Assembly: GCA_903813345.2 (NCBI GenBank)
Contig: CAIIXF020000012.1
Span: forward strand, 25,432,184 to 25,496,183
Reading direction: 5' to 3'
From: Owenia fusiformis
Taxonomy: Eukaryota > Annelida > Polychaeta > Sabellida > Oweniidae
DNA: 64,000 nt
In this document: positions 1-64,000 of the stretch, one piece after another
How the letters are laid out: every line of letters starts with the position of its first letter
Position numbering within the stretch: position 1 is the first letter of the stretch
Notes under the pieces: generated by a model
Seen by the model: only the letters and a program-made list of their open reading frames with translations
Database searches by the model: none
What the model was told of the DNA's origin: nothing
Made by a program: the position numbers and the translations under genes

Positions 1-172
1 ACATAGCGAGCCACATGTAAACAAACCATTGGAAAGCTTGTTTATTGTTCTTTAATCTCATTCATAACTAAATCGAATCAAATGTTATTGGACTGTGAAA
101 TTGAGTGTTACACACAGAACTTTAGTAATACTATCTTCACAAGCTATCAACATATCATACATCTTTTGTTAC

Positions 173-979
173 CCTACTATCATACCAAACTAGTTCTCAC
201 TAAGTTCTCGAAAAAGGGCTTCAACTGTGTAAAAACGGACTGGACCTACTAAAAACCGTTTGGGATCTATTTACAAACTTCATCGAACGCACTCGAACGG
301 GTAGGTCCTCTAGAACTCAGACAATGCTCAAAATGTTCTCGTGGTCGTCACGTTCTACAATTAGAACGAGTGAAAACGTACTAACGACGAGCTGGACGTA
401 CTACGAACGAAACCGTCGTACTTCAATCCTACTAGGGACGTTTTAACAACGAGTTGAACTGTCTGAGGACATGTTTAGAACGAGGTAGAACTAATTGCAA
501 ACGGGTTTAAACTGATTAAGAACGTATTTAACACTGCTTATGAACGAGTTAGCAAAAATATAGCTATCACACCAAACAAGTTGCCACTGCGTTCTCCAAA
601 ACTGGTTTTAAACTGTGTGCGAACGGAATGAACGTAGCTGCAACTTTCTAAGGTCTATTTACGAACTTTATGAACGTTCTCAGACGGGAATGTGATTTTA
701 GAATTTTGAATCGATTCAAAATTCGATGGCGACCATGCCGTTCTGTAATCAGGTCATGTTGACCTTCTAGACTAAGGGACGCGTTCTACTACGTTGCACA
801 CCGACGTGGTGCGACCTGAACGAACTGCGAACGAGATGGACGTATTGAAGACTGTTTAAGAACGAAGAAGCTAATTATTTCAGACATATTTCCCGACCAC
901 AGTCAGATTGAGCCCGTTTTACGATGTTTTCGTAGGACTGGCAAGAACGGGTAAGAACTAGTTTGGTGTGATAGGGGGG
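173..979 (+). mobile_element. Non-autonomous TIR element rich in AACG words, copy 1
   Basis: The left end reads CCCTACTATCATACCAAACT and the right end is its complement (AGTTTGGTGTGATAGGGGGG), followed by more shared sequence (GTTCTC/GAAC). The flanking trinucleotide TTA is present on both sides (170-172 and 980-982), which fits a 3-bp target duplication as in PIF/Harbinger-type transposition (inference). The inside has no usable ORF and is crowded with GAACG/CGTTC/ACGTAC words. A second copy lies in the opposite orientation at 60,297-61,096; the two share the ends and an internal TATCACACCAAAC block near 565. Confidence 0.7.
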
Positions 980-1224
980 TTAATGATACAAAATACATTG
1001 CATTTTTAAATCTATTTTGATCCAAACTAAACATAAATAATAAATAAGTGACATATTTTTGCAGACTTACAAGTTGTACATGAAGGTTTGACTTGGGCTG
1101 TGATTTTAGGGTGTTTGCGGTTTTGAGTTTCCCTTTCTTGATGAAACTTATACTAGATTAGTATTCTGTAGTTTTTTCTTGCCTGGTCTTCCTGATTAAA
1201 TGTGCATGATTTTCAATAATACTT

Positions 1225-3147
1225 ATCATCACAGGCTGGTATCGAAAAATTTGTCCGCTGTGACGGAGCGTGTTATGTTGCATAGAAACACTAGGAAATC
1301 CACACAATTTATTTTTTTACTCATATGTTTTACTATATCAAAGAAAATTACTGACTCCATGCAATGAATATATCATTTGCGGGTAACTTTAACTTCTGTT
1401 TGAAGTCCAACAATGCTAAGAGTAAAAGCTATTGAAAACGGCGTCGGAGTATCATACTCCAAAATGTACCATTGCTTTTATTTCTTTTTAATGGTACAAT
1501 GTAGCGACACGATAATATTTACATATGTTTTCAGCATAACTCTGAAGGTATTAATGAGATCTTTATGTATTAGGTATTTTTAATTTTTTTGATAAAAAAT
1601 AATAATTAGATTTTTTGTCCGCTTTGACGGAGCAGTTTCAAAACTGAAATACGTTAAGAGTATAGATTTATAATATATCTCTTTACAACTACACGTTAGA
1701 GGAGCGAGCGTGTCAAATCTCGTACAGTATTCTGAAAAATGAAACGTAATAAAAGTACACAATTCAAATTCTGAGATATATATACGACCACTCTTAAGCA
1801 TCTTTTCTCAGTTTGTACTGCAATCCAACTTATGCATGGGAACTCATGAAAATGATAGTCAACTTCATTTAAGTATAGGGTATTTTCCTTTCGTAGTGCC
1901 TTCTGTGGATCAATCGGCCTGACATGGTCATTTTGTACGGTTACTTGATTATTTGAAGTAAAATGATTTGCTGAAGATGAGGCTAAATACATATGATGGT
2001 ATGGAATGTGGATTGTTCTACCCTCTTTAGTCGTTCCAAAAGGTAAGTTGAGTGTATCTTGAAATACTAAAATGCAAAATTTGATAATAAGATCGTTCTT
2101 TATTTGAATAAGAGTTATGGCTATCTGATGCAACTACAGTAAAACATGTGTACAGTGAACACATATGGAGCCCAAAAATGTGTTCCCAGTTGGTAGATGT
2201 TCACTCCATACAGGCAATTTCATACAGAAGTCAGAGGAATATTTGATAAGAAGAGGTATTCACGAGATAAAGATATTCATTGAGACAGGTTTTACAGTGC
2301 AGCACGTTTACCTAGACTTTTTTTTTATAATTTTAGTCTATGCAAAACGATGAATTTCATGAATTCCAAATAAATACAAATTAAATCTGTATTGGGATCA
2401 TCTTATATACAGTAATATTATGTGGTAAAAGGTTATACATCTGTCGGAATCCAGGATGTCTGTGCGCTATTTCGAATAAATTCATATTAGCCCTATTTAT
2501 ACTACACGTGACATTTCAAGACGTCTTGGCGAAAACGTATTAGAAATATTATGTTGAGTTTTTACCATGTTGATTTCAGTACAAACCTCCGTTGTCGTTT
2601 TTATATCTCAGATTTACATTACCCCAGATCTCCAAGAGACTACTTGTCATAATTTAGGAAAGTGATTTGTGACGTTCTCTTCTGAGGGTACTCTTAAAAT
2701 ATATAATTTGCATCTTAAATTCTTAACATAGTTCACAGTTAAAGCTGCTCCGTCACAGCTGAAAAAAAATGTAAACATTATTTTTTTATAAAAAATATTA
2801 AAAATACCCAATACATCAAGATATCATTAATACCTTCAGAGTTATGCTGAAAACACATGTAAATATTATCGTATCACTATATTGTACCATTAAAAAGAAA
2901 TGGTACATTTTTGAGTATGATACCCCGGCGCCGTTTTCAATAGCTTTTACTCTTAGCGTTGTTGGACTTCAAACAAAAGTTAAAGTTACGCGCAAATGAT
3001 ATACCCATTGCATGGAGTAAGAAATTTTCTTTGGAATAGCGAAACATATGAGTAAAAAAATAAATTGTCTGGGTTTCTTAGTGTTTCTATGCAAAATAGC
3101 ACGCTCCGTCACAGCGGACAAATTTTTTGATACCTGCCTGTGATCAT
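1225..3147. mobile_element. 1.9-kb foldback element with ~420-bp inverted arms
   Basis: Positions about 1225-1645 and 2740-3147 are near-complete reverse complements. Each arm carries TTTGTCCGCTGTGACGGAGC at its outer end and a related TTTGTCCGCTTTGACGGAGC or its complement at its inner end. The outermost bases are ATCATCACAGGCTGGTATCG on the left and the complement of ATGATCACAGGCAGGTATCA on the right. ATACT occurs next to both ends and may be a target duplication. The 1.1-kb centre has short open frames with no recognisable protein. Confidence 0.7.
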
Positions 3148-3234
3148 ACTCTTCTACTCTTAACATACATCTTCCATAACAAGTCTTTTTACATCACAAA
3201 ATCATGGTGTCTGACTGTTGGTATAAAGTAATGG

Positions 3235-3412
3235 TTTTCGGTACAATGCGCATCGGTATATTGGTTTTCAGTACAATGCGCATCGGTATATTGGTTTTCG
3301 GTACAATGCGCGTCGGTATATTGGTTTTCGGTACAATGCGTGTCGGTATATTGGTTTTCGGTGCAATGCGCGTCGGTATAATGAGTTTCGGTATAATGTG
3401 TGTCGGTACAAT
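3235..3412. repeat. 30-bp minisatellite
   Basis: About six copies of a 30-bp unit (TTTTCGGTACAATGCGCGTC plus GGTATATTGG). Because 30 is divisible by three, both strands stay open and produce decapeptide-repeat ORFs. These are not supported as genes. Confidence 0.85.
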
Positions 3413-3419
3413 GAGGTGA

Positions 3420-4430
3420 TCCCAAAATTGGTTTGAAATATTTCATAATAATATTCATTTCTTAGACTCCAGCGCAAGTGGGAATGAATACTCAGTTCAG
3501 ATTTTTCATGCTTGGAGAAAGAAGATGTGATATCCCAGAATACCTTCTACCAATCAAAATGATGTATACATGAGATCTGTGCATCAATAACTTTGGGGTT
3601 ACTTCAAATTTTGCTTACACAAGTAGATAATGAAAATCGATTTATACATGTACACGGCCTTATGTATTCTTATAGAAATCGAACTCTGTAAAGGGATTTG
3701 AAATTTTATACAGACTTTGGGCCAAATTATGTTTTCATTAAAACTGAGCCGTGCTTATGTAACTAATGTTTTTAATAACATCACCCTTTAATTGGACATT
3801 AGCCTTTAAATGCTTTTGAGGCAAGCCAGTCAACTTAATTGTTCAGTCAAATAGCACACAGTTAATTCAAGGCAATTAAGCCAATTATCTTTTCTTTCCT
3901 ACAGCTACATATATGTAGTGGCACTCTTGATAGGGCAGGCGAAGTGATTATATGGTTGTTTTTACTGGCTGCATAAAGGTACATTTTAGAATTATTTATA
4001 AGATTCACATTTTTTTGGTATCACACATGTCACACTTAGATTAGAATACCCTTTGTAAACTTGATGCAAATTACCTCAAATCATCCAAGAATACTTGGCT
4101 GAATCTATGAGTAGACAAGTTTTTCAGGTCAGGGTTTGTAATCATTTGTGTAGGGTGGACAGAGGTTTTCATCTAGGCACAAGTCATCATCTGGGCGCGA
4201 AGAAAGCATACTCAAAGGTCCAACAAGGCACAGCGCCTGGTGAAAAGTGCCTGTGGAGATGATAGCATATCAAGATACAAGCATTTTACCATGAGCTTTT
4301 CAACCTATTGTTATTATCACATGATTCCGCTGACATTGATCCAATATAATGTAACAGTAAATCTAGCACAGAGTTTTAAGCTATTTATGTTTAACTTCAA
4401 TACCAAAAATCCTCCAATGACTCCCTGTTA
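3420..4430. other. Gene-free stretch, nothing recognised
   Basis: AT-rich DNA with short random ORFs only. I see no repeat unit, splice-bounded exon or RNA gene. Confidence 0.5.
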
Positions 4431-5760
4431 AAAGATCGCCTACTTTTAAATTTGTCTCGCTTATATTTCAAAATGGCCGTAATTTTTATCGCACAAAATT
4501 CATTTTCGGATCATTTGCTAGGTATATAAATGATTTCTGTTGTCTTGCATATTAAAACCCATGTGACTGTAAAAAGTAGTTTTATGAAATAATTTAATAA
4601 AAAAAGATTGGCAAAAATTGATGTCCATTTTATATTTTATTGTCTGCCATTTTTGTCTATAAAGTCTTGTTTACATTAAAAACCAAACCTCTGTCGATAT
4701 TTTTATGATTTTCGGTAACATTTGTTAATTACGATTATAAGAAAACCCCCTATGGCTCCTGTTTCAAAAGCTCACTCAATTTAAAAATGGCTGCCATTTT
4801 TCATCTTGAGAAATTTTTGTCTGTCAACAATCACCCTACTAAGCAGGTATCCAGAATCTGTACCTTCTTCCCCCTGCTATAACCAATTTGGAAGCACTGG
4901 AAGTGATCTAATTATGCGCAATGACTTATACAGGATTTCTGTTGCAGTGTTGCGACAGCCAATCAGATTGCGAGTTCTTAATTAGCATTGCTAATTGCTT
5001 ATCGCAGGGGGTAAAAAGAAAGAATATATTCTGGATTTTGAAGCCCTGTGATCAGATGATGATCAACACTATGCAGAATGTTTTAAAACCTCTGTTGATG
5101 GGATTCCCATTTAAAGTTATTTTTGTTCACCATCTATACAGAAGACATGTTATTGTCAGCAATTTTGGGATTTTTAGTCATAAAATCTTGTCTTTGAAGT
5201 TGAAACATTTCAACTGATTAGTTTTGGGGCATTTTGTTTAGACCCAGGGTACTGTTCATTATGGGTATACCTCTCTAATTATGTGCTTAAAACGCTAATT
5301 TTTTTTTATATCACCGAATGAAGTTTGAGAGGCATATAGGAAAGTCGCCTTCCATTCGTCCATCAATTTGTCCGTCCATCCGTTTGTCTGTCCATCCGTT
5401 TGTCCTGGCGATAACTCAAATACCAGTTGATGGATTTGATTGAAATTTTATAAGCTTTTGCTTTATGGAAGTAGAACCTCTGTCGGTAAGGGATTTTCAA
5501 TATGGCCTCTCAATTCAAATGGCTGCCATTTTTCGAAAAAATGTAATCTTTAATAACTCAAATACCAGTTCACGGATTTGGTTCAAGTTTTATATGATGA
5601 TGCCTAGGGACAAAGGAGCTATGCTGAAGAAGAGATATTCTAAATATCAAAATTGGGGCCATTTTTGTAAAAGAACTGAATCTTTGATAACTCAAATACC
5701 ATTGAATTGATTATCTTCAAAGGGCCATGTGCAGTATGGCAAGTGATTTTGGGAAGCTGT
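4431..5760. repeat. Dispersed repeats with aaaatggcYgccattttt and gtccgtcc motifs
   Basis: Several diverged copies of one repeat type, marked by 'TCAAATACC', 'AAATGGCTGCCATTTTTC' and the run 'GTCCGTCCATCCGTTTGTCT' near 5,370-5,400. Related copies occur near 6,290, 15,950-16,300, 22,120-22,600 and 61,760-62,060. The ORFs at 4,921-5,217 and 5,465-5,710 fall in this material and match no family I know. Confidence 0.55.
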
Positions 5761-8260
5761 ATTTCTGGTCAAGGGTATATTTCGATATTTCGATACTTTA
5801 TATATTAAAACAATATCTTAACTTCAACAAAGCTGCATAAAATGAAATAAATCTCATTTGGATTATAAAGATTTGTAATGGATTAGTAACCCACCCCCTC
5901 ACTATCCAATAATGTTAATAATAATCATTGCTGCATATTCTCTTTATTTAGTCATGATTGTTGCCTAATATATGCCAATGTTAATATGGTTCGTCAATGT
6001 AACAACAGCTCCATGTCACACGTTCGTCAACGTAACATTGATCTTATGTCAACGTAGCAAAAGCGAGGGACTAAATATGTGAATTGCATCTTCGTTAATA
6101 TATCAAACATAGAACCACCTGCACATTCTCAAACATCTTTTTTAACTTTAAGCCAAATTATTGTCCACAACTTGACTTATAAATCATGTAAAATCGAGAA
6201 ATAAAAATATATCGAAAAACGAAGCCCAGAAGTTCTTCCATCTTGTTACGCTTACGTATTTTAGCGTAACTAGGTCAGTACCAGTGTATATAGAAAACCC
6301 CGCTAGGACTCCTGATTCAAAAGCTCTCCTACCTGTATTTTAAAAATGGCCACCATTTTTGTCTCGTGAAATTCACTTTTGGCCCATTTCCACTCTATAC
6401 AGACTGTTCTATACAAAAACAAGCGGAGCGGATATCATATGTGCAAGGTGCGGATATTTAAGGTTATTTTTGAATTAAATTTTGTGATATTTCACGACTA
6501 AGGCATGTTGGGTACTCAATAATATTTATACATGTGAACAGGTTCCCTAATAAAAAGGAAATTTTGTAAATGCCTGACATATACGGCAATGGTGTGCAAA
6601 GACCGAATGAAATGCATTTGCTTGTTTCGCCGTTCGGATTTTTACCATATCAGCATTTCATAAAAAGCGAGGTGTAAATATTATGGAACAAATGTGTGAT
6701 ATATATAGTGCTGATACAAAATAAACTAAATAGAGGGCTCCCACCAAAATGAATTTGCCTACATTCCCTTGAGACTCTTATCTAATATACAGAATGCACA
6801 AATAAAACAAAAGTTTTGCTATAGGTAAAAAGTTATCTTAAAAGTTATTTTACCTGTTAATTCTGTCATTGGTCCTCCATTTTTGCGGAAGTTACACTGA
6901 AACGCAAACTCCATGGAACGAAATGAAATCGCTAGAAAAAACCATGGCACACATCGTGCGAAAAAGCAAAGTTTCAACAAATCAGATTATTTTATTATTT
7001 TGAGCACATGAATTATTTGCTTCGGAGCACTTACCATAAAAGCTAACCACAATAAACAAACCTGGCGGAGATTAGCCTTACTTCATTTTAGCGAAATTTC
7101 AGCTCAAACTCGTGACAAATGCATTATGAATACGCTGGTATGAAGCCTTGAACACTCATTTTGGTAAATATGATTTAGAGTGTATACTTTTCTGCAGTTT
7201 GTGGGAGTTTTGGACATTAAATGTTAAAATTAAGAAAATATGCCAACTATACGACTTATCAATTAATTTGTTGCAGAACTGTACACATATTTCGGACCAA
7301 ATGCGTGACATAAATGGCAATGGCGTATAAAGACAGAACCAAATGCTTTCTGATTTTTATTGTATCGGCGTTTGATGAAAAATGATTTTTAAAAATATCA
7401 ACATAATACGTGATTTGAGTGATATTTGATCATACACACTAAATTGATGCGTGATTTCTATTTTTTCAGCAAATGCATGACAATCACTCCTAATGCGTTA
7501 GGGTTGACAGGACTGTGGTGATCAAGATCAATACAAATTATATTAAGCCATTATACCATTATAAAAGGCATTAATGTAATTTGAAATCTTTTTGAAGAGT
7601 ATGCATGCAGTTTGTATTTTCTGGTAAAATAGGCATGCAGTTTGTGTTTTATAACTTTTTACTTTTTTCTCTCATGATCATCTGACCTAATTCGAAATTG
7701 TACATGTACGTGAGAACTTGGTTGAGATTTACCTATGAAACAAAATCAAAGTATTTTCTGTATCTGTGAAAAGTTTGACATCAGCTAATGTGTCGGTTAT
7801 CAAAAAACTGATGACAATTTTTTGCTTAAATTCTAAAACCTACGTTCATCTGGACATAGTTTCTGCTATCACATGGTAGAATCAAATAATCTACACCGAA
7901 TTGACATATGAAACTATAAAACAATGCAGAATTTATGTCTTAAAATTATGCTTGAAAACATGGACTCCAAGTTCTTTAATGCAATGTTGACAGGCATGCA
8001 GTTTGTTAGGTTTTCAAACTGCTTGCATAGTATGCACGCAGTTTGGATACGGCGCCCTGATTACTATTTGTTGAAAAAGCTGATAATGCTACATTTCTCA
8101 CTTTTTGTGTAGTGGTTGCAAAAGAATTTTCTCACTTTTGTGTGTATACTCATGAGTGGACAGCAGGCTATTTCAGGTCATTGCATTTGAAAGCATCTTA
8201 GTAAAGTATTATGCTTCTCAGAGCTGTACTGACTTTTCTTTTTTGTATGTACTTTCAGAT
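5761..8260. other. Gene-free stretch with weak long-period duplications
   Basis: A segment near 6,560-6,670 ('GGCAATGGTGTGCAAAGACC') recurs in degraded form near 7,300-7,390 ('GGCAATGGCGTATAAAGACA'), so part of this region is an old duplication. 'ATGCAGTTTGT' recurs near 7,604, 7,633 and 7,995. No gene is supported. Confidence 0.4.
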
Positions 8261-8554
8261 GCACTCCCCTGACCTTGGAGATGTAAAGTTCTGTCTTGTC
8301 CGAGAAATGTTGGATAGGAACTACAATCAGAACAATCTGTCTGCAGCATTTGTGCACAAACCATATCGTTGTGACTACTTCTGGTGACTCAGGTCGAGGA
8401 TGGGATATGTCTCTAGGATCCTGTTCAAGTAAGTAGAGTATTTCATTTCCTAATGTTCAGTATTTCTTTCAGATTTACCTTTAGCCTGGAGTTAAGAAGC
8501 CCACTAGAATCTGAACTACAAATAGGAATCCAAGCTGGCCTTTGGAAGACCGAG

Positions 8555-9112
8555 GCACCTGTTGGAAGTTGAGTTGCCTGCTGGAAGTTGAGTTGCCTGC
8601 TGGAAGTTGAGTCACCTGCTGGAAGTTGAGTCACCTGCTGGAAGTTGAGTCGCCTGCTGGAAGTTGAGTCACCTGTTGGAAGTTGAGTTGCCTGCTGGAA
8701 GTTGAGTCGCCTGCTGGAAGATGAGTCACCTGCTGGAAGTTGAGTCGCCTGCTGGAAGATGAGTCACCTGCTGGAAGTTGAGTTGCCTGCTGGAAGATGA
8801 GTCACCTGCTGGAAGATGAGTCACCTGCTGGAAGATGAGTCACCTGCTGGAAGTTGAGTTGCCTGCTGGAAGATGAGTCACCTGCTGGAAGATGAGTCAC
8901 CTGCTGGAAGATGAGTCACCTGCTGGAAGATGAGTCGCCTGCTGGAAGATGAGTCGCCTGCTGGAAGATGAGTCACCTGCTGGAAGATGAGTCGCCTGCT
9001 GGAAGTTGAGTCCCCTGCTGGAAGTTGAGTCGCCTGCTGGAAGATGAGTAGCCTGCTGGAAGATGAGTTGCCTGCTGGAAGATAAGTCTCCTGCTGCAAG
9101 ATGAGCCACAAA
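8555..9112. repeat. 19-bp minisatellite, ~29 copies
   Basis: Tandem GGAAGTTGAGTTGCCTGCT and GGAAGATGAGTCACCTGCT with a strict 19-bp period (starts at 8583, 8602, 8621, 8640). Two sub-variants (GTTGAG and GATGAG) alternate in blocks. Three units make 57 bp, so a 19-residue peptide repeat appears in the minus-strand ORFs; I treat these as artefacts. Confidence 0.92.
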
Positions 9113-12100
9113 TAAGCATCAAGCCACAATTGGAAACCTAGCCACCCATAGGAATCCAGGTGAAGATGACCTACCTACTGAAAACCAAGCCGCCCTCTGG
9201 AAGATTAATCACTTGCTGGAGTGTGAGCCACATATGGGAAGCCAAGCCAAGATGACCCATATACTGGAAACTACTTTAACACGACCCCTGATGAGTTGCA
9301 ATGTTCCTGTCACCCAAGTTAAGTAATCTTGATTTTTTTATGTTGTATTTTTTATGTTGTATTTTTTATGTCCTTTAAAGAGTCATCTCCAGCTAGACAA
9401 TAATTTCCATCTATGGGTGGGAGGCAGGTTCTTCTCGTTTAGTGGGGCACCTTCCATTTTGAATGAACCGGTGGATTTTGTTGGCCAGCCCATTATTCTG
9501 GAGTGGAGGAATGTGGAGTCTGCTATGAAGCTGGATGGCTGAACATGTCTTAACACGAGATCAAGTATTGGGAGGCCTTCCTTTGTTCATGTTTTATGTT
9601 GTCCCGATTGATTTTGATGAATATCTAAGAATGGCATCGTTGAGCATGGGTCATTCTGATCCATTGCATTGAGAGCTCTGGCTTACTTGATCATACCATT
9701 TGATGTTCCTTGTGGTATCTCCACTGTGATTCTGATGATCAGTGTCTATCAATCTCTAGATGCATGGGTTCCAGGTATCAATTCCCTGTAAGTCCCAACC
9801 AACAGTTTCCGTGTTGGATTCTTATTGTTGAACTTGGTTCTTGTTTCGCCTATATTCTGATGGCCGGTGAAAGCCACAGTCACTCGTTAGTAAACGTGGT
9901 CGACCTGCACCCACCAGGATGCAGGTCAATGTATTGCTGTGGTGCCGGTGTGCATTTGATAGTTCCCGAGGGGTCTCGGTGAATTCTGGTGATGGTCCAC
10001 TCATTTTTGCTCTCAAGCGTCAGTGACGATTAGCTGGCTATGACGGATATAGTGTGATTCTTAAGATCTTGTGAGGACGCAGCAAGGATTCACATGGATC
10101 TGAGCGGAATGGCATTGGAGTTGATACATGTTACCTTGTACTCTTTAGGTAGGTAGACATTGCTTATCAGTGTTACAGTAAGGATACCATCAGGAATTGA
10201 TAGTGGTCTGGTCTTGTATTTCATCTTTTTAATGTGATGTATCCTAATGATGCATGGCCAAGGATGGCATTCTTGTTATTCTTCTCAATCTCTCTGGACA
10301 GCATACAGCATGAGCGAGGGGACGGTCACCCAATGTTTGATCTTTTGTTAAGGTGTGGTTGGCTTGAAAGCTTCCTAACAGGTTCTATGTTCTGAAATGA
10401 AAGAATAGTGGAATCCACCAATGGTTCATTTCAAAATGGAAGAGATGTGCGCCATATTTGGAAATGTTGTCTTCATATTGTTTTTATAAATTCACTTTCA
10501 CCTGAGAGTTAACATACTAAGTATGTTAGTCTCAGTTTTTAGGTTTCAATTTTCAATTCTTTTTTTGGTGCGAGCTGGAAGATGGTTCTCTGTGTTGTAG
10601 CCTATTTGTAGCCAATTTTTAGTTTTCAACTATTTTTTTCTTGTGTTGAGGTCAGTGTTAATGTGACCATGATTTGGTCCAAAAAGCAATCAACTGTATA
10701 GGTATTTATGACCTAGACTATGATTGTTCAAAGCAAATTGTTCAGGTTTTGCAAATGATAATCCCTTGCTTGCTTTGGAGTTAAGGTAGTCATTAAAACA
10801 ACTTTTCTCAATATAGGTGGTTTTAAGAGAGATGCTGACTTCTACTGCTTTGGACAACAACTACTACTATTGCATAGAAGATACTAATAAATCGATTTTC
10901 TCCTTGCACAAAATCACAATTTAGCCAGAAGTATGAACTTGGTAGAAGCCACAAAATGGATGCAATGCTGGAAGCAGTTTTGTATTATCTAGTTAAAATG
11001 TATTACTACCTTACTCCATCCCTCCTAATTGATTCTTTTTTTGGCAATTTGTTTACATTGTGATATTATCTGAGTATTACAGCATCTTTTTGTATTTTCA
11101 GCAAACCAGATCTTGGGCTGCAACACCAGGAACAGTGGTCTTGTTTACATGTGTTTGGTAATTTATGTTCTGTGACTACTGGGAAAATAGTTAATATTCT
11201 ATCAATTTAGTTTTGATCAATATAATAATGCTAACTTTCAAGTAACAAGTTGCCAATTAATTCAGCGGTGATAAGGTGATATATTCATAGTTCTTAGTAA
11301 AGTGTACTTACTCAGCAATGATTTGATTTTTATGTCGCCACCAAAAGTAGTAACATAATGTTACATGTTTATTTCTGTGAACAAAGCTCTTTATGGATTG
11401 CGGCCAGCAATTGGTGTTCGTCTTCTGTAACAGATTGCATCTTTAACAAATGGCCAGTGGTGACATTTTGCATATTAATGCATTCTCTTAAAGTGATATT
11501 TAAACATACTCATCTGAAAATGGCCATTCCAGAGAGATGGGTATATTAACTTATCACTTTAAAGGAAAAAAGTCAAATCATTGCTGACTTTTTTCCTTTT
11601 TTCTAAGTACTTTCAGGTCATTACACTTCGAACCCCAATTGTGAAGTTATGTTAAAGATAGACAATCTACGTCAGCTCTTTGCAGTGTCTGTATCTACAT
11701 GGCATATTATTCCTGCTAGTGATAGATCTCTTTAACTAAAGTTGCATCTTTGAGGAGGTGACAGACTTTGGATCCTGTTTAAGTAAGTTGAATTATTTAA
11801 TAATTTACAGCGCATAGGAATTAATTTTTAAAAGATGAAACATGTTTTACCAGTATTCAGTAACGTTGTATAATAGTATGCTTTTTTGGAAAACAAGACT
11901 AAAGGTGAAAAAAGCTTGTTGTTGTGTGGATTACACAAAGCTTTATAAACCACTAAATTTATCTTGATATCATTCAATGATTCTCCTTAAGATCTTACAT
12001 CTCATTTGTTTTGTGGTAAGGAGCTACTTGCAAAATGTTACAACTGACTGATTAGATCCTCTTTCAAGAGTTGACACTTGTTTTTGACCTTGGTTTTTCG

Positions 12101-12360
12101 TCAATTTAAACTGAGATTTTAAACCATCAATGTTGTATATAAGCAATAATGGACATACTTGCATTCATCAAGAACACATGTCTTGATAGAATGAAACTTG
12201 CAATGAATGGCAAATTTGAATGTAAAATACGTGGGCCTAAAGACTGTGTGATTGATCGTAATTATGAGTTAGGCATCTGCAACAAATTGCAAGGTGACAT
12301 TTAATGATTTTGCATGTTAATGTTCTTCTCTTAAAATATACTCATCCCTGAAAAGATTAT
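9113..12360. other. Gene-free stretch
   Basis: Right after the minisatellite the sequence keeps degenerate relatives of its unit (to about 9,260). The rest contains no supported exon. The only local structure that stands out is a perfect 12-bp hairpin at 11,564-11,596 (GGAAAAAAGTCA, 9-nt loop, TGACTTTTTTCC). Confidence 0.45.
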
Positions 12361-12364
12361 ATCA

Positions 12365-13625
12365 TTTTGATTTTAGACTGCAATGATGGTGGTTGGATGG
12401 ACTTAGTAATGGCCTGGGATTACATATTCTGTGATGGCTTGCTATTACAAATTGTTTATCATACTCTTCTGTGGTACAACTAGTGACTTTGTAACCAAGT
12501 CCACAATGGACATGGAACTTAGTTATATTGTGCGCAATCCTTACCATGGAGAGAACAACATCATCATATTCTTCTGTGGCACAACTAGTGACATTGTAAC
12601 CTAGACTACAATGGTGGTGAAACAATCCTTACCTTGGAGAGAATAGTATTATCACACAATACTGTGGAAAACCTGGAGACCTTGTAACCTAGACACAATG
12701 GTGTTTGAACTTCGTTTTATTTTGCGCAATTCTTACCTTGGGGAGACTATTACCAAGACTATAATGGACTTCGAGATTAGTTATAGACTGCGATCACATA
12801 TTGGGTGAAATCATTAACTTGGAAAAGGGACAACATTACCTGATGTGCTTGTGACACCAATAATTCTGTGAATAATGGAGCTTTATTATGGACTGCTACT
12901 AAATATCGTGCTTAATTCTCATCTTCATAATCAACATTCAATTTTATGATATTATTCTGGGGCAGCACTTATCACTCTGTTACCTTGACTAAAATGGTCT
13001 TGGAACTTGGTTATTGACTGCAATTATATATTGTGTGCAATCCATAGCTTGTAGAAAACAACATTTTCATACTCTCTTGTGGCATCACTAATGACTTTGT
13101 GACCTACATGTTGTTGTGGACTGTGATTACATATTGTGTACAACCTTCACCTTGAAGAAAACAACATTATTGTACTCGTCTGTGGCACCACTAATGATTT
13201 TGTAATCCAAATGCTGTTATGGAGTACGATTACATATTTTGTACAACCTACAACTTGGAGAAAACCTTATCATATTCTGCTGTGGCACCACAAATTACAA
13301 TCCTTACCTTGGAGAACACAACATTCACTTTACTTTACCTTGCATTTGGTGTTCATGAGTAACCCATTTGACTTATTAGTAATGATTATGTACTTGTTTT
13401 TATATGTCTGTTCCTCATTAATGGTTTATTGGTTGAATGTTATGTTACTAAGGCACTTTCAAAAATATACTAAACAATACAATTAGACAAACAAAGTATA
13501 TTATGCATTTCTAGGTGTTAGCTATAGTAGAGTGAACATTAACGTACCCTTCTTTTGTAACCTAGACTAATGATGGTATAGTTATTGGTGGCGACTTCAT
13601 ATTCTGTGTTGAACAAATCGTGAGT
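12365..13625. repeat. Degenerate ~110-bp tandem array
   Basis: About ten diverged units share 'ATTACATATTGTGT', 'CAATCCTTACCTTGGAGA', 'CAACATCATCATA', 'CTTCTGTGGCACAACTA' and 'GACTTTGTAACCTAGAC' in the same order. The units are old, with many substitutions and indels. ORFs inside (for example 13,136-13,486) are read-throughs of repeat units. Confidence 0.7.
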
Positions 13626-15939
13626 TAATATATAATAGCAATGAGCTATATAAAATATGTGTACAATAAACCTAATTTATTGAATACTGTACTGTTTACT
13701 CCTATTGAACATCTGTATTACAACTGTTCAAACATATTCTGACTTGCTTGTCAATGTCTTAATGTGAATTAAAGAATTTTACAAAAACCTTTTCATATTC
13801 CTTTATAAATAAAATTGGTCAGTTTTCTATTGTTATTTTATTGAAGACCATAAAATAAAGAAATGACTGGCAAATCCACTATCCAATAGTATTGAAGACT
13901 CGATCTGTCCAGAGTTGGCATTACATTTTTCAATATAAATATTTTTCAGTTTTAAAGGAAATTTAACCAATGTTGGAATAGAATTAAGAATTGAATTATT
14001 GATTGATACAATTGCTATATTGAAACATAACTTGGTGAACACCTCTTTAGCATGTCTAATAGACACTACTTCAAGAAACATTTTGCATAGACTTGTGTAG
14101 AGTCTCATCTCTTAGTAAACATTTGCCTACAATAACACTATTTGTGGGTCAACACGGTAGTAAATTTTATACATGTTTTACTGAAAATGTATCGCAGGGC
14201 AGATTACTGTTCAAAATATGGAAACCCCAGCCAGAAATCCCTTAATTTCATGATTCTCCATTGAACATATTCAAAAGTTTAGTTTCTAAATAGCTAAATT
14301 TAGCTGATATTATAGATGTCGTCCTAGTTTCTCTTTGATTTTCTTGGGCCAGATCTTTATTCACTTCAATGCTCCTACTACCCCACCTCGATCACGCATG
14401 CGCGAGAATTTTGGCTTTTAACCAGGTCACTTTTGAGTATATTGACTGCTTTATTGGTCAACAAGTTGATACATTTGGTGTAATAGTAATAGTGTGAAAG
14501 TATATTTTTGAACCACTAAATGTAATTATCCAGATGAGAGTAGAAATAATCTTGATTTACGTCATTAAAACTCACAATTCAGTCAAACCGATGTCATATT
14601 TTGAATCTACATGTAAAATTACATTTAGAAATGTGGTTTTGAAGAGTTTATCAACTTTGAAAATTTAATTTTCTTTGAGAAATGTGACTTCTAGGTCGGG
14701 GAGATTCCCCATAGACCCCATGTTGTAAAACCACAAAAAGTGAAATATCTTTTCTTGTGTTGGGCAGATATTTTCTTTTATTGGACATATTTTAATTTGT
14801 ATAACTATCGGATACATAAGGGTAATATGAAAAGTGAACCACTAAAACTGATGCATATTCAAGTTTAAGGGAATTTTGTAATACCCTGCCATGTTAATTC
14901 CCCCGAATCGGCCACCTGGTGGCGAAACTGGTAACTACCTAGTCGCATCTGAGTAATTGATCTAGTCTTTATTTTCGGACGAGTACAATTACAACGTACA
15001 TTTGCCAATCATTATTTCTAATGCGTTTGATATCCTAATCGAGTGGCACATGGACCTGAATTTGATATTCAAATGTAGAATTTAATTAATAATAGAACGA
15101 ATGATAAGTTTCATTGGAGTACATTGATGCACATATGCATGCAAGAGGCGTCATTAGAATATTTCAAATGCTGTATATGGAAATGCTTGCCAAAAACTGC
15201 AAAATAGCTATATATGCATGGTGTTACGCGAAATATGGCATATATTTATGGTTGTGCGGTATTTGTGGTACTTGTGGTACTGGTGAATATGCCATACTCA
15301 CGTGCGGTATATGGCATATTCCGCATGCGTATGGCAACATGTGATACATTGATTTCAGTGATAACCAGATATCTCACTGCGAAATATGCCATATACAGCA
15401 GATGAAAACGTGATACAGAAAGCCTCAGTTTGATTTGTCGAAAGAATCAATTCTAAATGTAAAACTTTGCTGGATTGCCAAATAGAAAACATAGAATAGT
15501 CATAGTCATATTTCCAAAATTCAAACCATCACATTTCTGCAATTCCTTCCACCACAACTTGCTTTTTAGAAAATAAGTACAGATATTTGGAAATAAATAT
15601 TATGGTTTTAAAAGAGAAACCTGCATTTTCTCTTTTAGTTTTGCACCCTGTTCAATATAGTTAGCGGTTCAAGTACAAAAAATAAATGAATTTTGGGTTG
15701 ATTAAGCACGTTTATTACATGTTAATAATGTTTGAAATGTGTTAATCGTGATTTCCAATTCAACAATGTATAAATACTCGTTATTTTTTTAAAGTTTTGA
15801 GTTGGTTATAAAAGTCACTTATAAGCTTCACGAACGTAGGTTCGTTTATTATTGTGTCATAATGGTTCACTTGAAGCGTGTTTTTGAATGTAACACATAC
15901 ACAAAACACCATTAAAAAATTCTTCTTCAATTGTATTAG
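13626..15939. other. Gene-free stretch
   Basis: AT-rich with no exon or repeat family recognised. Near 15,230-15,410 'GAATATGCCATA'-like words recur on both strands and could form small palindromes. Confidence 0.4.
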
Positions 15940-16302
15940 TTATCCCATCGAACGAAGTTCGGAAGGATATAGGGAACGCCTCCGTTCGTCCGTCCGTCTG
16001 TCCATCCGTCCGGGCAATAACTCAAATACATGAAATACCGTTGGCCCGATTTTGTTCATATTTTGTACACATATACGCAATTGGGGTAGAAGTAGAAGTT
16101 CTGCTCGATTTTCAAAGTGGCCGCTCATTTAAAAATGGCTGCCTTTTTGTACCGATTTTACAGTAATTAAGGTACTGCATATAAAACTGTAATAGCAATA
16201 TGTTTTAAATATAAAAAGTTATATAGGACATTGATTAAGCTAGAAATGTAAATACAGAAGAAATACATGGCAGCCATCTTGAAAAATGGTCGCCTTTGCA
16301 CG
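15940..16302. repeat. Left part of a dispersed repeat split by the 16.3-22.1 kb insertion
   Basis: Contains CGTCCGTCCGTCTGTCCATC, 'AACTCAAATAC' and 'AAAAATGGCTGCCTTTTTG'. It stops at '...CGTCTTTTTACG', and the matching continuation ('TGTAACTTGAAAAGTAGTGG') resumes at about 22,124. The two halves therefore mark the insertion boundaries of the block between them. Confidence 0.55.
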
Positions 16303-16317
16303 TCTTTTTACGAAATT

Positions 16318-16608
16318 CTTAAAATTTAAAGTAATTTTAGTTTTTATTAGTAAACCATACTTACCTAATATTGCCACTATGTGCTAACATCCACCATTGA
16401 ATCTATCTATGGCCAACTTCCCGGGAATTTCTTGAGCATATTACACTGTGCACCCCCGCACAAATGCCCGGATATTCCTCAATTATTCCGCTATAACAAT
16501 TATGAACATTCTGCTGTAAGCGGAGGAGGAGGGAGGGACATATTTGTAGTGGCAATATTAGGTAAGTATGGTTTACTAATAAAAACTAAAATTACTTTAA
16601 ATTTTAAG
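16318..16608. mobile_element. MITE-like unit with perfect 62-bp terminal inverted repeats
   Basis: The left arm 16,318-16,379 and right arm 16,547-16,608 are exact reverse complements over 62 bp (outer end CTTAAAATTTAAAGTAATTT, inner end TAATATTGCCACTA). The loop holds about 125 bp (AACATCCACC...GCCCGGATATTCCTC) also present, inverted, at about 21,955-22,080. It abuts the left terminal repeat of the large hairpin-rich element, so it is either a deletion derivative of it or part of the same insertion. Confidence 0.75.
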
Positions 16609-16609
16609 A

Positions 16610-19600
16610 TTTTACTACGCAAACCTTAACTACTTACACTAATATTGCCACTATGTGCTGAATCCCAGCCAAGTAGGCGGTGGGTTAAACAGCAGAAAGA
16701 CCACGGGAATAGAATAAATTTGCAACAAACTACAAATTGATCAACCCTACAACTTTAGGTAACCCAACTTTACATCCTAAAGCCTTCGGGAATAAGGAAC
16801 TTAGTAACCAAATACAAGTTCTGGGGTAAAATGCTTAAACTGTGTTAAACACTTAACAAAACTAATTATACAGATTCACTATGCTAAAAAACTACTGAGT
16901 ATTATTTCATATATGACTCAATTGGCCACTATGATAAAAAACGGACGTCTATCTATGGCGGGGTAATTCAACCACCAAAGGTCAACAACGAACTTATACC
17001 ACAGTACAAATTCTGACATTCTGATTGGCCATAAAGTTAAGAAAAATGTCAGAATATCTTCTTGCATAGTCCTAGACTTACATACATGACTTGGAAGTAA
17101 ATTAAGCTGCCCATTGTGCCTGCTTTAAACATATCTTCCACTCGACTTCTAGAAACAAAGATTGAAGAAGTAGTTACTGGTCTTGACATAACGTTTTCGA
17201 CCCTTCTTTAACAGCCACATGTGTATACTTCTGTGTACCTTGTACATGTATAGATAACAGCTAATAATTGCTTGATCCAAAGATCTAAAGGAATTTTATT
17301 GAAGTTCCTTAAATGTATCTGGTTCTTCAAATCAATGCAAACTTTTCGTTCTCTCTTTTGAGTAAAGGTGAGACAAAGTACTACATCGGTTACCATATGT
17401 TGGACTCTTTATGATATTCGAACTTTGAACACCAGTTGTTTAAATATTCTTGGGATTGTGATAACTCCGAAATCCCAAATTACATTAAATATTAAACATC
17501 TGGTATAAGTGCTTCTGCAAAGCATTGTAACCCTTAAAGGCTAAGCTGTGTCTGAATGATAAACTACGTAGAGATTCATCATTTACTCATTGCCATTAGG
17601 ATCACATGTTCAATCATTGAAGAACCCATGTACACCCTCCTTATTAGTCGAGTATGCTTGGTTGTTTACAATTCAACAATAAAACTTGCATATTACCGAA
17701 CACTTTCTGAAAAAATCGGTTAATTAGATAGTCATGTATCCAAACATGTCTAAATGATACCTGCTGAATACAATCCTAGACCTTGGTACAAACCCAAGAA
17801 AGGGATTATAATGGTTAAGAGTGAATAAGTTCAACTGATTCACAACACTAACTCAAAACCTTAAAGAATCATTCGACTCTAGAAGAAGTTATCAGGACAA
17901 GATCATTTAGGAACTGGTTCTGAAAACCCTCCTCTGATATATGCTGACATCAGAAAATTTACTAGACTAGTAAAGCATAATCTTGTACGATATCATGATA
18001 GAAATATCATTAGAGAGTTCGATTTACAACAATTACAGGTAAATAAGACGACTACCAAGTAATTCAGTAGCATTCTAGTCTTATCGCATATATAGTGTGA
18101 TAAAAACTCTGCGTCTCTTGGTAAGAAACACCTGCAATTTATCCACAAAGTTGCTGGGGAAGATATACGTTTCATGTATCTTCTAATATTGCTGTTTAGT
18201 CATAAACAAACATGTATACTATCACTAAAATATGAGTAAATAAACTCATTAGAATGCAAACTCACATTAATAAGACTATGATGTTCTAAACATCAATAAT
18301 CTTTGAATCAGAAACAACAAACAATTCAAGTGAGACGTCTTGATGTCTAATAGTTAATAGTATTACACATCAATTGAACTGTAGTGTCAGATGTCACAAT
18401 ATTGCTTTCTTGCAATATAGGTGTTAAAAACCCCATCACGCTTCTCATCCTTAAAATCTACAGGTGTTTCACATTCTCTTGTTGAAAATGAACCCTGATT
18501 TTGAAGGAAGTCTAGCTGTCAAGCAACGTGGATATGACAACTACGTTATGATTTGCATCTTTGAACACAAAAATGTTCTTGGGCAACTTTCATCTACCTA
18601 GTAAGTGTTCAAGAACCGTTCCCATATAACATGTATAAATATAACGAGAATTATTCTCGCATTGAAATCCTCTGTTAAACACCTCAAGAGGTTGACCACT
18701 ATCTGCCTCAAATGTGAATGGTACAGAGGAAAATAAAGCAACGTTAAAAGCCTTATTCAATTGCCAAATAGAATAGGCAAACAGCACTAAACTACAGTAG
18801 CTAATAGGAATCGAACCGATGACTATGTGGTTCCTGAGAATAACATTCCTGTGACAGGGCACCAAAATGCCTTGTTAATTACTTGGAATCTTGACATCAT
18901 AAACCTTAGATGTATATTTGTCCTATTAAGGGGGTAGTGACATTACTAGTCTCAGGGCAGAACGATTCCTTAACTCAGTGTTCTACTCAGAACAACATCT
19001 TAAAAAATGTACTGTCTCAAAAATGAAACTATTTGATAAAGTATAGATGGAGTTGAAGATAATTCGTATAGAAATATCTCCAAAACCACACGGAAAACTG
19101 AGATTTCCGTTAAAGATCATATGTATAACAGTCAGCAGAGGATGTCTGTGATTCTTAAAATCATGAGACTGTTACAAAAATAACTTGGTCAAAATTTGAT
19201 CACGACAAGACATATGTGTGAAAAAATTGCCACTGTTAATATTAATTGACCAATGCGTAAAAAGGTAAGTCTGAATCTCTTGTTTGGAAGAGCTCATGTC
19301 AAGACAAACGAAACCATGTCTATAACAAAGAGTACACTAGCTCCCGAGTATATAGTACTTCAGTACCACTAAATGATGTGTTGAGGTTCTACCACCAAGG
19401 AAACATGGTAACAATGATTCCATGGTGAAAAAACATAAACCTCTAAACAACATGTAAGATCTCTCAAATAGTGATTGAACTGAACACTGATGATACCATG
19501 ACTTAAAGTGAATGTGTGGCTATTTAAGACACAAAAGTTTACACAGAAGCACGGCACGACTGTGAACCTGTTGATGATGATACTGTCATGACTGAGACTG

Positions 19601-22122
19601 GCTCAGTAAAACACTGATTATACTTAAACCGTGTTTAAAAGTCACTTTGACCATACTCTGAGCAACCTGAACAAGGTCAAAATAAACAAATATTCATTCT
19701 GTGTGTGATGTGGTAGCAAACAGGCCAATGGTCTGGAATACAGATATAGGGACTTGTTATAAGTAAGTATAACTACTTCCCCTTATCACAAAATAAAACC
19801 TTTGGAATAACACCCAAGGTTGTAGGGGAAAGCACAGAATTTGATTTACAGTCTCTTGAACTGACTTACAAGAGATCTGAAAAGTAATCTTAGACTTCAA
19901 AAATCAACTTTTGACTTCAAAAGCTGCCAAGGCCAAGTAAAATAAAGGAAACAAAACCTTCACGGAGGTGATGTTTTAGACATAACCTTACTTTATCTGG
20001 CAAACTGAAAACCGCCAAATGTTTAAGTTTTCAAAAAACCTCGACTGTAATCTTAATTCCTCAAACAATTAACTCTGAGTTGAATGCTTTATGAGAAGCA
20101 TCTGGAGAAAGTAACCTATGTCGAAGGTACTTCCGCCAACTCAATTCTGAATGTTAATATTCCAGGAATAGAGTCTAAACTGTCTAAATAGGAGTATTCA
20201 GAAATGATTCCTGAGAAAAAAAGATTTCAGTCAGAAATGACAAGTTCATGACATTGTCATTTGTCAACGCTTACAACACTTCTTATATGAATAAGTACTT
20301 GTGTTGTTCAGTTGTTGACTAATATGGCTAGAAGGATAGGCCTAGTCTAGAGACTCAAAAACTAAAACAATCTAAGTCACCTTCTACTTCTTTGTTGAAG
20401 AGACTGAATCAACCAATAACAGGATGATTGTGAGCATCCATGAATCGTTTTCTTCAGCATATATTAATAGCAACATGTACAATTACTTGGAGAAAACAGA
20501 AACGCTCAATCAGAGACCATAACTTATAGGTCTCTGATTCGAAAAGATTTTACATCTACTTGGAAGATGAGTAGGCTAAAAAAGCTATATTGGTCTTTTC
20601 TGTGAAGAAGATGACGACTTCACAGTAGACCTACTGTTAATCTTACAGTTACTCTTGTTAATCTTTAGCCTATCCTCTTTCTGAACAGTAGACAAACAAC
20701 TCAGTCCAGAAATAACTGAACCAAATGGATAAGTGACAAACTTATCCTGCTGCGCAGAACTAGTATAAAACTGAATGGACTAAATAAACCAATTATACAG
20801 CTGTGGTCAGCATACGTGTTCTACAGTGTATGTATGCAACATTACATGAATACTACACCAGATTTTACAACATACGGTGTTATTTTCTAAATACATTTAA
20901 ATGTATGTGAACCAAGTGTCTTCATCTGAACATCTTATTGTGATCACGCTACTGTAAGATGAAGAAATATCTTCTTCATCCTAGGATCATGCAGTCCATG
21001 CATGACACATGTCAAATCCTGGAAGACTAATTTAACTGGTGTAGTTATTTCTTCATGTTTATTACATAATTCATATCGGGACTGGAGTCCTTTTATAAAC
21101 TGTGCATGAAGAAAAGAGGTGATAACTTCTTATGAACACGTATGTGTTTTCATTGTGGACTTACAACCAAAAAACACATGCACAGTAAAGAAGCCATTTC
21201 GTCTGCGTTCTCCTGAACACGTATGTGTTTTCATTGTGGACTGACAACCAAAAACACCTCTGACTGTCTGAAGCCATCTTCAGATATAGATATTTTTCAA
21301 ATTTCTCATATTCATCTGGAACTGAACACGTTTATGTGATGAATACAGAGACGAAAAATTGAGAGCTGTGTAAACTTGAACAGATAATGTTTTCTTATGG
21401 ACTGACAACCAAAAGAAACACCTCAGTGTAAGGCAAGGTACTGCAAGGCATAAACACAGTGTCTACCTTCTTCGGACTTCCTTACTTTCTTATCTGGATT
21501 GAAAACCTCTCACATGTAACATAACACAGAGAAGAACATGTACTATTTCGTTCTCTGTACATGATGTGTTCTGATGGTCTTATGACCCCAGAGAAATTGT
21601 CATTTAATATGACAAATTGTCTGGAAAAAAGGTCAATTGACACTAGAGACCTTTTCCATATGCTTACTATAATCTCATGTCGGGACTGAAGACCCTATAT
21701 GGAGCAAGCAAAGATAAAACGAACGAGGTAAGATCATCGACATTTTATAGATCAGATGTTTTCTTTGTGGACTAACAACCCAAAGAAAAAACCTTGAAAA
21801 CTTGTCTTATAGTTCCATATGATCTATTTTCCTCGTCCTCTTACTTTCATTTGTAACTGATGAACCTGTAGAACAACTAACTTCCCAGTTCCGTGTCCAT
21901 AGTCACAAGTTATTTGTAAATTTATTGCGATTCTAAAATTTCCGTCTTTACAGAAGGAAAATGGCGGAATAAATTGAGGAATATCCGGGCATTTGTGCGG
22001 GGGTGCACAGTGTAATATGCTCAAGAAATTCCCGGGAAGTTGGCCATAGATAGATTCAATGGTGGATGTTAGCACATAGTGGCAATATTAGTGTAAGTAG
22101 TTAAGGTTTGCGTAGTAAAATG
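16610..22122. mobile_element. 5.5-kb TIR-bounded, gene-less, hairpin-array element
   Basis: The ends are a 51-bp inverted repeat, ATTTTACTACGCAAACCTTA...CACTATGTGCT at 16,610-16,660 and its complement at about 22,072-22,122. Between them I find no credible ORF. The interior is a run of short hairpins, for example 17,432-17,503 (three nested stem blocks), 18,399-18,418, 19,383-19,443, 19,852-19,875, 20,273-20,307, 20,509-20,538 (perfect 10-bp stem), 20,572-20,672 (an outer stem TAGGCTAAA/TTTAGCCTA enclosing two perfect inner hairpins), 20,727-20,747 (8 bp) and 20,919-20,965. Ordinary AT-rich DNA does not show self-complementarity at this density. No transposase is present, so mobility would need help in trans. 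The function is unknown. Confidence 0.75.
21078..21792. repeat. ~80-bp periodic hairpins with a shared apex motif
   Basis: Apex motifs start at 21,078 (GGGACTGGAGTCC), 21,157 (GGACTTACAACC), 21,238 (GGACTGACAACC), 21,318 (weak), 21,399 (GGACTGACAACC), 21,496 (GGATTGAAAACC), 21,576 (GGTCTTATGACC), 21,682 (GGGACTGAAGACCC) and 21,769 (GGACTAACAACC). The spacings are 79, 81, 80, 81, 97, 80, 106 and 87. Flanking stems differ between units but still pair: ATGTGTTTT/AAAACACAT, GTGTTTT/AAAACAC, TTTCTT/AAGAAA, TTCTTTG/CAAAGAA. The region is part of the hairpin-array element. Confidence 0.7.
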
Positions 22123-22600
22123 CTGTAACTTGAAAAGTAGTGGAGCGATTTTGTTCATATTTGGTATGTGAATACTTTAAGCATGGCCCAATGTCTAATG
22201 ACATCTTGGGTAGTAGGCGGCCATTTTGAAAAATGGCCACCATTTTTATGCGTGTTATTTTACATTTTTTACTAGAACTCAAAGTAGTATCTAGCGATTT
22301 TGTTCATATTTGATATGTGGATACTTTAAGCATGGCCCAATGTCTAATGACATCTTGGGTAGTAGGCGGCCATTTTGAAAAATGGCCACCATTTTTATGC
22401 GTGTTATTTTACATTTTTTACTATCGATTTTGTTCATATTAATATGTGAATACTATAAGCATGGCACACTGTCTAATGACACTTTGGCTAGTAGGCGGCC
22501 ATTTTGAATAATGGCCATCATTTCTTACGTTTTTTACTCGTAACTTGAAAAGTAGTGGAGCGATTTCAAATGGTGGCCTTTATTGTGGGTATTTTTTATG
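22123..22600. repeat. ~150-bp tandem repeat, about three copies
   Basis: Units start with 'GCGATTTTGTTCATATT' (22,150, 22,288 and 22,423) and contain 'GAATACTTTAAGCATGGCCC', 'GTAGGCGGCCATTTTGAAAA' and 'ATGGCCACCATTTTTATGCG'. The family is the same dispersed repeat as 15,940-16,302. Confidence 0.8.
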
Positions 22601-24803
22601 ATATTTGCTATATATTTTGTTTGTAAAAATGCCAGCCATTTCTCTTCGATGGGATTCGCTACGCTTTGGCATTGCCGTTGTTCTGGTTGATATATGCAAT
22701 GCACTAAGGTATTGAATCAGTAATTATAATGATAGTGTATAGACTTCAGCACGTTCGTTGTATCGATGTAATTGACAATTGCGTAGTAGTCTTGCATGAC
22801 ATGTTGAATGTCCGATGTTTTTGGATGATATCTGCTCTGGTGATTTTGCATTTAATTATGAAACACCTATCACATGACTTCTCAAAACAAACACTATGCT
22901 CTACCCGTCGGCAAAATAAAGATACATTTTTGAAAAGCATTTAATTCACAAAAATACAGTTGAATGACAACAGTTGAAAACGTATCTACATATGACACAA
23001 TAATACGAAGTTTAAATAACAGTTAACTGTTTTTTGTTAATGTCAAAAGAAGTAACATATTCGAACTGAATCTTCGAGCTCCCTGTACAGGAATAGATTT
23101 ACTGAAATGTATCTTGTATTGCTTTTAAGTTTCACTTCACTGCGCCCACTATTATCTGTCTTTGCGTTAACACGCAGTCTTACAAAATCGTATTGCCATT
23201 TCACTTGGTTTAGGTGCCAATAAAAATTCCCGATTGCGATAGTAATTATGGCAATCGAATGAAGTTTGGCGTTCATTTCGAGGATTTTCCAAATTAAAGA
23301 AAACCTTCGAGAAATGGATTAAAATTTCTTAAAATAACGTATTTATTTACGGTAATAGGCCTATGTGATTATTTTCGTTCAAGTGCTTATTGTTTAAGTA
23401 ATCGAAAATATGACAGTTGACACCATTTAATTGTTGATACACTTCCGACGATAAATAAATAAGTGGTTGTCGATTTTCTATCACTATTTCTAAACCATGG
23501 TGGTTTAATAGCCTGGTTGTGTAAAACACCGACCAAGCACCGACCTCCCACCTCATGGGAGAGTAATTGGTCGGCGGTCGGTCTTTTCCGTAAATCCGTG
23601 ACATTTCGTCTTACCACAGCTACATGTAGACTGCATCATTGATTTATATCGGATTAGATATCAAATATCTCCCTAAATTAAGGATCAATCAACAAGTCCT
23701 TGTTAGGGATGACGTACAACTATATACTCAAACGTCTCACAAATTAGCTAACGACTCGCTGCTCCAAGCATGACAAAAACAGACCTTTCTATTTCGTATA
23801 TTGCGCGAACTGCATCAATAGTATAGTTTCCATATAGCTTTTGAAATCTCGCTAAATCTCGTTTTTCGTGAGATTTTTAGAGACTTGCATATTAGACCTC
23901 TAATGACTTACATTACCTTCTTTTAAATGGCATTTTTGAATTCAGTGAAACGTTTTCTCCTATAATAGCCAGTTATGTAATTTGAATAATTTTATATGAC
24001 AATTTTAAAAAACTTGGGCCAAATCTCCAAAGATGCAATGCTAAAATTCTTTAAAACCTTGGATTATTTGTATGTCAATCAACATTTGCATGTTTCACTG
24101 GCATGTAGCGATTATAGCGGTCCTGTCTTGGCTTATTGAATTGTTACGAAGTTACGTATGCGGTGCGGAAGTTAGAGAGCAAATGACCATCATTTCAATG
24201 TAATAGTTTATGCAGGAAAATTGAGATTAGGCCATTGGAGTATTTGTTTCATGCATTTGTAAAACATTACCCACTCATAGGTCATACTTATCGTTAAACC
24301 AATAACTCAAATATATGCCCTTGTACACCGATCACCTGTTGAAATTAATACAGGCCGATTTCAACAAATGTAAACGGCGATATATTTAAAATCGTATTCA
24401 AGCATGACCACGTCCCAACTTCTTTTGTTTTCTTTACAACTAAGCTATGACTGCAGTCTATTCAGTGTTGCGTATCGAACCTTGTTTATTATAAAAATAG
24501 TGCAACAACAAGCAGAATTCACACATTTACCCTATACTTATTCTCAACCGAAGACAATGAATTTATCTCTCAGGTTTTACATTATAAATATCTTAACATG
24601 CAGAATACGAAAATAGAGGCTTAGGCCCAACTTTGTATGAATTTTATGAGACTAATCTGATTTTAGAGAAATGAAAAGAAAAATGTCCACACCCTACACA
24701 AAATATTTATGGTTCCCCGGGAACACGTATGTGCTGCTTGTATATTAGAATCGTATTCCAGTTACAGAAAAAAGTACATATCATGCTAAACTATATACAA
24801 CAG
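22601..24803. other. Gene-free stretch
   Basis: Only short ORFs without family resemblance. The pairs of ORFs on opposite strands near 22,730-22,940 and 23,350-23,617 are mutual shadows. Confidence 0.4.
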
Positions 24804-24944
24804 TTATGCACTTGGAGGTTTTGGATACAGGGAATATCCCGAGGGATATATAATATATCTTCCCTTGGTCCCTTCGGTCCCTCGGGAAGATATATTGTAT
24901 ATCCCGAGGGATATTCCCTGTATCCAAAGCCTCCAATTGCATAA
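24804..24944. repeat. 140-bp palindrome
   Basis: TTATGCACTTGGAGGTTTTG...GATATAT at the left is the near-complement of the right half (...CCTGTATCCAAAGCCTCCAATTGCATAA). The centre 'CCCTTGGTCCCTTCGGTCCCTCGGG' is itself self-complementary. A related palindrome lies at 26,485-26,623. Confidence 0.85.
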
Positions 24945-25490
24945 CCCCTATATATTGGCCAAGGGATAATCCCAATATCCTGAACCGCGACTATAGGATA
25001 ATATGTTTATCCCATACCAATCTTGGTCATCTGGTTCACATTGTTAAATCGTGGAAACATTTTAGAATATTCATGTCCAGTTTTGTTTTCTTGGCCATGG
25101 GCGGATTTTCATGTTCTCTCAAATATTCCCATATTTATTTTCTCGAATTTTTTATTGATTAAGTGGATGCTCTTTCCCTTTTTTTAACTATCAAACAGAC
25201 CCTGATTGTCTGTGTTTTCTCAATTGCCGTTTACAGTCATTCCGCGAACGTTACAAATTATGAACAAATATGCAAGCGGCGATTTTGACGTAGCGGGCAG
25301 ATATACTATATCTGCCCGCTTGGAGCGGGACGTAAAGCTTTATCCCATGGTTGCAAGGAGGATATAGATCGAATATCACATGATGATATATTTGATATGT
25401 GGATCAAGATATCATATTTTAGCAAACAATTTACAAACCATCGAATATCACTTTTAAACTATCGAATATCACATCTTAAATAGAGGATAT

Positions 25491-25620
25491 CCTATGATTT
25501 ATGAGTGATATGATTTTTATCCACGAATGGATATGATATCTGCACGAGTGAGCGTAGCGAGAGAGTGTAGATATCAACATCCATGAGTGGATTAAAATCA
25601 TATCACGAGTAAATCATAGG
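25491..25620. repeat. 130-bp palindrome with a GAGTGAGCGTAGCGAG centre
   Basis: CCTATGATTTATGAGTGATA at the left pairs with TATCACGAGTAAATCATAGG at the right. The centre reads 'ACGAGTGAGCGTAGCGAGAGAGTG'-like, and the same kind of centre occurs in the palindrome at 25,921-26,053. Confidence 0.85.
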
Positions 25621-25920
25621 ATGTTCTTTATATTCCATAGTTAAAGTCATCATCAGAATCGTCGGGAATTAAGTGATTTGAAACAAATTTTCCAAACGAT
25701 ACGGCGATATTGACACTTAGCCTCGTTTTGAGTCTGAAGTAGCGAAAAGCCATAAACCATGGCATACGGCGCCGTATGTCATGGCTAAAACACCGTATGC
25801 TATGGTTAAGTGAAAATTTGCCAAAAATATCATATTTTACCACTGATTTCAAAAATACCGTTTTTATTTTGACATGTTATCCTATGGATACCATGCTAAC
25901 TATGGAATAATATAGCAATA

Positions 25921-26053
25921 TCCTATGGCTCTGAAAAAATATCACTTATATCCATGAGTGGATATTGATATCTTCGCGAGTGAGCGCAGCGAATGAGTGA
26001 AGATACTGATATCCATGCGTGGATATAAGTGATTTTTTTGAAAAACCATAGGA
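25921..26053. repeat. 133-bp palindrome
   Basis: TCCTATGG at the left end pairs with CCATAGGA at the right. The arms continue through AAAAAATATCACTTATATCC and its complement, and the centre reads GCGAGTGAGCGCAGCGAATG. Confidence 0.85.
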
Positions 26054-26302
26054 TTGTCCGTTTATCCCATTGGGAATTATTATCCAGCGAACATTGAATA
26101 GTCAAATAAATTGCAATGGAAATTCCATTTCGTCTGACATTTTGATTGCGATAATTCAACGAACGTCATATACGTGACGTAACAGAGTGGTTTGTATTTA
26201 ATGCGAAAGCCCTAAAAACAAGATCCCAAAAAATAAAAATATATAATAAATATATAAACAATCGTTTTGCTGAATTAATAAAAACATTTAAAAAATCAAA
26301 AC

Positions 26303-26382
26303 CATCGAATATCACTTTTGAAACCATCGAATATCACCTTTCAAAAAGTGATATTCGATGGTTTCAAAAGTGATATTCGATG
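26303..26382. repeat. 80-bp palindrome of CATCGAATATCAC units
   Basis: Two direct CATCGAATATCAC units are followed by two inverted copies (GTGATATTCGATG). The same word also occurs singly near 25,370 and 25,440-25,470. Confidence 0.85.
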
Positions 26383-26484
26383 ATTTGGGAATTGTTTGCT
26401 AAAATATGATATCTTCATCCACGTATCAATTATATCTTCACGTGATATTCGATCTATATCCCTGTAACCATGGGATAAATAAGG

Positions 26485-26623
26485 GTTATGTACTGGGAGG
26501 TTTTGGATATGCGGTTTTTCCAGAGGGAGATATGCATATCTACCTGAGGGACCGTAGGGACAGAAAGTAGATGTGCATATCTCACGAGGGATGAACCCAA
26601 TATCCAAACCGACCGTACATAAC
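26485..26623. repeat. 139-bp palindrome
   Basis: GTTATGTACTGGGAGGTTTT at the left pairs imperfectly with AAACCGACCGTACATAAC at the right. It is a diverged relative of 24,804-24,944. Confidence 0.75.
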
Positions 26624-26639
26624 TGCTTTATCCTATACC

Positions 26640-28100
26640 AAGTAGAGTTTTCAGTAGTACAAGGTGTAAAAAATAAACAAATCATTTATATGCAAAGTCA
26701 TTTTATTGCATTTCCACTTTTTTGGAAGCGGGAAGATACGCTCCGAAGCGGGAAGATATGCACCGAAGCGGGAGATATGACGGGAGATATGGAGGTTCTT
26801 GATATGGAAACCTCAAAATCAGGATACGGGATATATCTTACCAACTTATCTCCCTAAAACCCTACTTGGCATAGGATAAATCAAGATAATTTCTACTCGC
26901 ATCTAGTCTATTCTTACCTTCTTCTAAGGCCACTGTATCGTGGCCTTCCAGTAAAGATATATTCCTGCATGAACAACTGGTCATGTCGTAATCATAAAAT
27001 TTGAAATCATATGTCCGCCATTTTTCCACATCACAATTTGAATTGCGAGTTTTGGTCTTATTACCTCACCAAAAATTCCAAAACACACATAAAGTGATCA
27101 GTGTATTAGTTCACATCTTCTGGATTGCTAACTTAGAATTTACAGCCAGTTACTAATGTCAGACGTTAACGACATTTCGTCCAGTTTTCGAACATATTTT
27201 TAAAAATATTCAATAAATTTATGACACGACGGCCAGCTTTTTTCAAATGGAGTTCACAGTATTCCAGATGAAGTCCCCTCTAGCCAAGTATTGGCTAGAG
27301 ACTCGAGTAGGTCTATTCCACATGTTTGGGAAAAGTGTACAGGAAAATCTCCATGTTCAATTGATGTATGATCAATATATACGAATCGAATGTATTCTCG
27401 TGTGCATTACAATATCCACATTGAAACATTTTTGGCCTGCAATGGACGTATAATGAATTAGAATATGAGGCCGTGTTATCATTCTAATGTAAAGTCATGG
27501 TATTTACTGTGGTATTGCAGTATTGGGTTGCAAGTTAATATCAGATTCAATGCAAATTAGTCATCTAATATCAGATGCGCGATCAGTCCAATAATCTAAT
27601 TTCAGGTCATCAGTTCGATATCTAGCACTTGTTCTAACGACACGGTATTACTAGGCTATCATATTATAAATACACACACATATAAAACAATCAAACTGGT
27701 ACACGATATAAGCACGACTGCTCTTTCAATTTAGTATAAATGTTGATAAACTTACCCGGAAGTCAAGACATACACGTTTAGACGATGCTATTTTCAGTTC
27801 AGTGTAAGAGTAAATGCCCGGATATCGAGGCTTTTTCGTGTAAAGTTTTAACCAAGCATCTAAAATCGGGTTATATTGCGTGTAGAATTTATCGATATCA
27901 GGGCCGCTACATGCCAGTGATGTTTAATCACAACATGTACATAAACAGGGTCATCATGTGGTATATCATTCAAGTTTTATACAGATTCAACTAACACACT
28001 TTGATAAATCATGAAATTAAGCCACTTTTCCAAGATTTTAGCATGTAGCCCAAATTAATAGCTGAATAAAAGATGGCAGCGCTAGATTTCATTGATTTTT
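26640..28100. other. Gene-free stretch; contains a dispersed repeat at ~27,630-28,090
   Basis: From about 27,630 the sequence ('TTCTAACGACACGGTATTAC', 'ATAAGCACGACTGCTCTTTC', 'GCCCGGATATCGAGGC') is the uninterrupted relative of a repeat found in two halves at about 49,220-49,336 and 51,590-51,930. No gene is supported. Confidence 0.5.
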
Positions 28101-28607
28101 CTGCTATTTAGAAACTACCCTATTGATTTATGACGAATTAGATTTAAAATATCTCTCTAAATTAAATGATTTATGGTTAAGCTCATAAATGAACAGTGTA
28201 ACATGAACATTGTAACATGATTTTAACCTTTGATACTTTTATCACTTATTTGTTTTATTGATTGATTCCAATAAAAGTTTATAATAAAAAATTTGTAATG
28301 AATGGAAACAACATTTCACGTTAACAACATAAAGCATGTAAAGGTAGATGTGACAAGTAGATGTCAAAAGGTTCTACATAATCATATTTTCCTAAAAACA
28401 AGCCAGCTGCATTTATAACCGTATCCCAACGGTGACGTCATTCTTCACTCTCCAACGCTAAGTTGAGAGAGCATACAAATACACGATATATTTAAGTCAC
28501 ATGGACCAATCAGATTGCAGGGAATTTCAGATCATGGAATAAAGAAATTTATCGTATGATCTGTAAAATGAAGCCCTCTGATTGGTAAGTTCTTGTGCTG
28601 TACCAAC
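28101..28607. other. Gene-free stretch
   Basis: No supported feature. A TGACGTCA-like word occurs near 28,434. Confidence 0.35.
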
Positions 28608-28698
28608 CTGTATTGCTACTGAGATTGTCCCCGCTGATCATCTCCGTCGCAATACAGAAAATATTGGTATGGAGGGGACAATTTCAGTAGCAATACAG
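28608..28698. repeat. 90-bp palindrome
   Basis: CTGTATTGCTACTGAGATTG pairs with CAATTTCAGTAGCAATACAG. The centre contains GTCCCC and GGGGAC. Confidence 0.85.
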
Positions 28699-28717
28699 AG
28701 GATCACACGATAAAAAA

Positions 28718-28857
28718 AACGTTATTGAATGATTTGAAGTGCAATACAGGATATATTCTGTCTCGATATTCTGTATTGGCACTCGACTTCGTCTCGTTCC
28801 AATACGGAATTCTCGAGCAGAATATATCCTGTATTGCACTTCAAATCATTCAATAAC
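28718..28857. repeat. 140-bp palindrome with ~40-bp near-perfect arms
   Basis: GTTATTGAATGATTTGAAGT continues through GCAATACAGGATATATTCTG and is matched exactly by the complement ending at CAATAAC. The loop 'TCTCGATATTCTGTATTGGC...' also has internal pairing. 'CAATACAG' is shared with the neighbouring palindrome at 28,608-28,698. Confidence 0.9.
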
Positions 28858-29590
28858 TTATATTCGAACATGACTGTATTCACGCCTTCTACAAACACTT
28901 TGTATATGTACATGCAGGGGGCACTAAACTGTAAACAAGGACACCATTTCACCCGGGGTATATTCGCGAAGAATACCCCTGGTAATACGTGTAATGTGTG
29001 ACGTCATAACGACGGGTCGTAATAATGGCGGACCATAATGAATATTCGAAACATTTTGGTGAGTTTTCATGTTCGAATCGTAATATAGACATCAGAGCAG
29101 GGGTAATATCGAATAAGCCTCGCAGGGCTAAGCACAAACGTTTTAGGTTCCAAAGATTTTGTGCCTAGCCCTAAAGGGTGAATTCTACATTATTACCCCC
29201 GCTCTTCGGTCTTCATTCCTCAAATAAAATACACAATTTATAGTAGTTTATGGGATAACGATGGGCAGGAGAATGTTATCCCGGAATATATACTTTATTC
29301 ACTGAGGCTAAAAATATGCTTATTTCCATTTAATATAAAAATACGTACTTACGCTTGTGTCTTAAAATCCCATTAAAAAAACGAGATTTTGAAGCTATTA
29401 GAGATGAAATATTTCTTTATTCGTTCTTAGGTAATTCAGCAATTCGTTGTAGCCCTATTGAGCAATTGGGTACGTACATTGAAGTAAAACTGTTCTGCAT
29501 ATATATGTATTTAAATGCAATACTGAATAATAACAATAGTTAACATGATATCCAGTGCACTAGTTTATGTTGAATTCTTTTTCTGTACAC
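28858..29590. other. Gene-free stretch downstream of the death-fold gene
   Basis: Contains two small palindromic stretches (28,952-28,980, 'CCCGGGGTATTC...GAATACCCC'-like; 29,125-29,180, 'GGGCTAAGCACAAA...TTTGTGCCTAGCCC'). No ORF is supported. Confidence 0.4.
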
Positions 29591-29592
29591 AT

Positions 29593-29598
29593 TTTATT
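29593..29598 (-). terminator. Poly(A) signal of the death-fold gene
   Basis: AATAAA on the minus strand, 38 bases after the stop codon at 29,636. Confidence 0.5.
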
Positions 29599-29635
29599 AC
29601 CAAAAGAACGTTGAAGCCATTTTTAGAAGCGACAT

Positions 29636-30971
29636 CTATAAAATAAGAAAAGGTTTCTCATCCTCTGGTACTTTCTTAGCTCCGACGATGTTTTGATAGA
29701 AGCTTTTCCTGCACCGTGTATAACAGGGATGACAGCATTTACATTTATATTTCTCTGGGATACACTTAACGTATATGAAAATCGTGATAAACAGGAAACT
29801 GAACACCGCAGTGGCTACACCAAGAGTGTGAAACCACGTCCATGCGTCGTCTTTTTCTTGCGGTACTTTAGTTGTCACCTCCACGGCGTCGTCGTCGTCG
29901 TCTTCGTCCAACAGTTTAGAATCGTGATGGATTTTCTCCTTGAATGGATCATCGAGGAAGTATTTATGAACCTTAAATGATTGTTCGTGGTACACGGCTC
30001 TACTGAGTTTGTCTCCCAGATCTTTGTGACCAAGTTCGTTGAGACGGATGGCAAGGTCGTGGAATGTTTTACCTCGACCCTCGTGACTGTCCCAATGTAG
30101 CAAAAGATCTAGACACCCCATCTGAAAGAAATACAGATATGTACAGTTTTTTGAGTATTTTTCTCCAAATGTTGCCACTCTTAAGGTGTCCCGACCAAAA
30201 GATGATATCAAGTTCGTCCTATTATATCCAGGGCGTAGTCGCTTTAACATTCAAGTTATGGGTAAACTGTGGGTACTGGGTTTATGAGAAATAATAGCCG
30301 AGGGCCTTGGACCGAGCTTATTCGCGTCCTCACAAGACCGAGTACCAATGGTCTATCTAACCTAAATGCCACACTGACTGTTATAAAGGTAAATGGCCCA
30401 TGATCCAATTTTAGGAAAATCAAATTACTTTTGTATTGACTATGAGGTAAGTGTGTTGAGACGTTCGGCTTCAGTGCACTGCATGCTACACGCGAGCTGC
30501 AGTTTAAAATTTGATTTATTTTGTGTCAACTATTCAAATATTGAATGAGTGCATAGGGTATAATAAGTTCAACTTTGTGCATTGCATGTGACGGTCAATA
30601 TTATTTGTGCCACACTGGTTTTGCATAGCTTGCCAAGTGTCAATTCTTTAAAAACAATAAAAAAAATAATGTAATATAATTTATGTAATAATATAATATA
30701 CATACAGTATATGTAACAAGTAGAAACAACATGTAAAACGAGAACAGATTTTAACCTTTGGCTCATTTTTCCCTGTTACCGGATGATCCAATCTAAAATG
30801 TGTCATATGTAACGCTTCGGATAATTTCCTACACTCCTCTATACTCAAGTGATTGGCTACCATCTCCAGTTCATGAATATTCAAATCAATTGTACCAACA
30901 GTTTGCTTTGCTGCATATATAATCAGAAATGTCTCCATCAAAATTGTTTGCATGATTCGAGGTGTCGCCAT
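29636..30971 (-). CDS. Two-exon membrane-anchored death-fold domain protein
   Basis: The exons are 30,971-30,756 and 30,121-29,636 on the minus strand, joined between codons (donor AAG|GTTAAA, acceptor TTTCTTTCAG|ATG), giving 233 residues. Residues 1-26 look like a signal peptide. Residues ~30-115, split by the intron, match a death-domain fold: an ELEMVANHLS helix, then CLDLLLHW and TFHDLAIRLNELGHKDLGDKL at the position of the classical LLxxW and TxxxLxxxLxxxG helices. After an acidic stalk (LDEDDDDD, encoded by a GAC/GAT run) comes one membrane segment at ~170-191 and a Cys-rich tail with CKCCHPCYTRC. With a signal peptide the death fold would sit outside the cell or in the lumen, unlike TNFR-type receptors. 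Similar unnamed proteins are, from memory, common in spiralian genomes. The topology is inference, because the first segment could be a signal anchor. The ATG at 30,969-30,971 is the first in frame. Confidence 0.8.
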
Positions 30972-31208
30972 GTTTTTAATGATGTTGCTATGTTTGCTTT
31001 GTTTGACGTCATGCCATAGTGACCAGGTAGTGCGTCATGTAGCCTTTGGTTGCTACGACAAGTACTTACGTCATAGACCATATTTCTTACAAGAAATATG
31101 GAGGAATTTCCAATTTGATTATGACGTCATAGGGGTGATTGAAAAATATTTCTGTTGCTTGGTTGAAATTAAATAAGACAACAACAGTTCGTGGATTTGC
31201 TTGCAATG

Positions 31209-31380
31209 CCGGTGTAAAGGGTAGGAGGTCCTATCAAATTGTGGTCCAACTTTCCATTGATTTATATGGTGACCTAAATACAACTCTTTCCCTTATTATC
31301 GTATCCACAATCGGGGCCTGTAAGGGTCTTTAAGAAAGGGGACCATAATCCCCAGGGGACCATAATTTCTTTTACACCGG
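31209..31380. mobile_element. CCGGTGTAAA MITE, copy A
   Basis: 172 bp. It starts CCGGTGTAAAGGGTAGG and ends with the complement of CCGGTGTAAAAGAAATTATG. It lies 238 bp upstream of the death-fold gene's ATG. Copies B (38,612) and C (52,005) share the interior 'CTATTGATTTATATGGTGAC' or a close variant, and GGACCATAAT. Confidence 0.85.
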
Positions 31381-32625
31381 GATTGGAAAATGACGACCAG
31401 ATGTTGAAAACCTCGATAAATGAACAGTTAAAAATGTTTTCTAATTGTATTAGACAACAGTTGTTTATTTGCCATAATGTCTGCAACCTTTTTATATTGT
31501 ATTGTTTATTTATAACACTAAGTCGTGGGGGGGGGGTTATACAGTAAATACACTTGCCATAGAATAGGGTAAGTACGATGTACAGTACCTTGAGATTGTT
31601 TTTTCATTTTAAGAAAATGATGAAAATAATGATTAAATAGCCTAGATTAACAAGGAGTAGTTAAAAACCAGCGATTCTACTCCGTACGACACCTTACTAG
31701 TATAAGTACTTATTTCTGGCGTAATAGTAATATTTCATCATTTGTGATCGCATTTTTGCGTTTATTCTGTTATTGTTTATTTTTAATTAGAATCTCAATC
31801 AGTCCGTATAACTTAGCCACTACTATAGCACCATAAAGCATGTATGCATCTACACGGGTGTTAAAACACGAATATACCATAAGCACATGCTTTGAGGATC
31901 CGCGTTGTTTGAACCTACCGCCGAGCACACTTATACATTAAGACCCGTTACACAGTCATGATACCGCCGAGCAAGCTCATTGCATCATCGGGTCTGCTTT
32001 ACCCCTGTGATCTAGCCTACTGGATGGACACGTCGCTGTCCTTTTCATCTTGGGCTGGTTCGACCAGCAGAAGCATCTGAAGTCGGGATGTTACATAACC
32101 TAGAATAAACGTCAACACAATTGTTAATCAAAACACTTGTGAACATATTGAAAATCAAGCATTCATAGAACCTTATGAATAAAATTGAAAATAGTACTTT
32201 GTTCAAGAACGGTTGACATTAATTTGACATTAAGGAAAAGAGCATTATTCTTTTTCATGGCTAGCAAAAAAATACACTGTTTCTTCAAGAAATACATGAA
32301 TTTTGATAAAATTCCCGTCTACTTGCTCATTTTGGCAGGGAAATCGACAGCTGCTTTCGGGGCACAGTTGAGAATATCTTCTTGCTTTGGTAACTAGAAT
32401 GACAGTTATATGTCACTTTTAAACTTCTTTAGTGATCAAAATTTGATTTTTTCAAATACCTGTACATTGACCATGACAACGGATAAGAAGTAAGATGCGC
32501 TCTCTGAGTTTTTTTCCTAAAAATCTCAAAGATTCAAGAGCGCAACGAAAATCGCTAATCTTATGGACAACAGCGTAATGCATGTATAAATGAGGCTTTT
32601 GTAAACTGGTGGTCATAAATTATAC
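31381..32625. other. Stretch between the death-fold gene and the transporter remnant
   Basis: The 3' exons expected after the transporter exon at 32,626 (minus strand) should lie here. I cannot recognise them. Simple sequence includes a G run near 31,527. Confidence 0.4.
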
Positions 32626-32749
32626 CTAGACGACGCCATGTAACCACTGACTACCGTGCAAGATGCAGATATTGTAATCATAATGGCAACCACCCAAGCA
32701 CCACTTCCAAATACTTTAGACGCCAAATCATTTAATAAAATGTTGTGAA
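32626..32749 (-). pseudogene. SLC7-type amino-acid transporter remnant, downstream exon
   Basis: This 124-bp open segment is bounded by an acceptor (GTCTCAG|TTCAC) and a donor (TCTAG|GTATAA). It encodes ...NDLASKVFGSG-AWVVAIMI-TISASCTVVSGY-MASSR. The pattern 'GxxAWxxxxxxxxSxxxxxxGxxxxSSR' is the TM7/TM8 region of the L-amino-acid transporter (LAT) light-chain family. The exon is open and its splice sites are intact, but its entry phase does not fit the exit phase of the upstream exon at 35,882, so at least one exon between them is missing or unrecognisable. It belongs with the pieces at 35,882-35,984 and 36,329-36,726. Confidence 0.65.
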
Positions 32750-33608
32750 CTGAGACGTCGACATGCAATGAAAATGCAATAATAGTAAATAAACCTCAGT
32801 CATATTTGCTCTACGGCGGGTTTACGGCGGCCGTAGCTTCACAAAATCAATATAAAGGATCTATGGATGTAAAGAAATGATCTACGAGTATATACACCCC
32901 TTAATGTTAACGATACTGTCATATCTAATGTTTTTCAGTTTGTTGAACTTAGTAATGCTCTTTATGTAATTAAATGTGTTAAAAGAATCAACAAAAGTTT
33001 TGGGAAACAATTTAACTATTATTTCACCTTAAATAGAGAATTACAGTGTACATCAACTCCTGACAAAACGATAGTTTAAACCTGCAAAATTAAGGACCAC
33101 CATTGGATGATTTCCTATTTATAAACAGGGCCCTTATACCCGGAATCTTACGGACGACCTGCTACCCCAAAATTCACCTTCTAAATTCAAAGTAAATTGA
33201 AAAGAGAATCGTTGTGATGATGCCATATTATACATGTTAGAGACATATTATCTTATTGATTTTTTGCAATTTGGAATAAGCTGATGTTATTATCTCCATT
33301 CTGGCACAAAGTAATTCCTATTTTGAAGATTCTTACAGACTATGGAGAGGGGGTAGGGCAGGCGACTCAAATCAATTCATTTCGTAAATTCGTATGTTGT
33401 GAATACTATCTTCCGATAATGGGGTATTCCACTTCAGATAATGTAATTTGCATATACGTACATCGTATATCGTACTGCTTATCCCTAGATTTTATGTTGC
33501 ATATTTCTCTCGAATTTAGGAAGGTACGGCCACCGTACGGTTGGCATGTAGATGAATTGCCGACTGAGACAATAAACACATCAACAGGTTCTCTATGTCT
33601 ATGTTTTA

Positions 33609-34605
33609 TGCCTGGGTCACATTTGCTGCGATTCATCTGCAGGCGCCCGGCCGATTGAGTATTTTGCTCAAAATTAAATGACGTGTCGCAAAAAGGTGGC
33701 GCATTTGTATTTTAAGGGTATCGCGTGAATGTAACTTTGATTCCCCGGATTATAAGATAATATTCTGATTAAAGTAATATATCATTTTAAAGCTGTTTCG
33801 ATGAAGTTTTTAGATCAACTCCACTCCGTTCACGATTCTTGCGCGTTCTTTTTTAAAAAAAGAGTTACCAAAACACCTGGCAAATATCCCCTGTTGACAC
33901 GTTACATTTTGAATTATTTTCGCCCTTAAACGCTCATAACTCAAACAATATATGACTGTTATACTAATTTTTCGTCTTGATAAAGGTAGATGGAAGTTTT
34001 ATTTCAAAGGATGAATTTTAGTAAGCGTCCCATATTGTGACGTCATAGAGTTTGAAAAATAGAACCTGTTGACAGCGACCTTTTTGCTCATTTTTGTTAC
34101 CTTCAACTTTTCAGGTGTGCATTAAACAAAAAATACGAGATCAATTTTTAATAAATCATACATGATTATTTTGCTCTTAAACTCTAGAGATAGTTGATTT
34201 TGTTTGCAAAAGTATGTGTTTTCTGTCGTATGTGGAAAAGTGGAGGACGAAAGGTTTTCAAAATTCATTAAAATAGGGCTAATTTACGCCATTCGCCTTT
34301 TTTCAAGCACAGCAACACGTATATTTATTTCACCTAAAATATCAATTGATTCATGTTTTATGATGCTCCTATCCCATTGTTAATACATATACGATATCAG
34401 AGTTATTCGCCTTAAATATTTTGAGATATAGAGGCAAATGTGAAGGACGAAAGGATTTCCATATGTGTACATTCTGTGGTGTTAAAAAGCGAAAATGTGT
34501 AACAATGCATGCGCGACCTTTTTGCGACACGTCAATACATTTCTGAACAAAATACTCAATCGGCCGGGCGTCGTAGTGAAAATCGGAGCAAATGTGACCA
34601 AGGCA
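33609..34605. mobile_element. 1-kb TGCCTGGGTCACATTTGC element (long form)
   Basis: The left arm, TGCCTGGGTCACATTTGCTG through GGCGCCCGGCCGATTGAGTA and GACGTGTCGCAAAAAGGT, is repeated inverted at 34,505-34,605. TTA flanks both sides, fitting a 3-bp target duplication. The ~800-bp interior has no ORF of note but carries two related 'GGACGAAAGG' segments. Two 140-bp derivatives lie at 54,465 and 61,283. It sits in the intron space of the dead transporter, between the exons at 32,749 and 35,882. Confidence 0.8.
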
Positions 34606-35881
34606 TTACAGTTACTTTTAGTTTAGTTAACATTTATAGAGAATTTGGAACATGTTACTCGAAAAATGAATAACATTTCAGAAAAATTTAGTCAGACCCG
34701 GGTGCGCCAATCCCTTATTTAAATGTGTATTTCGCGGACCAGGGTTTAAGGCCATTCCAAACGAAATAAGTGTTTAATGAGGCCACGAAATATAAAAGTT
34801 CGTTTTATCAGAATTTTATACGTGTTATTTTTTATCTACCAAGACGTTAAACATAATAGAAAAGGTTATGTATTATGATTGGTCTAAAATGTGCAAAGCT
34901 AGAAGACCCCATTCATTCGTTCTCTATTTTGACTAAGATAATATATCAGGACAACGACTACAAAAGCAAGGAAAATTGACCAGTAGAGATGAGGAACTTG
35001 ACATACATTTATTTTTATTCATAAATATGGATAATTTTTGACTTAAATACAATTACGAGCTATTACCATCCTCCAGTGTTGACAATTTCTGTTGTGTCAG
35101 TCTGGGCCAAAATCTTACAATATTACAATTGATAACGAGGAACTCTTCTCATAAAAGTAATTAAATCCAGGTTTAAAAACTCTCGAAAATAACACGAACG
35201 ACTCTAATTATGAACCGTTCACATTTTTGCAAAGGCGGATTTGGATGACGGCAAACCCGGGTTTTGAGGGCGCGACTTATGGCAACGAGTACTTCTGCAA
35301 CTTTCCTCCTACACTCTTTTATGATTCCTTCTGTCGAGATTAATTGCTGTTTAATTTTGTATCATGATCTGATTACATGTACGTGAACTTACAAAAGAGG
35401 ATTAATCAATTCCTCCATCAACGCGGCATGCGCACTAGCACCCCTGAAAGAAGGATGGAGTGACCTCGACCCGTTCAATGTCACCCATAGATCAAATTCA
35501 AAAACTGAAATCTTACTCTAAGGTTTGCATTATTTATATTGACAAAGAATGAGAATGGGATTCATTTTAATTCTTAATTTTGTTCCAAGAGAAAGGCAAG
35601 TGTTGAATGGGAAATGTAGAGGACTTCATGTAAATCGTAGAGAAAATAAAAGGGATGCCTCGCAGACTGTATAAAAGATAAAACAAGGTTAATGACTTTT
35701 AGATTGACATTTTTAAGCAAACATTCTTATCTTTCAAATTGTGCAATGGAACCTTTCGAAAAATTGCGCCATTTTGTTTTCGTGAACGAATGGACTTTAA
35801 GCTCATCTTTAGCTCATTTTTAATACTATCTGTACACCCAATATATTCATAATCCTAGTCTATTAGATCTGCTGTACTTAC
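34606..35881. other. Intron-like stretch of the transporter remnant
   Basis: The missing exon (the part after the ...YxGW motif) should lie between 32,750 and 35,881 but cannot be seen in any frame. No other feature is supported. Confidence 0.35.
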
Positions 35882-35984
35882 CAACCATTATACGTAAAGA
35901 AACTGGCGTAAAATACCAATGCTATAGACCCAGCGTTCCAATTGGACCCTTCGAATGAGTTTGAAAAATTATCCACACCATTTC
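35882..35984 (-). pseudogene. SLC7-type transporter remnant, middle exon
   Basis: A 103-bp exon with acceptor TATATTTAG|GAAATGG and a strong donor TTG|GTAAGT. It encodes NGVDNFSNSFEGSN followed by WNAGSIALVFYASFFTYNGW. This matches the family pattern 'FEGT...GxIALAFYxGLWAYxGW' around the extracellular loop before TM6 and TM6 itself (established for SLC7 light chains). The exon is open and well spliced, and its decay is inferred from the damaged first exon. Confidence 0.75.
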
Positions 35985-36328
35985 CTAAATATAAACCATT
36001 GATGGTAAAGAAAATAGAAACATTTGTTAGCTTCTAGAAGATTCACGTTGTCCTAATTCCTCCTATATAGTGTCTAAATAACTTATATATCTTGGGACCA
36101 ACGTACAATTATTGGCACATTGAGAAAATCTAGACAACAGACAAGCTACGCTTCCGCATTACTGGATTATTGGTGGTTTGTTTTACGGTGAATTCACAAT
36201 ACCAGAAATGTTCATTTATTATCATTTTGCCAAATACATTGACATCGCCTACGTGTTAACAAAATGTATACAAGTATAGCTTGGAACACCAGATACCTAT
36301 GATCCAAGCTGAAAGTAAATTAAAGAGA

Positions 36329-36726
36329 TTATATGAGTTTGGGTGGCTTGCATAGTGAGAACAACGTCTGCAGAACATATAACGCCCCGATCCGCGCTAA
36401 GAATGTAGGTCGGCTCCTACTGCTACCACACCAGACCATATTGAACAAAATCCAAGAATTGGAGACAATGCTTTCGAGAGGAACATCGGACTGCCTTTTG
36501 AATAAGGGTAGATGGCAGCTATATCGGCGTAGATTGTGACAAACGAGAGACTTACAACACCCCCTGCTGCTGTCCAAATTAAAAGAGAGAGTCCTACTGA
36601 TCTAGCATTTAATTAAACACCTTTGGGACTAATGAAAATTCCCGTGGCAATAATATGCGCTTTGTTAATGGCAATATCATCTATGCGGTTTATATCTCGC
36701 TTTAATTTTGCACTTTTCTCCATCAT
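36329..36726 (-). pseudogene. SLC7-type transporter remnant, first coding exon with stop and frameshift
   Basis: From the ATG at 36,724-36,726 the minus strand reads KLKRDINRIDDIAIN, then IIATGIFISPKGV, which is the TM1 signature of LAT/SLC7 transporters (IIGSGIFxSPKGV). A TAA follows at 36,613-36,615 where the family has Leu. The frame then continues through RSVGLSLLIWTAAGGVVSL, a region resembling TM2, and YPYSKGSPMFLSKALSPILG. A frameshift upstream of 36,413 moves the reading to RPTFLARIGALYVLQTLF and CKPPKLI, which match the 'RPT...YVLQPLF...C.PPEL' block. No heavy-chain partner gene is in view. The two lesions support a pseudogene; a sequencing or assembly error is the alternative. Confidence 0.8.
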
Positions 36727-36734
36727 TTTTTAGC

Positions 36735-37410
36735 CTATAGGATCGACCAGGCGTCCGTCCGTTGGTCCGTCCGTCCGTCAACATTGGCCGCACAAATTAA
36801 AACTGCTATTCGGATTGAGTCATATCCACAGTCATTTTATGCATATCCATAATGCCTATTTGACCTATCATCGCCATTTCCCAAGTTCGCCCGGTTTCCG
36901 AGAAAGTGCTGATTTTGACGTCAAAAAGTCAAATTTTCTGTAAATACTAGACACTTTGTTGAATTAGAACTTTCAAATAACTTGTAGTAGTTGCTGTATA
37001 TGCAACTTATGTCCTCTGAAGATTTCAAAGCTCTTGGAATAACAGTTTTTGGTGTTAACTCTATAAAATTTGACAAAAAGTAGGACTCAAATCTGACATT
37101 ATGTCTAGAATTTGACCTTTTCTTGACCTTCAGTGACCTTTGAAAGGTCAAAAAAGTTGATTTTTCAAATTGATTTTTGGATGTTAATTTTGGTCAGCTT
37201 AATCACAAAAGACCTTACTGAGCTCTTAATAAGTAAAATTTTCAAGGTCAAAGGTCATCAAACTAGGTCACACAACTGTGCTATCTAAGTTTCTCAAAGT
37301 TCGAGACTACAAATCTAAATCAATATTTTTGTTTGAAAGTCAGGATATACATTCCTCGGAAGGTTCCAAACTGTGTGAGCACAGGACCGAGGGTCCTATT
37401 TTTGATTCTT
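36735..37410. repeat. Dispersed repeat with clustered TGACCT/AGGTCA words
   Basis: Starts at 'ATAGGATCGACCAGGCGTCC' with a GTCCGTCCGTC run and ends at 'GGACCGAGGGTCCTATTTTTG'. It holds many TTGACCTT / AAGGTCA words, including a perfect AGGTCA-A-AGGTCA direct repeat at 37,245-37,257 and TGACCT-5-AGGTCA at 37,134-37,150. The layout is that of a spiralian dispersed repeat. The hexamers equal nuclear-receptor half-sites, but binding is not shown. Confidence 0.5.
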
Positions 37411-37744
37411 CTTAACAACTTTATCAGTTATATTAAACTCAGTGATTGAAACAGTGTTTACCATGTGATAAAGCTTAGATTATTACGAAGCTAAAACGTA
37501 TCATATGTATTTATGTCTCATTGTCATCTATTGGTAAAACGTATTTTTGTATTAAATAGCCTCACCACGTCGTAAACACTGCTGTTACAATCATACAATT
37601 AGATTTTAATTGTATATCTTATTATAGAATCCTAGGTCCATTTGCAAACAATCGTGAATTCAACTCAACTCAACCCCGGAGTCGACATCTGCATCTAACG
37701 GGACACACTGACAGTTGTCAGCAAATGTTTTGAGCCAATGATCT
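37411..37744. other. Gene-free stretch
   Basis: AT-rich. A few CAACTCAACTCAACCC words near 37,660-37,680 are inverted relatives of the adjacent minisatellite. Confidence 0.35.
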
Positions 37745-37905
37745 CGTTTTTACAGGGATTGGGTTGATTTGGGATTGAGTTTTACTGTTGAGTTGACTTG
37801 GGATTGAGTTTTACTGGGGTTGAGTTTTACTAGGTTGAGTTGACTTGGGGTTGAGTTTTACTGGGGTTGAGTTTTAATGGGTTGAGTTGACTTGGGATTG
37901 AGATG
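37745..37905. repeat. Short minisatellite of TTGAGTT words
   Basis: Alternating 'TTGAGTTGACTTGGGATTGA' and 'GTTTTACTGGGG' blocks, about four higher-order copies. Confidence 0.75.
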
Positions 37906-38005
37906 ACCAGGAAGCCTTAAGGGTGGTAGGTCTCTATTGTATGCGCGCAGGACTAGAACGTAGAGATAGTCTTGGTACTACATGTAGAGGACTTAGTTCC
38001 CCGTT

Positions 38006-38122
38006 CCAGTCTAAAATGTGTCATATGTACATGTTACTCTTCAGATAATTTCGTACACTCCTCTATACTCAAGTGATTGGCTACCATCTCCAATTCATTG
38101 ATGTCCAAATTGATTGTACCGA
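38006..38122 (-). pseudogene. Duplicated, broken piece of exon 1 of the death-fold gene
   Basis: The DNA matches 30,787-30,895 base by base over most of its length ('CTAAAATGTGTCATATGTA', 'ACACTCCTCTATACTCAAGT', 'GATTGGCTACCATCTCCA'), with about ten differences and a 6-bp insertion. Read on the minus strand it keeps VGTIN...NELEMVANHLSIEEC and MTHFRL, but the insertion brings an in-frame TAA (38,034-38,036) inside the death-fold helix. No donor follows, and similarity ends before the signal peptide. A segmental copy of part of the exon is the simplest reading. The minus-strand sequence just before it (TTAATTAAAG) looks like a weak acceptor. Confidence 0.8.
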
Positions 38123-38152
38123 CTTTAATTAAAAGACTTTTCTTAATATGCA

Positions 38153-38449
38153 GAGGCGGATCTGGGAACCAACAAGAGCGGGGGGGGGGCAAATTTCAGG
38201 TCAGGGAAAAAAAAACTTCCGGAAAAAAATTGGGCCCTTACAACCCAAAAGTGGCCCCAAATTTTGAAATTTTGAGGCCAATTTTCATCACAATTTGGCC
38301 TGAAAATTAAAAAATAAGGTCTTAAAAGGCCAAATTATGACCAAAGAGGTCTTTTTGGGTCATTTAAGCCTTTTTTCGCCCAAAATCTTTTTTCGGCCCA
38401 ATTTTTTTCTGGACCCGCCCAAGGGGGGGGCAGCCCCCCAGATCCGCCA
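38153..38449. mobile_element. GGCGGATCTGGG MITE
   Basis: The ends AGGCGGATCTGGG and CCCCAGATCCGCC are inverted. The inside is G-run-flanked and made of repeated 'GGCCCAA/TTGGGCC' and 'AAATTTTGAAATTTTGAGGCC' words. It lies 30 bp from the duplicated death-fold exon. Confidence 0.75.
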
Positions 38450-38611
38450 ATGATATGATACTCAACAAATGCATAGTTAAGATTATGAAGCAAACAAACC
38501 AAAACTTTATGGCAAAATACTTTTGACTTTTTCAAAAAATTGAAAATGACATACTAGTTTTCTTTTTTGGCTTTAGGATATATTCTATTTAGCAGGTGTT
38601 CAAAATCCATA

Positions 38612-38785
38612 CAGGTGTAAAAGGGTAGGTGGTCCCTTTAAATTTTGGTCCTACTCTCTATTGATTTATATGGTGACCTAATCACAATTATTACTTTCCT
38701 TATTATTTATACACAGTCAGGGCCAGTAAGGGCCGTAAGGAAAGTGGACCATAATCCCAGGGGACCATAATTTCTTTTACACCGG
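38612..38785. mobile_element. CCGGTGTAAA MITE, copy B
   Basis: Starts CAGGTGTAAAAGGGTAGGTG and ends TTTCTTTTACACCGG. It is aligned end to end with 31,209-31,380 and 52,005-52,175. Confidence 0.85.
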
Positions 38786-39059
38786 ACTTGGATCGGAGGA
38801 TTGTTTTAGTTTGGCCTTACCTTTTCAAAGCCTCACCTTTTAAAGCTTCGCACCGTCCTACACCTATATGTATTCAAAATAAAAAGACTATATGAAAGAA
38901 TAAGAAGATGTGATTTATTGAGCCATAAATATTGCATTATATACCAAATACAGAAAATTTAGTTACACATGTTCAAACTCACATGTTCATACCCACATGT
39001 TCATACTCACATGTCAGATTATCTACAGAGACAATACTTGAGCATTCTAGCATTCTCTT

Positions 39060-39684
39060 GTTTAAACTATTCTCTACAGTTTCAGGTTCATATTTCTCAT
39101 GAAAAGACATTTTTGTGCTGACATTTACAAGACTTACAAATGTATATATGAAATCGCGAAAGACCATTTTGTGCTGATATTTGCAAGACTTGCATTTAAA
39201 ATCACATGATTTTGTACTGAAATTTACAGGGCTTACATGTTTTTTTTAATATAAAAGGCCATTTTTGTGCTGATATTCACAAGACTTTCAAATGTATATA
39301 TGAAATCACGAAAGACCATTTTGTGCTGATATTTGCAAGACTTGCATTTAAAATCATATGATTTTGTACAGAAATTTACAGGGCTTCCATGTTTTTTTAA
39401 ATCAAAAATGCCATTTTTGTGCTGACATTCACAAGACTTACAAATGTGTATATGAAATCACGAAAGACCATTTTGTGCTGATATTTGCAAGACTTGCATT
39501 TAAAATTATATGATTGTGTACTGACATTTACAGGGCTTACATGTTTTTTTAAATCAAAAAGGCCATTTTTGTGCTGACATTCACAAGACTTTCAAATGTT
39601 CATGTATATATGAAATCACGATAGACCATTTTGTGCTGATATTTGCAAGACTTGCATTTAAAATCATATGATTTTGTACTGAAA
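39060..39684. repeat. ~150-bp satellite, first part
   Basis: Units carry 'TTTTGTGCTGATATTTGCAA' (39,170, 39,319, 39,471, 39,629), 'GACTTGCATTTAAAATCA', 'ATTTACAGGGCTTACATG' and 'GGCCATTTTTGTGCTGA'. The array resumes at 40,401 after the foldback insertion. Confidence 0.85.
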
Positions 39685-40400
39685 GGAGCACGTAGATTAT
39701 CGCAAACAATTTCAAACGATTCTAACTTGAATTATAAATATTTTCTGATCATGAACATGGGTGTAGCTTTTAGATCCAGTCATTATCTTCAAGAAAAGTA
39801 TATATATTGATAATCTAGTTATTCAGACCAAAGTGATATTGAAGGGGCAATGGACCAATCAACATACTTTTTCAAAAATGTTGACCTAATTTTTCACCAA
39901 CAATGCAACCTTTTATTATATTGTTGAATGCACAATAAGAATGTGCTTTGAGACATGTTCGATTGCCTAAAAGAAAAAGTTGATTGCTCCAGGGACTTTA
40001 AAGATGAATTTGGATGACCAAAATGAACTGAAACCAATGGATAGCATGAGATTTTTCAATGGAGTAATAACATGGGGAACACTTATCTTAAAGCAATACA
40101 GTTCTTTCAAGAACTATTTGATACATCAAAATAAAAAATAGTAATACATTAAACATTGTAAAAAATGATTGCATTTTTGGTGAAAATGGGGTCAACATCT
40201 TTGAAAAGTGTGTTGAATCACTGTTGATGGGTTGATTGCTAGTTAAATATCTCCGAGTTTGTTTGACTTTATTATTACTGTATATAATTTTCTTTGAGAT
40301 AATGAATTGATTTAAAAGATAAACCTGTCTTCATTGTCAGAAAATAGTCATAATCCAAGATATAACCTTTTGAAATTGTTTGCGATAACCTACGTGCTCC
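39685..40400. mobile_element. 716-bp foldback GGAGCACGTAG, complete copy
   Basis: The ends are GGAGCACGTAGATTATCGCA and its complement (…TGCGATAACCTACGTGCTCC). The diverged inverted similarity continues to the middle near 40,040, so both halves are one ~355-bp arm. The flanks read ...TACTGAAA | TTTACAGGG..., exactly the uninterrupted satellite unit, so insertion left no target duplication. No ORF is present. Confidence 0.9.
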
Positions 40401-40545
40401 TTTACAGGGCTTACATGTTTTTTGAATAAAAAAGGCCATTTTGTACTACATTCACAAGACTGACAAATGTATATTATGAAATCACGAAAGACCATTGTGT
40501 GTTGATATTTGCAAGACTTGCATTTAAGGTTAGATATGATTCATG
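40401..40545. repeat. ~150-bp satellite, last part
   Basis: Continues the array of 39,060-39,684 ('TTTACAGGGCTTACATGTTT', 'ATTTGCAAGACTTGCATTTA'). Confidence 0.8.
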
Positions 40546-40575
40546 ACTAACAAAGGGTTTCTCAATCAAATTAAG

Positions 40576-41812
40576 CTTGTATTCGTGAATGCAACTGTAA
40601 TGACCTGACCCGTTTAATCATTGTTAGCGAGCGGGAATAAATCAGGAAGTTTTTAGTAAAAATACTGTAAGGTTGTTTGTCATTTTTTATGTAAAACATG
40701 AAAATTTGACAGAAAATTACAATGAAAAATATGGTTATTTGGCAGGTCTAAAGTGCAATACTTTTCTCCCCGATAAGTGGACACGTTTGATTTATTTGAA
40801 CCATTATTTAAGGAGGAAATTGTACACTGAACAATGGTGCGAGAGGGTGATAAAACCAGTACTTAAATACAGCATGAAGTAAGGTATATTCTCAAGATCA
40901 TGTGTACAAATGCTTAAGTATAAAATGAATTCTATACCAATCTTGAATTCAGGTCATAGATACTATGACCCGATATGAAATATGGGTTTTAAATGTCTAC
41001 AGATGAATATCATCCAATAAATGACTATATCAAGATGTACATTTTTGAACAGCACCGGTACCATCGAACAGTTTGTTTGATGCACCTTTCTGACAGTCTG
41101 CTGTCAGATGCATAAACATTTGTGTCAAAATTAGGTTATTGCCCAAAGTGTTATTGCAAACAGTGCGCAATTTTACACAGGTCGATATTTTAACAAAAGT
41201 TTCCAGCATGGTAGTTTCGTTTTTTGTTAACGACCTCCTCCATAAAATGGTTGGAGGCCGGATACCCTCGGAGACAATTGATCACGCAGTCTGCCAGCCA
41301 TGACTTCAAAACTTTTTTGGACCGAAATATGCTTGTTTTATGCTTTTAAGCAATGCCACAACAATGAAAGATCCCAACGCTTCTGACACCATTTTGTACA
41401 AAGGACCAATAAATTACTTTTGTTTTATATAGTTATAGAAATTAACATGCTTGTTTTTATGTGAGTTATTTGCTGAGGAGAGTTTATTATACTATTATGT
41501 CGCTAGATTGACATTATTAACAGATTGCATAACACAACAATGGTAGCTTGAATGTTGCACTTGAACTCTCATATATTTTTTATAGTAACTTCCTGATCTA
41601 TTCCCGCTCGCTAACAATGATTAAACGGGTCAGGTCATTACACACCTAACGCCTGTCGGCTACCGGACTAACCTACTATTTTATGGGCAATTCATTTAAA
41701 TATGAATAGTACCTGTCACTATTCCATTCATATCTAAATGAGTTAGTCATAAACTAGTAGCTTAATCCGGTAGCCGCTAGCCGTCTGTTGCATTCGCGAA
41801 TACAAGTTTAGT
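40576..41812. mobile_element. Nested inverted-repeat element ending next to the SMB gene's stop
   Basis: The outer ends are CTTGTATTCGTGAATGCAAC (40,577) and GTTGCATTCGCGAATACAAG (41,792). Inside is a second inverted pair, TGTAATGACCTGACCCGTTT at 40,596 and its complement ending at 41,642, with ~70-bp arms including 'GTTAGCGAGCGGGAATA'. A palindrome with GGCTACCGG/CCGGTAGCC arms spans about 41,655-41,783. The right end lies 7 bp beyond the stop codon of the SMB gene. A scrap of the same right end occurs at 53,890-53,945. Confidence 0.7.
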
Positions 41813-41818
41813 TTAGCG

Positions 41819-44281
41819 TTAAATTGGTCGGTGAAAGCGAAAAACGAGCGAGGCAGAAACGACTCCATACAAACCTGACAAGAGCCTGGTTCCAGCATTC
41901 GTAATACGACCGTTTCCATTAGACAAGTGTGGTGTCTCTGGTGTTACCGATTGGTGTTCAACCAGATTAGCGCGAGACATTTCGGTCTCATCATCATCAA
42001 ATATACAATAGCGTTCTGGTGAAGTTGAATCGACAGGAGGAAAAGATCGCCGGAGGATTTTCTCATTGTGATCAAACTTAGTCTTCAAATCAAATGTTTC
42101 ATTTTGCAGCGCGGGGACAAAGAAGTGACAATGCATGAAACCATCAGACTGAGCCTTTACATAAAGAATACCAATGATGTCGTAGGCTTCTGTAATAACC
42201 TTTGTCACGAGCGCTTTTGTGTTTTGAGCGTTGCTTCCTGTTGGAATTTTACAGAAAACTTTTAATTGTGTCTCATATAACACGCATTCGTTTTTGACAA
42301 GTTTAAACCGATTGGGACATTTTATCATATTCATCTCTGTGCCGTTCACCTTTATAACAGAGTCAACGCCCACGATACTCGAATCTCCCTTGATCTGCAA
42401 TACGGAACCAGAATCACTGATCACATCAACCAATACGGAGTAAGCAAAGAAGTTGGATATCTTACTGCCTTCGTTTGGCAAATAACGTCCGCAGTCTCGA
42501 CTTTCGACCCGATTAAGACACTGAAGACAATAAGCATTTCTTGCAATTATACCTCCCATTTTGAAAGTTTGTGGATCTCGAATTCCAGTTTTGCAAGCTT
42601 CTAAAATATCATCATCTTTGCAACTCATGCTACATTGAAGAGTTGAAATAGAAATACAGGGTCGTTGCGTATTTAAACCGTCATCACTTTGAGCTTTTGA
42701 AACCAAACACGCTTTACCTGATTCCTGAACCATACTTACCAAATCGATGAAATAAGCACTGTCTGATACGGGTAATTGTGGGGGATACTGCATTTGACAA
42801 CGCATCTCTATTTTCCAAGGAACAGCGTTTTCACTGGCCATGTTACACATAGCGCAAAAATAGTTGACATAAACAACGTTTGTCAGTCCATCCGTCACTG
42901 GAATGGCACCCTCTAAACCACTTTCCTCGTAACACTTCTGAATGACATCTACATCAGTGAAGTCGGGTCGACAGGATTGCTTCATGTATACGTATTGACC
43001 AGGTCCTATTTGTTTGCAAACGAATGGTTCCTTCATCTCAATGTTGAATGTACGGTTGCCGCAAGCATCGTTATAGTCCTTGCAGCAATCACCATAGACG
43101 AGACACGCCGCATCGCAAGAGCAGAGCCAAAAGGCATTCGTGTAATTGTTCATCTGCCCACATCTTCCTCTGCAAGTATTCTCCATGCACGTGTAAGTAG
43201 AGATGTCACCACCGCAGCTGTTAATGTCTTCTAAAGCTCCAGCACGAGTTGTCAGGTTTTCCAGTGTATTGATAGTACCAGTTACAGTCTCATCATCGAG
43301 TAGACTAACGGTAACTTCATCGTCTGCAAGACCAAATGCATGAAATGTACCGTTTCGTCCAGGATCACTTGTTGGGCCATGTTCAGAAAAGAATGGTCCA
43401 ATTGTCGAATCATATTCGAGATCAACTGAATCAATTACTGTCTCATGTTCAACTGGATTGATTGTCGCCTCATGAGCAGGATCGACTTGATGAATTGTCG
43501 GGTCTCGTTCAGCATCAACCGAATCAATCGTTGTTCCACGGTCGGTATCAACTGGATTGATTGTCGTCTCACGTTCAGGATCGGCTTTATCAATTACCGT
43601 GTCACGTTCGGTGTGGACTTCATCGACTGCTACGTCGACGCGTTTTGGACCAACGGAATCGATTGTTATTTCACGTTCAGGATCAACTGGATTGATTGTC
43701 GTCTCACGTCCAGGATCGACTTCATCAATTACCGTGTCACGTTCGGGATGGACTTCATCGACAGCTACGTTGACGCGTTTTGGACCAACAGAATCAATTG
43801 TTATTTCACGTTCCGGATCAACTGGATTGATTGTCGTCTCACGTTCAGGATCGGCTTCATCAATTACCGTGTCACGTTCGGTATTGACTAGATCAATTGT
43901 TGAGTCACGTTCAGAATCACCTGCATCAGTTATTGTGTCATTTTGAGGATCAACTTCAACAATTGTTGATTCACGTTCAGGATGATGAATTGTTTCAACG
44001 TGTTCAGGATCGACTACTCGATCAATTGGTGCATCACGCTTGACATCCACTGGATCTGCTGTTGTGTCACGTTCGGGATCGACTTCATAATTTTTTTCGT
44101 CACGTTCAGCATCAACAATATCGATATTATCATGAATTTGATCAGTTGATCTGCTGTATCTACTTCTTTCCAATGCTGAACCTTGGGCATGCTTTACTTG
44201 CGCGTAATGTGTGAAATAGAACAACATTACTACCAACACAGTCATAGGTAGAATACTCTGCCTTTTTCTCTTGTTCCTCAT
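41819..44281 (-). CDS. Secreted or anchored protein with acidic tandem repeats and a somatomedin B domain
   Basis: Single open exon. I choose the ATG at 44,279-44,281, since the longer frame to 44,329 begins with GTG. That gives 820 residues, with a basic start (MRNKRKRQ) then a hydrophobic signal sequence. The next ~240 residues are acidic repeats of the type DPERxTTIDxV, including a 45-residue unit repeated about 2.6 times (43,526-43,876). Then comes a somatomedin B-like module with eight cysteines: CRGRC...CSCDAAC...YGDCCKDY...C. The remaining ~400 residues hold further Cys pairs (CAMCNM, CLQCLNR), N-glycosylation sites and a short hydrophobic C-end that could be a weak GPI signal. The module resembles ectodomains that precede 7TM regions in spiralian adhesion-type receptors (memory), but no 7TM exon is visible and a repeat begins 7 bp after the stop. 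The function is unknown; cell-surface or matrix adhesion is a guess. An acceptor-like ATCAG|CTCTGG lies just before the ATG. Confidence 0.75.
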   Translation of the reverse strand: MRNKRKRQSILPMTVLVVMLFYFTHYAQVKHAQGSALERSRYSRSTDQIHDNIDIVDAERDEKNYEVDPERDTTADPVDVKRDAPIDRVVDPEHVETIHHPERESTIVEVDPQNDTITDAGDSERDSTIDLVNTERDTVIDEADPERETTINPVDPEREITIDSVGPKRVNVAVDEVHPERDTVIDEVDPGRETTINPVDPEREITIDSVGPKRVDVAVDEVHTERDTVIDKADPERETTINPVDTDRGTTIDSVDAERDPTIHQVDPAHEATINPVEHETVIDSVDLEYDSTIGPFFSEHGPTSDPGRNGTFHAFGLADDEVTVSLLDDETVTGTINTLENLTTRAGALEDINSCGGDISTYTCMENTCRGRCGQMNNYTNAFWLCSCDAACLVYGDCCKDYNDACGNRTFNIEMKEPFVCKQIGPGQYVYMKQSCRPDFTDVDVIQKCYEESGLEGAIPVTDGLTNVVYVNYFCAMCNMASENAVPWKIEMRCQMQYPPQLPVSDSAYFIDLVSMVQESGKACLVSKAQSDDGLNTQRPCISISTLQCSMSCKDDDILEACKTGIRDPQTFKMGGIIARNAYCLQCLNRVESRDCGRYLPNEGSKISNFFAYSVLVDVISDSGSVLQIKGDSSIVGVDSVIKVNGTEMNMIKCPNRFKLVKNECVLYETQLKVFCKIPTGSNAQNTKALVTKVITEAYDIIGILYVKAQSDGFMHCHFFVPALQNETFDLKTKFDHNEKILRRSFPPVDSTSPERYCIFDDDETEMSRANLVEHQSVTPETPHLSNGNGRITNAGTRLLSGLYGVVSASLVFRFHRPI
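43526..43876 (-). repeat. 135-bp in-frame tandem repeat inside the SMB gene
   Basis: Encodes 45-residue units beginning ERDTVIDEADPERETTINPV, then units with EREITIDSVGPKR and VAVDEVH. The third unit is partial and diverged. High nucleotide identity implies recent unequal exchange. Confidence 0.85.
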
Positions 44282-45368
44282 AGTTCCAGAGCTGATCGTC
44301 TTCGAGATGTTCTGAGATCTTAGAATCACGTTTCTTATTAATATATACCATTTTCAAAACAGCATGTGGAGTTGAGCTGCAGGTTATTCATTGTATTAAT
44401 GTTAATATACATAGTTACTCATAAATATGGAATATTTGACTAATTTTAACGATTGTTTTAAACAATTTAGCCTAAGTATTTACAAATTGATAAAAATGTT
44501 TAAATTGTATGAGAATGGCGCACGATAGGGAGGCACTAGAACAGTCCCTTGTAGGGTTATTTGTTTGTTTTGTATATATTTTGGTTTGGTGATCATATTT
44601 TGGCGAGTAATACCTTATTTATTGGTGTATTCCGCATTTTACGTATTCACACGGTTAACTGAATGCTAATATTTATCAATTATCATTTGTAATTTTTGTA
44701 TAATCTTTTATTGATGTTAAAATTAAGTTTAAACACACACCTGCACGTAATTACGCCATAAAGGATTCCGAACAGATGAGCAAAAGTTTATTGACTTGGT
44801 TAATTAATTATAGAAGGATTCTGCCAAACCACGGGTCATTTGTTTATTATCTATTATTACTAGTTTATTATTAATTAATTGAAGGTATTACACGTATTTA
44901 ATAGGATTTGGGTATTAATTTGTACATCTTTCATTATCCCTATTTATAATATACAGGATCATTGTACGCAAACGCCACTCTTGCTAAGTGGACCCGAGGG
45001 TCTGGTACGCTATCGCCGCTCCTGCCAGGTGGACCCTGTATCATTAGGGTCTGGTACGCGTCCTGTGTCCTCAGCGGGTAGCTTAGGGTTAAATTCTTTT
45101 TTTTTTGATTTATGACACACAAGTTTGTATTGATGGAATTCTTTTTTTATTATTTATTTGACACACGAGTTTATTCAGTATTTATGGAATTCATTTTTTG
45201 ATTTTTTTATGTTTTTGGCACACATAATCATGGTCTTAGGGTCAGAGTTAAATTCATTTTTGATATTTTTGACCTTAGCCCAAGTTTTGGATAGACGTTT
45301 CCATTGGCGCACTGTAGATCCCAATCATCATTAAAAATGCATGAATCAATGATAAAATGTAAGCTAAC
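44282..45368. other. Upstream region of the SMB gene
   Basis: AT-rich. Possible 5' untranslated exon and promoter lie here but cannot be placed. Near 44,975-45,050 there is a direct repeat ('CCCGAGGGTCTGGTACGC' and 'ATTAGGGTCTGGTACGC'). Confidence 0.4.
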
Positions 45369-46037
45369 GTACATCACCGGTAGTATCCAAAGCCCCGCTA
45401 TGATTTCAAAGTCGCGAGCAAGTTCCCGCTGAAATCGCGAGGAATAAAAAAATGATGGGTTGTCTTTTGTTTACTTGAATTGTATGATGTACAAAACGTT
45501 TTCTTTTTAATTTTCCGCAATGATTACACGGTATTGAGACTGAAAAGGCAACTGATGGAAAAAAGTATCACGAGCGGTCGTTCTGTGGTTCTTTATTTGA
45601 CAATTGAAGAGAGAAAAGTATCATCTTGAATCATTATCTATATATTTCTATACGTTATAGGTGAAGAACGACGTTGTCCTGTGGTTGAAATAACGGTAGT
45701 GATTTGAAATCAAAATGTACTGAGTTTCACTTCCTAAAGCTTTACAGAACACTTTATATTTCAATTTTATCATATCTCTCAAGGCCCAGCTTCTAGCGAA
45801 GCAAAAAAGGCAAAGACCCCGCTGAAATCATGAGGAGGCCCCGCTGAAAACATGAGGAGGTCCCGCTGAAAACAGGAGCAAGTGTCTCTCAAAAATGGAA
45901 TGAATCGATTATACCGTGAAAATCTCCAACTATCGTACCCAGCTTGATCCACTATTTACCCAGTTTCATGAATACATCATTTGTTGATACAATTCTCAAA
46001 AACAGCAAATACTGTATTGATATAGTACATATTATGA

Positions 46038-46917
46038 TACACTCCCCTCCATAAGTTTGGCAACCTTTTTTCCCCATTGAACTACGTGTTAAAGCCTCCT
46101 TACCTTTGAATTTTTATTTACTTAACCGGCGATGAAATAACTTATGATATTGATGGAAACGTAACTTGACCTTATTTCCAATACCTCCAAATTTTTTCAA
46201 TTTTTTTCCTCAATTACAATAGGTCGAAAATTGATGATAGATTTGATGAATTTTTGAAAATCGTCATTCCCATGTAATCCAATGGGAAATGGAGGGTTCG
46301 GGGCAAATCAGAAATCAGGATATCTTTTCAGTAAAAGATTCAGCAAAAAATATTTTTATATAGAAAATTGAATTGTCTAACTTTTTAAAACACTTAAGTG
46401 TTTAGTTTATTTGATGAATATAAAAGTTACAGTGCTCCAAAGTCATTTTTGAAAATAATTTTTCGCCTCCTGTGTTATTTCAATGGGAGAGTTTTTTTGA
46501 AAAACAACTTTGACTTTAAAGCCCTATAACTTTGTTGAACCTGAAGAAACATATCAATTTTTTGTTAAATAAAGTTAGCAAATTCAATTGCCTGCCTAAC
46601 TCGTATTTTTTGCAAGGACTCGGATGGATGGATATTCTGTCATATGACTTGCGGCACACCTACCATTTCCCATTGGTTAACATGGGAATGTCGATTTTCA
46701 AAAATTCATCAAATTTATCATCAATTTTCGACCTATTGTAATTGAGAAAAAAAATTGAGAAAATTTGGAGGTATTGGAATTAAAGTCAAATTACGTTTCC
46801 ATCAATAGTATAAGTATTTCAATCGCAGGTTAAGTAAATAAAAATTCAAAGGTAAAGAGGCTTTAACACGTAGTTCAATGAGGAAAAAAGGTTGCCAAAC
46901 TTATGGAGGGGAGTGTA
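46038..46917. mobile_element. 880-bp foldback with CACTCCCCTCC ends and TA flanks
   Basis: TA-CACTCCCCTCCATAAGTTTG at the left is mirrored by the complement ending GGAGTG-TA. The inverted arms run about 250 bp each (46,038-46,290 and 46,660-46,917). TA at both borders fits Tc1/mariner-type mobilisation (inference). The ORF at 46,532-46,741 is chance. Confidence 0.85.
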
Positions 46918-47255
46918 CGTTGTAATGGAAAAATGTGATGAGAATTAGGTCGGAAGAAATGTTAAAAGTTTAACCTCATTTTCATAATTACGATGTGAAC
47001 ATAAATGTTGTTGATTTTACGCATCAAATCTAATCAATTCAACTGTTTGAAAAGTAAGTGGAATTCCATCATTTATGAGTACAAGTCGATATTTTGTAAG
47101 ATTCATGCGTAAGCTGAAACGATTAAGTCAGAAAAATGTTCAGTTATACGATTTTTGTCTCAATCTCCTGTTGCCAACTTAGATACTCACTCACTCACTC
47201 ACTCATTCACTCACTCAACCACCCACTAACTCACTCACATTTTCCTTCCCTTTTC

Positions 47256-47940
47256 AGAAATGAACGAACGCACAAACGAATGCAAAAAGTATTTACCAAC
47301 AAATAACGAACGAACCCTCGCACGGACGCACGCACGAACTAAGGCATGCACGAATAAATGCACACATGAATGAACGGTCAGACGAACGTACCCACGCACA
47401 CACGGTCAGACGAACGTACCCACGCACACACGAACGGTCGTTTGAACGCACAAACCGACGGCTAGACAAACACGCGCATAAACGGCCAGACGAACGCACG
47501 CATGAACGGACGGACGAACGAACAGCCGGTAGAACAAACGCACGTACGAACGACCGGACGGTCGGACGAACGCACACTCGAACGAATGAATGGTCGGACG
47601 AACGCAAGCACGCGCTAAGGATCGGACGGACGAACGCCAAAACGGACGCTGGGACAAACAAACGCACGAATGAACGATTGGACCCACGGGCGCTGTTACG
47701 AACGGACGGTTTGACGATCGCACGAATGGACGATTTGACTATCGCACGAATGCACGAACGAACGAACAAACGGTCAGACGAACGCATGCCTGAGGGAACG
47801 AATTTCGAACGAACGCACCAACGAACGAACGGAAGATCGAACAAACGCACACACGAACGTACGGTCGGACGAACGCATGCACGAACGAACGAACGGTCGG
47901 ACGAACGCATGCAAGAATGGACGGTCAGAAGAACAAACAA
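47256..47940. repeat. Degenerate ACGAACG minisatellite
   Basis: About 680 bp of imperfect 4- and 8-bp words (ACGAACGC, ACGGACGA, GTCGGACGAACGC). Both strands are open and code for Arg/Thr- or Ser/Arg-rich nonsense. Just before it is a (CACT)n run at about 47,188-47,240. Shorter relatives occur at 48,850-48,950. Confidence 0.9.
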
Positions 47941-48744
47941 GTCAATGAAATATATGTGTCCTCAGAAATTCCTTGGAACATAGAATTATATAGAATTTAC
48001 ATTTATCTGTACAAATTTACAAAGTCTGTTTACACATTTAAGAATTTTATTTCATGACGACGCTGACAGATGGATCAAACTGCCTGAAGTTGCAGAAGAA
48101 ATAGTTGCGATGTTGCCATTGATATGTTATAATGGTATTAATACGTTATTGGCACGTTCTTGTAAGTTCATACAAAGAAACTCAATATCTTCATGGAATA
48201 ATAATGAAGCTTTCCTCGCGATCGAAGCGGGACCTCCTCATGTTTTCAGCGGGCCCACTGGAACACCTTTAATGATGTATTTCGACCCCCATGGCAGACG
48301 TAATTGCACAGTTACTTATCAATACAGACCATATAGATCCAATATGTATTATGCAGTATGTAGATCGTATTTATTGCCTTTGTTTTAACGATAAAAGTAA
48401 TATATGAACAGTAAATTATGCAAACTTGCATGTTGACGCCCCTCTTTTCAATGCCAGTGAAGAAGAATCATTTTTTATGTCATTGTTTGTCAAATGTATC
48501 TGTTTTTAAAGTATTGCTGGAGTATGGAAGAACAGTAATAAGTATTTTCACCCTTTTGGTCCATTTTCCAAAGTGATGCAAATAAACAGGATGCTCGCGA
48601 TTTTAGCGGGAACTTGCTCGCGACTTTGAAATCATAGCGGGGGTTTGGATACTACCCGTGGTACATGTAGGAACGAAATTCATGACAACAGTATCCATAA
48701 ACAAAATACTTGAATTCTGATTGTGCTATAGGATATCAATCGCA

Positions 48745-48840
48745 GCACAACGACGCAGTGCGACCTGAACGTATGGAAGACTCATTGTCTATTCATGAAC
48801 GAAGAAGCTAAGGACGGCTGAGAACTAGTTTGGGGTCATA
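48745..48840 (+). mobile_element. Fragment of the AACG-rich TIR element
   Basis: 'GTGCGACCTGAACG', 'GGAAGACT', 'GAACGAAGAAGCTAA' and the end 'GAACTAGTTTGGGGTCATA' line up with 815-979 of copy 1. The left part is missing. Confidence 0.7.
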
Positions 48841-49114
48841 AACAGGCTCACGAGTGTAGTGTACGTACAAACGAACGTAGGAACAAACGAATGAAAGACG
48901 AACGTAGGAACCACGTATAAACGACCAAACGCACGAAACGAACGCACAAAAGCAAAGAGGAACACAGAATGTTCAAATTCACGTTGGTACAAATGTTCAC
49001 GAGAAAATACGTGTGTATGTACGTCTGTATGCTATTCTTTTTATGTCGGACAATATCATTCTGAGATTAGAGAACGCAAGCATTAAAATAATGTACTGAA
49101 TGGGTTACAAACTA

Positions 49115-49336
49115 TATATTATTTTCACTGTGCTCATGCAAATGTACGTGTAAGCCAAAGGTCAGAATAAGGCGAATGAACACTGAATTGTCAGTCCGAT
49201 TATTTAAATTCAGGTTCTTACCTTGACATTTAACGGTTGTTCTAACGACACTATCAGCAGCAAATCGTGTTACAAATGAAATGCAGCCACACGAAATTAA
49301 ATACAACTATTACTTGATATAAGCATGACCACCCTG
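49115..49336. repeat. Left half of a split dispersed repeat
   Basis: 'GTTCTAACGACACTATCAG' and 'CTTGATATAAGCATGACC' match the intact relative at about 27,630-27,720. The right half resumes at 51,590 ('AACTGCTCTTTC', 'AAACTTACACGGAAGCC', 'GTGCCCGGATATCGAAGC'). Confidence 0.6.
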
Positions 49337-50301
49337 CTATAGCATGACGGTTACGCCACCTCTGATCATGAACACGAGGTTGGACGACTACGTTCACTGA
49401 TTTATCCAATAAAATGGCCGCGGTGGATCAGAAAACTAAGGTTGGTGCATTATTTTCTACTACTGTGTATCAATGAAAGGATAAACGATTTATGTAAGCA
49501 TCGCATTCGGTGATGCATTTAATAATGTATATTTTGAACATAGTCTTGATACCCGGGGATAACATGAAATAAGCGAAAAATTGTTGAGTTTGAAATTCAA
49601 AACTACACAAAATTTAGTAATTTGTTTATTTTTGTCGTTAGCGCATGGTCTCCATTGCCTAACGACCTCGGGATATAAAGATGTAATCTACATACGATCA
49701 TAAAAAGCCAATTGAGCATTGGAAACCACATAATATGTTCTACTCAAGCCATAATAATGTATTTTGAATTTGCGGGTTACGCAAAATTGATGAACGGTTA
49801 CGCGAACCTCGTTCAAATATGTATCCCCGATTCATTGGTATTAATTTTGTCATATTCATCAGAACTTGATGCTAATTCTGCATTTGCCTCTTCATTGCTA
49901 TCTTTTTGACTCTCATTGGTTTCATAAATAAAGCAAGACACAATTTTCCTTGCCCTATAGAGGCTTAAACAAGAGCGTCTCTTGCGAGTCCTGAAAACAA
50001 ATATAAGCAATTCAATATTGCATTTCTTACCTTTATAACAATGACATGGAAAGAGGCTATCAGAACTAACAACCTTGACTTGAAAGGTGTACATGCTCGT
50101 AACCGTCCGCTAAATATCTAATGTACGACTAATACAATACGTTACCGTCCATAGAATTCATACGTAGTCGTCTTACGACATTGCGTTTGAAACCTTATTA
50201 TTTACAATATACACCACGTTCCTGTTCTGGATTTGTTATTTTATCGCTTGTTTATACACAATTTACTTACAGTTAGTTAGGGTGGCTCTGAGACACATAC
50301 G

Positions 50302-51331
50302 AGGCCCGATCAGAAAGTAAGTAACCAACTGCTCTCATTTTTTCATATTTTAATCAATTACATTGAAATTTTCACAGATGATGCAGAAAAATTAACCTAT
50401 TAAATAAGATCAATGACAATGGATTAGCTTCAATTACATTGTTATGTGTGTTGCTATGGTGACAATTGTTTTGAGTAGGCGGGGCACCCTTTTGAAAGCG
50501 GGCTTGGAAGATAATTTTTAGAGTTTTTTTGATGACCTCACATTTTTATGCAAGACTGCATAATATGTTTTATGTGATTATCACATTAGTAACTACATTC
50601 CATTGTCTCATTCATGAGTCATCGACACAAAGAAATCAAGGACATATGTGTCATAATGATGGCCACAGTTCAGTCACAGTTTCAGTCAAGTCAAATGTGG
50701 TTGAAAGGGGATTTTCCTGGCTTGACGACAATGCTCCACCCCAAAGAGCTCACATTACCGAAGATGCAGTTGATGAAGCCTTCTCCATGGCCACACAAGT
50801 TCCCCAGGCTCCCTAGTCCCCACCCCTGGCCCCATGCGACTAATACATGTACCTCTTTCCAAATGCAAAGATGTCGTTACGTACATGGAATCCGTTTTTG
50901 ACAGCAATGAAGTCGTCATTAAAGCTTTCAATGACAGTTTGCAGCCATTGAATGGTGACCTGATGCACGTCTTTAAGGACAGAGTGAAACGTTGCCTTAA
51001 CTGCATTGACTTTGGTAGCGATTATTTTGGGAGAACTAGGAATTAAAATGTAGTCATACATGCATATTTGATATATTTGGGGGTATAACAGCATGTAGAA
51101 AAACTCTACAAAGTTTCTTCAAACGTCACTTACAAAAGGGTGCCCCGTCTACCCAAAACAATTGTCACCATAGCAACAGCCATAACAATGCAGTTGACGC
51201 AAGCCTATTTCCTTTGATCTTGTTTAATAGGTCAATATTTTCTACATCATCTGTGAAAATTTCAATGTGATTGAATAAAGTATGGAAAAATAAGAGCACT
51301 TGGTTACTTACTTTCTGATCGGGCCTCGTAT
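50302..51331 (+). mobile_element. Decayed mariner-type DNA transposon
   Basis: The ends GAGGCCCGATCAGAAAGTAA and TTACTTTCTGATCGGGCCTC are inverted and flanked by TA(C), the Tc1/mariner target. About 1 kb long, shorter than an intact ~1.3-kb mariner. The N-terminal half of the transposase is absent or unreadable. Confidence 0.85.
50680..51046 (+). pseudogene. Mariner transposase remnant (C-terminal half)
   Basis: One frame holds LDDNAPPQRAHI (second catalytic Asp block, D at 50,727). After an in-frame TAG it holds SPPLAPCD (third catalytic Asp block), a second stop and LFPNAK, which corresponds to the family's 'SPDLAPxDxxLFPxLK' block. Another frame (to 51,046) then holds FDSNEVVIKAFNDSL and RVKRCLNCIDFGSDYFG, matching the mariner C-terminus. 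The D-to-D spacing in this copy is 36 residues against 34 in canonical mariners, so a small insertion is present. Stops plus a frameshift make it non-functional. Confidence 0.8.
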
Positions 51332-51590
51332 ACTGAGAAATCACGAGAATGGACTAAAACTTATGAACTTGGATATCTCAGTCGGTAAGTTTACATATTC
51401 TGCTTCTAGTAAACCACCTGGCAAATTTGACCCAGTCTCTATCACGAGTGGAACTAGTTGAAAAGGAAATCCTATCTGTGAATCTTGGCTACAGGCGAGA
51501 AAGAGGACATGCTGTCTTTCCCATGCGCCATTTTTGTTATCGTTACCGCAAAATTTTGCAAATCACCTTGACGTAACCGTCATGCTATAA

Positions 51591-51930
51591 CACCGTGATA
51601 ACTGCTCTTTCGGAGTAAACATGATGTTAAACTTACACGGAAGCCAACGCATACACGTGCAGACGATAGATATTTTCAAATTAGTGTAAGTGCCCGGATA
51701 TCGAAGCTCTGACAGGTAAAATTTAAGTCACGCATGTAGAATCTATCGTTGAAATGTGGCACCCACGCACGACATATGAACAAATGATCATACTCCAATG
51801 TTTCCAAGTCATATTAAGCATGATTTGGTTCAAATATAAAAGCATTATGTCACATGTAAAGTGGCTTAATTCAATGAAAACTAAAATCGTCGAAATCGAC
51901 AATTTTCGTCCGCCATCTTGAATGCGACGG
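51591..51930. repeat. Right half of the split dispersed repeat
   Basis: Continues the alignment to 27,700-28,090 after the 2.25-kb insertion. Confidence 0.6.
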
Positions 51931-52004
51931 TAACGGCAATGACCTTCGCAGTGAGTTTCGCACAGGTGTCAACGGAAACAAACACCGAACCCTGCTTTCC
52001 TGAA

Positions 52005-52175
52005 CCAGGTGTAAAAGGGTAGGTGGTCCTATCAAATTTTGGTCCTACTCTCTATTGATTTATATGTTGACCTAATTACAATTATTTTCCTTATTATTCA
52101 TACACAGTCAGGGCCAGTAAGGGCCGTAAGGAAATGGGACCATAATCCCTGGACCATAATTTCTTTCACATTGGG
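52005..52175. mobile_element. CCGGTGTAAA MITE, copy C
   Basis: Starts CCAGGTGTAAAAGGGTAGGT and ends TTTCTTTCACATTGGG. It is slightly decayed at the right end. Directly after it, 52,205-52,245 carries a scrap of the TGCCTGGGTCACATTTGC family ('GCAAATGTGACCCAGGCAT'). Confidence 0.8.
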
Positions 52176-52249
52176 TTTCCAGGAATCGCCTCGCATGCCT
52201 TCGACTCTTTCTCGATGAATAGGGGCAAATGTGACCCAGGCATGAATAA

Positions 52250-53341
52250 ATAAAGTACAACTAATCCCTATCCAAAACACTGGCCTGCGAGACATGTACT
52301 AACATGTTCGAACTGTAATATAGAACCTTTTCAATATGGCATTTGCTTCCGTGTTTTATATACCCCTCAACCTGCTTAATACGGCAATGTATCTTCAAAT
52401 AAAGCCTCAGCCACGTAGATTATAGTCTCTGGAAAACCTTTGTAGTTTTCACAAGCAATTTTGTTTGTGTATCTCAATTTTTTTCATCCCGATTTCAGTC
52501 ATGAATTACGTCAATATAGCGTGCAAACTTTGGGAAGGCGTTGTCATTCCCGGATGCCCAAACGTATCAGGTACATATAGATACTCGAATGATGTTGATT
52601 GGACATCAGGGTGTAAAGAAATCGTAATTTTACTGAGTGGCTTCACGAAAAAATATTTTATTATAAGTGGGTTATAAGCCACGAATTAATATCCACTCAC
52701 TGGTCACAGATTGTGAGCACGGCGTGACCATGATCACTGATGTGGTACACTGTATATGTACATGTATAATTCAAAGCTCTGTGTTTACATATACACGTAT
52801 ATATTGGAGTGTGTCAGTTTGGTTAGTTGTAAATGTATAAGCAAGACAACGTATTTACAAGGATAAATTGCATGTGATTCCGCAACTGTCCCGGAAATCG
52901 GAAATCTACGACAAATGACAATCTGGAATAGCCTATATTACTGGTAAGTATCAAGGATAAAACGACCGTTCACTCATAGTTTTCTGCAAATTGAAATTAG
53001 GGGTTATGCAAGTGCAACTAGCGAATTCTGCAAGTGAAAAGTTCAAAGTCATGCCGGATTTTCTGCAGTCATAGATCACGGGATCGTACCGGAAGATTTG
53101 CCTGTTATTGAGAGTAAAATGCTTTTTGTGAAATCCTCATCAAAACCTCACCAATTAATTTTTGCTCAGGAGTTGGTCAAAGGAAACAAAACAACTATAC
53201 AATGAGCATCACTTACGGATGATCTTCATTTCTGTTTCAACAACGGTAAGAGTTAATAAAGTTATTGAAAACTGTAGGAATGTCACGGAACAAAAAATAT
53301 CGGGACGAGGCTACAGTCTGGTAAGGTCAAACTACATGTTC
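52250..53341. other. Gene-free stretch
   Basis: No supported exon or repeat. Short ORFs only. Confidence 0.35.
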
Positions 53342-53712
53342 GGAATTTTGCTGCATTCCTCAATTGAGTCACATGTTATTTTTCAAACAGGAATCACTCC
53401 TTCCCCACATTGCCTACATCTATCAGTTTTGGGCGAAGAGTGCACTTATGAACCTAGACAGGATTGGTGAGAAGATTTGTTTTGTAAAATGTATAAAAAA
53501 CGAGAAAATTCAGTGACAAAATGTCACTCAATTGTCTCACTGAATTTTCTCGTTTTTATACATTTTACAAAAAAAACGTTTTCACAGTCTTTTCTAGGCA
53601 CACGAGTGCACTCTTTGTGCAAAACTGAAAGATGTAGATAGACAATGTGGGGAAGGAGTGATTCCTATTTGAAAAATAACATGATACTCAATGGAGGACT
53701 GTAGCAAAATTC
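53342..53712. mobile_element. 371-bp foldback
   Basis: GGAATTTTGCTGCATTCCTC at the left is mirrored at the right (…TAGCAAAATTCC). The arms run ~170 bp, and the innermost ~33 bp (TGTATAAAAAACGAGAAAAT side) are almost perfect around a short centre 'CAAAATGTCACTCAATTGTC'. The ORF 53,162-53,470 crosses into it and is rejected. Confidence 0.85.
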
Positions 53713-54464
53713 CATTCGTGTGCAATATGAATATATATATACAAGTGTGTCACGGCACAATAGTCTATAGAATTCTTATTTCAGGTTCAACTGTTTGCCT
53801 TTGCAACAGTTTAACAGATTGTAGACTATATCCTCTCGTTTGAATTTATTTTGAAATTTGGAATGAAAATATTCAGACTTTAGCCCATATAGGTGAATCC
53901 GGTAGCCGACAGGCGTTAGTTGCATTTGCGAATACAACCTTAGTTCATCTCTTAACCCTTACAAACATTTCATGACTGTATTCCTGCCTGTAATGGGCTC
54001 TAACAGCGGGCTGCCATAGCTAGATAATGGTTAAGACATTTCAAACCACATCTTGTGAATAATATTGATATATGCCCATGTATGATGATCTTTTACTTAA
54101 CCGTCACTGTGCTAATATCACTTGTTTTGACTATTTGTAAATTAAGAATCGACGAATAAGTTCGCTGACGGCACATGAATACATGTAATGTTGTGGTTCG
54201 GCCATGATCCGTCATCATCTACTTCGCGAAACATTGAAAGAACCTTCATTTGGGGCTTACTACATGAGGCTAAAATGAGATGACCCAATCCCCCCCCCCC
54301 CAATAACCAAGGGAAATATAACTTTTAGATATAAGAAGAGCTTTAAAATGCTTTTAATTTGTAGCTTCTAGCTCAATTTTGAAGGAAGTTGCATCAATGT
54401 TTCTAAAATTCAAAACAAATATTCAATTTTTGGGGTTTCTTATGGCACGATTGCACGTCCCTGA
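53713..54464. other. Gene-free stretch with one repeat scrap
   Basis: 53,890-53,945 ('GGTAGCCGACAGGCGTTAGT', 'TTGCGAATACAA') is a partial copy of the element next to the SMB gene. A C run lies at about 54,290-54,301. Confidence 0.45.
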
Positions 54465-54604
54465 TGCCTGGGTCACATTTGCTCCGATCCATCGGCCGGC
54501 GCCCGGCCGATTGAATGTTTTGTTCAATATTGTATTAAATTTTGAACAAAATACTCAATCGGCCGGGCGCCGTAGCAAAAATCGGAGCAAATGTGACCAG
54601 GACA
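54465..54604. mobile_element. 140-bp TGCCTGGGTCACATTTGC MITE
   Basis: Deletion derivative of 33,609-34,605, with ends TGCCTGGGTCACATTTGCTC and ATGTGACCAGGACA. The flanking TGA on both sides fits a 3-bp target duplication. Confidence 0.85.
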
Positions 54605-54739
54605 TGACTGAAAACCGTTTTTTGCGATCGCAATCCCCCCTCACTGAAAGATGGCTACGCCTCTCTGATGCATTAGTGAATCAACATGGCTGGGGTTCAG
54701 TATCTAAAAATAATAGTATAATATAGATAATAGACTTAC

Positions 54740-55028
54740 AATTCATTCAAGCTGCTTGTGACCATTGTTGAATTCCCTTGGTGTTGGCTTAGGGGGTTCT
54801 TTGGAGCAACTTTAGCTGCTTTGTTAGAGGGTCTCTTGTTGGTAGTTGGTGAGATACCTTCTTTGTCATGGGTGGGTAATCCCTTTGAAGCAGAGTTTGG
54901 GGGTGTATTTATGACAGGTAATGTGGTGAAAGTTGGTTATCACTTTTTCTATGTTATGTTACATGGTAGTAGGCATATTCCAAAAATGGCAATAACAATT
55001 ACTGTCAGTGTTGACAGCATTACTACGG
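54740..55028 (-). pseudogene. Candidate decayed exon: membrane segment plus Ser/Thr/Lys-rich tail
   Basis: On the minus strand a strong acceptor (ATTTTATTTTCAG at 55,029) opens a frame VVMLSTLTVIVIAIFGICLL, a good membrane segment. In the same frame three stops follow (TAG, TGA, TAA within five codons), then an open stretch NTPPNSASKGLPTHDKEG... to SSLNEL, which ends at a consensus donor (GAATT|GTAAGT, 54,739). The plus-strand ORF over the same bases is its shadow. It could be one exon of a single-pass receptor that has died, or two short exons with an unseen intron. No family is recognised. Confidence 0.35.
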
Positions 55029-55169
55029 CTGAAAATAAAATAGCATATCAAACGCGTATTTTATTTTATTTTAATGGCTTGGGTATTATTAGACTTTTTA
55101 AGAGCCAATGGCCTCGTGTTCAAAGTTAGTTATCAGTATTGTCTATGTACTGTATGTAAAGGTCACTGT

Positions 55170-56175
55170 TATATTCACGCCCGGTGATCGTGAATATGGG
55201 ACGGAGGGGGGATTGAGCAGGCAATTTCTGCTAGGAAATTCAATTTTTTCAAGAAAAAGTTTACTATTGAATTACTAAATGGATAGGCGCATGGTATGGT
55301 AGAATATGTTAGGTTTTCTGGGATTTTTTCTGAAACGATATGCATCTAAGGTATGAGATCTATTAAAAAAGGCGCAAGGACATCAACAGGCACAAATCAA
55401 CGTTTTTGCTATAAATCAAGCAACAATGGACTACACGACCTGTAATAAATACTTGTAAGTGATGTTATCATAACTAAATTAATGTCATTGCTGAATTTAT
55501 AAAATAAGTTTCCATACGTAAAATAAAAAATAATCGAAAATAATTAAAATGGAACGGAGGGGGGGGGAGTGGACGGAGGGGGGAGTAATAATTCTATAAA
55601 CTTCACACGAATTCTTGTATTTGAAAAATGAACTCATTAACTTAGTAAGAAACTGGATGATATACCCCTGGAGACTGAAAAATGGGGACATTTGGAGTAA
55701 AAGGACTTAAAGTCGCGAAACATCTCTAATCATGTCTTATATACATATTGCTCCCCCCTCCGTCCCCTCCCCCCCGTCCCAAATTCATTATTTTCGATTA
55801 TTTTTTATTTCACATATGGAAACTTATTTTATAAATTCAGCAATGACATTAATTTAGTTATGATAACATCACTTACAAGTATTTATTACACGTCGTCCAG
55901 ACCATTGTTGCTTGATTTATAGCAAAAACGTTGATTTGTGCCTGTTGATGGCCTTGCGCCTTTTTTAATAGATCTCATACCTTAGATGCGTATCGTTTCA
56001 GAAAAAATCCCAGAAAACCTAACATATTCTACCATACCGTGCGCCTATCCATTTAGCAATTCAATAGTAAACTTTTTCTTGAAAAATAAATCTTCTAGAT
56101 TTGTTGAATTTCCTAGCAGAAATTGCCTGCTCCCCCCCCCTCCGTCCCATATTCACGATCACCGGGCGTGATATT
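55170..56175. mobile_element. 1-kb foldback with ~400-bp arms and G/C-run borders
   Basis: Left arm from ATATTCACGCCCGGTGATCG, right arm ending in CGATCACCGGGCGTGATAT. The arms stay closely matched over about 400 bp (for example 'GCGCAAGGACATCAACAGGC' against 'GCCTGTTGATGGCCTTGCGC'), with GGACGGAGGGGGG tracts at both the outer and inner borders. The ~180-bp centre is unpaired. ORFs inside are chance. Confidence 0.9.
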
Positions 56176-56716
56176 AGTAAAAGTATAGATACTCATAACA
56201 TTCATCCTATCTCGCCCCATGCAGAGAGATCAACTAAAATTACATCTGATGATGTGAGACTCGACATTCACCAGGAAACTTGAAATAATTTGTCACCCAT
56301 GGAGCAAATTAATTTTTACTACTTAATAAATGGTGAATTACAGCCAAATTAAGTTTGAAAAGAATGAGAATAGCATGATGTCTTGATATTTCAAGGTAAC
56401 GTCGTTTGAATGGTGATGGCGTTGATTGAAAAAACAATGTAAAGATAAAACTGCAACGGAATATTTGTAAATTTCTTTCAAGAACAAAAAATATACATCT
56501 TGAAAAAATTATGATTAAAAACCTTTTATAGCCAGAAATTCATTACCTACAAGCACATTTGTGTTTTGTGGAGTTTGTGTTTGTTTTCCTGGTACCCTTG
56601 CGTGATTAGTGTTTTGCCAGGAAGCAGAACAAAACATGTACTTCAAGTGACCTAATTGATTAAAACTAACTAGAAAGTACTGTACAATAAAACTTTTTAT
56701 TCTTTTTAGGATCACC
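56176..56716. other. Upstream region of the GT92 gene
   Basis: Probable intron 5' of the coding exon: the minus-7 region reads TTATTCTTTTTAG|GATCACC. An upstream untranslated exon is implied but not found. Confidence 0.4.
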
Positions 56717-58270
56717 ATGCGATTCAGAAGAAGCCGACTGTTACAAGTGTCGCTGATGATTGCAGTATTGCTAATCTTCAAAACTTTGAATTTATATGGA
56801 CAAGAGAAGTCCAAAGGGCTGGATATGTTCAGACAGATTCCAACTGAGAATAACTATGATCGCGGCATTGAGATAAAAGCGAATGTCATTGAGAGCCAAG
56901 AAGCAGATGAGGATCGTGATGTTTTCGAAGGTGATGGGATCAAAACAAACCAGGGAGGGAAGAAAAGTATTAGAGTAGCCCCAGATGTAATTCACCCCAT
57001 TGAAAACTCATTACCCCCTGATACACACCATCACAATATTTTAGAAGAACGTGGAAAGGCAAAATGGCCGGAGAGACTGAATTGGGTAAAAATAAAAGGC
57101 GATATTACAGTTTATCTTTTAGCTGCATTTTATGATGACCGTGATACACTAAAAGACCATTTCCGCGAGGCAGCCGTCAGAGTGATTGCCATATCTGAAT
57201 CTAAACACGTAGAAATGATGTGTCATTTACACTACGACGATCGTGTCGTAAAGGTCAAGGCAGACGTAGTGCGTACATCCGTTTTGCGACGCTTTGTATT
57301 TGAAAATAAACAATTCAGATCGAACATTTATTCCTGCAAGGTAATAAAGCAACAAAATTCAAACAAAAGCCCGAAGTTCGTGTCCATTGTTGGTCCATGG
57401 CAGAAAAGTCCAACTACGTTTCTTCCCATAGAGACGCCAGGTTATCGGAAGCCTTTATATAAGTTCTGTGGATGTCAGCGTCATTTTGGAAATCTCGACC
57501 CCAGCCTTATCGTTGAAAATTTCGAAATTCAAAAAATGTTCGGCATCTCAAAAATGTTCATTTATACGACTGAACTTGACCGCATTCCCGCCGCAGTGCT
57601 AGAACATTACATGAAGGAAGGGTTTGTTGAAGTTATAGAGGTTCCAGCCATGTTTGAAAACTACCCACCCAATCATTATCGCCCGAACCATATAAGGATA
57701 TTACAACCTCCCTCATATAACCATTGTATTTATAGGAATTTATATAAATGTGAATTCATGATTATCAATGACCCCGATGAGTTCATTGTCCCAAGGCGAG
57801 ATCAAGACTATACGACTATGTTGAAAAATATCGATAGAAATCACAACATCAGTGAGGGATATAAAACATCGTACGTCTTCAGAAATGCATTCTTTTACAC
57901 TCATCTACCCCAGAACGAGACTGAGCCTAGCTACGTCAAATCTTTACGCCATCAAGCCCGGATGAAAGCAAGATACCCGGATGACTCCGTGAAATCATTT
58001 CTAAGGCCAAGTTCTTGCATAGGGTATCATGTTCATTTTTGTTGGACACAAACACATGAGTCAAAGGGCAGAGTAATTGTCAATACGGATTTTGCACTTA
58101 ATTATCATTATCGTGCGTGTCATAAAATATGGGAAAAGACAAAAAAGGGAAACAGATGTGAACAATTCAAAAACGAATACCAAATTGATACGCATATGCT
58201 AAGATATAAAGACAGAATTATAAGTGCAATGAGGGATCAGGCTCAGAAAATTGGACTTCCTTTATCATAG
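56717..58270 (+). CDS. GT92 (DUF23) family glycosyltransferase, type II membrane protein
   Basis: 517 residues in one exon, with the ATG in good context (ATCACCATGC) just after a splice acceptor. Residues 1-7 are basic and 8-28 form a signal anchor, followed by a ~90-residue stem, so the catalytic part would face the Golgi lumen. The GT92 domain runs ~245-500: KFCGCQRHFGNLDPSLIVE (the family's conserved Cys start), FEIQKMFGISKMFIYTTELD, HCIYRNLYKCEFMIINDPDE (D352-x-D354-E355, the DxD-like metal/nucleotide-sugar site) and late Cys/His residues (CIGYHVHF, NYHYRACHKIW). GT92 includes nematode galactosyltransferases that add β-galactose to core fucose of N-glycans, and large spiralian expansions exist. 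The acceptor here is unknown. Length and motifs look complete, and the stop is TAG at 58,268. Confidence 0.9.
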   Translation: MRFRRSRLLQVSLMIAVLLIFKTLNLYGQEKSKGLDMFRQIPTENNYDRGIEIKANVIESQEADEDRDVFEGDGIKTNQGGKKSIRVAPDVIHPIENSLPPDTHHHNILEERGKAKWPERLNWVKIKGDITVYLLAAFYDDRDTLKDHFREAAVRVIAISESKHVEMMCHLHYDDRVVKVKADVVRTSVLRRFVFENKQFRSNIYSCKVIKQQNSNKSPKFVSIVGPWQKSPTTFLPIETPGYRKPLYKFCGCQRHFGNLDPSLIVENFEIQKMFGISKMFIYTTELDRIPAAVLEHYMKEGFVEVIEVPAMFENYPPNHYRPNHIRILQPPSYNHCIYRNLYKCEFMIINDPDEFIVPRRDQDYTTMLKNIDRNHNISEGYKTSYVFRNAFFYTHLPQNETEPSYVKSLRHQARMKARYPDDSVKSFLRPSSCIGYHVHFCWTQTHESKGRVIVNTDFALNYHYRACHKIWEKTKKGNRCEQFKNEYQIDTHMLRYKDRIISAMRDQAQKIGLPLS

Positions 58271-59109
58271 ATTTTAAACACTAGAAACCTAAATGAAAAA
58301 AATGTATTTTTAAGTTGAGCATCATTACTTTATCAACGTAAACTAGCTGTCACGCTAGGCCGTGTTGGCTCACCGTTCGCCACGCTTTTCATTAATTTCT
58401 AATTTATTAATTCTTTTTTGGTATTTGGTGTGAGGGGGATATCTTGCTATAAAACTATTTGTTGTGCCCAACGTGTTTCAATCCGTTGCCCCGCCATCTG
58501 CCCCAAATAATCCACACGATGGCGAACAGTGAGCCCACGCGGCCTAAAGTGACAGCTTTATAATGGACTTGGTAAAGCATGATAGTTGATGTGTTTAATT
58601 TTGGTGGAAAGCACATTACGTGTAATTGACGGGACACTAGTACAAAACTTCAAATAAATTTTAACGTTACATACATGATCACCTTTTCGGTTTGATAGCA
58701 CAAGTATTGCTGGAACACAGTACAAGTATGAGGGATGGATTCGTTGGGATTCAATATTCTAATCAAAATATGTTTTCTGAACAACTGGAACGAGAATACA
58801 TTTTCTCCGTGTTAAAAATTAGTTACGAAACATCTCTTTCTTATCAACGATCTGAGAAAAGGAACTTTCATCTGAACCTTGATCTTTTGTCTTTCCAGAG
58901 CAAGTTATGTTCACGATCAGGCTCTTTTATATTTTATATCTGAAAAATCAGATCGGATAGCCAGTGTATGTAATGCTCCTCTATCACCCTTTAAATAGGT
59001 CAGGCGTCTAAAAAAAGTTCCCCCAATACATAACTTTGTAAGATTGAGATCTTGGGTACTTCTAGAGATAAGATAGTACAAAGTGCGCTTGGAGAACAGT
59101 CTTGCCTTT
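58271..59109. other. 3' flank of the GT92 gene
   Basis: Likely 3' untranslated region, then gene-free DNA. The 83-residue ORF at 58,692 matches nothing known to me. Confidence 0.4.
58653..58658 (+). terminator. Possible poly(A) signal of the GT92 gene
   Basis: AATAAA, 383 bases after the stop codon and the first exact match I found downstream. Confidence 0.3.
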
Positions 59110-59423
59110 TTCCATTAAGGTCTCAAATTTCCAAAGTAGTGTACTGGGAGAACTTGCCTTTATCAAATACTTTAACAATCTTACAAAGTAATGTACTGGA
59201 AGAACTTGCTTTTATTAAATAATTTAACAATCTTACAATGTAGTGTACTGGGAGAACTTGCTTTTATTAAATAATTTAACAATCTTACAAAGTAGTGTAC
59301 TGGAAGAACTTGCCTTTATTAAATAATTTAACAATCTTACAAACTGACAAAGTAGTGTACAGGGAGAACTTGCCTTTATCAATTAATTTAATAATCTTAC
59401 AAAGTAGTAGTGTACTGGGAGAC
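59110..59423. repeat. 52-bp satellite, first part
   Basis: Unit: GTGTACTGGGAGAACTTGCC TTTATTAAATAATTTAACAA TCTTACAAAGTA. About six copies before the interruption. Confidence 0.9.
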
Positions 59424-59744
59424 ACTTTAAAGTCCCTGGAGCAATCAAATTTTCCTTTTAGGAAATCGATCATGTCTCAAAGCACATTCTAATTATGCAT
59501 TCAACAATATAATAATAGGTTGCATTTTTGGTGAAAATTAGGTCAACATTTTTGAAAAAGTATGTTGATTGGTCCATTGCCCCTTCAATATCACTTAGGT
59601 CTGATTAACTAAATTATCATTATATATACTTTTCTTGAAGATAATGAATGGATCTAAAAGCTACACCCGTGTTCATGATCACAAAATATTCATAATTCAA
59701 ATTAGAAAAACTTTTGAAATTGTTTGCGATAACCTACGTGCTCC
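59424..59744. mobile_element. GGAGCACGTAG foldback, half copy
   Basis: Corresponds, inverted, to 39,685-40,010 of the complete copy ('CTTTAAAGTCCCTGGAGCAA', 'CAAAAGTTT...'-like arm, end CGATAACCTACGTGCTCC). One arm only. The right end joins TTTAACAATC of the satellite directly. Confidence 0.85.
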
Positions 59745-60118
59745 TTTAACAATCTTACAATGTAGTGTACTGGGAGAACTTGCCTTTATTAAATAATTTA
59801 ACAATCTTACAAAGTAGTGTACTAGGAGAACTTGCCTTTATTACAGTTTATTAAATAATTTAACAATCTTACAATGTAGTGTACTGGGAAAACTTGCCTT
59901 TATTAAATAATTTAACAATGTTACAATGTAGTGTACTGGGAAAACTTGCCTTTATTAAATAATTTAACAATCTTACAAAGTAGTGTACTTAAAGAACTTG
60001 CCTTTATTAAATAATTTAACAATCTTACAATGTAGTGTACTGGGAGAACTTGCCTTTATTAAATAATTTAACAATGTTACAATGTAGTGTACTGGGAAAA
60101 CTTGCCTTTATCCATCAA
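59745..60118. repeat. 52-bp satellite, last part
   Basis: About seven further copies of the unit described at 59,110, one with a short internal duplication near 59,845. Confidence 0.9.
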
Positions 60119-60296
60119 GGACACAGTCTTTCAAAGTAGTGCACTCGGAAAACACTGAACTGGGGGATTTGAAAACCTCGATCTCGACTTTAAGAAATAA
60201 AAGAAAATATTTATCCCGATCTCGACTTTTATAAAATCAATTATCTCTCTATGGGTAAAAAAGATTTTGGAGATAGAGATTATTAATCAAGTGTAA

Positions 60297-61096
60297 CCCC
60301 CCTATCACACCAAACTAGTTCCCAACCGTTCTTTCCAGTCATAAGAAAAAGTCGTAAAACGGTCTAGATCTGGCTGTGGTCGAGAAATGTGTCTAGATAA
60401 TTAGCTACTTCGTTCATAGACAGTCTTCAATACGTCCATCTCATCCGCAGTTCGTCCAGGTCGCACCATGTCGGTTGTAAACGCGTCCCTTGAAGGGTAG
60501 AAGTAGGGCAATTACGTACTTAGTTAAGTAGCTAGGTCATCTCAGTTGAAGTACGTTGTCACACGATCTAGTAACAGAACGGTATGGTCGCCATCGAATT
60601 TTGAAATGATTCAAAATTTTAAATCACGTCCGAGCACGTCCATGAAGTTCGTAAAAAGACCATAGAAAGTTGCAGCTACGTTCATTTTGTTTGTGTACAG
60701 TTTAAAACTTGAAGAACGCAATGGCAACTAATTTGGTGTGATAGCTTTTTGCTAACTCGTTCATAAGCAGTCTTTAATCAGTTTAACCCGTTTTCGATTA
60801 GTTCTACATCGTTCTCAATACGTCCACAGATAGTCGAACTCGTTCTAAGCGTCCCTAACTAGAATTAAAGTAGGCCTACGCGTACGACAGTTCCGTTGGT
60901 AGTACGTCCAGCTCGTCCTAAGTACATTGTCACTTGTTCCAGAACGTGATGGCCAATGCACCAGAAAATTGTGAGCATGCTCTACGTTCTGGAGGAACAA
61001 ACACACAAACGGTTATTTAAGTACCTCCAGTCCGTTCGTGCACCGTTTAAGCCGTTTTCGAGAACGTGGTGAGAACTAGTTTGGTATGATTTTGGG
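60297..61096 (-). mobile_element. Non-autonomous TIR element rich in AACG words, copy 2
   Basis: Inverted relative to copy 1 (173-979). The left end CCCCCCTATCACACCAAACT and the right end AGTTTGGTATGATTTTGGG are inverted. The internal TTGGTGTGATAGC at ~60,735 equals the internal block of copy 1. No ORF. Confidence 0.75.
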
Positions 61097-61282
61097 TACA
61101 TTTTTGAGACACCCTGTAAAACAGTAAATACTAAATAGCTTGACTCTGCTTCTGGTGACTATTGTTGCTGGTCACAGTTTCTGAGGTAAGAGTGACCATA
61201 ATCACTGTAATACAATGTACGTGTGCATGTATCACAGACCCGGGAACATGTATAGAAAATCGAATCTAGTAATGGCAAGTAA

Positions 61283-61422
61283 TGCCCGGGTCACATTTGC
61301 TGCGATTCATCGGCCGGCGCACGGCCGATTGAGTAATTTGTTCAAAATTGAATACATTTCTGAACAAAATACTCAATCGGCCGGGCGCCGTAGTGAAAAT
61401 CGGAGCAAATGTGACCAAGGCA
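61283..61422. mobile_element. 140-bp TGCCTGGGTCACATTTGC MITE
   Basis: TGCCCGGGTCACATTTGCTG at the left and GTGACCAAGGCA at the right. It is the same size and layout as 54,465-54,604, with internal CGGCCGG and 'ACTCAATCGGCCGGGCGCCG'. The ORF 61,215-61,493 runs through it and is rejected. Confidence 0.85.
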
Positions 61423-63386
61423 TTAGTAAAGGAGATTACGGTGAATATCGCCGAATTTTTTTTATTGCATTACGGTTCGTTTTGCCAATTTAAAGCTTTG
61501 TCAATTATCACACAAAGGGAAGATCGATCTTTTGCAAGCTATTGGTAGACTCGATTTTTATACATTATTTGTTCCCAGGCCTATGAGAAGTATAATTCAA
61601 ACCTTAAAATGTATTAGAATGTGTGTCGACTACAGATAATGATCTGGAAGGAATGTTCAGCATAGGAAAGTATCAAAAGGTAAAACTTCCAGTTTTTTGC
61701 AAGTTTAAATGATTACGTACCTGTGTACATGTGATTACACAGGGGGGGGGGGGGCGCATTTGGTCCAAATTTTCAAGATGGTCTCTGACTTCAAAATGGC
61801 CACCATTTTTCATGCAAAATGTAATCTTTTATCATTTAAATACAATTAGTAAGATTAAGTCTAAATATTGGCATTTGTCTTAGACTCTTAGGCCTTTATG
61901 AATAGAAATCTGAAATATGGCTGGTCAAAATGGTCACCACTTTTCGTAAATATATAATTTTGGATAACTCAAATAGTAGTTGTAAAACATTTGAATCAGA
62001 TAATTTGACGCTGATTGGCACATCAATCTGCTCAAAATTCTCAAAATGGTTTTTGCTCCACACTTTATCGGTGTAGATTTTCCCAAAAGAAAAGACAATT
62101 ATATAGTACTCTTGGTTATCCCTCGTTATTTTCTCAAAATGATGAATGATTTGATAAATATGAGGTGGGGTGTAAAGGGGGTCTTGGAAATCCAGCCATC
62201 GACATCGTTTCACCCCTTTTGGACCATATATGCCTACACTATTGTTCACATCTCTAATTCCATAAACGATATTTTACAAAAGGTCCAGGTGAAATACCAT
62301 ACACTAAAATTTTGAAACTGCTGTAGATTAAAGTTTGGATATGTATAAGGAAATAACATAAGGCAAGAATCCATTGTATATTTCTTAACAATTCTACGAC
62401 AGAATGCAGAGTCTAGTTACGACAAACTTACAACTGTCGTAGTCTAACTTTTTCACTACTATTTTATGGTTTTATGCAATGTCGCGGACTTGGCATGCTG
62501 AAATAAATATATGTAAAAACCAAATTTAAAAAATCTTAAATAGATCATATATTATGTGCTGTTACAAATAGATGTGACTATAATTACTTTAGAAATAGAT
62601 ATGAAATCAGTCAATATTTTGTTTCGAATGAGTCTATAGAGTCTACAATAGTTTTCATTAATAACAAATCATAAATTCAATTGTTAGTGAGAAACCCATC
62701 CCTCTCTATTATTTCTAAAAATGTACCCAACGTATCGATCTCTGTTAATTTATGGCATCCATACTTTTTTAAAAGGTAACACTTTGAAGTTCAATTTTAT
62801 GCCGGATGCCCTTGCAAACTCTTATTGGTTGCTCTGTATTGTAGCATTTCGTTCCCATGGTTTCGTATCTTTAGACATCCTACCTTGGAATCTTAAATTA
62901 TTTGTAGCTTTGTCATTATTTGGTCTATAGAGATGATATTAGTATCAAATTAAACCTACTTAAATTTCCCAAATTGTTCCGATATTCAATTATGCAAATT
63001 AGATAATTTGCATAAATTGTGACGTTATCAATCAATTTTTGATTCAGAATTTTCAAGTATAGCGTGGTAATGCGTGGTTAGATTGTAACTTCAAGTTTCG
63101 TTTGGTATGCAACTTATGATTTTAGAACCCATCCTTATAGAAAGATAACACCATTTTCTTGAGAACTTGAAATCCCCTGTTTCACCCTATAAAGTCTTGA
63201 TATAAAGCTTGGACTTCCGGTAAGCAATGACTTGCTAGCTGTTGAAAGGCTCTCGATTCAAATGGTAATTGCTTGAAATACGAGAGGCAAGTGATACTTA
63301 TTGATTGATGATCGCAAACGCATAAGACTCTTATACAGTAAAACCTTGAAGCAAGATGTCACAAGCACCTATTACGGATTTTATTT
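61423..63386. other. Gene-free stretch with dispersed repeat and a G run
   Basis: A run of 14 G lies at about 61,742-61,755, followed by repeat material of the 'TTCAAAATGGCCACCATTTTTCA' type to ~62,060. Nothing is recognised from 62,300 to 63,380. Confidence 0.45.
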
Positions 63387-64000
63387 GTGGATCTGAAAGC
63401 AAAAAAAATCGTTGCTAATGGCGGACAAGATGGCGGACGAGCCAAAAACGATAGTACGGGTGCCGTCAGTGAAACTGGTGAGGAGTTTATTAAATGTCAT
63501 GGCACGATTTATGCCAAGGTTACTACAGATGTAGAACCTAAGCTCCTAAACTGCATGGATATACTCATGAATAGACTAGAATCAAAATTAGAAAACTCTA
63601 TTGATAGAGCGGTCTCTATTTAGCCATGACCGCACCGCACAGACACAAACAATCTCATCACCGATCTAAAAAAGAAATTCAGGACTTAAAATCTGATATC
63701 AAGATTAATGAGCGTGTCGATGATCTGACAATAAGTACAAACCACAACGCACAATATTCGAGGAAAAACAATACGAATCCTAAGTGTACCTGAAAATGCA
63801 AAACCCAGATGAAGCAAATAATAAGGAAAATTGCCCAGCTAGTGTTATGGAGAGCTTAAAGGATTCCCATTGAAGAAAACGATATAATATTGAGGTCTCA
63901 CACAGGCTAGGTCCCTATTCCCCTGCTACAAAGGATGCGAAACCTCGCGCAATTATTGTCAAATTTAAATTAAGACCCGTCAAAGACTGGCCAGTGGGTG
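63387..64000 (+). pseudogene. LINE ORF1-type relic, cut by the window edge
   Basis: In shifting frames the plus strand encodes EVEP-like N-terminal text (VEPKLLNCMDILMNRLESKL), a coiled-coil piece KKEIQDLKSDIK, then NAQYSRKNN, RILSVPENAK, IEVSHRLGPYSP and KPRAIIVKFK. The order 'QYSRRNNxRIxGxPE ... IExxHRLG ... RPIIVKF' is that of the RNA-binding ORF1 protein of L1-like retrotransposons. At least three frameshifts and several stops make it dead. The reverse transcriptase, if any, would be beyond position 64,000. Confidence 0.75.

Follow-up and report, generated by a model that had tools for sequence, protein, structure and literature searches.

A gene-less, hairpin-rich element of Owenia fusiformis that is very probably a non-autonomous DIRS-type retrotransposon

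Retrotransposons of the DIRS kind carry end repeats and an internal complementary region (ICR), and leave no visible target duplication (accessible text of PMC3266345 and PMC8969392). In DIRS1-like elements, the inverted repeats have a divergent outer and a conserved inner part, ICRs near the 3' end overlap at a short circular junction, and a methyltransferase-like region follows RT/RNase H (PMC3266345, same text). The element described here, from the annelid Owenia fusiformis, shares with DIRS1-like elements the two-part inverted repeats, the arrangement of the ICR, the absence of a visible target duplication, and a similar size, but is without gag, RT/RNase H, and recombinase frames, and its core is unrelated and hairpin-rich. 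Two described groups of gene-less retroelements are also close to it. LARDs (large retrotransposon derivatives), as presented in the available sections of PMC7215508, have a large gene-less core between retrotransposon ends, are assumed to depend on helper proteins, and are claimed to have folded RNA, all of which resembles the element; they are, however, LTR elements with direct long terminal repeats, whereas the element has inverted repeats and an ICR. SIRE of trypanosomes, a short non-autonomous VIPER, is like the element a gene-less derivative of a tyrosine-recombinase retroelement, but consists of ca. 0.4 kb of VIPER ends, while the element has full size, DIRS-type ends, and a core of unrelated sequence (PMC6681497, in the part available).

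The window, i.e., the whole stretch of 64,000 nucleotides that was analysed, contains the element at positions 16317..22120 (ca. 5.8 kb). The sense strand is the minus strand, and all features given below lie on it. The bounds were set from junctions with differing flanks, a core search, and a joined-ends test; they correct the 16610-22122 of the earlier note to approximately 16,317-22,120, since the copy of the end repeat at 16,610 forms one half of the ICR and is not the left end. The 5' inverted terminal repeat (left in the sense orientation) occupies 21961..22120, its sense start being TTTTACTACGC, and the 3' repeat (right), whose outer part is divergent, occupies 16317..16494, as judged from the repeat match and the junctions. 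Positions 21,961-22,099 match 16,358-16,494 in inverted orientation with 98% identity over 139 query bases, which bears out the inverted terminal repeats claimed earlier. The ICR (16547..16659) was compared with the reverse complement of the joined 3' and 5' ends: 113 of 113 bases were identical, with one 6-base gap (terminal/target bases). We conclude that, as read from the sequence, the ICR is the reverse complement of the predicted circle junction. It is located near the 3' end (sense positions 5,460-5,576 of the 5,810 bases cut), and its 25-base core occurs at 24 places with zero mismatches. No target-site duplication was visible, by eye, at the 16 loci having both ends. Comparison of the insertion site in the window with seven host-repeat copies that lack the element revealed no duplication either, the exact crossover being ambiguous within an A/T run. 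Rfam searches at gathering thresholds gave zero matches within the window.

Helitrons are recognised by a 5' TC and a 3' CTRR, and are without terminal inverted repeats. A Helitron assignment was considered and rejected: the plus strand does start with TC, but ends with GTAGTAAAA and carries long inverted repeats.

A genome-wide search with the element core yielded 29 matches, corresponding by hand count to ca. 26 genomic places and forming two subfamilies; all 28 first-look candidates were scored. L009 and L033-L038 were empty sites, and their rows were dropped. Copies of subfamily A are 99.1-99.4% identical to one another. Across 15 aligned copies, 293 private substitutions were counted (ca. 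0.4% per copy; alignment columns 400-5,700); L015, L016, L018, and L019 were excluded, since a pair of ends spaced under 6,000 bases was not recovered for them. We conclude that the element has recently multiplied.

A relative in the same genome, L022 (5.88 kb), has an identical layout plus RT and recombinase frames. Its RT frame matches Pfam RVT_1 at E = 2.5e-21. Its RNase H scored 19.3 bits, under the Pfam cut-off of 24.8, and its recombinase was not recognised by Pfam; in the recombinase part, R, HxxR, W, and Y do not vary among five DIRS loci. The first frame, split into 576 and 101 aa, had no Pfam match and is labelled gag by position alone. Three further relatives, L020, L021, and L023, are broken or interrupted. 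The element is homologous to L022 at both ends: in a 5' part comprising the leader and the start of the first frame (21664..22120, ca. 457 nt; 64% over 482 aligned columns), and in a 3' part comprising the end of the recombinase frame, the 3' leader, the ICR, and the terminal repeat (16318..17183, 866 nt; 72% over 890 columns). No open frame is kept in either part. Homology on the ICR side was 72-79% in L020-L023, and on the opposite side 64% in L022. With ends just 64-79% like those of the element, the relatives recovered are candidate helpers at most.

Between the two homologous parts lies the hairpin-rich non-coding core (17184..21663, ca. 4.48 kb), which replaces ca. 4.59 kb of gag-pol-YR. 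A 1.2-kb core probe matched copies of this element and nothing else. The longest stop-to-stop frame inside the element is 94 aa, and tblastn of the gag-position, pol, and YR frames of four DIRS loci against the element gave a best E of 0.088, in agreement with the earlier report of no ORF. Since the gag, RT/RNase H, and recombinase frames are absent from the element, yet present in L022, it was filed as a non-autonomous DIRS derivative. On the combined sequence features, it is very probably a non-autonomous DIRS-type tyrosine-recombinase retrotransposon that moves in DIRS mode. The description of the element as gene-less, with inverted ends and serial hairpins, thus holds after examination of end repeats, frames, tblastn matches, and folding, while the statement that no described transposon class fits has to be abandoned: the DIRS layout is already published, and a coding relative with homologous ends resides in the same genome.

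Inverted ends, lack of genes, and many near-identical copies would also suit a cut-and-paste DNA transposon derivative, i.e., a large MITE with terminal inverted repeats. Such an origin is highly improbable, given that no target duplication was visible at the 16 loci with both ends, that the ICR matches the circle junction, and that a relative of the same layout carries an RT frame. The core could, in turn, be a very decayed gag-pol-YR region and not a replacement, and its length, close to that of the missing region, is in line with this. So is a 43-nt hairpin with the loop TCGTCATCTT (20594..20636), which recurs in the first frame of L022 (79% over 43 nt, E = 4e-4), shifted by ca. 0.9 kb. Decay is nevertheless unlikely: no protein similarity to the four DIRS loci was detected in any frame, although the terminal parts align at 64-72% at the DNA level. 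With the core taken as a replacement, its near-equal length recalls the LARD class and suggests a size constraint imposed by packaging or replication.

The six hairpins named in the earlier note (17,432-17,503; 18,399-18,418; 19,852-19,875; 20,509-20,538; 20,572-20,672; 20,727-20,747) fold as claimed, with perfect stems of 10 bp at 20,509-20,538 and 8 bp at 20,727-20,747. Perfect stems of at least 7 bp (loop 3-30) numbered 34 between 16,700 and 21,950, versus 11.3 +/- 3.6 in 30 dinucleotide shuffles, so that the hairpin excess withstands the shuffle control. The mean fold z per 120 nt was -1.41/-1.41 (43 windows), or -1.32/-1.16 when tiling was shifted by 60. The flanks of eight other copies gave -0.37/-0.29 (224 windows; Mann-Whitney versus the element, p = 7e-8), and on the plus strand the core (17,200-21,650) was 10.3 SD beyond 40 trinucleotide-preserving shuffles. 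Perfect stems amounted to 6.3 per kb in the core and to 1.8-7.1 per kb in 16 ordinary flanks, three of which were above the core. Elsewhere in the window, ten 5.25-kb blocks contained 9-26 stems each, several above their own shuffles, and bins at 25, 26, 54, and 61 kb folded more strongly than the element average. These stem counts and bins speak against uniqueness of the element.

The folding excess was near-equal on both strands, and sense was not the stronger strand in the gene-less core. In viruses with genome-scale ordered RNA structure, the folding excess extends along the whole genome and is not confined to discrete signals. The excess of the element is similarly spread over its whole length but, unlike the viral one, is near-equal on the two strands and also found in a non-coding core. 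Four dispersed copies of one segment (21148..21790; at 21,148, 21,229, 21,390, and 21,760) all keep the sense sequence GGTTGTNAGTCC, with variable letters in the stems on either side; they may form a common hairpin, although the predicted fold differs among the four. A scan of ten DIRS loci did not find GGTTGTNAGTCC on their sense strand.

Dense hairpins are not tied to the lack of genes, because related coding DIRS loci are similarly hairpin-rich: the mean fold z was -1.03 to -1.67 in L022, L024, L028, L031, and L032. Weaker folding was observed in L025, L026, L027, L029, and L030 (-0.05 to -0.79), and an LTR-type element gave -0.14/-0.06. With codon-preserving shuffles, the excess persisted in L022, L024, L028, and L032 (-0.86 to -1.37), compared to 0.01 to -0.74 in L025-L027, L029, and L030, and the sense strand was lower than the antisense strand in 9 of 9 rows. 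Some of these loci are not independent, since L031 is 99.3% identical to L028, L032 is 98.3% identical to L024, and RT distance places L026 and L030 in a single family. The hairpin-rich coding loci thus represent three related families, and four other DIRS families of the same genome are much poorer in hairpins. The RT tree, in which the L031 row was disregarded (wrong frame, branch 2.3), is unrooted, and hence no claim is made as to which group is derived. Since the three hairpin-rich coding families form a single lineage, the link between lineage and hairpins may be one evolutionary event. We conclude that serial hairpins are a habit of a DIRS lineage, not of this element alone. Tentatively, one DIRS lineage may write or keep hairpins genome-wide whatever is coded, as a property imposed by its replication machinery, either through RT template switching or because the single-stranded cDNA circle requires them.

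Maintenance of single stems was assessed from changes between the subfamilies. Fixed changes at paired sites kept the pair in 16 of 58 cases on the plus strand (private changes, 36 of 143) and in 18 of 63 on the minus strand (private, 36 of 132). When read in reverse on the subfamily B structure, the pair was kept in 18 of 51 and 17 of 52 cases. Shared changes at paired sites were not significantly rarer (odds ratio 0.76, p = 0.13, plus; 0.99, p = 0.93, minus), and double changes at predicted pairs were limited to one on the plus strand, which was broken, and zero on the minus strand. The destabilising effect of fixed subfamily changes did not differ significantly from that of random ones (mean 0.463 versus 0.521 kcal/mol, p = 0.40). 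The plus-strand columns of highest pairing probability had 6 subfamily differences in 439, compared to 21-41 per 829-1,156 in other bins; in an earlier shared/private test, this bin contained 41 shared and 59 private changes. That first test, on the plus strand (shared changes, 72 ok and 40 break; private, 31 ok and 109 break), was biased because subfamily A served both as the background and as one allele. Its apparent preference for kept pairs vanished on an unbiased repeat, which alone was used for the pair counts.

Among the coding loci, paired changes were not in excess between L022 and L021 or L023, and cross-family codon alignments were mostly null. From L022 to L024, pol had 32 paired changes versus 21.4 +/- 3.6 expected (plus) and 36 versus 25.6 +/- 3.7 (minus), but this possible excess was gone in the reverse direction (23 versus 22.0, 19 versus 22.8). 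For L026 and L029, outside the hairpin-rich group, counts were 28 versus 13.6 +/- 3.3 (plus) and 21 versus 13.6 (minus), in reverse 18 versus 14.3 and 20 versus 13.8, and in the pol rows 8 versus 3.9, 14 versus 8.7, 7 versus 4.5, and 14 versus 8.7; there may thus be some pair conservation there. We conclude that individual stems show no significant sign of maintenance, at limited power. The roles offered in the earlier note, a long structured RNA, a source of small RNAs, or a fold for replication, are hypothetical. Fold conservation of the kind claimed for LARDs and TRIMs in the sections of PMC7215508 available was not significant for the element in comparisons within its own genome.

The element RNA would be reverse-transcribed by proteins of coding DIRS relatives; the cDNA would then be closed into a circle, with the ICR bridging its two ends, and the circle would be inserted by the tyrosine recombinase of those relatives. 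Hairpins may build up during copying, when intrastrand template switching turns near-palindromes into palindromes. We favour, somewhat short of an even chance, such by-products of copying over one structure for each hairpin, given the near-equal excess on the two strands and the lack of visible maintenance of single stems. That fixed subfamily differences alter folding no more than random ones counts against this idea, as does the sense lean in the 9 codon-shuffle rows, which would agree with selection on the RNA of coding elements. Selection is a possible, if rather doubtful, rival, one that leaves the DIRS identity untouched: densely folded RNA or single-stranded cDNA would protect the genome of the DIRS lineage or aid packaging, with the overall amount of folding kept and single hairpins turning over, much as in the viruses with genome-scale ordered RNA structure. 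An excess common to three coding families and an unrelated gene-less core argues for selection, as do its size beyond codon usage, together with the sense lean, the few subfamily differences in the best-paired plus-strand columns, and a paired stem change, A-T to C-G, in the TCGTCATCTT-loop hairpin shared with L022. Against selection, fixed changes keep pairs about as often as private ones do, are not significantly rarer at paired sites, and destabilise like random ones; paired changes are not in excess between L022 and L021 or L023 and are mostly null across families; and sense is not the stronger strand in the gene-less core.

No full-length gene-less DIRS was found among the matches listed in the open-access literature searched; curated libraries that mix autonomous and non-autonomous families, such as PMC12477816 in its accessible part, could contain one. 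The mechanism proposed for DIRS replication is not fully proven (PMC5633606, available text). As a full-length DIRS that has recently multiplied without genes, the element points to the sequences sufficient in cis, i.e., the ends and the ICR, and would serve as a natural reporter. It also shows the dense hairpins of the lineage to be independent of coding, whereby their cause becomes testable. If one lineage's replication machinery does impose them, the gene-less element would be a natural experiment that separates the hairpin property from protein coding.

Read on its sense (minus) strand, the element, a gene-less DIRS-type retrotransposon, consists of a 5' inverted repeat, a long interior, an internal complementary region (ICR) and a 3' inverted repeat. 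Joining the 3' end to the 5' end and taking the reverse complement reproduces the ICR at 113 of 113 bases; the single gap between the ICR and the joined ends comprises 6 bases, either terminal or target bases. The earlier note knew of no described transposon class with such an interior; that view is abandoned, since PMC3266345 and PMC8969392 describe the same layout for DIRS1-like retrotransposons. No target duplication was visible at 16 loci with both ends read; junctions there are rich in A/T, and the precise crossover is ambiguous. Near the 5' side (21148-21790), four dispersed segments were observed in which GGTTGTNAGTCC (sense) is constant and the flanks vary; these are a candidate protein-binding signal.

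SIRE of VIPER is a non-autonomous tyrosine-recombinase element (PMC6681497), and LARDs are LTR elements that are large, lack genes and have folded RNA (PMC7215508). Searches of an open-access library of papers, and the parts read of PMC8498967, PMC9210276 and PMC12477816, yielded no account of a DIRS element that is full-size and gene-less and has inverted repeats and an ICR.

A genome search with a 1.2-kb core probe showed the stretch to be part of a repeat: 29 matches were obtained at ca. 26 places by our own count, with 28 of 28 first-look candidates scored. Comparison of copies with their flanks moved the left edge from the earlier 16,610 to ca. 16,317 and put the right edge (22,122 in the earlier note) at ca. 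22,120. Later insertions have split three of the copies, and ends without the probed part of the core lie at at least two more places, C6:16466129 and C5:14128238; at the former (16466129-16468525), a copy has apparently been internally deleted (ca. 3.1 kb missing), with both ends kept. Fifteen aligned copies form subfamily A (six, the window copy included; 99.1-99.4% identity) and subfamily B (nine; 97.5-99.5%), with 96% identity between them. Private substitutions number 293 across the 15 copies in columns 400-5,700, or ca. 0.4% per copy; the copies are therefore young. The host site of the window copy is another, dispersed repeat (15934-16316 and 22121-22566) with GGCCATTTT inverted segments; seven empty copies of that repeat were examined.

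The genome was searched with the junction core pattern, with up to three mismatches allowed. There were 24 exact, 4 two-mismatch and 3 three-mismatch matches; the reversed pattern, used as a control, gave 3. The two-mismatch loci, L020-L023, are relatives of the element. L022 measures 5.88 kb end to end, has the same repeats, and carries three sense-strand frames (576, 757 and 990 aa); after the 576-aa frame come a stop and another 101 aa. In Pfam, the second frame (757 aa) scored against RVT_1 at E = 2.5e-21 and, below cut-off, against RT_RNaseH; nothing in Pfam matched the first, which is thus labelled "gag" by position. Pfam did not recognise the recombinase of L022 or of another coding relative, L024, and PF00589 matches in L025, L027 and L028 were weak and below cut-off. 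An alignment of recombinases from five loci contains invariant R, HxxR, W and Y, the catalytic residues. A search with RT yielded nine further loci, all nine with long frames in DIRS order; self-comparison revealed both inverted repeats and the ICR in seven, L030 and L031 being partial. The genome holds six or more additional DIRS families with long frames, and PF00589 matches (E <= 0.01) occur in 117 stretches, several of them inside long open frames. L020 (reverse complement, 1376-6677) is interrupted by an insert that has 150-bp direct repeats identical to each other and a single 1,402-aa open frame; it looks like a very young LTR-type element.

Element sense positions 3-459 align to L022 1-459 (64%), and 4,940-5,805 to 5,046-5,881 (72%). 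For the middle (ca. 4.48 kb) there is no alignment to any coding part (best tblastn E = 0.088, frames of four DIRS loci), and the L022 stretch missing from the element is ca. 4.59 kb. We infer that the coding region was replaced by a core almost as long. The element and the L022 first frame have a 43-nt hairpin in common (79%, E = 4e-4); its loop is constant, one pair has changed (A-T to C-G), and it is displaced by ca. 0.9 kb. The element has the DIRS cis-structure, has multiplied and has relatives. Its RT and recombinase would be supplied in trans, a circle would form over the ICR, and the circle would then be inserted; similarity between the element's ends and those of the relatives found is only 64-79%.

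All six hairpins named in the earlier note are real, and folding exceeded chance: there were 34 perfect stems of at least 7 bp versus 11.3 +/- 3.6 in 30 shuffles, and mean z in 120-nt windows (given strand/other strand) was -1.41/-1.41 (43 windows) versus -0.37/-0.29 in 224 flank windows. The core lies 10.3 SD below trinucleotide shuffles of the whole stretch. Several counts argue against uniqueness. Stem density was 6.3 stems/kb in the core versus 1.8-7.1 in 16 flanks, three of them higher; the L022 interior had 29 stems versus 10.4 +/- 3.2 in shuffles; ten other window blocks had 9-26 stems each, and a few window bins fold more strongly than the element. The strongest 1-kb bins lie outside it, at 25000-27000 (plus-strand mean z -2.3 and -2.8), and adjoin AAACCATCGAATATCAC-type repeats.

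At paired sites, the pair was kept in 16/58 fixed subfamily changes versus 36/143 private changes (plus strand), and in 18/63 versus 36/132 (minus strand). In the reverse direction, on the B structure, it was kept in 18/51 and 17/52, and for changes shared within B in 17/57 and 15/59. Paired sites showed no significant deficit of shared changes (p = 0.13 and 0.93), and fixed changes destabilised as much as random ones (0.463 versus 0.521 kcal/mol, p = 0.40). L022 compared with L021 and L023 gave no excess of paired changes; deeper comparisons were mostly null, with the L026/L029 pair leaning to excess. The amount of folding is accordingly a property of the lineage, and single stems turn over without clear selection, the power of the tests being limited at the small distances sampled. 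A hint that stems are kept points the other way: plus-strand columns of highest pairing probability had fewer subfamily differences (6/439). Selection on the total fold is a possible, somewhat doubtful source of the hairpins; our preference, a tentative one, is that they accumulate by copying.

Folding was also compared across DIRS families. Mean z was -1.03/-1.08 in L022 and, in coding relatives whose RT is 54-56% similar to the L022 RT, -1.67/-1.43 (L024), -1.04/-1.09 (L028), -1.33/-1.24 (L031) and -1.32/-1.45 (L032). Other DIRS loci, with RT ca. 41-42% like that of L022, gave -0.37/-0.33 (L025), -0.59/-0.31 (L026), -0.10/-0.05 (L027), -0.79/-0.43 (L029) and -0.59/-0.62 (L030), and an LTR-type element gave -0.14/-0.06. 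Since L024/L032 (98.3% identical) and L028/L031 (99.3%) are each one family, as are L026/L030 by RT distance, the contrast is one of three families versus four. Stem densities agree, at 5.6, 5.6 and 5.3 stems/kb in L022, L024 and L028 versus 1.8-3.4 in L025, L026, L027 and L029. Trinucleotide shuffles placed L024, L028, L025 and L027 lower by 7.2, 6.5, 2.0 and 1.2 SD, respectively. The group difference stays under codon-preserving shuffles of the first and YR frames at nine loci (-0.86 to -1.37 versus 0.01 to -0.74). The two strands fold nearly equally; the sense strand was lower in nine of nine codon-shuffle rows, but not in the gene-less core. Hairpin richness is a habit of one DIRS lineage.
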